Assembly: GCA_020746105.1 (NCBI GenBank)
Contig: CM036624.1
Location: 25,442,084-25,506,083 of the forward strand
Length of the DNA stretch: 64,000 nt
Direction of reading: 5' to 3'
Source: Trogon surrucura
Taxonomy: Eukaryota > Chordata > Aves > Trogoniformes > Trogonidae
The notes beneath the pieces were generated by a model, which was not told the origin of the DNA, did no database searches, and saw only the letters and a list, made by a program, of their open reading frames with translations. Shown here in pieces: positions 1 to 64,000 of this stretch. Numbering within the stretch: the first letter of the stretch is position 1; every line of letters starts with the position of its first letter. The translations under genes and the position numbers were made by a program.

Positions 1-3000
1 CTGCTGACAGTGCATGTGTATTTGTACCAAAACAACCCAGGGAAACACATGACTTTCTACAACAGTGCCACGCTGCTGTTTCAACTGCTCAATCATCTAT
101 TCTGAAGTCCAGCCTGCTCTATAGTTTGCCAGACTTGCAGCGTTTGTGAGATAAGTGATTCGATGTGCTGGAAACCGTCCGAACAGGTCACCAGCCTGGA
201 TCCTGTGTTTCCTGCAGAGTTGCATTTGCTGCTGTCATAGGCACATCATGACATCCCCTTCACAGGCTGATACTCTCCATTTTAAAGCCACCTTGCTTTT
301 TGCTCCCATGGTCCCTGCTGGGAGGCTCCCTCAGGGTATGTTTTCCCTGTCAATGTTTAGAAGAACCCTTCCAGGGAACATGCCAAATTCACGCTTGGGT
401 TGTTCTTTTGATTAAATTATTTTAATTCTGAGAAGCTTCATTTCCATAACACTGACAAGGAAGGTGTAGTGGGGGAAGAAATGCTTACCCGGTTTCAGTT
501 ATTACTGTGCAGGTTAAACCAAGCCATGGTCACCAGCCTACAGAAGCAAATATCCATTCCCCTTAACAGTCTCGGACCTTCCTGCACCTCAAGAATTCAC
601 CTTTCCTGAACACAGATGATCAGGGATGGATTCTATACTTCACCTGAGGTATTACTAGGGTCTCATTTAAGGTTGCGAATATATTCCACAATTGGTGTTT
701 TGCATTACTATAAATGCATTTGCCAAGGTTGTACCATCTGTTGTTTCCATAAGAAGACTGTGTAGTTTATCAGAGAGGCTGAACAAGAATTTATAAATTT
801 GTCTATTTCCATTTCAATACTGTTATCTCACCGTTGCTGCTTTAGCACTCATCCAATTGTGCACAATATTTTTGTTCTCATAACAAAGCCTTTCTACTTC
901 ATCAACAGCAAACATGATAAGTAAATTCCTATACTTTTTTGCTGAGATCACTAATGAAAATATTTCCTACTTCCACCTGTGTTTCCATTAGTCATCCTGG
1001 CTTCACTCCTACAATCCACACAAGCAAAACTAAAAACACAGGCAAAATATTTGCTCAGTTTGAAGTCATACCTAGATGAATCTCTAGCTTGTTCTAACTG
1101 CAAAGCAATCTATTTCTGGTTCTTGTCTTTACAGCTAATAAAAGTTTTTGTTATTTTGATTTCTTTCATAAAGTCCAGCTCTGGGTTTTAGAAAACTCAG
1201 TTTGTCTTCCCAATTCCTGACACTGGAACCATTCCCACTGGTCATCTCATGTCTGGTCCTTTTTGGTGCTGGACTGATTCACAAGGGAAGATGAGGTTTT
1301 GAAAAAATGTCCTCCAGGCTCTCTTCAACACACAGCAACACAAAATAGCCAGGGAGAACTTTTTTTGTTGTTGTTTTTACAGAGGACAATCCTCTGACAC
1401 TGTCCCAGAAAGAAACAGAAGAGGAGCTGAGCTCCATTACATGTTACAGCCCCATGGATTGCCAGACACCGTTTCTCTCCCTTCCACACCTTCCAATCCT
1501 TCCCCTTTCACAAGCACCTCTGCATTCCTAACTAACCATAGTAACCTTCTAAATGCCTAAATAGCTAAAATCAAATAGTGAGGATAACTGGAGCACTTAT
1601 AAATATCGCAAACAACCTCTCCAGGCAACTCTGAGCACAAAGCTAGCTATTTATTCTATTTTGCCTTTGGTAAAACGAAGCAGAAAAGCGACAGTGTCAA
1701 AGTCCACAACTGCACTCTTTGCTCTTGCTTCACAGCCAGCTGGCTCCTTAATAGCCTTCAGTTTCCAAATTCTGGCAAAAGCTTTTGGCAATTGAGGTTA
1801 ATTAACTGTTCTTTGTTATATACTTCTCTACAGAATGGCCCAGAGAGCCCTGATTAGCCCAAAACACGCTCTTCCTTAGCAGAAGCAGTGCTGAACGTCT
1901 AAATGTCTTGATCTTTTGTAAATTCTACTTCAAGATGTTAGTTCAACAATTTTAATGATCACAGCCAGCAACTCCCAGAGCATTCAGCCTTTCCAAAGTG
2001 TAAGTAATGTTATCTGCTACTATTCTGAAGGCTGGCATAGAAATACACACTGTATTTGGTAGCTCAGACACTGCATTTTTAAATTCCTTCTAAAAAAAAC
2101 TTCATAAAAGTACACAGAAAGTATTTTTGGCTCAGGGTGACCCCGAGCTGCAAAGAGCTAGAGAGTGCTCAAAGGGAAGAAAAACGCAAAGGAGAAAAGA
2201 GATATTGTGTATGTTTACCCTACTCTTACTCTTCCCTGTGCACCTGCCCATAGCTATTAACCACAGAAGGTAACTGATCCAGTGTAGCTGCTCTTCTGCT
2301 CTCTGCTCTCGTAAAAACGGAAGACCAATCCCTTTAGCATTACAAGGGCTAAAAGACAGATACCTAGAGGAAAGCATAAGGAGCACAGTGAACATGTGGT
2401 GATACTTCTGATACATTCCTACAGACTGTAGGAATTTGCTGCACTGAACAGAATTGGTTCTGCTTAGCTCAGACCAGGACACCTGAGACAGAGGTTGTTG
2501 CTACATCTTTCTGTAAAAAGGCGTGGCCTGAACTTGTCTGATTGTTACGTCTGTTACGTCTTCCAGCATTTCTATACCAGACTTCACAGTCACCAAGAGC
2601 CCTTCACCATTGCTGCCAGATTAAAGAAAGGTTCTTTCTCCTGTGCTGTTCAAGCTTTAAGTGAACTGGTGCATAGAATGATAAAAAGACGCAACACTGA
2701 GCACAGCTTGGACAGCAACTGACTTGTCAGACATGTTTCACAGACATTCCTAGTCAAGGACAGCACAACACACCTAATCTGCTTGGATATAAGGGAAGTA
2801 TCTCACGTCACATCTACAGGAGATTAGTGAAAGTAATCTGCAGAGACAGAAGAGCTGTCTCAATGGGAAACCTTAGCAGACTCTTACTTTTAATAGAAAA
2901 CTCGTCAAACAAGAAGTTAGGGATATTCGTGGAAGACCAACTTTAGAAACTACCCAACCTTCTCAAAAAAATAGTTTAAACCTGTTCAGTTTGTGCAGAA

Positions 3001-4565
3001 TAGCATATTTAAGGACTACTAAACAAACAAGAATGAATAAAAGACCTCTAAGGACTCATCAAATGGAAGCAAAGGTACGTGAAAGATGCAGGGATTTCTG
3101 TGCTAACAATGCAACACAATCATGGAGAAAGCTCATGTGATTCCTAGCCTATCAGATACAACATTTTACTTAAGAAGCTGGAAAGTACCAGTGCTACCGA
3201 GCAACTGATCAATCAAACCGCATCTACAATGCTCTTATCGACTGTTCCAAGAAATACAAGACCAAAATGAAAACTGAACAACTGAATGAAAACAAAAAAG
3301 TGCTATTAAGATTAATAAACAGAAGCAAAACCCTGCCCTTACAAAGGGATGCTGAAACACTAGCTTGCTTAACCTGCCAAAAGAGAGGTTGCAAGGAGAA
3401 AGGCACAGTTCTTAAATACGTTTGTGCAATGTCAGAGAAAGAGGATAAAATTAATTAAGGATAATAAAGTCACACAGGTCTAATTTGGCCTGAGTAAGTT
3501 TAGAGAGGAAGGTAGAGAAAGAGCAATGAAGCTCCGGGACAACTTTCCAACCAGTGCAGCAACCATAAGATATTTACATGGTTTTAAGGCACACCACAGT
3601 AAATTCATAGAAACCATCATATGGTAATTTTGGAATTACATTGTAGTTGTATCACAGACTTTGATTTTCTCATATAGAACACATTCTGTGTACTAATATC
3701 CCAAAAAAGAATAGTGAAGGCACTGGATCACCACGTTGTACACATTTACACTGTGTTTTAAGAATTCCATCCTCCAGGCTTTCTGTCAATCACTGTGATG
3801 GTCAAGAACAATTTCTTCCCTTGCTTGCAATTCATAAATTGCATGTGGATTTTTTCATCTTCCCTTCAATTAAAGCACTAACACTAGTCACAGCTGGAGA
3901 TGGAAATTTAGGTAGGGTTTACTGAGACTACTTGGGATATTCCAACCCAAGGTCCCTTGTCAGCATCTAGTTCTCACACTCCAGGTGCCATAATCTTTAG
4001 CAACAGAGCAGATGACAGAACTGGACCACTGAAAGCTTTTATGTTCTTCTAGTATTGGTCATGGTCCTGACTGATTTCAAATTTTCACCTAACAACATCC
4101 TTGTTTCCCCCAATTTCTTCATTTAAAAGATTGCAGCTTGGAGGCTTTAAATCTCTTGTACCAAAGGGCTCAACTTTGTATTAGTGTTTTGAAGTCTATC
4201 TTAGCAAGAGACTAGAAAGGAATGAATAAAGAAGAAATACAGAGGAAATACCAGAAAACGTTGCAAACCCCCAAGTTCTGTCACTAGTGTCCCTGCAATT
4301 GCGTGGAAGCATTTTCATGATACAAAACATCACAGTCTGTTTGTCCCTCCCCAGGCACTCAGAGCCACAGAGGATGAGCCTGGCAAGTGCACAACTGTAA
4401 AACAACATCAGGCAATTATTCATGACAACAAACTTAAGAGTTTGGAGCAAACGGCTCCTTCCTCCACAATACCGGCCACTCTGCTGAGATGGCACACCTT
4501 GCACTTTCCTCTAAAAAGTTGAGAGCAGAGTCCCACCCGAGCCCCCAGCACCCTCCCCCAGTCAC
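1..4565 (-). other. SZT2: SZT2 intron 9 (at least 4.5 kb), no recognisable exon
   Basis: This AT-rich stretch follows the donor of SZT2 exon 9. I looked for the next expected SZT2 exon, which encodes a conserved stretch containing LLWKHNMRIEYV in mammals, and did not see it on the minus strand. I see no clear repeat family and no convincing coding sequence. The simplest reading is a single long intron that runs past the left edge. Confidence 0.7.
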
Positions 4566-12024
<7,459 letters not shown>

Positions 12025-12140
12025 GTCCGGCGCGGCCCCGCCCCGCGGCCCCTGACCTCCGCCCTCGCGCGCGCCCGGCCCCGCCCCCTCTGACCCGGAA
12101 GCGCCGCTCTCCCCGGGCAACGGCCGCCGCCGCCGCCGCC
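12025..12140. promoter_or_regulatory. Shared divergent promoter of SZT2 and MED8
   Basis: Only 116 bp separate the SZT2 ATG (minus, 12024) from the MED8 ATG (plus, 12141). The interval is almost pure G+C. It carries GC boxes near 12,035 and 12,080 and an ETS/GABP-type CCGGAAG at 12,095-12,101, and it ends in a (CCG)n run just before the MED8 ATG. No TATA box is visible. Bidirectional CpG promoters with ETS sites are a well-known class for housekeeping gene pairs. Both 5' untranslated regions must lie within or overlap this interval. Confidence 0.88.
12120..12140. repeat. (CCG)n run abutting the MED8 start codon
   Basis: About six CCG units lie directly before the MED8 ATG and would be in its 5' untranslated region. 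Such triplet runs vary in length between individuals. Confidence 0.85.
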
Positions 12141-15100
12141 ATGCAGGTGAGGGGCGCCGGGGCCGGGGACGGCGGCGGTTGCGGCGCGGCCGGGGACAGC
12201 GGGACGTGGGTCGGGGCGGGTCGGGCCGGGCCGGGGCCGGGGGCGGGGCGAGGCGAGGAGAGGCGGAGTTTCAGGCCCGCCCGGGCCGCTGCCGAGGCCT
12301 TGCTGGGGCGGGAGGCCTGGCGCGGCCTGCGACGCCGGGTCCCGCGTTTCGGTGCCTCCCGCCACGGACGCGCCGAGCTCCGCGGGGCTCGGCCAGAGGC
12401 CGGTGCAAGCAGCGCTGCTGCCGCCTTTGGCCCGGCCCTGGCGGAGGCGCCTCTGCGGCCACCAAGCGGCGGTTCCCCCGCCGGCCGCGGGGGCGATGCC
12501 TGCCGGCCTCGGCCCGTCTGCTCCCCGGGGGTCCAACCCCGGGCTGAAGTAGCCGGGGTGGGAGGCTGAGCTCGCCCCAGTGCAGCGCTTTCCTGGAAAA
12601 AACCCTCCTCTCTCTGCGTGGCTGTAAGGTGGGCATGTGTACAGACACCTGAGTGGATGTTTGCCACCCAGCCCTTGCTGCAGCCCTTAGTAAGGGGCAT
12701 CAAACCAAAGGTTTGCTTACTCAGCAGCCTGACTTTGTCTCTAACCAACATGCCCATGCCCAAAAGAAGTTGTGAGAGCAAAATAAACTACTGATGTCAT
12801 TCTGTATAAACTATTGCTAGCAGATCCCTTGTGTTTGATAGCCTTGAATGAATTTTCATTGAGGGAAGAAGGATCGAGTTATTTTTCAAAGCACTGTGAA
12901 TTTTTTGCATCCATAATGTCCAATGGAACATAGTTGCAGAGGTTAATGACAGGCTATAAAGATCCCCACCTCCTTTGGTTTGTTTGAAACTGCTGCCTGC
13001 TGGATTCATGCAAGACTTCTGGTTGTCCTGTTGGAGAAGAAAGTGGAAATGGATTGTCCTGCAGTTTCTCATCTATAGGGTTTCTTATATTGTCTCTCCT
13101 CATTGCAGCTGCTTGCACATACTGGTCTCTTTTCTGCTTTTAACTGCAGCATCTATGGAACTGAAAAATATTATTTATCAACGTTGTTGCCTTTATTTGT
13201 ATATATTCCTACTACATCCCTTTCCAGTTGGAGGGACAAGAGTGGCACATAATATTTGAGGTGCAAATGAAGTATACATGTTGACATAATGCTTAGTTTT
13301 CTGTTGCTTTCCTAATAAATCCTGTTAGTGCTTTTACTTCCTTAACTGCTTCTTGAGCCTTGAGCAGATATTTTCATGGGTTACCCTCAGATAATCCTGA
13401 GATCTTGTTTCTGAGTGATAGTGTTATCAGCTCAGAGAATGTCATTGTGTACAGAAAGTAAGGATTACTTTCCCTCCCCCCCACCCCCCCCTTTATTTTG
13501 CCACGTGTGTCACTTTGCATTTACCGCTCTGGATTTTACCTTTACTTCTCAATTGCTCTGTATCAGGAGGTCCTTCAGTAACCACTCCCATAAGTCCTAT
13601 CATGACTACCTCGGGGGCAATTCAGTATTGCTAACAAACTCCTTAAAGCACCACTTGAATATAGCAGACACCTGCAAGAAGCACAGCCTTCCTTGGAAGC
13701 ACCGGTTGGTTTTATTGCATGCATGCTTTGCAGTGCTTACATCTGCTTCCAGCTCTTAATGGCTTTGGAGACAGCCTGTGAAAGAAGGAGGCACTGAGTG
13801 CGCTGCTGCCGCAAGAGCAGTGCATGTGCAACAGGATTTTATTCATCTTCTTAAGGGCTTCTGGGATAAGCGTAGGCAGCCAGCCAGGTGAATTGTCGTG
13901 GGTCCATACGCCTGGCACCCCTGCAGTAAAACCCTGGCTACCAGCCCAACTTGTAAAGCAGGTGTTAGTTAATCTTCTTGCACAAACACAGTGCACACAA
14001 GCAGTTGTACACTTATTTCTTAATTGCACAGAAACTGATTAGTCCCATCACAAGATGGAGGAGAGCGCTTTTATTCTGAGGTGGAACCTCTCTGCGAATC
14101 CATTCTGTGGAGTGGGGATCAAATTTTAGCAAAGCTGACTCAGCTGTTTCTTCTAAGGTAGTTAAGTAATTACTAAAAAAGAGCCTTTATAGTCTTGTCA
14201 GACTATAAATAAAATAGAATAATTTTGTGTTCTCATGAACATGGAAGATACCTAATAATGCCTCCAGTGAAGCTCACACTGGTCTAGTGTATTTAAACAG
14301 AACAACAAACCCAATAGCAAGCATGCCAACAGCCTGAGTCACTCTATCTGCTTTCCCAATCAGCATTCCCTTTCTATTATTTGATTCTTTTGTCCCACCC
14401 TCCTCATGGATTATTATTTTACAGTTCTTGACTTACATGGGCAGTTGGGACTGATTCATTACCGATTGGGACACTTTGCACAATACTGTAGTATGTGTAA
14501 GCTAGAATAGATAAGGTTCTAGAGGGTTTTTGCAAGAGTTGAGGGTATGCCTCGGTGTCTTTGGCAACAGATCTCCCATCCTAACGTTTCGTCTGTCACC
14601 ACCCTCCCTCACCCGGAGATGTCAGTGGAAAAGGTTATTTAAACAATGTAATCCAGAGCAAAAGGCAGAACGTGATATGTGCGTGTGCCAGTGTGTGCGG
14701 TCTCTGTCATGGCAGGGCCTCCTGCAGCCAGTAAGGCACAAGTAGAGTAGGAGCTGCCAGTTTCTTTATCAGCTGGAAGTGACACTCGAGTGGGAAGAAA
14801 GTAAAGAATGATGTGAGGAGCCGGAACGAATCTTTAAGCCACGGACTTGATACGCATTTTGCAAAGGGCCGTTCTGGATGAAGACATCACTGCACTCACA
14901 TCTGCTCTAAGAAAAGGCTGAGAAAATGCTAATCTACTGTGAGCTGGCTTAGCTTAAATGCCTTACAAAGGTGGTATGAGCTAAATCGGATGACTTTGCC
15001 TGATGTAGCAAAAAGCAGAGATAAATGATAATGTCTTCACTACACTCATCTAGATCTTAAACAGAATAGCTAGCCAAGGGTTTGTCTCAGGCACAAGTCT

Positions 15101-18100
15101 TTTACTTAATTGTTCCAACTCAAGGGAAAACAATGTGAAACCACAGGATTTTTATCTCTAAAGTCTGTTTGCTTCCCCTGAAGAGGAGGCTCTCTGTAGG
15201 AGAGATTGGACTATGGATGCATGTGTGTGTGTGGATCCACAACACCTTGGGAAGGTGTTTTGTCTTCACCCCTTGTCTTCCTTGCCTTATTTTAGAGAGA
15301 GGAGAAGCAGCTGGAGCTAACTCTGGAGGCACTCATCAGTCAGGTGGCTGACCTGAAGAACTCCTTGGTCAGTTTTATCTACAAGCTGGAGAATGAGTAC
15401 GACAGACTCACATGGTAAGGTGTCTCACAGAGCTGGGGGCATGTGTCAATCACTGCTGAAGCTGTTCCAGACTTAGCTCAAAGGACACAAAGTGTAATTA
15501 AAAAACATTGCCCTATTGTCAGTAGGTTTAAATTTGCTTTTCATATTTCTCTTGGAGGAACTGTGACACATCTTCCACCAGAAAACCAGTTGAAATCCAT
15601 TGATTTCATGCTGTATAGTAATAGAGTCATGCTAACACTTTTCCATTTAGACACTTTATGAGAACTAGACTTGCAGTGATGAAGCTTGGACAAAATATCT
15701 AAGAGACATAGATTATAAAATGAGTGATGGTTCTTTCTACCTTTCTTGACTTTCCTGGCTTTTTCTAGTTCTAATATAAACTGAGCTCTTGTGTTTTGCT
15801 GGTTCTGCGTGTTTTAGCAGACAGTCTGAGAGACTTACAAGGTGGCATTCTCTTCCTGATGGAGCATAAAGATGTTATAGCTAGAACTTAATAAACTATA
15901 CAGTATCTTAAGACAATGTCTGCCAGTGCAGCAAAGCTTCACAAGCAGTTACCATTTGTAGTTAATGTTATAGAGGACAAGAGAGGTGATTAATCCCCCA
16001 GAGAGAGCAAGAGGACCTCTTTGACAAGATTATCAATTATTTTGTTTCATTATTGCTTAATCTGGACAGCCAAGCCATAAATATTGTCTCTCCTGGCTGT
16101 ACTGCTTAGGAGTTAAATTGTTTCTCAGACCTTGCTTTAGGATTGCACTGGGAGAGTTAGTGATAAGGAAAGCATTGCTTCTGTGTATTTCTCTGAAATC
16201 TCAAACAACTGCCACTTCCAGCGGTACTGCTGGTAATGTCCCTGAGCTATTTGCAGCATTTGAGCTATGTGCAGGAGGGCCTGGGATTTGTCCACGCCTG
16301 CACATTCAGCCCTAGGTTTTACTGCTTGCTGTCTGGAGTAGACTGGTTTGAGGAGTAATACCGTTACTTCCTCACTTCTCAACCATCTGAGTGAAGAAAA
16401 CAGCGATCTGTGGCATCCTTTTCCATGTTCTGCCCTCTCTGTTTGCTTTCTCAGGCCATCAGTTCTGGACAGCTTTGCATTGCTCTCAGGGCAGCTAAAC
16501 ACCTTGAATAAGGTGCTAAAGCATGAGAAGACCCCACTATTGAGAAACCAGGTTATCATACCTCTAGTGCTGTCTCCCGACCGTGATGAGGAGATCATGG
16601 TAAGAAAACTCTCTCCAAGTGTTGGCCCTGGAGTATCAGAAAGTGCTTGTGTATCTTCTCCAACCTGCCATTCCTTGTGCTTGGCACTCCTTAGCTCTGG
16701 GTAGAGAAAGAGAAGATCCTGGTTTAGCTCACTCAGTTGAGCATGGTGCTGAAATGCCAAGGGTCACGGGTTTGATTCCCATTCGGTCGTCATGTGTTGC
16801 ATGGTCTAGTTGAGAGGTGTCCCTGCCCGTGACAGGGAGGTTGGATTAAAATAATCTCTGAGGTCCCTTCCAGCCTAGGCCATTCTATGATTCTATGATG
16901 AGTAGTTCTGCCTGGGAGTTGCTTTGCTGGGGGACTTTCACCTACAAACACTTGCACTGTAACACTTCACAGGAGGTGTTACTGTTCAGAAATATGTTAT
17001 TTTCATGATGTTGGAACTGAAAGGGATAGTGTCTTGTTGGGTAACTGGGAAGTCTCCTTGCAAGCTCCTGGCTTTCTGCCGTAACTGACTGACTGTCAGA
17101 CATCTACATCTAGATTTGTACTGTTTGTCATCTGACCCACATGGGGCGTGTTACAGAACCTCTGGCGTGCACTGGCAATATTCATTCTCTGCCTGAGTGA
17201 GAAAACATTTCAACTGATCATGGCCATGCTGGTGGGTTGCTCTGTGACTAGCCAGACACAGTGCAAATTCCTAGACAAATCGTCGAAACTTCCTAATGCT
17301 ACCCAGATCAAGGTTTCCCCACAGCATGTTGGTGCCTTGTTCTGGCACCATGGCCTGTGCTCTGGTCTTGAGCAATCTGAGTGCTGGCCTGGACAATGAG
17401 AAGGTTCTGAGTGTGATTTGTCCAACTATTGCAGCGGCAGACAGAGGGGCGTGTGCCGGTATTCAGCCATGAGGTAGTGCCTGACCATCTTCGAACTAAG
17501 CCTGACCCGGAGGTGGAGGAGCAGGAGAAGCAGCTGATCACAGATGCGGCTCGAATTAGCCCTGATGTGGCACAGGTAGGTGGAGAAGAGATTAATATTT
17601 CTGCCTCTTAGTCCTGGGGCACAAGGTGGCCTTCAACTCTGCTTCCTTCACCCGGTTTCCTTTTTTGCCATGTCCTTTTCTGTCCGAGATTTCTCCAGCT
17701 GACCCTAGCTGAGTTTTGGTTTCCTCCAGTTTCATAAAACAAGGGTATCCAGCCCGCTGGCTGTTCAGGAAAGGTGCCATCAGACTGGTTAGAGAAAGGC
17801 AAAGCCTGTCCCATCCCCATAGTGCCCTGCTGCATGCATTAGCACTGGGCTTTCGAGGCCCTGCTACCAACATGTTCATGTTTGGTTACACGGAACCTGG
17901 GAAGAGAAAGCTTGTTTGTTTACCTTGCTGGCTTGTACTGAGTTACAGGTATCCTGGCAGTTTCTGATGGTTTTCGTTTTGCAGAAACAGATCCAAAGTC
18001 TGAACAAAATGTGCTCAAATCTGCTGGAGAAAATCAGTAAGGAGGAGCGTGAATCCGAAAGTGGAGGTATGTCACTGAGGTGGAAGTGGGGCACAGGGTC

Positions 18101-21100
18101 TAAACACTTGAGAGAGTAATGGCAAAATAAGCAAATCAGCCTGAAGCGTGGGAAATGCAAGTGAGCAGCATAGACAAAAGCGTTCCAGAAGATGCAAGTT
18201 TGGCTGTCCTGGAGCACCTGATTTGGAAAGAGGTCCTGTGGGTGCAGTGTGTCCTGCTTGTGTGACCTGTGCATGACAGGAAGGTCATTCCAACCTTTTG
18301 TGATATCCTCTTTGGGGCAGGTGGTAAGTATTTAGCAAGAGAACATGTTAATCAACATGAATTAATAAAGATAGCTGTGAAAATGCAGTGGCAGTGAATG
18401 GGAAACGCCTTGCCTATGTTCTGAATGAGTCCACAAGACGTTTGTTCACAGGTAATGTCCTCTGGATAATGGCTGCTTCAGACTCATGGTCAACTTGTTC
18501 TGATTCTGATGCTGGACGTCTTTATTTTAACTTGTCTCTGCCATCAGCTGTTGTGGTAGTGCTATGCACAACTCTCAGAGATAGTATTGTTTTTTTTTCT
18601 GTCATCTTTGACACACACGTAGTGTAAGCAAGGACCCAGACACAGGTTCTGTCTGGTTTCTGGGATTAATAGTGTAACTGGGCAGCTGTGCTACTTTTTA
18701 GACTTGATAGCTAAAATGCTCCAAAATCACTTCTTTTCCTACAGGTTTAAGACAGAACAAGCAGACTTTCAACCCTGCGGATACCAATGCACTGGTAGCA
18801 GCTGTGGCCTTTGGGAAAGGACTGTCAAACCGGAGGCCCGCTGGCTCTGGCGGATCTGTCCAGTCAGGCCAACCAGGAGCTGGTGCCATCATTGCAGGTG
18901 CTTCAGGCATGCAGCAAGTCCCAATGTCAGGGGCACCAGCTCAGCAGCAACCAATGCTAGCAGGAGTGCAGATGGCACAAGCGGGACAGACAGGTAAATA
19001 AATTGCCTATCTGAGAACAGCTGAAATGCAGGGAGCAAGAAAGGCAAATGCAGATGTAGAGGTTCTTCCCATATCACCTTTTAGCGATAACCGAGTAAGA
19101 GATTCCTTTCTGGCCTTAATAACATGAGTCAGGTTGTAAGACTAGAGTCATACCTGCTCAAAATTGGCTCAAGAAGTTGGAATGGATCCCAGCCATCTAG
19201 CTTCAGCTTTGTAACTCACACTGCAATACCACTTTAATAACAGACTTAGTGAACACAGGAATCAATATGGAGGGAGATCACAGAGTAGTTTTGCAGGGAT
19301 CTGTGCTGGGGGTCAGTGAGTTACTTAAGGTAAGAAAAAAACAAAAGCCATCTATAAAGAGTCACAGAAGAATTTCTTATACCAAGTGACTTCAGTTAAT
19401 AATAGTAGATTACATTTGTATTAAATATAAAATGAAACACATAGGCATAGTAATTTGACTTTACACGTCCAGCATGTGGACTCTAACCTAGTTACTGGTA
19501 TTTGGGAAATAAATACCTGATATAATAGTTCTGTAAAGACACTAACTGGATGTTCAGTTGGCATAAAAATGAAAACCAAATGTTAGGAATTACTAGAAAA
19601 GGAACAGAGAAACAGAGGATCTCATTAGACCATTGTATAAATCCAGTGGGCACCCACACCTGCAATATTATGTACAATTCTGATCTCTTGCCTGCTACTC
19701 CGTATAGCTTTGGGGTAGGGAGAAGAAAGTATGGAAGCCTGTAAAATCCCAAATTGTGTACAGCAGGTGAATGGGGAACAATTATTGACCATTTCCCGTG
19801 ATATGGGAGGATCAGTGAAAGTGCACCAATGAAAGTATCAGCTTGTAAATTGAGAACAAATGGGAGATACTTATCTGAATACCAAATAATCACCGTGTAG
19901 AGCACATTGTCAAGTGTGTGATACACAGATAAAGTTTATATGAGATGGAAAAAAAAGTAAGTAGGTAAATTTCTGGATGAAAAATCAGTTAACAGCTAGT
20001 CCTGAAGATACCATCTCTAACTTCAAGTCTCTGAGCCACAGTATGTTAGAAGCATGGGGGATATTCTGCAGAGGTGTCACTGGAGGCTTGCCCTGTTCTG
20101 GTGTTCTTCCTTAGATTTCTGTCAGGAGTGGGTTTGGCCTGGACGATCTACAGGGCTAACCCTGTACTGTCATTCTTATGTTCATGTTAATTGAGATATT
20201 GGATATCAGCTATCCTAATTGGTGTTTTCTTGCTGGTGTAATGACTGTTGTTTAGAAATTAACTTGAGCAAGAATATTAATCCTAAGTTAATTATGTGTT
20301 TATGTAAGGTTTAGAAAGTCATTTCCAGTGTCATTTGGAAACAAAGAAGGCCCCTGTTTCTGGCTGCACACCCACAAACACTGCTGGATGGGAAGACAGT
20401 CGCTTCTGTACATGAAGCAGAGTGCACTGGTAACAGGAGCACTTGTCCAGCCTGTGCTACTGGGAAGTTCCCTTTTGATAAGAGCAGCTATACTGGGTTT
20501 TGCCAAAGGTCAGTCCCACTATCCTGCTTTTGATAGTGCCCATAGCACTGTACACTTACTGCAAGCTGCTGGTACAAAGTCTCTGAACACGTTCCCATGT
20601 GTGATTGGTATCAGCAAAGGGTAATAATGCCCAAGAGGTGGATGTAGTTAAGAGAAATTAAGAGATCTGAGAGAAGCTTACTTAGTATTTTAAATATAGA
20701 CCCTGATTATAAATAATGCTTGCATGGAAGAGGATACAGCCTCTTGTATCTGCCGCTCTAAAATGGAAGTGGAGTTCAGCCCGGATACTTCCGTGAGTGC
20801 TGCTGCCGGCAACTTCTGTGAGACTGAACAAGTCCCACGCTCCTGTAAGAGCCTCCTTACAAAGAGAAAGGCTTGTTTAAGGTGGAACAAGGACAGACTT
20901 TGAGGGGATAGCAGGATAACACAGGAATTACAGAATCACAGAATGTCGGGGGTTGGAAAGGACCTCAAAAGATCATCTAGTCCAGCCCCCCTGCCAGAGC
21001 AGGATCACCTACAGTAGATCACACAGGAATGCGTCCAGACATGTTTTGAACGTCTCCAGGGAAGGAGACTCCGCAACCTCCCTGGGCAGCCTGTGCCAGT

Positions 21101-21627
21101 GCTCTGTCAGCCTCACAGTGAAAAAGTTTTTTCTAATATTTTTGTGGAACCTCCTATGTTCCTGCTTGTATCCGTTGCACCTTGTCCTGTCATTGGACAT
21201 CACTGAGAAGAGCCTGGCACCATCTTCCTGACACTCCCCCTTGACACATTTATAAACATTAATGAGGTCACTCCTCAGCCTCCTCTTCTCCAAGCTAAAG
21301 AGACCCAGCTCCTTCAGCCTTTCCTCATAAGGGAGGTGTTCCACTCCCTTGTCAAGGAGATTTCTCAGCAGCAAAAGATGCCAATTTGTAGAAGAGAATG
21401 ATTGTGTTAGGTGGGAAGCTGAAGATGCTCTAGCAGGTAAGCCCAGTGTGGTACCCAGAGTGGAACAGGGAAAGGCCAGACAGGGTTGTTACAAGTCTTG
21501 CATCCTTCTGAGCCAGTGTCCTCTCATGGAGCCAATTTTACACTTCTTTTTTCTCTCTCCAGGAAAAATGCCGAGTGGCATAAAAACAAACATCAAATCT
21601 GCCTCAATGCATCCTTATCAGAGATGA
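12141..21627 (+). CDS. MED8: Mediator complex subunit 8
   Basis: MED8 is a subunit of the Mediator head module, which couples activators to RNA polymerase II in the nucleus. Seven coding exons join in phase: 12141-12146, 15296-15414, 16455-16599, 17435-17575, 17985-18066, 18745-18993 and 21563-21627. They total 807 nt, giving 268 aa, the same length as human MED8. Exon 1 encodes only Met-Gln. The product begins [20 protein letters not shown] and ends [17 protein letters not shown]-box of the form S-L-x3-C-x3-L lies at residues 142-150 (SLNKMCSNL); in mammals this segment binds Elongin B/C. The C-terminal third is rich in Gln, Gly and Ala ([11 protein letters not shown]), as in mammals. Intron 3 carries a tRNA-derived SINE and intron 6 carries two CR1 copies. 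The start is fixed by the two-codon first exon next to the shared promoter. Confidence 0.98.
16715..16899 (+). mobile_element. tRNA-Ile-derived SINE with CR1 tail (TguSINE1-like) in MED8 intron 3
   Basis: The head reads TGGTTTAGCTCACTCAGTTG, then GAGCATGGTGCTG, and ends with a B-box-like GGTTTGATTCCC. This follows the layout of tRNA-Ile (A box near 16,724, B box near 16,770), including the GGTGCT anticodon-arm region. After about 75 bp it continues into a CR1-type 3' tail, with GAGGTCCCTTCCAGCC followed by ATTCTATGATTCTATGA. A tRNA-Ile head on a CR1 tail is the structure of TguSINE1, known from perching birds. The head is too diverged to be a working tRNA. I see no clear target-site duplication. 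Confidence 0.85.
19250..20190 (+). mobile_element. Old, degraded CR1-family LINE (3' part) in MED8 intron 6
   Basis: Several blocks match the order of an old CR1 LINE 3' end in sense orientation: GGAGGGAGATCACAGAGTAG near 19,271; TAGGAATTACTAGAAAAGGA with CACCCACACCTGCAATATTA near 19,584-19,670; and a 3' end reading TGTCATTCTTATGTTCATG near 20,168-20,186. Coding capacity is lost throughout. It has diverged much further than the neighbouring CR1 at 20,931, so it is clearly older. Boundaries are approximate. Confidence 0.7.
20931..21372 (-). mobile_element. CR1 LINE, 5'-truncated, in MED8 intron 6
   Basis: Read on the minus strand, this ends at about 20,931 with the typical CR1 3' end (TTGGAAAGGACCTC on the plus strand near 20,954). 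Upstream of it is the C-terminal part of the CR1 reverse-transcriptase ORF. The minus-strand reading frame still shows [20 protein letters not shown] and [12 protein letters not shown], hallmarks of CR1 ORF2. The copy is only about 440 bp, as usual for 5'-truncated CR1. It is much better preserved than the older element just before it. Confidence 0.93.
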
Positions 21628-21996
21628 GCTGAGATGAACGAGACCCAGGGAACAGCAGTTACCAGCATTGTTCCTTCTGCAGCTATCTGAATTCCTTCTA
21701 GGACTTCCAACACACTATATGCAGGGAGATAAGGGTTATGAGGCCCTTCCCTGAGTTTTATGTAGTGCTGGGTGGCATGTGAGGAGCTGCTAGTGGCTGT
21801 GTCTCCCAGACACAAGTACTTCTCTGTTCAGTCAGAGCACAGGACTTTGCTTCTGATATTGATCCCATCTTCTTCAGATCTGGCCTGGAGAACAACTATT
21901 CTTTCCTGATACAGAACCTGAAGAGCTGCATGTAGCATTCTGCTCCTTTTTTCTGCTTGTTCACTTGGGCTGTTCTCTTTTTACTTTCTCTTCTTG

Positions 21997-22002
21997 AATA
22001 AA
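21997..22002 (+). terminator. MED8: MED8 poly(A) signal AATAAA
   Basis: A canonical AATAAA lies 370 bp after the MED8 stop codon, inside a T-rich stretch. Cleavage would be expected near 22,015-22,025. This gives a 3' untranslated region of about 0.4 kb. Confidence 0.85.
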
Positions 22003-23689
22003 GACCTTATTATGCATGCTGTGAGACACTGTTGTCTATCTCTTGGGTCATGAGGACTCTCATTTCCCTTTGGGTAAGGCTACAGAACAGTTCCAGTCTA
22101 AAAAACAGAGGAAATGTTGGAGGCGGAAAGCTGGAGCTGCCAGCTTATGTGTAAAGAGCTGTTACAAAGTGAATCAGCAGGGTACAAACATAAACAGTAA
22201 ACATTTTCTTTGCAAACCCATTATGACTATTCCCCAGAAAGCATAATACTGGGAAAGACTACTACAAGGCCCACAGCAAGAAGGCAGCATTTGAGAAGCA
22301 GAAGCAGAGAGTTTTTGTGTTCTGATGTTGCTGCAAATCCTGGATGGTTCTGATTTCAATTCCATAGTTCTCTGCTTCTGTGTTTCCTATAAAGTTCCTT
22401 AGCTACTTCAGGATGAGTTTGTCACTTCAGAGAGGTATTCCAGTGTGCTCAGGACTGTAGCACCTCCGGATTGGCCAGGCTGTGAGGTCTGGCCCATCTC
22501 TCTTTAGAACTGGTCATTGGGAAGCCACCCTGTTGCACTTTTGCCCTTGAGCTGTAACATGCAATCTGCATAAGGAAAGATTTCTCTGAGAATAGGTAGG
22601 AGGAACATGTGCTACCGAGCATGTCGGTACATACAGCACCATGCTGAAGACAACCATCGTGCCTCTTGCTGCTCTTGCCTGGACTTCCTTTCTGACTTGC
22701 GGTGAAAGCCAGCACTGTATTTTACTCAATAGCATTTGTCAGCAATCCCATGGGTGAGGAAACCTCCACTCAGCAGATACAGCCTGCAGCTGCTCCCACA
22801 CTGCTTGCCTCTGAGCTAATCACATTCAGCTTATTTGTGGAGGTTGTGGGCTGTTCTCCCAAAACAAAACCTTCCACAAAGCTGTGACTAGGGCAGTCAC
22901 CGACCCATTTTGACATGTAGACCCTTGAAAAACACTGAGCTAGGAAACAGAAAGTTGAGCTGGAAGCCCAAGCAGCTTACACTGTAAGCAAAGCCGCTCC
23001 ACTACAACGAATGAGCCCAGTGACGTGTCAGCAATGGCACCAGCCCAGCCAGACTGATGGGATTGATTTTTGCTCCTAATGAACATGAAACTCCTGGCTC
23101 TCTTGGGAGGAGGGAGCTGGTGTGAGGGCAGGGGCACGCTGCTGCCTTCAGCACAAGGGTTTTGTGCAATGCCTAGAGCCCTATGGCAGGGAAGCCAGAG
23201 CCTCCAGTGCTATACTCTCTGATGGGCTGTTCACTGCTCTGTCTCATGTCACTGCTTTGGATGGGCAGGAAGGCAGAAAACTGTACAGGGAACATTTCAG
23301 ATTCCTGGCACTCATTGTTCATGGAGCCTCAGCCCTAGGATGTTGCTCCACTTTGTCACCCCAGACTGGCTCCCTTATAAAGCTAAAATGTCTCGGCACA
23401 GGAGTCCTGGGGCCAGCAGCTGGCTGAGGCGATTCCGGCAGCCGGGGACACAGGCAGAACATGACTGCCTGCTACCCGTGCTAACCTGGCTCTCCCGAAA
23501 ACGCCTCCATTGGGGCAGGCGAGACCTTTCACACACTTGGACGAGAGGAAGGGAAATACAGGCAGGGGTTTTTTCCGTAGATTATAGAGCCGGGGAGGCT
23601 GGCTAGGCTTGCCAGCGTAACTTCCTGCATGACACGGGCTGCCCTGAATTAGTTCTTGTGTAAATTAGAGCACTGTTGTTAGGAAAACA

Positions 23690-23960
23690 GTTGATCTTGG
23701 ACTCATATGTCTCTGCCACAGTGGCTGGTAGGTTGTTCTAGAGGTTAATTATGTTATCGCACCTTATATTGAGGCTGCGTTTCTTTAACTCCCTTTAAGT
23801 TGCTGGATCTTCTCAGCCAGGGAGTAAGCCCCTGAGTTGTTTGTCCAAGAGAGAGAGGTCGGATATTATTATCAAGCTTTCCTGATCCTTTTTTACGACA
23901 GGCTGAACTGATGAAAGTCCTTTTTGCTTTAAGGCATATTTTCCATTTTCAGCTTCTTGG
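23690..23960 (-). mobile_element. Possible ancient CR1/L3-like LINE remnant
   Basis: The plus strand reads like the complement of an old CR1-type ORF: GTTGTTCTAGAGGTTAATTA followed by GTTGCTGGATCTTCTCAGCC and GGGAGTAAGCCCC. It is heavily mutated, and the assignment rests on remembered consensus phrases only. Confidence 0.4.
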
Positions 23961-24819
23961 CTCATACCCAAATCTTCTTATGCATCTGTGTCCTTTGGGA
24001 CACTGGACTAGGACACGCTATTCTAATTGTGGGAATGGGAATTTCAAATGCAGAGTGACTTTAACCTCTTATCCACTCACTGCCAATGCTTGAATGTTTA
24101 AATGGAACAGGAGCAGGCCTTTTACCCATAAAGTCATGGTGGAAATTCATGGTCCACTGCTCATCACCATGACCTGAAGTTCAGCAGGGATTCAGCATTC
24201 CCGATGAACTGTGTCAGAATAAAAGCACAGCCCTGCTGGGTCAGGGCAGAGGCTCGGTCTGTGCCCTGCTGTGGCAAGGGCCAAGCAGACGATCATTCGG
24301 TTGGAAAAGCACACTCTCCGCAAGAGCATGGGATATGCTGCTGCTGAGCCCTCAGGGTTTTTTCCCTACCTTTGCCCAATCCCTTTTTGAACTCTTCCTA
24401 GCAGGATAATTTCAGCTGGGAGGAGGCTCAGCCCTGGCATGGCAGGTGCTGCTGGGCTGTCTGGGCTTAAGCTTGAGTACAGGAGTGTGATGGAGAGCAC
24501 AGGCACTGGTTTGTTTTGGTCCCTCTCCTTGGCACCAGTTGGGCTCTAGTGCAGAGGACAGATACCTTTTGCTGTGTGGCCCCACTGCCCCAGGGATCTC
24601 AAGGGCTCCGGATGGCTGCCATGCCCCCAGCTTTCAGAGAAGCATGCTCTACCCATCATGACTTTGTTTCCTTCCAGGCCATCAGCTTTACACTATTTGC
24701 ACTCCGCACCAGAAACACATCTTTAATGCTGATTCCCTGAGGACCATCTCCTCTGCTGCCTCGCACTTGTTCCTTGATCACACACGCTGCTGCGCCAGCC
24801 AGCTCGCTCCTCAATATTT

Positions 24820-25180
24820 CAGAGCATACAGTACTACAAAAATTATGATGTTAGACTGACAGGTTTTATTGCCTGTAATTCCTGATGACCGATATTTACA
24901 TTTCTCTGCTTTAAGTCTTCATTGATACACCCACATATTTTTCGGTCATTATTTTTCGTGGGATAACTATCGAATAGACACACCTGTTTATAAGGCCATC
25001 CTGTTTACTTTTTTAAAATGCTGGCATAACATCAGTTTGCTTGTCCTCTGGAGCCTCTCCAGGCTTCCTTGTCTTACTGAATGTCATCATTAATTCTCTG
25101 GATATTTAAAAACAAATTTTTAATTTTTTCTTTCAGTTTTGAGGTGCAGGATACCCAGACTGCTGACTTTTTAACATCTG
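24820..25180 (-). mobile_element. Ancient CR1/L3-like LINE remnant
   Basis: Phrases such as TTAGACTGACAGG with GCCTGTAATTCCTGATGA, and TTTAAAATGCTGGCATAACA followed by TGTCCTCTGGAGCC, match the antisense of an old amniote CR1/L3 LINE. It is decayed and AT-rich, with no coding capacity. Boundaries are approximate. Confidence 0.55.
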
Positions 25181-26531
25181 CCTCATGCAAATGTTTAACA
25201 TTTTCCTGAGTTACTGTTAGAATGGAAAGTGTTTCACCCTTGTGACAGGAATGCTTCATCTGGCTTCCTCTCAAACGCAGGAGCGAGGTATTTATTGCCT
25301 TTCCTTCCTGCCCAGCTCTCTACAGTCCCACTATTCTCAGCCTGTATCATGAATCCAGCTGTGCTGGGTGGTGCCCTGCAGCTTGGCCTGCTGCTGCCCT
25401 GGGCCAGTTCGCCTCTGGAAGCCATGAAGCTCGGTGTGGTGCCACCATTTCCATCTCTCTGCATCCACTGATCAGCAGTGATGAGCAGACAAACATCTGC
25501 CATGTGTTTGTTCTCTTGTCACATCCCCAAGTGGAGGTGTGCATGCAGGTGTCTCATTTAAAAAAGAAAACCACAACAATATTGCTTGTTTTGTTAACGT
25601 ACACGTCTTTCAAGTGAGTGTCATTAAGCCTTGACAGCTGAGGTGAAGTACATGAGTTGTGGGGGGAAACATGAACCTTTGCAGTTCTCTACTCTCCGTA
25701 CCAGCTAGGGCAGGAAGGCAGGGTCTCACTGTGGGCTGGGGGGCTGGTTTCCATCCTCCTTCTAGAAGAAGTGTTCTGGAGGTTGGGTTGAGGGAGCCTG
25801 AGCACTTTTTAATGCTTAGAAGGAACATAATGGGGAGTGTGCTGCCAAAAGGCAGCAAGCCAAGTTTTGCATCTGCATCGCTCTCAAAGCAGCTTCACCT
25901 GCAGCTCAGAGAGACAACCACACAGAAAGAGCAGCAAAACGTGCCTCTGAACCGACCGTGGAAAAGTTCAGAAACTGCTCGAAAGTTAAAGGCACAAATG
26001 GAGGTCAAAGAGCCAAGTGGTGGAAGCAGAAACCCCAGGTTGGGTCTCAGTTTTCCCTGGGCTCCCAGCATGAGCCTGGTGGCCCCCCCAAGAGGCAGAG
26101 CATGTCTATGTGACAGCTGGTGCCTACAAATGAATATACAGGCATTTTGGAAAAAATCCCATGGAGCTCCTCTTTCCAACTGAGTGCAATAATCTTCATT
26201 TGTCTTAAAGTGTTACCACTTTGTACCTCACATACCTGCTGTGGTAGTAAAAGTACACACTTGAGAGAAGGGATGTTTGGATGTATTTGTAATATATGCC
26301 ATAAAAATAGTTCAGACTGACATGACTCCACAGTTTATTTATTGTCTTTATCATACTGTAGTTCTCCGGCTGGATCCGTGAACATTGCCTTGGTGGAAAC
26401 CTGCACTTAGAAATTAATGAAAACCTTCTGCAATTTGCTCAGGGGTAACCCTGTACATGAGGAAGCACATAAGAATAATGCAAATTGTGCCACTGGTTCC
26501 TCTGAAGGAGAAGCTTTTGTCTTCTTTTTTT

Positions 26532-26562
26532 ATTTTCTGTGTGCGTGTGTGTGTGTTTTTTA
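26532..26562. repeat. (TG)n microsatellite
   Basis: A short TG-rich run with a CG interruption is followed by a T run. It is a simple sequence repeat. Confidence 0.8.
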
Positions 26563-26805
26563 AAGAAAGGAAATTACTGCAAGTATTTTTCTGAGACGCA
26601 TATTTTCCAAAGTCAGGGATCAAGAGCTGTGGTTCCTGTAGTTGCTATCTTATCCAGTCTCAGATTCTGTCACTGATTTACCCGTAAGGCTTCTCCTTTG
26701 CTACTGTCACGCCTAAGCAGTTTCTGCACTGAATCAGCAGCGGTGCTAAGGTCCTGCATGGCATGGCAGCTCCTTTTCTCTGAGAAACAACTATGCCCCA
26801 GGGTA

Positions 26806-26826
26806 CTTTTTATTATTATTATTACT
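26806..26826. repeat. (TTA)n microsatellite
   Basis: About six TTA units in a row. It is a simple sequence repeat with no gene context. Confidence 0.8.
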
Positions 26827-27317
26827 GTTTGCTGACCATGCTTTGGGCCAAAGTGGTATCATTGCTGTCTGTGAATATTATTTTGAAGCTGCAGCCCTTC
26901 CCAGGATGTTCTTCTGAACCCAGACCTCCCCCTTCTACGCCAACTGCCAGGTGGCCTTGGTGGGATGTGTCTGTCTCCCACTGTCATGTGCCAGTCCTGG
27001 GCTCTGCCCAGCCTCGTGTGCAGCAGTGAGGTGTGCTGCTCCCATGGGAACTGGGCTTTGGAGTGTGAGGTGGATGTTTTTGTGTTTATTTTTGGTACTG
27101 ATGCAGTACTGAAGTCAGGGTCCTGCTGTGTGGGATGGGAGAGATGGCTCTTGTCTCCTGCTCTGCTGCAGCAGTGTGGTGGGACTTCAAAGCACTGCCT
27201 AAAGAGCTAATGGCAGTAGCTGATACAGGACCTGTTTGTATCCCCCCGAGAAATGCATTCTGTGTAAGTGAGGCCGAGGAGCCATAATTCTGGCTGTCTC
27301 ATTTTTTGTGTATTTAG

Positions 27318-27427
27318 GTTCTCACAGGCATCGCAGTGACAGAAACCATCACAGTCGTCATCGTCATCATCATAGCGAAGCCTGTTTTGTTCCAGTCAGC
27401 AGAACAATGCACCAGGTCATGATCTGA
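27318..27427 (+). CDS. Candidate His/Arg-rich terminal exon, possibly an alternative MED8 3' exon
   Basis: I do not recognise this peptide. A T-rich tract ends in TGTATTTAG and is followed by 110 nt. Read in phase 1, these give a 35-residue stretch beginning SHRHRSDRNHHSRHRHHH and ending SRTMHQVMI, closed by TGA TAG. The phase is the one left by MED8 exon 6 (donor after 18,993), so splicing would give ...QAGQTG-SHRHR... instead of the usual GKMPSG tail. The segment lies 5.3 kb beyond the normal MED8 poly(A) signal. Against it: the CAT/CGT-rich core is low complexity, no canonical poly(A) signal follows closely, and any terminal exon has a one-in-three chance of fitting the phase. It could equally end an unknown gene or mean nothing. 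Confidence 0.35.
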
Positions 27428-30400
27428 TAGCACGGGGCTCTGGGGGAGCACACATCATGTGCTGCCCCACGCCATGAAGCTCGGGGCTGGACAGGGAGCT
27501 GGGCAGCACAGCTCTGCAGGCAGGAGGAGCCGGGCAGCAGGACCCGAAGTCCTGGGCTTTTGAAGCCAGGAATGACTCACACAAAGCCTCTGTGGGTGCG
27601 CCCACGATTGCTGTTAACCATTTGTATTCACTCACATAGGGAATTAAAAAAAAAAAGGGAATTAATAGGAGTGCTCCAACCTACATTTTGAGCATACAGC
27701 TGCCTCTCCCTTGCTTCTTCATGTCTCGTTCTCCCTGCTATGTCTTGCTGGAGCTTGTCCCGCTACAAAGCGCAGGCATGAGGGCATCCGAGGAGGCTTG
27801 TGACATTCACCATCAACACACTTCTGGGAGAGGTGAGTATTTGCAGAAAGGAGGCCGCTATATTCTCCGCCCGCTATCTTGGAGCAGTTCACTGCATATC
27901 TCTGTTTTTGTTCCGTTTGTATCTGTTCTTTCAAGGGAGGTCAGTTGCTCCTGGTTGTCTCTGAGAAATACTGCAACCCCTCACCATGGAAGCTTCCCCA
28001 CTGCTGCCATCCTCAGCCCTTGTGCCCCTTGGACCTGCCAAGCAGGCATGGGAGGACCTGCCACAAGTTCTCTTATCTCTAAATTTCCTTTTCCTTCTCA
28101 CCCACCATGGATCTCAAGGCATGCACTGCGGTGCTCACTGCACTGGTGGACTACCTCAAAAGCAAAACAGATGCCAGGCTGGGGAGGACAGCAACAACTG
28201 GGGAACAGGCAGTGGCCCCCGCCAGCCTGCAGCCTGGACGGGCAGGCAAAGCCCAGCCCCGGATGAAGCTAAAACACGGCCGCATTTCACAGCAAAACAA
28301 TCCTTCTTTGTGCGGTCTGCTCTCCCAGAACAATCCTCTGCCCTGACAATGTCCTTTCTGTGGCTTAGTCCCCGCAGAGTGACCAGCAGCCTGCTCAGCC
28401 TGACGCCTGGCAGCTTGCACCAGCGCCTGCCCACAGCCCTGCTGCCCCATGGCCGAGGTGCAGCACCTGGGACGCCTGGTGTGGGAAGCCTCTGCTCAGG
28501 ACTCCGTGGTCACCTCAGGTCAAGGCAAAGTCTTTGCAGGAAAGTCTCCAGCAAAGCCTGGAGCACTTGGGAGGGAGTTTTCATCTGGCTTTTTTCGGTC
28601 CATGTTGCTGCATGGCACTGCTGCACCACACGTTAGGAGGGCAGCCCTGGGACATTGTTGTGGAGCATGGCACATGGGTGTCAAGTCACCAAATCTGACT
28701 GTAATCCCAACTGCCTGCCGGAGGTGGAGATGTCACTCGGCTTTGCCAAGCTGCTCTCTCAGACTCCAGGAAGTCTGGGACAGGCTGGTAGAGAGAACCA
28801 TCTCCTATGGGCTCTAAATTTTGGAGACAACATGAAATGGCTTCGGAAAGAAAGGGAGATTCTATGGGTGAGCAGGACCAGGGCTTTCCCATCACCTACT
28901 ACCATGCAGAGGCACTGAAGAATGGGTTTGTCCAGGCTTTTAGTCTCCTCGAGCACCTTGTTCTGGCCATGGCTGCTTGTTCCCCACCCAGGATTTGTGT
29001 GGTCCACGGGCTTTCCCATAGACCACAGGAACAAATGGGGATGGATGCTTTAGCAGGTCCAGAGTGGGCTGAGGCTTCAGGCACGCCTGTGGAGGACCCC
29101 AGGGTGTCACACATGGCTGGGATGATGTTGCCAGCCTGGGGAGGTGGCTGTCAAAGCTCATGTTGGAGAGGCTGCTGGCTTTTATGCAGCTGATAAAGAA
29201 TTCTTGTCCCAGGAGGAAACCAAAGTCATGTGTGTTGCCCACCCCAGCTGGCAGGCAAAATCCAGCAATTAAACACACCAGGGTGAAAGTCTGCCATCAA
29301 AGCACTTGTGCTCTAACACACCACCACAGTGCCTGCAAGCTTCTGGGTGATGCTCCTACCTTCCCCTTTATCTCACCGTATGCCTTTTCCAGGTGAGGTT
29401 TTAAACTACAGCATCATGTTACAGCAGGGATTTCATGGGAGTGACTTCATGCCTGCCGGCTACAGAAATGTTGTGATTGTTTCCTAGTGGCTTGAGGGGC
29501 TTCTAGGGACTTCGGATTCCAGGACTGAAGTTATTTCTATAGGGTGAAGAGGAAGAGGGCAGCACTGACAACGATGGGGTAATCGACCTTTACTGCTAGG
29601 ATGATGAAATCATCATAAATAACAGACAAAAGTTTGCACAAGATGAGTCACTTAATGTTGATATCAACTGTGGAAGGAGGCAGCACATCAGCCCGAGCTT
29701 AGCAAAGCACGTCTGCTCGGGTATGGCCTAATCTGCCCATCTCCATCTGTTGAAATCGGAAACTGACATAATGGCATTTAATGGTCCTTCCGTCTCCAAG
29801 CAGTGTCATCTGTCTCCACTTTTAAGGGCCATGAAAGCCTCGTTTTATTCTCTCAGTATAAGCAGAGGTGGAGTAGGAGCATATTTTGGATATTTTGTGG
29901 CTGCCAGCACAATCAGGTTGTCTTTTTTTGTCATGGAGCCAGAGAGAAGGTGTGCAGCAGCGATACATGGTTGATGATGCTTTAGGGTCTAGCCTTGTCT
30001 GAAATGGAGAAGGGTTAAACAACATTAGAGAGCCAATTTGCGTTCAGTGTTTTTATGCGATCACATGCAAAATCGATGGCTTTTCAAGATTGAGAAGTAA
30101 AAGATGGGAGAATTTGGAAATTGTCTTTTCACTTCTCAAGTATAATGAGGTAGGTGACTTTGCTCACTATGTATATCAGATACATTACTGAAAAATTACA
30201 AGACAAGTGCACAGGTGTTTAAGTTCACTAAATTAATTTGGTCTTTTTATTATCTTTTAGATTTTTCAAGTTGAATAATGTTGATGGTTTTCCACATAAA
30301 AACACCATTCAAATTTTCAGTACTAATAAAATGAGCGAATAAGAGAATGTATACTTACTATATAAATCAAATATGATCAAAAAGATATTTTAGTTCCCCA

Positions 30401-33060
30401 GAAAGCCAGAATTTTGAGAATTCCTATCTCTGTCAGAAAATCTGAGAAACTTAGCACCTGCAGAGGCTGAAACCCCCCTTTTCCCCACCCAGTTGCATGG
30501 TGATCCCAGGCCCTCTTCAAGACTGGCATCAGAAAAGGTGCAACACTGAGAAACTGCACCAGCGTCTCTCATCACATGCAGAAGAACTTATCATTACTCA
30601 TTTTAAGGTCATAACCTTTAATTGAACTTCATTCCTTCCCATTGCTTTGTTCCTCCAGACCCTGCCACCTGATAGTCTGAAAATCCTCTGCACTGATAAT
30701 GCCTTCCATCTTTGTGCCTTCAGCAAGTTACAGGAGCGCACGCCTGCGTTTTGCACCAAGACAGAGTGACAAGGAGAAAGAGAGGTGCACCTGGCTCTGC
30801 AAGAAGTGAGGAGAAAGCAGCAAACGAGGACTGGTGGAGGTAACAATGGAGAGGAGGAGTGCAGAGACTTACATCCACCTCCATCTGATGGGATCTCCGT
30901 GTCAAGAAGGACCAGCAAGACCCTCACTAAAGCTACACTAGAAATAGTGTGTTGTTCTCCAGGATAAGCAATGGGGGAAGGAGCTTAAGTTCTCCCAAAC
31001 TGGAACCTGGCGCAGCTCAGGCTGCTGTGACCAAGAGCACAAGAGCCAGGTTGTTTCCTGAATTGCAGGTGAGGAGTTAATGACCGTGGGGCTTTGCCTG
31101 CTGCAGGAGTGGTTGGTGCAGGAAGGACACCTTTGTGTGGCATGTGACAAGGATCATCTCTGGTTCTGTAGTCCAGACTGCAGTCAGCGTGACACACTTG
31201 GCCGGCTGCAGACAGCCTCTCTCCTCGATTTCATGTCACACAGGAATGATTCAGGATGGAAGCAGAAGATGATCCATTTGTAAAAGTCTTCCTCCAGACA
31301 CCTTGGGAACATCAGCCTGTACACACGGGGTCACATCACTCTGGCCTGGTCTCCATCATCTTTACCTCCCTTATTTTTGAGGAATTTTCTTTGCTACATG
31401 TGTTTGTGCTTCCAAAGAGGCAACAGATGAATCAAGTCCTTACTAGAGGCCTGTCCCCAAAGGTTAGGAGAGGACTCTGCATCTCCCACCCCGGCCAGCC
31501 ATAACTGGGCCAGCACTGTGCTGGATCCACTTGCCCACAGCCAGGGTGCTCTGACAGACCAGGGTCCTCGTGCTAGCTCGAGATCCTGCTCATGCTGCTG
31601 CAGCTCCAGGGACATTGTGCGAAAGGGGAACACTGAGGAACTGCAGACAGCTGTGGAGCACAAGAAGTAAAAAAAAGGCAGACATGCAGACAAAGGTAAT
31701 CCATCAAAGCAAGCACATATAAAAAGAAAAAAACAACTATTAGAGGAAAAATAAAGTGGAAAAATATATTTCACATGTTGGAGAATTAAGAACCAGAAGA
31801 TGCAGTAGCGCGGGAAAACTAAAGAGCAAATACTGCACAGGAATAATGGTGGAGACAGTAGATGTAACAGAGAAGTAAAGTCCAGGACCAAAAGAGAGGA
31901 GAAAGAAATTGCATTCAGAGCAGAAGCAAAGAGAGTGACCTGGAAATTTATTCCAATAGCAGGAAGAGGCTGGGCTGTGCAATTTGGGGCTCATTGTCAG
32001 AGCCTGACAAGCCTGCCAGCAAGGGTGGATCCAGAGGAGAGAAGGAATGCTTGGAGAAAGCTATGAGATGTGGGATGCAAGGTGGACAAGTATCGAGCAT
32101 GGAGTGTGAAGGAACCCACTGGAGATCTCTCATTGCATGACAACACAGCAAGATTTTCACAGAATTGGACCATGAATCAACTAAAATAAAGTGATGGTGC
32201 AAAATAAAAGGAGGACAATAAAGAAAAAAAAGTGAAGAATAACAGACAAGACTGATGGCTATACTTAACAAGGGAGAAAGAGTGATCCAGACAGCTGCAG
32301 TCCTGCCTGTCGGATGTTAACAAGTACTCACATAGAGAGTAATGCAGCGCATGGACAGGAAATTGAAAGTGGGATAAAACATAGTCTATTATAATAGTCT
32401 GACTAACCTGACAGCTAAAAAAAACTTTCTATAAAGCTATAGGCCCTGTGTGGACTCCAGGGAAGCAGCTGGGAACCTTGGGACCAATTGGGAACCTTGG
32501 TAGATGTTGGGGCAGAAACAAACACAGGAATTGTGTGTGGGAAGGAGCGGCTAAGACCAAGATGAAAGCAGAGTGTGGTGAAAGGGAGCATATCAAGACA
32601 TGCAGAAGGTTAATACTGAGGTACCTTGTGGCTGTTCTTATAAACAGATTTCCTTAAGGATTGGCAGAAATATTAGGTATAATCTGAGGAAATCAGAATG
32701 TTGAAGTGCATTGGCACTGTAGATAAAAGTAAACGAATGCTGTAGCAGCAAAACAAGGCATGGAAGTCACCAGGAGTGCAGTTCTTTATTTCAGTTTGGG
32801 GACTTTGTGAGCTACAAGCACCTGAGGAGGAGTTACAGGAGTAACCAGCTACAGAGTGACTCTGAGCTGCCACTGCAAAGCGGGACTGAGAAGGGCAAAT
32901 GCAGCCCTCGCTGTCTCCAGACAGGAAACTCTGGCCAGGTGAGCCCAAAGTCTGTGACTGCTCCCGGTCACCCGTCTTCAGGAGAGCAAACTTGAACAGC
33001 AGCACTGCCAGAAGAGTTTCCATGGCATTAAGTGCAGGGACAAGCTGGCTAGTAAGAAGA
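27428..33060. other. Intergenic, no recognised gene
   Basis: This interval holds several open frames, including one of 216 codons at 27,986-28,636. None has recognisable domains, plausible splice boundaries or a codon pattern unlike its surroundings. AT-rich stretches with A runs lie near 30,150-30,380 and 31,660-32,260. I can name no repeat family here. Confidence 0.55.
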
Positions 33061-33420
33061 TGCTGGAAAAACTTGTTTAGTCTTCCATGTAATGGCTGAG
33101 AGGGAGATGATTGCTGCCTACAAATACATTGGAGGATAAATATCAAGGCAAGGACCTATGTGAGATAAAAGACAACGTTGGCACAGGAACAGATGGTTAT
33201 TAACTGGCCGTGCATCAAATCAAGCTGGAAACAAGAAGATGATTCCTAACGATTAGAATAGTGAATTCAGAAACTGCCCTCAGATTAGACCAGTGCGAGC
33301 CACAGCCCAGCCACTTTTTAAGATGAAGCTTGATAAGCCTGTGAAGACAACAGAAGATGAAGTAGTGCTGCAAGCAGCACGCAGTCAGACTTAATGTCTC
33401 TGGGGTGTCCTTCTGTCCTA
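33060..33420 (+). mobile_element. Ancient CR1-family LINE remnant
   Basis: The plus strand carries CR1 ORF2-like phrases in order: GGATAAATATCAAGGCAAGG, then AACGTTGGCACAGGAACAGA, then CTGGAAACAAGAAGATGATT and AACGATTAGAATAGTGAATT. These match the sense strand of an old amniote CR1. It is decayed and non-coding. The ends are approximate. Confidence 0.6.
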
Positions 33421-34099
33421 CTTCCAAATGCTTGCAGTAGCTGTTGTGGTGTCATTGAGAAAAGAACAGGAGCATATGTGCCACTTGTTTATTGACCTGC
33501 AGTTGGTTGTTTTCTGAAAGCCTAAGACTGGAAGAGTCCACCCAAACCATTCAAGTTGAGGGCCTCCTGTTAACAGGGAACTCTTGTGAAGGTGCGAGCA
33601 CCCCCACCTGTGAGTGACCAGGATTCTCCGCGTTGGCCGCAGATGATGCCCCAGGCTTTGCCTGGCCCCTCTGCCCACTGTGCTGCTGCTTCATCTGCTG
33701 GCCTGGACCACGGCCACTTTGTGGGAACCCACAGGACTGGGACTCCCACTTGAAGCAGATGCTGAGATGGCATTGACAACGACTGTCTCCACCTGACGAG
33801 CCCCAGAGAAAGCAGAGGCCGGTGTGTGACTGACACCGGTGCGCCCTTTCCGCCATTTTCCTCTGACCCTCATCACCACCCTCCCGCCAACCCTCCGCAC
33901 CCCACCCAGACCCTGCCCAAACCCGCAGCCTTTTCCCAGCTATTTTCCTTTTTTCCCCTCTTGTTGCTGCCCCTCCACCTCCCTCGGCCTTCCACGACAG
34001 CCGCCTCGCCCCTACAAATCAGCAAAACCCGCCCAAAGCCCAGCACCGCGCCCGCCGGGAGATGTCAGGGCGCTGCGCGGCCCCGGCCCGTGAGGCGCT

Positions 34100-34270
34100 G
34101 CCCGCGCGGGCGTAGCTACGAAATGGGCGGGCTCAGCGCCAGCGCCGATTGGCCGCGGGGAGGATGTCCCCGCCCTCCAGGAGGAGCTCTTCTTCCCGAG
34201 GCCAATCGACAGCGGCGAGGGGGGTAGGGCAGCCCTATTTAAGGTCCGGGGAGTGTGTGGTGGCGGGTAC
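34100..34270 (+). promoter_or_regulatory. ELOVL1: ELOVL1 promoter
   Basis: A CpG-rich stretch carries an inverted CCAAT box (ATTGG, 34,148-34,152), a forward CCAAT box (34,202-34,206) and a TATA-like TATTTAA at 34,236-34,242. The core layout predicts transcription starting near 34,265-34,270. The strand and the donor that follows at 34,288/34,289 point rightwards, towards ELOVL1. Assignment to ELOVL1 is by position; no coding exon lies between. Confidence 0.65.
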
Positions 34271-34288
34271 AGCCGGGCGCGGCCGGTG
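34266..34288 (+). other. ELOVL1: Predicted ELOVL1 5' untranslated exon 1
   Basis: This short GC-rich segment follows the TATA-like box by about 25-30 bp and ends at a strong donor (GGTG|GTGAGT). It would splice to the acceptor before 44,770, which carries the start codon. The 5' end is an estimate from TATA spacing. Confidence 0.5.
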
Positions 34289-37200
34289 GTGAGTGTCTGT
34301 GTGTAGGGCTGTGGGGTGCAGCGTACACGGTGGGGAGGGAACGGGGGCAACTCAGCCGGGGCGGTGGGTGGGGGCCTCAGCTTTGTGTGATGAGGCTGCG
34401 CTGAGGGTGCCTTACACTTCCCAAGGGTCCTTTGTGGATTTTTTTGGGGGGGCGGAGGGGGGCTCGAGAGGAAGTGTTTAAGCTTGTTGATGGGTTGGGG
34501 TTTGCTGTTGGTGTGTGCTGGAAGTTGTTTTAGGACTGTTTGGTGAAGGCTCTTGCAGAGCAGGAGGCTGCTGGGGCCTTAGTGGGTTTTAGGTGCTTTG
34601 GGGCTGAAGTTTTGCCTGCCAGGGGTGGTGGGCCCTGCCCTGGGGAGGCCATGTGCTGCCTTGGCACTGGCTCAACAGTCTATGGGAGTAGAGGCGGCTC
34701 ATGGGTGTCCCTGTCACCCAAGATGCTCTGGGACATGGGAGGAGGTGAGTGGTGTCCCCCTCACCGAAGTGGTGGAGTGATGAGTCTGGGGAGGCTGTGG
34801 CCTGATGGGCGGGATGGGTGTTGCGACATGTCCTTGGCAGGTGGTGAGCCTGGGTGCGGCTGCCACCAGGCAGGAAGGCGCTAGCAGAGGCTGTCACCCT
34901 CCTGGGGGGAGATTACTCTAACAGCAGCATGGGGCCTTGTGACAGGCTGGCAATATGTAAACCTGCCAGTGTCAGGAGGAATGTAAGTGGAGTCTGAGTT
35001 GGGTTGCTGAAGTGTTGTGGGTTTTTTTTTTTTTTAAGAGTCGCTAGGTCCTGATGGTGTGAGGAGCTGCAGTGCTTCTCCCCCAGAGCACCCTCAGAAG
35101 TGTCCAGAGAAGGGTTTCGTTTGCTTCCCGCAGCCGGGCTGCCCTCCTTCGGGGCAGTCCTGTGCCAGAGCTGTGCCCTCGGCACTGCCTCGGTGCTTGG
35201 GATGCTTTCCCAGCCTGCCAGGAGGGAAAGGCTGTCTCTGCTCGCTGGCCGTGTGCCAGGGCACAGGCACCCTAGTCTCTGTCCCAGCAGATCTCTGCCC
35301 GGCCGCTGACCCCGGGGACAGTGTCCTGGTCGTGCCGGCGCTGCCTCCCTGCCGCTGGCGGAGATCAGACCCGAGCCAGGCGTTTGTCTGCGCCGCGGGT
35401 AAAGGTCCTGTGGCTGCACAGCGTCAGGGGAGGGCATCGGTATCGCCGCTGCGCGGGCGCTCCTGGTGGGGCTGCTCCCGCCCCGCTCCCCCCCTGCAGC
35501 AGGCAGCGGGGCGAGCCGGGGCTCGCTGGAAAGAGGCTTAACCTCCCCCCGCAGTCACTTCGGCGGCGGTGCGCGGCCTCCCTGGGGCCGGCAATAGCCC
35601 TTCCCGGTTAAGCCCAGCCGGGCGGCAGCCCCGGGCCCGGCCGTGCAGGCCCCACTGGCGGCAGCGCCGGCGCTGGGCCGGGCGGCGGCAGCGCGCTTCC
35701 GGGCCCGGAGCGGCGGTAGGCCCCGGCCCGAGGCCCTGCCCGGGGCCGCCCGCGCTTCCCGCTCTCGGGCGGACGGGGAGTCCCTGCGGGGGTGGAGGCG
35801 AGGCCCATGAGGAGAGCAGCACCGGTTGCGCTCGTCTCCCTCACGCCGTCGGGGCTTGGTCCCGGCTGAGAGCAGCAGAGACTTTGAAGAGGGCCGTGGT
35901 GTGCTGGGCTTCGCTACAGCGGCGCTGGCCGCTCGGTGGCCGGAGAGCTTTCTCCTACACAGCCCGCGGCATCAATGTGCCATTGAGATGGCTCTTCCCT
36001 CCTCCTCGGGGCAGAGTGGCAGTACCAGGCCTCCCCCGCTGCTGTGACACAATGTTAGCTTTGAGTGCCGGCTCGTGTAGGTGCTTGGCCTCCCTCTGGC
36101 CCTGGCTCTGGAGCGCTGGTGGGAGGAGGAGGGGGTCACTGTCACCCTCCTGGTGGCAGCAGTAGCCTGGCCGCCGGCTCACCTCGGACCGTGTGTGCTC
36201 ATGCACAGGGGCCTGCCCTTCCCAGACAGCTACAGGTTTAAGAACCACGGCCAAATGCTGATCTGACCTTCCACAGGCAGTACTGGGCTTGATTGTAGGT
36301 CTCTTACGTGGGCCTGTTCCTCTTTTGTAAGAAAGGGGCACTTGGGAAAGTTGCTGCTTTGTGATATCTGTGACAGGCAAGAAGAGACAGTGTAAATACG
36401 TAGGCATTGCAACACGATGGGAAGGCTTTGGGGCTTGGCAGCCTGTGTGCTTCAGTGCCCTGGCTGCTTTCCACAGAGGGACTGTCAGGTGCTTTCCACA
36501 TGATTGACCACCTTGGTTCTGGAGTCCTAGGGGCAGGAAGATATGGGGTGAATCCCCCTTCCTATGCTCAGTAGGCAGTGTGGGATGACACTGGGTGCTT
36601 TACCTGCTAGTGTGTTCCCACAGAGCATCTGCTTCCTCCTTGGAAGTCAGATTTGCCTATATAGCAGTGCATCCATCCTGCTGTGCTGCCCCAAACTGAC
36701 CACCTTCTCTTCTGCCAGAATGCAGCCAGGGCAGATTCCTAGCTGGATGGAGCTGACCTTCCCACCAAGACCTGCTGGGCAGCTTCTTGGAGATGGTTTA
36801 GAGTGTCAAACAGCTGGCTGAGCCCTTGGGGCTTGACTGAGACTGCTGTGTCTTATCTCTCTCTGCAGAAGCCCCTTTAGTTCATAGGTGTGAGTTGCTG
36901 CTGAGAGCCTGTTCCTGTGAGAAGTAGGATGGTGGCAGCTGTTGCAGTATCTACTTACTGCATCTTGCTGTGAGAATTATACCATGCCACCCACAAAAGC
37001 CAGGCCTCTGCAGTCCTGCTCCGTGTTGTATTCTCACCTCTGTTTCCTGAAAGTCTTTTGGGGAGGATTATATGGTCCTTCAGGGCAAAAGTGTAGTATG
37101 AGAGAAAGTACTATTAAAACTGGGGCTAGGGGAATAAAACATCATTCTTAGAGGTGTCTTGTACCATGTTTTAGGGGTGAAAAAAAGTGATCTTATTTAA

Positions 37201-40200
37201 GGTGCATAGTGTCTCCTTTCTTTCCTGGTGAAGAGAAGCTTTGTATCCCCAAGAAGCTCTGAAGCTGGCATCAGAAGCAGGTGCATTGCTGCAAGCATGG
37301 CTTGGCACCATCCTTAAAGGTTGCAGGTGAACATTTCCCCCTTTTCTGCTGGGATTACAGCACAGTTAACACTCAGGCTGAGATCCGTCCTTTAGGAAGC
37401 AGCTTACGGGAGATAGTGGAAGTGGTGCCTGTGATGGCCCAAGAGATCTTCTGTGTTTCAGTGCTTTTGTGTTGGATTTGTGCTAGCATGTGCTCTGCTG
37501 GCTTGTTGGATGGTGGGAGTACTTGGGCTGGAAAGTCTGGTTCTTGCCAGTTTCTTGTCAAACAGGTGAGGCAGCCTGGCCTCAACAGGGAGGAGCTGGT
37601 CCCCAGGAGCCAGGGCTCTTCCCTGCAAGAGTTGTGTGGCTGCTGTTGCTCAGAGATGACAAGTGGCAGCTGCCACAGCCAGTCCCCACCAGCAGGCTGG
37701 TGTCTGGATGCTATCTGACATGTTGGTGGCTTGGGGGCAGTGGAGGTGGTAACCAGGTCTGATGGTTTGTGATTTCCCTTAACGTCTCACAGGGTATTTA
37801 ATTTCTGGTTGATTCTTTGCTGTGGGATGGATCAGGGGGGTGAGCTGTCCCTGTGGCAGCAAGCTCTCCAGCCTTGCTGCATGGAGTGCTCTTACCCTGT
37901 GGATTAGATCAGCTAGCTTACTCTAATGGTTTGTTAATAGATTTGCTCCGTATACATACAGATTTATATCTCATGCTGCTTCTGCTTAACCCCAAGATGC
38001 TTTTCCCATCTGTACAGAACCAGTGGTAGGAACAACAGTACTGGCTTTGAGTGGTCCATTGCACCTGTGTGGAGATCATCAGGCCTAATGCTAGTTTTTT
38101 GTGTATGTAGGACTATGAACTCTGTTAAAACCAGTATCTATTAAGGCTCATGCCTGTTAGTATCTGTAGTGTATGTACTGTGCTGCTGGAGTCTGACATC
38201 TCTAGTATTGGCACAGAACATCTATTGCTCTTGCTAGAAGGTGGTTATGTGACTGCACTCTCTTGGTGTGGAGAGTAGCGGAGCCCAAAGCTGATGCAAT
38301 GGTGAGTTCCAGCCAGTGATCCCCTTGTCTCAATGAGAAGTGGCTTGGGGTTCACACTTGGGCTTCTTGAATGGTACAGATAGAGCTGTTATGAGGGATT
38401 TTAAGAGGTTTTTCTGCATCTTGCTTTGTAGACTTTTGATGTCCATCTCATCTTGATGAGTCTGTCCATTTAATGCACAGGCCTGAATGGGACAGAGCAC
38501 AGTAATCATTACTCTGAAATGATTACAGACACTGTTGTGGGAGCAGAGGTGAAGCTTTGTAGTGAGGTACTTGCATGATGATTAAAAACAGAGATGAATG
38601 CTTTGGTACAGTCTGTTACACCTGCAGAGAGGGGTGCTCTGTGTTTGTCTGCTGGAGGGCTTTGGAAGGCTTGACCTATTTCTAGGAGCAAGTGTCAGGA
38701 GTTGGCCTTGCCTGCCCTCCTCTTCCGCCTAGTTCTGTCTCTCCTGAGCGTGCTCTGCTGTGCACCCTGGGGGGGCTGCTGGGTGCCCTCATTTCAGAGA
38801 AGGAGTCCAGCCACCTCCACCTCCTTTCTCCCTCACTTGGTGCTGTGTGAGGGAGTGGACACAGCTCAGTGTGTCCTTAGCTTGGCAAGGAAATACCTTA
38901 TTTTCCCCTTTCTTTTCTTACCTCAGTTCGTTCTGTTGTTCCTTGCTATGTCAGACTTTGCCTGACGTTGCCTTTCCCTTGGTTTTTCTCTAACTACTCG
39001 TATCTGTACTGATATCAGTGCCCTGTATGTGCAGCTACTAGTGTTGAATATGATAGGGTGTAAGCCTACTCTAACAGCTTTCCTGATCAGCTTGTGGAGG
39101 TGCTGTCCTTGCAAAAAAAGTGTGCTGTGCATATAGACCTTTTGCTGCAATCTGTGCTCTTGTGGGACCTTGAAGTCTGATTAGCTTCCTTGGGTTTTGT
39201 ACAAGGTTACCAGTACCCTGTTGCAATGGCCTTGCTCCTTCCCTTGATAGCTTGCCAGGTGCTGCACTGACTGCCCAGGCTCTGCGAAGCTTGCCTGCTA
39301 ATCTCGGAGTCTCTTCTTGCTCTCCCTGCTTCCAGCAAGCATGGAAAGGGGAGAGCTTTATCTGTTTGTAGGATGCTATCCAAAGGCCTCGGGCTTTTAC
39401 AGCTACTGCATGAGACAGTGGTGGGATATTACACACACTTGGTGAAGATGGGGAAACTCCTCAGTTTCAGACAGGTCACTTCCTGCAACTTGGAGCCAGC
39501 GTGCCAGGAGCAGTGCCCAGCCAGGGTGACTCCTGCACCAGCTGCAATGGCAGCTTTTGCAAGAGCTGTTGCACATCAAGGGCTTGAGAGTTCCCATCTG
39601 TTCTCTGTGAACACAGTCCTCCTGTACCAACTTCTGAGCATGTCGCTGCAGAGCGTATGGTGCCAAGCTGTTAGCTGTCTCCTTTGACACTCAGCATGAA
39701 GTAGCTGAGCCAGAGGAAGTGACAAATGGATGTAATTCAAGTAGGAAAACTTACCTGGTGGTGTTAGCATGAAGCTTCCTTGCAGATTCTGTTATGTTGT
39801 GCCTGAGAGTTCTGGAACTAATTGTTCTCAAAGTCTCATCAGAGTCTGTCCTCAATACTCTGAGACAAGGCACCAGGCTAGGAGAGCTACTTTCCTGCTC
39901 TGCCCTAATCTGCTGGTATAACTCTGTACACTTGAAATGTAGCAGCTCATGCTCTCCTGTCGGACTGTGCCTTCTGTGCCCTATGAGCTGGTGCATAAAC
40001 ATCTCTTAAAGCTGTGATTCCTCTTGAGTGGAGTAAAAAGCCATGACTTCAGTAGCATGTGGACAACCGTGCCTTAACTGAGTCGTCAGACAGCTAAATT
40101 GTTAGCAGTAGTGATGTACTTGAATACAGCTCTTGCATTGAGTGCTCTCTGCTACATATGCATGAACTGGTGTCCTGAGATGAGTATGAAGCTTGTGTGC

Positions 40201-43200
40201 ACTGTCTGATTATAGGCTTCTCTCCTTTTTACCTGAGTGCAGAGCAGCAGGAGATACAAATCCAGTTTTCTGTGCTTTACAGTACACTTCAGTCTTACGG
40301 TGATGCCGTTGCAGAGATGATAAAGTAACAGGTTGTTCTTTGCTTTCCTTAGGTCTGGCTGAGCTCCTTCTTCCTCTTGTCTTGCTCTGACTGCTTTGCT
40401 GCCCATGTGTTGTTCATACATGGTTTTGTGTTTTCTCTTGCTGAATTCACTTGAGTATAAGCTCAGGGAAGCTGCTTCTGGAGCTGTGACTGACAGCTCT
40501 TGGTGATGATTTGAGGTGCCAGCCTTGGTGTGTGCCTCATCTGGAGCCACCAGATCCTGGGTTGATCAGTTCCACTTTTTCACAGTGACAGCTGGCAGGT
40601 GCTTCTGAACCACCTGTCCCCATAGCTGTGCTGGGAAACATACTCACTGGGAACATGGAGTTGGTGCAGGCCTTGCTGAACCCCACAGTAACTTTCTGGA
40701 GCTCCAGGAAGCTGCACAGGTGCTGTAGTGGGGACCTGGGGGAGGAAGATTCCTCTTCCTGAGAGGCTGTGGAGCTCAGAGATGCATCAGGCAACAAGCC
40801 TTGCTGTCGGCTTGTAGGTCAGAGTTGTGGGTCAGTTTGGTATCTCCTGACCTTTGAGGGTTGCTACTCCCTTGGGAGCCCCGCAGGGACCAGGCCTGCT
40901 TTAGCCAGTTCAGCAAGGAACTTGTGCCAGCTCTGCCTGGGGTGGCAGCTCTGTGGCCACCTACCAGACTGTTTTGGTGCTTCTTATAATTAAACCAGTG
41001 GGGAGATTAGGGTGACTTACTTTCATACTTATTACAGGACTGATTTCTGATTCAAATGCTGATGGAGTAGGAGTGTTGAGTGTTGGATGGCTGATGCCAA
41101 GTCTGTTGCTTGCTGCTCCCTGTGAGGCTGTTAACAAAACTAACTGGGTTGAGCTCTGGTCTCTGTGAGTATTGTGGGTCACAATGCAGTGGTCTGTTTT
41201 TGGGCTGCTGGGGCTTGTTATAAAGGGCCCTGTTGTTCTTGCTGAAGTTGCACTAAATAGCTGTATAGCTTGTTGGAAATGCACAGTTTGCACATTGCTT
41301 GATGTAAGCAAGTATCTAATCCTCAATGCTGGTTATTGGGGCAGACTGTGGCCTGACATTCTGGTTTGCAAATAGTGGGAACCTTTTTGCTGAGATGGGG
41401 CAGTGCCACCTTATTGCTGAGAGGTGGAAGGAGATGTGCTGCAAGATCTCTGGGTACTATGCAGGCTGTGTTGGGCCCCAAGGGTTCCTGCTGCTTTGGG
41501 ATGCTTGGGCCCATTTGCTTGACTTCAGCTGTTTAAGGCTGGTTTGGGTTCCTTATCTTCTCCCAGTTCCTTGCTCAAGAGCATCAGAATCTGGCAGAAG
41601 TCAAAGGAGAGTCTCTGCCCTGTGCAGAGGGGACACATACCAACCACTGAGCTATAATTGCCTGTCATGTGTGGATGGCAGTAAGATCAGATGCCTGGCT
41701 GGATGGTGAATCCCTCTCAGAGTGCAGAGGGACATCAAGTCTGATGTTCTGCACAGAGGAGATGGCAGAGGTGAGTTCAGGTTCCCAGATGCTAGCTGCT
41801 CTGTGCTAGAAGGTCCCTGCCTGCAGCAGAAAGGCTGGCAGGGAGCTGCCATGTCTCAGGCAGACCAGTGTACTTGCATCCTCCTGCTTAGTGAAGGTAA
41901 TGCTTGGGCCTGCTCTACAACTCCTTTTCAGCTCAGCTGTCCTCAAGGCCAGTGGTTACCCCTTGGAAGACTGAGGAGAGCGAGACATACTTTGCATCTG
42001 CTCACTGAGCAAGGGCAGACCTTAGCCTCTGCCTAAGGCTGGACCAGGTAGCACATCAGTCTTGTGAAGACCTTGGGGGTTCCCTGGAGCTGCAATTGCT
42101 CTGTTAGCTTAATGCAGCAGGATGTTGTTCTGTCTAGGGAAGCTATGGAAAAAGCATAGGTGCTTTTTTTATATGGGCCTATAGCATAATTTTGCTCTGG
42201 TAGAAGTTTTGGTGCTTGCCCTGAGTGTATGTTGAGGACAAACCAAATGCCTTCTACCTCTCTGGCATGTATGGCTGTAGAAATGCTGCAGGTGCTTCAC
42301 AAAACACAACAGTGAGAGGGACTTGTTGCTGTTCTTGCTGGTGGGGACTTTTATGCTAGTTCTAGGTTGGAGTGGACACCTTCCACTGCTTGGGGGTGAT
42401 AGTTGTTTGGGTTCAGGTCTGCTGTCAGTCTGACCTTTTTCTGTTCCGTACAACCTCCATCTGGTCTGTTAGGGCAAAACTGGAGTATGAGTCTTCTCAT
42501 CCAAGTCTCCAGTGTCCTGTGACCCTGAATTGTTGTGAGCTGGGGTACTTAGCCAGTGGTGCTAGAGCCTTGCTGGCATTGGGATCAACAGAGTAATTCG
42601 TTGTGCCTGAGCTCAGATGTTTCCCTGCAGTGTGAGATGTGGCTCTTTGTGGGTGGCTGATACTATCTTCTCATGCTAGCCTGCCCAAAATAGGCAAGTA
42701 CTCCCCAGGAGTTTTGTCTCTGCCCTAGACCTGTAGTAAGGCTGACTCATTCAGCTTGATAAGATAAACACAAAGCTGGAATAATTGGGTGCCTGTGCTG
42801 GGAACTAACTCTTGAGGGCTCCTCAATCTAGCAAATAAAGGTGTAGCTGAATGTAGTGGTTGAAAGCTGAAACTAGACAGACAAGTTTGGAGCTTGCTAT
42901 TAGCCACTAAAGCAACATAAAGCTCAGCAGCTTTCAGGTTGTGTACTACTGCATTTCCCACAGCTGGAGCCTTGAGTGGTGCTCAAGGATACTGTAGTTC
43001 CTGCTATACTTTCCTGACCTCTGCTGCATGTGGAGAGCTGATAATCTTCGTGGTGCCCAGGACCTTAAATATTACTTGTATCACAGTGATATTACAAGTG
43101 AGTATTACTTGCTGTTAAACCCCTGGAAACCTTGGGTTCTGTTCTGCTGCTGATGCTGCTGAGGTGTGGGGATCAGTCCTGAGTGGGCTTTGCCCTGTGG

Positions 43201-44769
43201 CTGCAGCTGCCTTCAGGGTGGCATGAGGAACTGCTTTCTGAAGTACAGCAAAACTTCTTGGGGATGTGTGGCTGTGCAGGCTACTCTGGAGCCTTGCTTG
43301 GAGGACGGGGTGCTTTGGCGGATGAGGTTGAATTGAAGGCGGAGATTGTTCCACCCTGGTGCTGTTGCAGAGAGGTGGGGTGGCACTCCCCACTTTGGAG
43401 GAGCACAGAGAGTATAACTGGGCAGGCACAGAGCCCATGCTGTTGCTGCACTGAAGTGCTTTGCAGAGAATGTTGAACCAGGATGGTGTATGCTGGGCCC
43501 ACACAAAGACCTCTTGCAGCAAAGCTGAAGGAGCACTGCTGATGTTGACTACTGAGGGCTTGAGGTGGCAGTGGCTGCTGCATACTCTCAGCTCAGACCT
43601 TACTGGGAAGAAGAATACTCAGGCTCCAGCCTCCTGGCTGTTGGTCTGGGAGAGGCTGTGTGCTTCCTGGTGGTGACAGCAATAAACCTGCTGGGGACTG
43701 GGACTTGCTTCCCCAGGCCTGTGTGTGGGCTGTGATTCTTGTGCATCTTCATGGAGGAAGGGGTAGGTGGAGTGTCTAGCAGCAGCTGTGGAGAATGCCT
43801 CCCTTGAAGGTGGGCCAGACAGATGAGGCTGGACCTGTGCTCTGCCTTCCTTCCTGTGGACTGGGGCGATGTTGGGGAGCATGGGGCTGAGTGAGGGTGT
43901 TTCAAACTTGCCTGCAGCAGCAATGCCTGGGCCCTTCCTGCTTTTTCTGGAGAGCATCTATCTGAATCCCTGTCTGGTGTGCACTCATAGTAAGGCTGAG
44001 CAAGTGTGGGGTGTGCCAAGTCCTTCTCCCTGTAGCCTTATATCCTTCTCCTGTGGTATTCTCCACTGCTTGGGGATACTGTCCCCTGCCTGGAAGAGGG
44101 AGTGGAAGTGTCATTGCCAAGGAGGATGCACCTAGCCTCTGAGGTGCTGGGTTATGGGGTGATAGTTCTTGTTGGGAGGGTTTTGTGCAAGGATGTGAAA
44201 CCAGGAACTCTGGCACCAGAAACTGGTGTTTGTTTCGGAACCAATGGCTTTCCTTCCTCATGCACTGGGTCTGCCAGTGATGCCGTGTTACTTCTCCGGT
44301 GGGGATCAGTGAGCAGGAGCTCTGCCCTGCATGGGGCAGTTCTGCATCTTCCTTGGACACCTTCACCAGGTTCATGCTGAGTGGGTATCGGTGACAAGGC
44401 TGGTGGCAACATCATGGTTGTCGTGGGTGGTAATATTTGAGCCTGTACAGCAGACTAAGGGGCTGGAGATACAGTGCTGAGGTTGGAAACTTGCCTAGCT
44501 GGCTTGGAATTTTAAGATCCTGCCTTTGGAAGGACTGGTGGTGGTAGGTGATGGGGTTCCTGACAGAGCTGGGTAGACAGGGCCAGGCTTAATGAAAAGT
44601 GGGGAGCATGTGGCTCAAATGGAAAGTGGATGCTGGTGGTGCAATCAACTGAGAGCAATGCTAGTGAGATACACATGACTGTACCTCTGAAACGGTGCTT
44701 GAAATTTGTTGATCTGCAGAGCTGTGCTCTACTGGCTGCCCTCCTGATTTGCCCTTTTTCATTGCACAG
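34289..44769 (+). other. ELOVL1: ELOVL1 intron 1 (about 10.5 kb)
   Basis: This runs from the predicted first donor to the acceptor of the start-codon exon. It contains a second CpG-rich block at 35,380-35,870. Beyond about 36 kb the plus strand looks rich in G and T, with many TGCTGTG-like words, so random open frames are longer on the minus strand. I recognise no gene, LINE or SINE here. Confidence 0.55.
35380..35870. promoter_or_regulatory. ELOVL1: Second CpG-rich block, possible alternative ELOVL1 promoter
   Basis: This very GC-rich, CpG-dense stretch contains an ETS-like CTTCCGG near 35,697 and a donor-like CGGCG|GTAGG at 35,715/35,716. It could start an alternative untranslated first exon of ELOVL1, or be an enhancer-type CpG island. 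No coding sequence is recognisable in it. Confidence 0.4.
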
Positions 44770-44785
44770 AGACACTGCCACCACC

Positions 44786-47356
44786 ATGGAGGGGATTGTG
44801 ACCATGTATCAGGACTTCATGAAGAAAGCAGGTGAGTGTTTTGCTCTACCCAGCTGTAGGGCAGGTGGCACTACATGCCTTACTGCAGTAGGCACAGGGC
44901 GTGGTCTATCATCCATGAAGCAGTTTGGGTTTAGCTGCATCCTGCTTCTGCCCTGATGCAGATGCAGCTCTGGGGTTATGTTGCCTGTTATGAGGTTGTC
45001 TTGCCTCGGTGCCTGGGCAGGCTCTTTTGGGGTACTTGTGCCCTCCTGGGCAGAAAGTCTCCAGGCTGCCCTGCAGTGTGGCTTCAGGCTGTACTTTACT
45101 GAGTTGATCTGGCTTCATCACCCTCTGCTCCCAAACTCCTCCATGCCTGCACCACTGTCTTAGGAGAGCAGGGTTGCCGTGTACTTGCCTCCTCTGACAG
45201 TAGCGTTACTGGTGGCAGATTGGGGCAAGGATGTTAACCGCTCTGTCCCGTGGCTCTTTGCAGACCCCCGCATTGCTGATTATCCACTAATGCAGTCCCC
45301 GTTCCTTGTGATGGGCATCCTCCTGGCATATGTGTACTTTGTACTATCTTTGGGTCCCCGGCTAATGGCCAACAGGAAGCCTTTAAACCTGAAGAAGTTC
45401 ATGGTGCTATACAACTTCTTTCTGGTGGGACTCTCGCTTTACATTGTCTATGAGGTGAGTTGTCAGCAGTTGGCTATCTGGCACGTAAAAGCAGTGTATG
45501 AAGGCTACATGGGTTATGGGGAGCCCTTTTGCAGGCTGTTGCCTGTTGCCTGCCCTTCTGTGTAGGGCTTGGGAAGTGCAATGGATGATGTGTTGGACCT
45601 CACTCTGATGATGCTTTTGTTGCAGTTCCTGATGGCAGGGTGGCTTACTGGGTATACCTGGCGATGTGACCCTGTGGATTTCTCACAGGACCCTAAGGCC
45701 CTCAGGGTGAGTTCTTATCCCTTTCCTGGTGAGGATGGACTTCAGTGCTTCTGTTCAGTCAGCAAGGTCACAACTACCTGACCCTCCTGAGGCAGAGGAC
45801 TTACAGTCCCTGGCTCTTGCTTTCACCTCAGGGTTACTGTATGGAGACTGGTCACAAAGTGTGTTAAGGCTGAGGTGAGTCTCTAATGTTAACCTGTTCT
45901 GTTACAGATGGTCAGTGTTGCTTGGCTCTTTGTCTTCTCCAAGTTCATTGAACTGACAGACACGGTGAGTTGCTGTGATGGCCTTGTCACTGCTTGCTGA
46001 ACGGGTTGCTGGGTACAATTTACTTGGAGTAGGTGCTTTCTTCAGCCCTCCCAGCCTGACCTGGTAGTTTTTCTGCCTGGCAGCACTGCCAAGGCGGCCA
46101 CTCTGGACTACTGCAGAGGCCACTCTTGGCATGTTACAGCTCTGGAAGTTGTGGGGTGACTTAATGTGTAGTGGCAGGGGGAAGAAGTGTCACTGAGATT
46201 AGACACTGAGTTAGTGGCCCAGCCTGCTCTAGCTGCCAGGGCTGGAGGTCATTGATGCTGTTGGGCTCTCATTGCAGGTGATCTTTGTCCTGCGAAAGAA
46301 GAATGAACAGGTCACATTCCTGCACCTCTTCCACCATTCTGTCCTGCCTTGGAGCTGGTGGTGGGGAGCAAAGTTTGGTCCGGGTAAGGTGGAAACTGCC
46401 TGGATGTACAGCTTGGGAAAAGGGTGGGGTTAGCTCTAGCATGCCGAGAAGGGTTTTTTTGGCCCTTTTGGGCTCCTGGAATCTTTTTGTAGTGCTGATT
46501 GCTGGAGAGGGATTGACTTATGCTAATGAAAATCTGTCTTAACAGGGGGAATGGGCTCATTCCATGCCATGATCAATTCCATGGTGCATGTTGTCATGTA
46601 CTTGTACTATGGGCTCTCAGCAGCGGGACCGGCATTTCAGAAGTACCTGTGGTGGAAGAAGCACATCACAGCCATCCAGCTGGTGAGTCTGTGCTGTGGA
46701 GCAGAGCTTGTGCCCTCAGCCTCTGATGTGAGGGGCAGGCCAGCCCTTGTACCAATGAAAGCTGCAGCCAGCAGCTGTAGTTGTCTCTTCTGTAGCCTCT
46801 CACTCTGTGCTTCTCGCAGCTCTGGTCCACTGTGGACCTCTGATAGCCCTACCAGCCTTGGTTAGGGGATGGGTGCTACTCAGAATGATGCTCCTGGGCT
46901 GCAGACATGTTGTGAAGGTGAGAGGTACATGCTACCTTGAGACTTGTGCCTGCTTCCTCCTGCTGCTGCTGACTGTGCCTCAACATGAAGAACCTAGGGT
47001 GGGAAAGGAGCCTATTGGTTTCCTTTAGAGAAGGTGTCTAGTGGGATCGCTAGCCCTGCTTCCCTGAGTAGTAACTTGTTTGTGCTCTCCCTTGCTCCCA
47101 GGCACAGTTCGTGATTGTCTCCGTCCACATCTCTCAGTATTACTTCATGCCCAGCTGCCAGTACCAGTTCCCCATCTTCATCCACCTCATCTGGATTTAT
47201 GGGACCATCTTCTTCATCCTCTTCTCCAACTTTTGGTACCAGTCCTACACCAAGGGCAAACGGTTGCCCAGAGTGGCTCAGCAAGCAGCCCAGCACAACG
47301 GTAGCAGCATCCATGAGAATGGCACTGTCACCAATGGCAAGGTCAAAGCCAACTAG
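44786..47356 (+). CDS. ELOVL1: Very-long-chain fatty acid elongase 1
   Basis: ELOVL1 is the ER-membrane condensing enzyme that adds malonyl-CoA units to saturated and monounsaturated C20-C26 acyl-CoAs, feeding sphingolipid synthesis. Seven coding exons join in phase: 44786-44831, 45264-45454, 45626-45706, 45908-45964, 46278-46383, 46546-46682 and 47102-47356. They total 873 nt and encode 290 aa, against 279 in human. The catalytic histidine box HLFHH is at residues 141-145. Conserved ELO stretches include [46 protein letters not shown] and SQYYFMPSC. Multiple hydrophobic segments fit the seven-helix ELO fold. The C-terminus KVKAN is a dilysine-type ER retrieval signal. The start ATG sits in ACCACCATGG, a strong context, and the exon begins at the acceptor before 44,770. 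The extra residues lie near the C-terminus, between the last membrane segment and KVKAN. Confidence 0.98.
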
Positions 47357-48522
47357 AGGGCAAGGCCCTCCCAGAGCCAATGAGAGCCCCAGGGCAGAGG
47401 CAGCTGGGACCTGTTCCCCTGCTCCTGGGTGCTACTAGCCAAGTGCCTACAGACTGTTGTATCCCTGTGCCCAGCCTTGCTGTCTTCTGTCTGCATGCCC
47501 AGCCTCTCTGCTCTGAGCAGCCATGGGCAACTTCTCCTGCTCCCGGGAGGGCTCATCCTGTTTCTCAGTATTGCTGAGCAGAGAGGCAGCTGCCTGCATC
47601 ACAGCTGTGGGGCTGCAGTCCCATTCCAGTGTTTCCAAAGGAACTTCCCCCAAGTGCCTACATCTGGCCCTTCTGCCTGGGGGCCACTTCCTTCTGAGTA
47701 GGACCAAAAGAAGAAACTGATTCCCTGTCCTGGTGCCCTCTCTTTCCTGTCTCATCAGAACCTGTATGGATGAGCAGACTTGTCCCTGGCTGCTTGCTGC
47801 TGCCAGCTCAAGTGTGAGTGCTCCTACTCTACCATGCCTTGTGCCAGTTTGTTCCACACCACAGTGCTGCATGTCCCTTCTGGTTCCTGTGCCCAGGTGG
47901 GGGGGTCCTGCCTCAACGTATCTGTGCTCAGGTGTGGCTGTGGAGAATGTAGGGGCAGAGTGTACGGGTCTTGAGGGCCCAGACCTGCCCAGTACAGCAC
48001 ACTAGCCCTGTGCCTTGTGTGTAGCAGGGGTTGTGACAGCCTGAAATGCCTCCCCACACAATAAGCTCAGGTTGCCTTGCCTTTCTGTGCCTGGGCTGGG
48101 TGCTTGGTGTGTACTTTAGCCACACTTACCTGATCCTGTATGGCAGCTGGTGGCTTGCTCCAGAGTGGGGGAAGCCAAGCTCAGCCTTGTTTTGGACCAC
48201 TTCCATTCCTGCAGACTCAAGACTTGAGCAATAATTGCCCCTAGAATCAGCTCCTGGGCTCTCCTGCTTGGGACCAGCCCTGCTCTGGCCCAGTTTGAGC
48301 ACAACAGAGGATGGTTTTAGCATGCCCTGCTGTGGTGTAACAGTGAGCACCTCTTGCCTCTGTGGATCTGACTGGGCCTGGGTGAAGGTGTACAGCAGTG
48401 TGGCAGCAGCTCTCCTGGGCTTTGTGCCCATCACCTGTTCTGGCTGTAACCAAAACTGTGCTGATGGCTTTGAAGAGGTGAAGGAGTGAGGCCCTGTCAG
48501 ATTGGGCTGCTCTTCTATCACA

Positions 48523-48528
48523 AATAAA
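48523..48528 (+). terminator. ELOVL1: ELOVL1 poly(A) signal AATAAA
   Basis: A canonical AATAAA lies 1.17 kb after the ELOVL1 stop. The intervening 3' untranslated region has no competing canonical hexamer that I noticed. Confidence 0.8.
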
Positions 48529-48549
48529 CAGACAGAAGGAGAAATGGCT

Positions 48550-51500
48550 CTGCCCTCTTGTTTTCCTGACTTGCTCTGCTCAGTTGTTCCAGCTACTTCG
48601 TCATCCTGCCCTGTGTGATTAGAGACAGTGCTAGGAGAAGCAGCTGGAGTAGCAGGTTTGTGTGTTGGGGGGAGAGAGAAGGTGATAGCAGTGTGCTGAT
48701 GAAGCAGATAGCAGATTGCTTCCAAGGGCTTCAGTAGGGCAGTGCTCAAGGCAGGAAATGTGTCAAGGCTGCTGTTGTGAAAGTGGCTCCACCCTGTTAA
48801 AGAATGGCTGGGGTGGAGTGGGGGTGTGGGCTGGGACCAGGGCCAGCTGCTCGGGAGGAGCTGCTGCTTTTCAGAAATCCTGGGGAGCCGAGGTGTGGCA
48901 GAGCAGGGAGTAGTGACTCTGGAAACTCAGGTGATGGGGAAATAGCAGTCTTTTGGTTTCTGCATCTGTTAAAGCCAAAGCTGCTGCCATCTGTGAATGC
49001 CCCTGCAGTGCAGATCGGTGCAGTATACCTCAGGTTGGGTAGAGGGAGGTTTGTGTTGCACTTCTGTAGCAAGAGATAAGCAGCAGCATATTGCCTGGCG
49101 GGGCTCTGTCTCTACCCCCTGAGGCAGTCTGGCTTCCCTTGAGGCTATCTGGGTGCAATGCTGCCTTCCCCCTCACCCTGTGAGCAGGGCCCTTCTGAGC
49201 AGACAGGCCAGCCTAGGTGCTGACTTAAGCCTGGGAAGAGGGGTGGGTAGCTGGTTGGGCTGCTTGTGGCTGGGAGGAATGTGTCAGACCAGCAGGTCTC
49301 CAGAAGCTGAGTGGTGTGGGACAGCTTTAGTGGATGTCCAGCCAAAGCCCTAGAGCAGGGCTTGGTGTGAGGGAAAGCTCTGCTAACACTGCCTGAGCTG
49401 CTACACCTACTTCAAGGCCATGTTCTGAAACAGGAAAATGTCTTCAAGTGACCTGAACTGGTGTGACCAGTATGCCTGACTGCATGTGGGCATTGCCTGA
49501 TTTTACAGGGTTCAGTGCCCTTGTACATGTAAAGCTTTAGAATGTGATGTGGCTGCTGTGCTGTGCAATGTTCTCACAGTTGTTGCTGTTGTTCTGTGGG
49601 CAAGGACTGGCAGGAGAGCTTGTTCTGGTCCCTGCTGCAGTGGTGTGTAACATTAGTTCAGTGCTCAGAACACACCACTTCAGGAGCTTTAGTGACAGTC
49701 CAGCTGAGATGGAGCTTTTCCTGTCTAACTGCCTTCTCCCCCTGCAGCTGGCTCTTGGTAAGAACAAGACAGTCTTTGCTTTTGCCCAAAATAGTAACAA
49801 TACTTTAAACCACTTAGGCTTGCCATTTTGAAGTGGGCTGTTTCCCATGTGCGCTCTGCTGTTGCTTCCTTGAATTGTTCCTGTTAGCTGTGATCTCTCC
49901 ATGGTCTGGCCAAGGCACTTGGTAATTTTCCTACTGTCAGGGGCAATCCGGGCTGATGCTCTGAACAGATTTCACACCTTATATGGCAGTGTTTCCTGGG
50001 CCCACTGGATCAGTGCCCAGCTGCTTCCTCTGCCTCTCCTTGCTCCAGGGCGGTAGGACCAGTATGAGGCCAAAGGATGACACTGTAATACCATTGCCTT
50101 CTAGTAATATTCAAAGGACTTTCAAGGGATGTGTAATGCGCAGCTTCTAGGGTGGATATGTGCTAAGTAGAGAGGCCAAGACAGGCTCTGCTATTACATG
50201 GGAGTGAAGAAAACACAACAGATTTCGAGCACATGAAACCTGCCTTACAGGGGCAGGAGCTACTAGACGCCTTAATCTGCTGTGCTCGCTCCTGCCATGG
50301 AACTGCAGGGGTATAGGGCAGAGCTCTGGGAAAGGCCTCAACCCTGCTGTGCTCTTTGCCATTAGATGCAGCTGCTGCTCTAGGATTTGCTTCTGAAGAG
50401 GAAGGAAGGCTGCCTCTTCCTCAGACCTCCCCTGCTCTTCCCCAGGTGGCCAAATAGGGATGCACTAACAGCCCCGCTGGGAAGGTGCTGGGCTCTGCTG
50501 CAAGCTGGTTGTTGAGACTGTGCCCACCTGTGTCAGCAGTAGCTGTGGGGCTGCTCTGATGGGTGTGGGGTGCACACGGGCTGGCTTCAGCACAGCACAT
50601 GTTTTTGCCAACACTGCACACCTCTGAAGGCTCCATTTGGCTTAAAGCTCAGGAGGCAGAGCAGAAGCCTGGTGCCAGGTACAGTCTGGTACCTTGCTGA
50701 CAGGAAGGTGAAATAATAATTAGTAATAATCCACCCTGAGCTAATCACTGGCTGATGGGAGGTGCAATCTTTGAGCTGCTTTGTACAGGCCAAGGTGCTC
50801 ATCAGCTGTGTGGCGTCACTGGTGCAGCCCTGCAGCCTCAGACACCATGGCTCTAACATGCAGAGCAGCACAGCTATAGCAGCTGTGGTGGCTCTTGCTC
50901 AGATAAAGGCTCAAATATGCTTCCTGCAGCTTGCACCAGTGTAACTGAATCCAGAAAATGTGTGTTTTCCCAAGTGCTGAGACATCAGGCTCTACTAAGT
51001 GTCAGCTGAGCCCTGCTGCCTGCTTCCCTGCATGCAGCCTCATCTTGGCACCAGGGCTTCCTCTCAGCTGGAGAGGAGGAGGGAGATCAGGGCCACTGTA
51101 AGAATGAACAACCAAGGGCCATGCACTGAGTGGATGGTGCTTTGAGAGTCTCTCACATGATGTCCAAGCTGTGTGTGACAATGTAAACTAACCTTTTGGC
51201 TTGCCTCAGGCTTTGTGCTAGTGCCAGGCCCTTTTTAGCCTTTGGGGTTATTACAGCTGTTGCTGTATGTTTCCATCTTCAGCCCTGTCTTTTTTTTCCA
51301 GTAGCATTTGACTCCTAAATTCAGTACTAAGCTCACTGCAAGAGTAGCTATTCTACCCTAGCACTATAAGAGCAGGCACTGTTGGCTGTAGCACAGAGGC
51401 TGCATGTAGCAGAACAGGACTGCGATGTGCAGGTGATGGTGGAGCTCAGAGTGCCAAGGACAAGTCCCCAGACTGCTTTGGCGCAGGTGACATTGCTTGT

Positions 51501-52060
51501 AATTGCCCACAGAGGCACAATTAAGGCCCACCTGGCCAAGACAGGACACAGCAGAAGCTGGTGCCACAAACATACTGTGCTTTCAAGTTGAGCCTTGCTC
51601 TTCCCCATCACACCAGGCAGCAGCTGGGCAGAGGGCCCTTCCTTCCTAGGAACCAGTTCAGAGCTGGTTTGCTCTGTGAAAGCTGAGGCAAGTCAGGGGT
51701 GCTTCCTCCAAGCTCCACTGCAGGGCTGGAGCCCTTAAGTGTCACTTTTGACGCCTGAAGGGAGAGGAGGTCTCCTAGGCTAGAGTTTCCCTGGGTGGTG
51801 GAGGTGCTGTGCTTGTGGCTGTGGTCAGCATGAAGACAGCAGCAGGTGACATACCTGTCTTAGCTGGGACAGGTGCAGAAGTACAGTCACTGCACAGCAT
51901 CCTTCTCCCAGGACTTCAGGGTTGCACCAGGTTCAGGCTGTCTGCAAACTGGTCCTAAAGAACAAGAGCTCCACCACTTGCCCAGATCCCAAACCTCAGG
52001 GAGGAGGGAGGTGGCTCTGTGTGCCACGGCCTTTTCTTCCATCAGACTCCACAGTCAAGT
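48550..52060. other. Convergent intergenic space between ELOVL1 and CDC20
   Basis: About 3.5 kb separate the two 3' ends. I see no exon, named repeat or RNA gene here. The base composition resembles the ELOVL1 intron, with short random open frames. Confidence 0.6.
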
Positions 52061-52068
52061 TAAAGCAG

Positions 52069-52074
52069 TTTATT
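52069..52074 (-). terminator. CDC20: CDC20 poly(A) signal
   Basis: TTTATT on the plus strand is AATAAA on the minus strand, 66 bp beyond the CDC20 stop. This gives a short 3' untranslated region. Confidence 0.8.
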
Positions 52075-52139
52075 AACATTTAAAATACTGTACAGTGTGT
52101 AAGCCAAGTTTCCCCCATCACCACAACAGCCCTGTGCAC

Positions 52140-55100
52140 TCATCGGATGCCCTGGTGAATGATGCTGCTTTTGGCACTGTTTGCCTTTTCTTTCTCCTTC
52201 TTCTTTATGGGGTCCATCTCAAAACAGCGCCAGAGCCGCAGTGTTTCATCAGCAGCTGCTGAGGCCACTGTTGCACCATCAGGGCTCATAGTCAGGTTCA
52301 AGACTCTGGCAGTGTGACCTGAGGAGGAGGTGTGCAGTCAGGGCGGGGCTGATCACCACATGCTCTGATGTCTCTGGTTCTACTACAGTGGTCACATTTA
52401 CTCCTATATGCCCCATGAGTCCCAGCAGCCTATAGAGCTGTCCCCACACCATCCTGCAAGGCTAATTCACACTCTAAGCATGGATCTGGAGCAAGTGTTT
52501 CTTCAGCAGCCCAAAGGAATAACCCCTAGCATCATGCCCCTGGACACTGTTCAGCAGCAGTGATGCTCCAAAGCTAGACCACCAGTCTGCTCAAACCAAG
52601 GTTTACATCTGCTTTCAGCCCTCCCTTTCCCAGGCAAAGGGCCCAGCCTACCTCGCAGCTCGGTGACCTTGGCCATTGTTGGATACTTCCATATAACCAG
52701 CTGATTCTGTGCAAATCCATGGCCTGAAATGAACTCCTTGTAGTTTGTTGACCATAGGATAGAACAGACCTGGGAAGAAGAAGTAATGCAGGTAAGACAA
52801 ACTGCTTGTGCTGATGCAGAAGAGATGAGCATGGTCCCCTCCTTTCCCATGCCTCCAGGCCTGAGGAACCAGCAGCTCTATGTAGCTGTCCTGCCAGAAG
52901 GTGTTTGTCTCCTAGATGATGTTCATGTCTCACCTGGGAATGGGCATCGACAGTGCTGAGGCAAGCGCCGGAACACACATTCCAGATGCGGATATGTCTG
53001 TCACTAGTCCCACCGCCAGTGGCTAGAACATTCGACTGCCATGGACACCATGCTACAGCCTGCGAGAAAAGGTTTAATTTAAAGACATTCAAAAGGGAAC
53101 CTGTACACAGCTAGCACGGCCTGTCTGCCCACAGCAGCCCTGCACTCACCTTGACGGCACCCTGGTGCTGAGTGAAGGTCTGTACTGGAGTAAAGTCTCC
53201 GCTGTCCCCCTGGGTGCATGGCCAGATGTTCACCAGGTTGTCATTGCCACCACTGGCCAAGTAACGGCCATCTAGAGACCACTTGAGTCCACACACCTCC
53301 TGCGTGTGGCCAGCAAGCGTGGCCACGTGATGCTCAGCCACTCTGACATCATGGTGGTGGATGTGGCCAGTCCGTGCCCCACTGCAGAGAGAAGGCTTGC
53401 AGGATCAGGCTGGCACATATTTTCATGGAAACCCATTTTTTGTGCTGTTGCAAGAGTGTACTTGCCACTGTGTTTCAACCAGTGTTACCAGTGTCACTGG
53501 TGTGAGCAAGGCATGCCCATAAGTTCTTCAATGCTTTACCTGGAAAGGATGTAGCTGTTCCAGCTGAGGGACCCCACACGGGAAGAATGGCTGGTCATAT
53601 TTCGGAGACGTTTCTGCTGCTGTATGTCCCATAGCTAGAGAGGCAGAGCAGTAAGTTCTCTAGAGGATGAGGAAACACAGCCCTTCTTTGCTTTGCCCTA
53701 GGAACCTCACTGCACAGGGGCTCTGGCATTCAACCTTGTCAGTATGGGACCAGAGATAATTTGTATATCATGCCTACAGAAAAGGTAACTCCAGGTGTCA
53801 GAAAACCTCCAAACCAAACTGCCTTACAAGCTGCAGTTGTCTTGACTGGTGTAGGGTGGAAATGCCTACAACCAGTGACCAAGTCAGGGTGCATTGCATC
53901 CCTGTGCTAGCCAAGCCTTTGTCCCAACTCCATAAATCCCCAACTCCATAAATCATTTTACTCCTGCACTCACCTGGACCTCAGCATTACTTGTGCCAAC
54001 AGCAAGGTAACTTCCTTCTTTAATCCATGACACAGAGGAAACGTAATCGTCTGGATGCTCCATCTGCAGCAGCTGGATAATCTCTCCAGAGGTGTGATTC
54101 CACAGATAGACAGAGTTGTCCAGAGCCACTGCCAGGAAGTTCTGAGAGCTCCAGTCAATGAGATTCAGATCTACAAATTTCAAGAGCAATGCAGGTCACA
54201 CTGCGCTTACCTGGAGACCCCTGCCCTTCACCAGTACTGGTGCCAACTCTTCCACCTGCACCAGAGGGATGCGTGTGCTTGTACATGCAGCACACACATG
54301 CACAGACACATGTACAGGTAAGGGGCAACCTTCTGGGTGCCACCGTGGCCAACAGCCCTGATCCAAGTCACCCACATAGCACTCACAGAATCACAGAATG
54401 TCAGGGATTGGAAGGGACCTCGAAAGATCATCTAGTCCAATCGTCCTGCCAGAGCAGGAATGCCTAGATTATGCTACACAGGAACGTGTCCAGGCGGGTC
54501 TTGAATGTCTCCAGAGAAGGAGACTCCACAACCTCCCTTGGGCAGCCTGTTCCAGTGTTCTGTCACCCTCACTGAGAAGAAGTTTCTTCTCGAGTTTAAG
54601 CGGAACCTCTTATGTTCCAGTTTCAGCCCATTACCCCTTGTCCTATTATTGGTTGTCACCGAGAAGAGCCTGGCTCCATCCTCGTGACACTCACCCTTGA
54701 TATATTTGTAAACATTAATGAGGTCACCCCTCAGTCTCCTCCAAACTAAAGAGCCCCAGCTCCCTCAGCCTTTCCTCATAAGGGAGATGCTCCACTCAAT
54801 CATCCGAGTTGCCCTGTGCTGGACTCTCTCCAGCAGTTCCCTGTCCTTCTTGAACTGAGTGGCCCAGAACTGGACACAATATTCCAGATGGGGTCTCACC
54901 AGGGCAGAGTAGAGGAGAAGGAGAACCACTCCAGGCCACTGTTCCTCTAAGGCTACACAGGGACGTTCCAGAAGTGGTCTGTGCCAGCTTGGGCGCTTAA
55001 GATACCAAAACAGCCCAGTTACACTGTCCTAGGAAGTGCACTCAGATGAAGAATGATCTCAATGCCTGGCACTCAGCATTGCAGCCTACTTACAATAGTC

Positions 55101-57496
55101 ATTGCGGATATCCGGTGCGTCCAGGATCCGGTCTGGCATTGAGGGAATATATCTGCCATTCTTCTTGCTGGATCCAGGTGTTGTTTTCTGACTGTAGAGC
55201 ACTTTCAAGTTGTTCTGATAGCCTGTGTGCAGGGAAACAGATCTGTTAACCTGAATTACTCTTTCCTCCCAGCTGAGCACCACTCGCCCAGCTAAAAACC
55301 CCTTCCAGTGAAAAGGAAGTCTTAAGAGAGATGCTCAGAAGAGCACAGTGTGCTAACATCACTGGCAGTTCTGAACTCAGTCAGGGTGAGCTCCAACTCC
55401 CTAATTCACAGGAACAAGTTTAACTGACAAGCACTTGGCTTTCTGTATCCCATTATGCTGAGTGACCATTAAGCTACAAAGCAGACAAGTTGAAGCTTTT
55501 GCAGACCTCAAGAAGACTTGCCACCTGCAGTACAAGTGAGCAACTGGCAGTCATTTCAGATTTAGTAAATCAATTCATTGTAGTTATGCAGTCCCTCAAC
55601 CTCAGGAATGCTCCAGTGTGCACAGGGGCTCTGAGAAGCAGCCAGTCGATCTCTCCCCTGTTCACATACAGAGCCTTTGTGCTGCTGTTCCCCTGCCCAG
55701 ATCTCTCCAGCTGAGTCAACTCACACAGACACTGTATCATACCTTCTGGAGCATTCTGTGGTTTTCCACTGAGGCGGAGGATCTTTGCTTCTTCTATATC
55801 AAAGCCATTTAGATTCACTGCCCAGGCTTTCTGTTGCTCCTACAGAGAAAAACCACCCCCAGTGAGATATTGTTGAAACACAAAGCACATGCTGCACTTA
55901 AAATTGCAGCTGGCAGAGCATACACCTGAGCCCCCTTCTTGAACTGGGACAGGTACAGCTGTGCTGTGTGAGTCAGCTACAGACAGGCAGGTTAAAGCAG
56001 TTTCTCCTCAAACATTGGCCCACTGCCCTGCTCACATCTGCCTACAGAAGAGTGGCAAGTTCAGTGTCTCATTGCCAGTCACAAAAGCCACCACCATAAG
56101 GGATCAAACACTTCATAAACAGATTTCAGAACACAGTGTACACATTCCAGAATAACTCCCCATGTAGACATTGTCCTGGAATAGCTACCACCAGCAGTTT
56201 CACTGTGCACAGGCTCACAGCTTTGTGTCTCTCTAGCCTGCTATGTTTTAAAGCCCCATTAGCCCAAAGCTGAATTTTGCAGAGGCTGGAGTGAGCAGAA
56301 GCAGAGGTGTAAGTCTGTGTGCTCTTCCCCATGCCTAGGGAAGCGACCCTACAGAGCAGCTATGCTCAGGCTCCTGTGTAGCAGCTACATAGCTGTTCCA
56401 TCTGCACGCTCTACATCTTCCATTTCACCCCAGGCTCCTGAAGCCCAGAGCTGGAAGCAGTGACAGGTGGGGCTGTCAACCCCATATACCAACTTGGTAG
56501 AACCTACAGGTTTTCTGCTCTGTAAAAGCCCAGGAAGGATTAGGGATTTGGTAGTGATCATTATAGCAATTGTAACTTAGCAACATGCTCACCTTCTTGG
56601 TAGGGGACTCCTCAGAAGGGTCATTCTCTTTGGTTAGGAGAAAATTGGCCATTTCCATCTGCATAGTGCTTCGACTGGGAATGTAGCGATCCCCTCCAGC
56701 CTTCGTTGGGGTGCTCTGCATTTTGGATCCAGATTTACCTGCATTCACATGCATAAATATTGTCTTAACAGCTACTGAACAATGGGCATTACAGCTTTCA
56801 AGAGACAGAAGATCCATTACAGCTACCAGACAAATTTCAGACAAGTGAGACTTGGAAAGCTCATGCCATCCAGTCACAACTAACTCATTTTTTGCCCCCA
56901 CCTACCATATAATAGCACTAAGCTCTGTTTACGGACTGCCAGGATACAGATCCCTGGGTCTATTGCAATGAGTTCAGAGTTCACAGATAAGGAGAAGATC
57001 CAAAAATACTGTTACAGCATGTAAAGCTGTCAGCAGACAGTATACTCACACTTGCCCAACACAGCAAGGCTCAGCTAGAGGATCAGCAGTTCGCCCAGCC
57101 CCCGTGCGCGAAGCTCAGCCCAGCTCATGCTGGGGAGAAGGTACATGATTTCCAGGAGCCCCGCGGTGTAGCCCACCTCCTCCTGCCTGACCAGTAAGCC
57201 AGAGAGGGTGGCCTGGCACGGAGCCCTGAGCCTCATCACGGCTACAGGCTGCTAAGCAGCCCGGGCGACGGTCCCCCCGCTGTTCGACGCCACTCACCGG
57301 GTGTCCTGGACGGCGTCTTGCTGGAGCTGTGGGAGCGGTTGGCCTGCTTCATGGGCGACAGGCCGGCGGCGGGGCTGGGCCCGGTAGCGGCGCTCTCCTT
57401 GGCTTTGCGCTGCCACCGCGCGGGGGGCGCGTTCGGGATCGGCGTGTCCAGCTTCAGCAGCCCGTGCAGGTCCGCCTCGAACACGAACTGCTCCAT
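52140..57496 (-). CDS. CDC20: Cell-division cycle protein 20, APC/C activator
   Basis: CDC20 brings substrates such as securin and cyclin B to the anaphase-promoting complex and is the target of the spindle checkpoint. Ten coding exons join in phase: 57496-57298, 56738-56593, 55839-55743, 55222-55094, 54170-53974, 53634-53540, 53381-53150, 53059-52934, 52769-52652 and 52318-52140. They total 1,518 nt and encode 505 aa (human 499). Visible motifs are the C-box DRYIPSR (83-89), KEN box (103-105), KILR (134-137), the MAD2-binding KVLYS (154-158), a seven-bladed WD40 propeller (for example [37 protein letters not shown]) and the C-terminal IR tail HQGIR. The mammalian CRY box position reads GRY (170-172). 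Intron 4 holds a CR1 copy. The start [17 protein letters not shown] aligns with the mammalian N-terminus. Confidence 0.98.
54384..54930 (-). mobile_element. CR1 LINE, 5'-truncated, in CDC20 intron 4
   Basis: The plus strand begins with the CR1 3' end (CACAGAATCACAGAATG, then GATTGGAAGGGACC) and continues through the complement of ORF2, including CTCCACAACCTCCC and TTTCCTCATAAGGGAG. It extends further 5' than the MED8 copy, to GGACACAATATTCCAGATGG. It lies between CDC20 exons 4 and 5 in the same orientation as the gene. Confidence 0.93.
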
Positions 57497-57799
57497 GGCG
57501 CTGCGGGCAGCGGCGTCAGCGGGGCCCCGTTCCGACCGCTCTTCGGCACCCCCTCCTCCACAGGGTCCCCCTCCAGCCGCTCCTCGGGGCCCGCTCCACC
57601 ACAGGCCACCCACCTCACGCCTCTCCCCCTCCAACCTCCTTCCACCCCCCCGCCCAAAGATGCGTCTCAAGGCCCCTTTCGCCACCAGGGTCTCTCTCAC
57701 GGCCCGCTTCGCCTCAGGGCGCTCCCTCTCCTCCCCGGTCACCCCTCGGGCTCCCCGCCGCAGGGCCCCGGTGGTGCCGCTGCCCCCCCTCACCTCTCC

Positions 57800-57960
57800 T
57801 CCACGGTTGAAACTGCCGTGGCCCGACAGCGCGGCAGCATTTAAATCCCCCGCGGCCGCTCCTCCCATTGGCGGCTTCAAAACCCAACCGTCGAGCGCTG
57901 CCATGGCGACCATCGCGCGCTGCGCTGCCATTGGCCGGACCGCGGGCGGGGCGGGGCTCT
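57800..57960 (-). promoter_or_regulatory. CDC20: CDC20 promoter with CCAAT boxes and CHR-like elements
   Basis: Within a CpG island, the minus strand shows CCAAT boxes at 57,867-57,871 and 57,930-57,934, a TTTGAA at 57,876-57,881 and a TTTAAA at 57,840-57,845. TTTGAA is the classic cell-cycle homology region (CHR) sequence bound by the DREAM/MuvB complex. CCAAT boxes near a CHR are typical of genes switched on in G2/M. The transcription start is probably near 57,830. This leaves about 330 bp of 5' untranslated sequence before the ATG. Confidence 0.6.
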
Positions 57961-58115
57961 CCCCTCGGGGCGGCTACGGGTGCCGGTGGGCCGGGGGTGG
58001 CGCGAGCGGGGAGCGGGGGTGGGACCACCTCGCCGTGCATCAGCTCCCTGTGGGGCCGGGTTCGGGGCCCGGGACGCCGCGAAGGAGAGGGGAGGCCGGG
58101 TGGTTGCGCGTCTCG

Positions 58116-58121
58116 TTTATG
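58116..58121 (-). terminator. MPL: Candidate MPL poly(A) signal CATAAA (variant hexamer)
   Basis: I see no AATAAA or ATTAAA on the minus strand between the MPL stop (58,141) and the CDC20 promoter. CATAAA, a known weaker variant, lies 20 nt after the stop. Using it would give an unusually short 3' untranslated region. Confidence 0.35.
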
Positions 58122-58140
58122 TCGGGGTGGGGGGCGCGGC

Positions 58141-61100
58141 TCAGGGCGGCCCGCGCGGGTCCCAGCCGCCCATGAGCAGGTAGGACTGGTTGGCGATGTC
58201 GGTGCTGGGCAGGCGGCCGGCAGAGCGCTCCGGCGGCGGCACGGCCGCCTCACCCCGGGGGCCGGGCAGCACCTCCAGCAGGCAGGGCAGGACGGCCTCC
58301 TCCGGCGGCTGCTTGTAGAAGGCGTTGGCCTGGCGGGGGCGACACAGACGGGGCGCGGTCGGGGCGGCCCTTCCCGCTGCCTCCCGGCGGTTTTGGGGTG
58401 CCCAGCCGCGGCTGCCCCGGCGCTCTCACCTGGCCGTGCTTGCTGCTTTCGTGGAGGAAGCTGCCCAGTGCGCGGTGCAGGTCGGGGACCGGGGGCCAGA
58501 CCTTCTGCTTCACGTTGCTGTGTGCGGGGAAGGGGCCGTCGGAGGCAAACCCCAGCCCTCGCAGCCCCGGGCAGGGTGCTCAGGACTGGTGCTGGATCCC
58601 TCCCGCCCGCCCCAGGCACAGCCTTTACCTGTAGAGGGAGGGGAAGGCACAGCGCAGCGCCAGGAGCGCTCCTGTGAAGAGCAGCGGCACCACCATAACG
58701 CTCGGAATGATCCAGCCTGCACCGGAGGAGAGGCGCTGGGACTGCAGCCCTCGCCAGACCTGCCACCACTGAGCCCTTGTGCCCGATGCTCCCCATCCCA
58801 TTTCCAGCACCCTGTCCTGCCCTCAGCCGTGTGGGCTCCTCTGGTAGCCGTTTCCACTCGTGCCTTGTGCCTTACTTGCATCAGCCGAAGCGTCAACCAT
58901 GACGGGTTTGGACCAGGCGCTCCAGCTGCCCTGGTACCACGGCCCGCTGGGCTGCGCCCGCACCTGAGCGTGGTAGCGGGCGCCTGGCCGTAGGTCCAGG
59001 ACTTCTTCCTTGACTGCCCGTGGGACCTGCAGGACCTGTTGGCCAGAGCGGAGCTGGAGATGACGGCTACTGCAGGGCGACCGAGGGGGTGTGGCTTGTG
59101 GGTCCATTGTGCCTGACCCCATGTGGGTGATGTGCCAGCAGAGAAGGTGGGCAGGGCTGCTCAGGGCAGCATGAGGCCATGCCCTTACCTTCCAGTCATG
59201 GCTGTTTTCTACAGCATAGCGGACCTGGTAGTCCATCTGCTCTGCCAGTGCGTCCAGGGGCGGCAGCCACTGCAGGCTTAGCCGGCCCTGTGACACTGTT
59301 GCCTGCACGAGTTGTGGGGCATCTGTGAGCACTGTTGGGAACAGGAACGTGTTGCTGCCATGGAACTGGATGGCTGACAGCCGGGCACGGGCAAGGGCAG
59401 GGGCTATGGTGGTGCTGGGACTCACCCGCCTGGTGTAGCCAGAAGGGCTCCTTGAAGTAGCTGAGCGTGAGGGGTGCGTGGGGCTGGGTGACATTCACCA
59501 GGACAGAGATGGCACTGCCAGCCCTGGGCTGGAAGGTGCAGGTGTGGGTGCCCTGTACCCCCACACTCACCTCCTCACACTGCTGCCACGTGTCTTCCCT
59601 GCGTGAGGAGCGGGGAGTCAGTCAGCCCCACCGTGGTGGCCCTACTCCCCTTGCCTGCTGCCAGCCCTGCTCTGGGGCCACCCTGACCCTGCAGCTGTGC
59701 CTGCATTGCGTCTCCTGCACTTGCCCACAAAAGCCAATGCTGCCTGCAGCCGGAGGGGCAGCGAGCGTAGTTGGGAGTGGTGGTGGGGAGGTGTGAGGTC
59801 GACGGTTGCAGGGCAGGGCACAGGGCCAGGCAGAACAGCGTGGGATGTGAGTCGCTGAGCAGGGCCAGTGGTCTCTGGCATGTGTCATCCCACTGCATGG
59901 GCGCCACATCCCTGCCATGCTGCTTACCTTGTGCTGTGTTCACTTGGAGGTGGCCGGTAGAAGAGCTGGTGGGAGCCACGGGGCTCTGTGGGGTCCCAGC
60001 TCCACTCACAGCGCACGTGCTGCAGGTCAGGGGTGCTGCAGCACAGCCTGATCTCTCCTGAGGAGGTGACAGGGAAGGGAAGGAGCTGCAGCTGTTTCCC
60101 CAAGGCTCCCCAAAACCTGTGTGCTGCACCTTCCCTAAGCCAGGACCCCCATCCCTCGCAGCCCCAGACATGAGTGCCTCCCCGCTGTGCCTACCAGCAC
60201 CCCAGCAGTGGGGGTGGCCGCTCACCGGAGGAGTGGGGTGTCTCTGCAGGCACTGCCTGCGACCAAGGTCCCCAGACGCCATCCATGGAGGTGCCATCGG
60301 GCTTACTGCGCACGTAGATGTGGTACCTCACTCCTGGCTGCAGGTCCCGGAGGACCACCCAGGTGTTGGCCTGGACCAGCCGCTGCAGGAGAGGGATCAA
60401 GCTGGAGAGGGCTAAGGCTCCCAAATCCCCCTGCCCATCCCTGGCCCCTCTAGGTACCTGCCCTGCCCTCAGGGAGGCCGTGGATGTCCCGGCTGTGGGT
60501 GTGTAGGAACTGACAGGTGGATGGCTGGAGGGGTCCCTGGGGTGCTGACCACCGGGGTCCGACACAGTGCTGCAGGGTGTCTCTGGGGAGCTGGCAGGGC
60601 AGCACTGTACCTCGTAGAGGAAGAAGTTCAGGTAGTCTTCGAGCGGTGGCTGCCATGACACACAGAGCTGCCCCACAGCCCCAGCCCAGCGGGCTGTGAT
60701 GTTCACTGGGGGGGCGATGAGACCTGTGGGGAGCATGCCAGGTTGTTTGCCCTCCTGTGTCATCCCCTCTTTGGACAGCCCCTGGTCCTGCTGGGGGACA
60801 CCCGGAGGTCCCCCCAGACTGCTTCTGTACCCAGCTTTGAGGGCAGAGAGTGCCACGTGCCCTGTGGTGGGCAGAAGGCAGGGCACCTAGGTTTGGGGAC
60901 ACCCCATGTGTCTCAGGGGTATTGCCCAATGGGTGGAACTCACCCACTGCATCCACGCTGATCTCCCGCCAGTACTTAGTGTGGTTGGTGGCATCCAGGA
61001 CACGGAGGTGGAGCTGGGTGAAGAGCCACACATCCTGGATAGGGAAGACGCAGACGTGCCGCACTCTGCCAGCCCCAAGGGGCCACATGGAGACCACACA

Positions 61101-63812
61101 CACTGTGGGTGCGTCCCTGAGGAATGGAGAGCAGGATCCTACAGCACCCCATGCCTCCTGCCTGGGGCCAGGCTGGAAGAGAGAGGATCTGAGACATGGC
61201 ACCAAGACCTCAGTGTCACCATCTTCTTCCCTGTGCCCCATCCATTGCAGGGCACCATTCCCATAGGACTGATGGACAGCCAAGGTCCCAGCCCTGCTGC
61301 AAGGTGTGCAGTGGTTGTTGTGTAGCTCCTATGGGCTCTCCACCATCTGTCCTTGCAGCTCGGAGCCACTGGGATGGCACGGAGAGCTGCAGCACCCCCA
61401 ACCCTGCTGCTCTCTGTGTGGGCAAGGGGGAGGCTGGGCTGTGTCTGCACCACCTCCTACCTGCTGTACCAGTAGTAGAAGTGGCACATTCCACTTGCTG
61501 CCTCCTCCTCCTCATCCCAGAAGCAAGTGAGGTCCTCAAAGGAGCGGGAGAAGCAAAGGATGTCCTCAGGCACCCCTGCCAGCAGTGCAGCATCTGGGAG
61601 GAGTATGGGCATGAAGGAGTCCCTGGGCACAAACCCATCCCCATCCCACCTGAATCCCCTGCCCCATACCCAGTCTGTGTGGGCACCTGGGTGCAGTGTG
61701 GCTGGGGCAGAGGTGCCCTCCGCCAGCTTGACACGGTGGGGAGAGACACAGCATGTGTGCTGGCTGGTGGCTCACACCAGAGTCCTGGCTGGTGGCAGGG
61801 CTCCCACAAAGCTGGCCCCACCACTCCCCTGTCCTCAGCACGTGGTGTCATTTGGGACAAACAAACATCCCGAAATAGCCCTGTGGTTGGTGAGGGGCTC
61901 AGGGCCCGGCGATCGGGGGGAAGCACCCCTGCCCTGCTCACACCGGAAGGTGCGAGGAAGTAAGATAAGGAGGAGCAGCGCCCGGCGAGAGGGAGAGGAC
62001 CTTGGGGCTGGCATGGGGCTGTGTGGTCCTGAGCAGAGGGAGTTGCTCGTCCTGGGGACTGCTTGGGCGACTGTGGGTTTCTCTGCCCCACTGAGCAAGC
62101 CGCCCTCACTGTCATTGCGGGGATGGACTGAAGCATCACCCCCTGCAGGATCTCCATCCCAAACGCTAATGTCTTTGCTGGCACACGGGTGCCTGTCCCT
62201 GTTGTCAAGGAGAAGGAGACATCCCCAAGATGCGGCTGTATGAAGCACAGGGGTGACCGTGCTTCTCCTAGAATTGCTCCAGCACTTGCTTATTCCCCAC
62301 TGCCTCTGCCCTGGGACCTGCTCCATCTCTCCTCCTCTTCCTCCTGGGGCATGCCCCTTTCTCCAGGGGCTGCTTTCAACTGCAGGACCCCAGAACAAGA
62401 TCCCTGCCAGTGCCTGGCCCTGCTCTGTGTGCTGTGCGCATCTGTTCTCTGGTACACATCACCTATACTGTCAGTTGAGGTGATCCGTAGTGAAGGATAA
62501 GGGATAGCCCTCAAATGTCCTTGCCACCTTCTTGGCGTTCATCTTCTCCTTCCCTTGCCCTGACACCTCAGACTTGTTCCTCCTTTCTCAGCCCTGTGTT
62601 GCATTCCTCACCCAGCCCATGTTCTCTCCTCACAGACCACAGCCCCTGGCACCTGCTCTTCCCTTTTTGCACCCTGTTGTCCCCACTCCAGGCCTCACCA
62701 GCTCCATGACACCCCCTTCCATCCCAGCACCAAGTGATGGAGCGGCCAAGTCCCAGCATCCTGGTGACACAGGGACCCTTGGCATCGGTTGGAGGCCACA
62801 CTGGTCCTGCAGGCTACTAGAGCTTCTTTGCTGCACGGGCTATTTCCTAGGAAAGCAGCCACACAGCTCTGCAGCCCACATCAGCCACGCTCAGGCAGTG
62901 TGCTGCCAAGTCGGTGGTGGGCTCAGGGCACAGCGATGTCGCAGAGGCTGTGGGTAGAGGGAGGATGAGCTCAACCTCAACCTTCCTCCAACTGCCTCTA
63001 TGGGATGACTCAAAATGTGTTCCAGAGCCTACTGTGGCCAGAGACATGGGGTTGGACTGGAGAGACGAGCAGGAGATCAACAGAATTTGGTTCAGTTAAT
63101 GCTCGTTATGGTGTTATAGAAAGCGTTCAAAGGGCTAAGGAGGGGTTCAGAAAAAGTGTGGACAGGCCTGAAATGGGACACAGCCAGGAAGCAGCTCTGC
63201 CAAGTGCAGCCAGGCTGGGAACAGCTACCTGCTAAGCTGACGATGCTCGGCTGGGCAGTAAAATCATGGCAAGGCTGGTGCAGGACCATTGTGATTAGCC
63301 TGGAAGAGCCACTGTGTTACCCGTGGTGCAGAGCTGTGCCATCAGAATCAGCTTGAATTTTGCTCAGAGCCTTGTTATTAAATCTCAAGGAACTTCTGAT
63401 GAGCGGGGAGCCCCTCGGCTACCTGTGTGGGACTGGGAGCCCCAGGCTGCCATTCCAAAGGGATGCCCAGGGGCTGCCAGGTCCTGTCTGGAGAGAGCAG
63501 GGACATCCCTCTGCTCTGGGCACCTCAAGGTGTCCCACAGGTGAGAAGGGCACTCCATTACCAACCCTGAACACTACCACACCCTTCTAGGATGCCCTCT
63601 CCCCAACCCTGCAGATTTTGGCTAATGTGGAATGCTCACTGCCCACACCTGGCATGCCAGTTCCTCTCTGAACCATCCTTCAGGGGAGAAAATGGCCACA
63701 AGGACCTACCTTGAGATGTCACTGGCTCGGGGGCTGATGGAGAGCTGTGAAGGCTGAAGAGGATGGCAGGGAGGAACGAGAGCAGCCAGCCCCAGCACAA
63801 GCAGGCTGCCAT
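58141..63812 (-). CDS. MPL: Thrombopoietin receptor (c-Mpl)
   Basis: MPL is the class I cytokine receptor for thrombopoietin and acts at the surface of megakaryocyte/thrombocyte precursors and stem cells through JAK2. Twelve coding exons, as in human, join in phase: 63812-63710, 61593-61461, 61116-60944, 60723-60458, 60382-60226, 60057-59928, 59598-59426, 59331-59189, 59035-58876, 58716-58629, 58517-58430 and 58329-58141. They total 1,803 nt and encode 600 aa (human 635). A signal peptide ([20 protein letters not shown]) precedes two cytokine-receptor modules ending in WGPWS (262-266) and WSAWS (464-468). A single membrane helix spans about 482-500. Box 1 is [12 protein letters not shown] (516 onwards). 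The tail ends in [12 protein letters not shown] and PRGPP. Diagnostic stretches are [17 protein letters not shown] and EPFWLHQAG. The juxtamembrane RWQFP of mammals reads RCAFP. An upstream out-of-frame ATG lies 7 nt before the chosen start. Confidence 0.96.
61594..63709 (-). other. MPL: MPL intron 1 (2.1 kb)
   Basis: This is bounded by the exon 1 donor and exon 2 acceptor. I see no repeat family or exon in it. The first intron of a haematopoietic receptor is a plausible place for an enhancer, but nothing specific is visible. Confidence 0.7.
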
Positions 63813-63884
63813 CCTGCATCCCCTGTGCTGGGGCCACGCGTGCTGCGCTCAGCCCTTCCCGATGCCCTGAGAGCTGCTGTGGCT

Positions 63885-63915
63885 CCTCCGGGTGATACCT
63901 TTATCTGGGAAGTGG
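63885..63915 (-). promoter_or_regulatory. MPL: MPL promoter with GATA and ETS-type sites
   Basis: Upstream of the MPL start lie a GATA core in TGATAC (63,892-63,897), AGATAA on the minus strand (63,901-63,906) and an ETS core GGAAGT (63,908-63,913). No TATA box is visible. Adjacent GATA and ETS sites are the known logic of the mammalian MPL promoter and of megakaryocyte genes in general. The exact start of transcription is not visible. Confidence 0.55.
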
Positions 63916-64000
63916 TGGCTGTGCAGCTCAGGAAGCCTGGCTGGAGGCTCCCCCCACCCCATCACCGACACTTCCCCATGCCCAAAACCAGCATGCCGCA

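What the first reader, a model, noticed from the sequence alone, without database searches (positions are those of the whole stretch)
58629..58716. MPL has Cys where human has Trp515 (RWQFP reads RCAFP)
The codon at 58,651-58,649 is TGT. Between the conserved Arg and the box 1 Trp there are 14 residues, as in human, so the alignment is ungapped and Cys502 sits exactly at human Trp515. In human, nearly all substitutions of Trp515 make the receptor active without ligand. As I recall from published saturation mutagenesis, Cys and Pro are the two exceptions. A bird with Cys there would be a natural example of the tolerated state, implying that receptor silence is kept by other means in this lineage.
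Basis: partly seen in the sequence, partly recalled or inferred. Interest (0 to 1): 0.72.

Follow-up and report, generated by a model that had tools for sequence, protein, structure and literature searches.

The report
Bird MPL with cysteine at Trp515
An intact, probably avian, blood-cell growth receptor gene carries cysteine at the spot where most changes in the human receptor cause blood disease, and cysteine is one of only two changes reported harmless there; this is a good natural test case, not a new kind of system.

Summary
The minus-strand gene at 63812-58141 is an intact 12-exon thrombopoietin receptor (MPL), 600 aa, lying between TIE1 and CDC20. Codon 58651-58649 is TGT, Cys502. Alignment to full-length human MPL places it opposite Trp515, with no gap from the membrane edge to box 1. 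The recalled mutagenesis is right: W515C and W515P are reported as the only two silent substitutions in human MPL (passages of PMC10313314, PMC8500957, PMC5374145).

What does not follow is that silence must be "kept by other means". Cys alone is silent in human MPL, so Cys502 may be enough. The membrane helix also differs: 19 instead of 22 residues between flanking Trp and Arg, two prolines, no equivalent of His499 or Ser505. So human rules may not transfer. I had no other bird, reptile or fish sequence: whether Trp was lost here or gained in mammals, and whether birds share Cys, is untested. A second haplotype or reads could not be checked.

Best reading: a real orthologue with a tolerated residue at a disease hotspot. 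The boldest open idea is that Cys502 is S-palmitoylated and anchors the helix in place of Trp.

The parts
58649..58651 (-). Codon TGT, Cys502, aligned to human MPL Trp515
   Evidence: gene model; phmmer alignment to 8g04_B
58629..58716 (-). MPL exon 10: membrane helix and juxtamembrane RCAFP segment (human RWQFP)
   Evidence: AG/GT splice sites and frame; translation
58430..58517 (-). MPL exon 11: box 1 ([10 protein letters not shown])
58141..58329 (-). MPL exon 12: C-terminal tail and stop TGA at 58143-58141
58876..59035 (-). MPL exon 9: WSAWS motif of the second cytokine receptor module
59189..59331 (-). MPL exon 8 (FnIII, running into exon 9)
   Evidence: Pfam fn3 at residues 382-458
59426..59598 (-). 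MPL exon 7
59928..60057 (-). MPL exon 6
60226..60382 (-). MPL exon 5: WGPWS motif of the first module
60458..60723 (-). MPL exon 4, with the poorly aligned D2 insertion region
60944..61116 (-). MPL exon 3
61461..61593 (-). MPL exon 2
63710..63812 (-). MPL exon 1: start ATG and signal-peptide-like stretch (start chosen by eye; another ATG lies a few bases upstream in a different frame)
53953..54195 (-). Neighbour CDC20, one exon, same strand, downstream of MPL (synteny)
   Evidence: phmmer to CDC20 chains, best E 4.9e-29

Best explanation
This is the true MPL orthologue of what is probably a bird, intact, in which the residue at the membrane-cytosol junction that corresponds to human Trp515 is Cys. 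The receptor is most likely ligand-gated like other MPLs. Cys at this site is compatible with the off state because, as in human W515C, it does not break the helix at the cytosolic edge of the membrane segment, so the two receptor chains are not driven into the active dimer that positions JAK2. Shown here: gene, residue, alignment, synteny. From print: W515C is silent in human MPL and is predicted to keep the helix. Inferred: that the same holds in this protein, and that this receptor is silent without ligand.
For: Intact 600-codon frame with 11 GT-AG introns; human MPL is the best match, E 4.1e-94, and two receptor domains pass their Pfam cut-offs; CDC20 and, read by eye, TIE1 flank it, as given for human and Xenopus in PMC4685256 (passages); Cys faces Trp515 without a gap. 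PMC10313314 (passages): only W515C and W515P lack constitutive activity among all substitutions, and AlphaFold predicts no unfolding for W515C; the same two exceptions are stated in passages of PMC8500957 and PMC5374145. If Trp is ancestral, the other single-step missense neighbours of TGG are Arg (twice), Gly, Ser and Leu, all in the gain-of-function list of PMC8292222 (passage), so Cys is the only one-step exit that human data call safe.
Against: No functional data on this protein. The membrane helix is shorter and mostly different (6 of 23 positions), so transfer from human is weak. Landing on Cys by chance has probability 2/7, so the residue alone does not show selection for silence. The AlphaFold criterion in PMC10313314 is imperfect: its table also gives no unfolding for W515E, N and Q, which by the same paper's statement activate. 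The same paper's Arg514-Trp515 cation-pi model does not by itself say why Cys is safe.
Confidence: 0.5

Rival explanations
1. The site does not gate this receptor. Trp515 gating is a property of the mammalian helix, perhaps a mammalian gain; here the off state is set by a different membrane helix (shorter, with Pro484 and Pro490), and Cys502 is a neutral divergence.
For: W481 to R501 encloses 19 residues against 22 in human; two prolines; Val and Leu at the end-anchored places of His499 and Ser505; 6 of 23 end-anchored helix positions and 5 of 16 junction positions identical. Human His499 breaks the helix and restrains activation (PMC5374145 passage), a job a proline could do. Vertebrate MPLs diverge widely: the Xenopus extracellular region is 22% like human and 30% like chicken (PMC4685256 passage).
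Against: The junction length from Arg to the box 1 Trp is exactly kept, and R, F, P and Y of the junction are kept, as is W491 (W481 here), on which W515 mutants depend according to PMC8500957.
Confidence: 0.3
2. Cys502 is S-palmitoylated and the acyl chain anchors the cytosolic end of the helix in the membrane, replacing the interfacial anchoring done by Trp515.
For: Cys follows the single Arg that ends the membrane segment on the cytosolic side. TLR2 is acylated at Cys609, directly beside the cytoplasmic end of its membrane domain, and IFNAR1 at Cys463, proximal to it (passages of PMC8061762). Trp515 is described as anchoring and tilting the helix (PMC5374145). It would also explain why Cys is safe in human W515C.
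Against: No site prediction or chemistry; not every such Cys is acylated (the review names eight human TLRs with a Cys there and says three labelled robustly). Pro is also safe at 515 and cannot be acylated.
Confidence: 0.1
3. The Cys is an assembly error, or a rare or somatic allele of the sequenced individual.
For: No reads, no second assembly, and the second-haplotype search did not complete.
Against: Assembly of 1.17 Gb in 164 contigs, this contig 34.2 Mb; the whole 600-codon frame is intact.
Confidence: 0.06
4. The receptor has raised basal activity, tolerated or useful for nucleated thrombocytes.
For: Only that the guarding Trp is absent.
Against: Cys is one of the two residues reported silent in human MPL.
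Confidence: 0.04

Closest known systems
Human thrombopoietin receptor MPL/TpoR (P40238; PDB 8g04)
   Same: Lies between TIE1 and CDC20; two cytokine receptor modules with WSXWS-type motifs, single helix, five-residue junction insert, box 1, C-terminal IANxSYL tyrosine. Human MPL also has 12 exons (recalled).
   Different: Cys for Trp515, Ala for Gln516, helix three residues shorter with two prolines, no His499 or Ser505 equivalent, shorter tail lacking the last tyrosine
Human MPL W515C (engineered; Defour 2016 as cited in PMC10313314)
   Same: Cys at the same alignment column; reported silent in assay
   Different: One change in a human helix; here the whole segment has diverged, and activity is unmeasured
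Erythropoietin receptor EPOR
   Same: Related class I receptor; human junction reads ALKQKIWP (printed in PMC7444064), close to NVKQKVWP here
   Different: Lacks the five-residue insert, which PMC10313314 calls unique to TpoR

Membership tests
MPL/TpoR orthologue | Best similarity to MPL over most of the protein | tested here: met
   35 PDB sequences matched at E <= 0.001; three MPL chains first: 8g04_B E 4.1e-94, query 34-566
MPL/TpoR orthologue | Ligand-binding EpoR-type domain, FnIII, two cytokine receptor modules with WSXWS-type motifs | tested here: met
   PF09067 95.5 bits (cut-off 27.3), fn3 54.7 (cut-off 25); two further families matched below their cut-offs; WGPWS at 262 and WSAWS at 464
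MPL/TpoR orthologue | Conserved synteny TIE1-MPL-CDC20 | tested here: met
   One CDC20 exon by phmmer; TIE1 kinase, FnIII and EGF-like exons recognised by eye only in L007
MPL/TpoR orthologue | Five-residue junction insert between helix and box 1 | tested here: met
   RCAFP in the place of RWQFP, same spacing to box 1
Trp515-guarded autoinhibition as in mammalian MPL | Trp at position 515 (RWQFP or KWQFP) | tested here: not met
   Cys502, and Ala503 for Gln516
Trp515-guarded autoinhibition as in mammalian MPL | Silent without ligand; activated by most changes at the site | not testable with these tools
   needs cell assays
S-palmitoylated juxtamembrane receptor | Acyl group on the cytosolic juxtamembrane Cys | not testable with these tools
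   position fits; no chemistry

The most novel reading that the evidence does not exclude
In this lineage the guarding Trp of the thrombopoietin receptor was exchanged for the only single-step substitution that keeps the receptor off, and palmitate on that Cys took over as membrane anchor, giving a reversible, lipid-controlled brake on a receptor whose mammalian counterpart has a fixed one.
Probability: 0.06. Interest if true: 0.75.

Novelty: new variant of a known kind. Interest (0 to 1): 0.4.

Why it matters
Trp515 is a disease hotspot where almost any change activates human MPL. A lineage that lacks Trp there suggests that the brake can be built differently, and provides a ready-made sequence for testing which features of the helix keep the receptor off. 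It also warns against calling a residue invariant from mammals alone.

Tried and rejected
Rejected: an alternative alignment with a shifted Trp (no Trp between 481 and 516); a splice or frame slip (11 introns all GT-AG, one open frame; a first model had one exon boundary off by one base and was corrected); a retrocopy (the gene has 11 introns). A second MPL copy was not seen: of 6 matches in the PF09067 scan of the own genome, 2 are the MPL exons on C11 and 4 lie on C67; 22 candidates were scored and 0 of 14 control genomes rang. That scan showed no match I could assign to GHR or EPOR, which I recall as members of the same family and would expect in the genome, so its sensitivity is limited.

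Led nowhere: no bird, reptile or fish MPL was obtained. The bacterial/archaeal genome scan found 4 pattern matches, none a relative. Ten paper searches (the lists of 34, 45 and 55 were capped at 15 of 22, 15 of 160 and 12 of 15) and passages or part of 14 papers gave me no statement of residue 515 in a bird; the other listed papers were not opened. A chicken Mpl sequence exists, since PMC4685256 compares it, but it is not readable here. Defour 2013, Defour 2016, Staerk 2006, Bridgford 2020, Pikman 2006 and Leroy 2016 are not held. One search translated the wrong frame and searched a wrong-frame stretch (0 matches); neither is used.

Full report
What is there. The minus strand from 63812 to 58141 holds a complete thrombopoietin receptor gene. 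I placed 12 exons; the 11 introns all begin GT and end AG, and the spliced frame is open for 600 codons to TGA at 58143-58141. The protein matches MPL chains first among 35 matched PDB sequences (8g04_B, E 4.1e-94, whose tail equals the human sequence printed in PMC7444064; then 8u18 and 8vu5, which I recall as mouse), then EPOR. Pfam recognises the EPOR-type ligand-binding domain and FnIII above their cut-offs. Downstream on the same strand lies CDC20 (one exon tested), and the 10 kb upstream (L007) contain EGF-like, FnIII, membrane and kinase exons that I read by eye as TIE1. TIE1 and CDC20 are the MPL neighbours given for human and used for Xenopus in PMC4685256 (passages). The window lies at C11:25442084-25506083 of a 1,165,559,148-base assembly in 164 contigs; C11 is 34,180,213 bases.

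The residue. Exon 10 is 58716-58629. Codon 58651-58649 is TGT, Cys502. In the phmmer alignment to human MPL the three gap columns of this region fall inside the membrane helix; from the last helix residues through box 1 there is no gap, and Cys502 stands opposite Trp515. Arg, Phe, Pro, Tyr and the box 1 Trp are kept; 5 of 16 junction positions agree. No other Trp lies between 481 and 516, so the Trp was not merely moved by one residue, as in the silent human WRQFP mutant described in PMC10313314.

What print says. [quoted passage not shown] AlphaFold predicts helix unravelling for 15 of 20 residues but not for Cys, and also not for Pro, Glu, Asn and Gln. PMC8500957 and PMC5374145 (passages) state the same two exceptions. 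The mechanism proposed in PMC10313314 is that Arg514 and Trp515 form a cation-pi pair that keeps the junction helical, and that activation unravels it. This protein cannot form that pair, since the partner is Cys.

How it most likely works. If this helix behaves as human W515C, the junction stays helical and the receptor stays off until TPO acts; nothing else is needed. That is the reading I prefer (0.5). It rests on transfer from human, and the transfer is weak: W481 to R501 encloses 19 residues against 22, the helix has Pro484 and Pro490, the places of His499 and Ser505 are Val and Leu when anchored at the Arg, and 6 of 23 helix positions agree. In human, His499 breaks the helix and restrains activation (PMC5374145); a proline could do this too. 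So a rival, at 0.3, is that position 515 does not gate this receptor at all. I also raise S-palmitoylation of Cys502 (0.1): it sits close to where TLR2 Cys609 and IFNAR1 Cys463 sit, both acylated (PMC8061762 passages). Against it, Pro is silent too and cannot be acylated.

Chance and polarity. TGG has seven missense single-base neighbours: Arg twice, Gly, Ser, Leu, and Cys twice. Arg, Gly, Ser and Leu are all in the gain-of-function list of PMC8292222 (passage). If Trp is ancestral, selection against ligand-free activity predicts Cys; drift gives Cys with probability 2/7. That is mild support only. Whether Trp is ancestral is unknown: I obtained no non-mammalian MPL sequence besides this one. 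The codon TGT lies in a gene with G or C at 78% of third positions, where 13 of 18 Cys codons are TGC; this fits a fairly recent one-step change from TGG but proves nothing.

Limits. No reads, no second haplotype, no second species. Of 6 matches in the PF09067 scan of the own genome 2 are MPL exons on C11 and 4 lie on C67, so no second MPL copy was seen at that limited sensitivity; the DNA search meant to find an alternative haplotype did not complete (11 tries). That this is a natural exception to a Trp515 rule outside mammals is therefore a claim I cannot make. What stands is a real, well-aligned Cys at a human disease hotspot, in an otherwise ordinary orthologue.

Noticed in passing
58141-58329: The receptor tail is shorter than human: cytosolic Tyr at 508 (exon 10), 543 and 588 only; the Tyr of IANQSYL (human Tyr626 by position) is kept but the last one (human Tyr631) is absent, the end reading [10 protein letters not shown].
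   Followed up: partly
58629-58716: The membrane helix holds two prolines (484, 490) and is three residues shorter than human between the flanking Trp and Arg.
   Followed up: partly
58430-58517: The stretch before box 1 reads VKQKVWP, closer to human EPOR (LKQKIWP, printed in PMC7444064) than to human MPL (LRHALWP); possibly an ancestral feature.
   Followed up: no
G000:C67:75373056-75381324 (L001, L002, L004, L005): Four EpoR-type ligand-binding exon matches, two of each half, on one contig; I recall that bird prolactin receptors carry a doubled extracellular region, which would fit. Not examined further.
   Followed up: no
54474-55028: Open-frame fragments that look like a CR1-type LINE (recognised from recall) next to CDC20 exons on the minus strand.
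   Followed up: no
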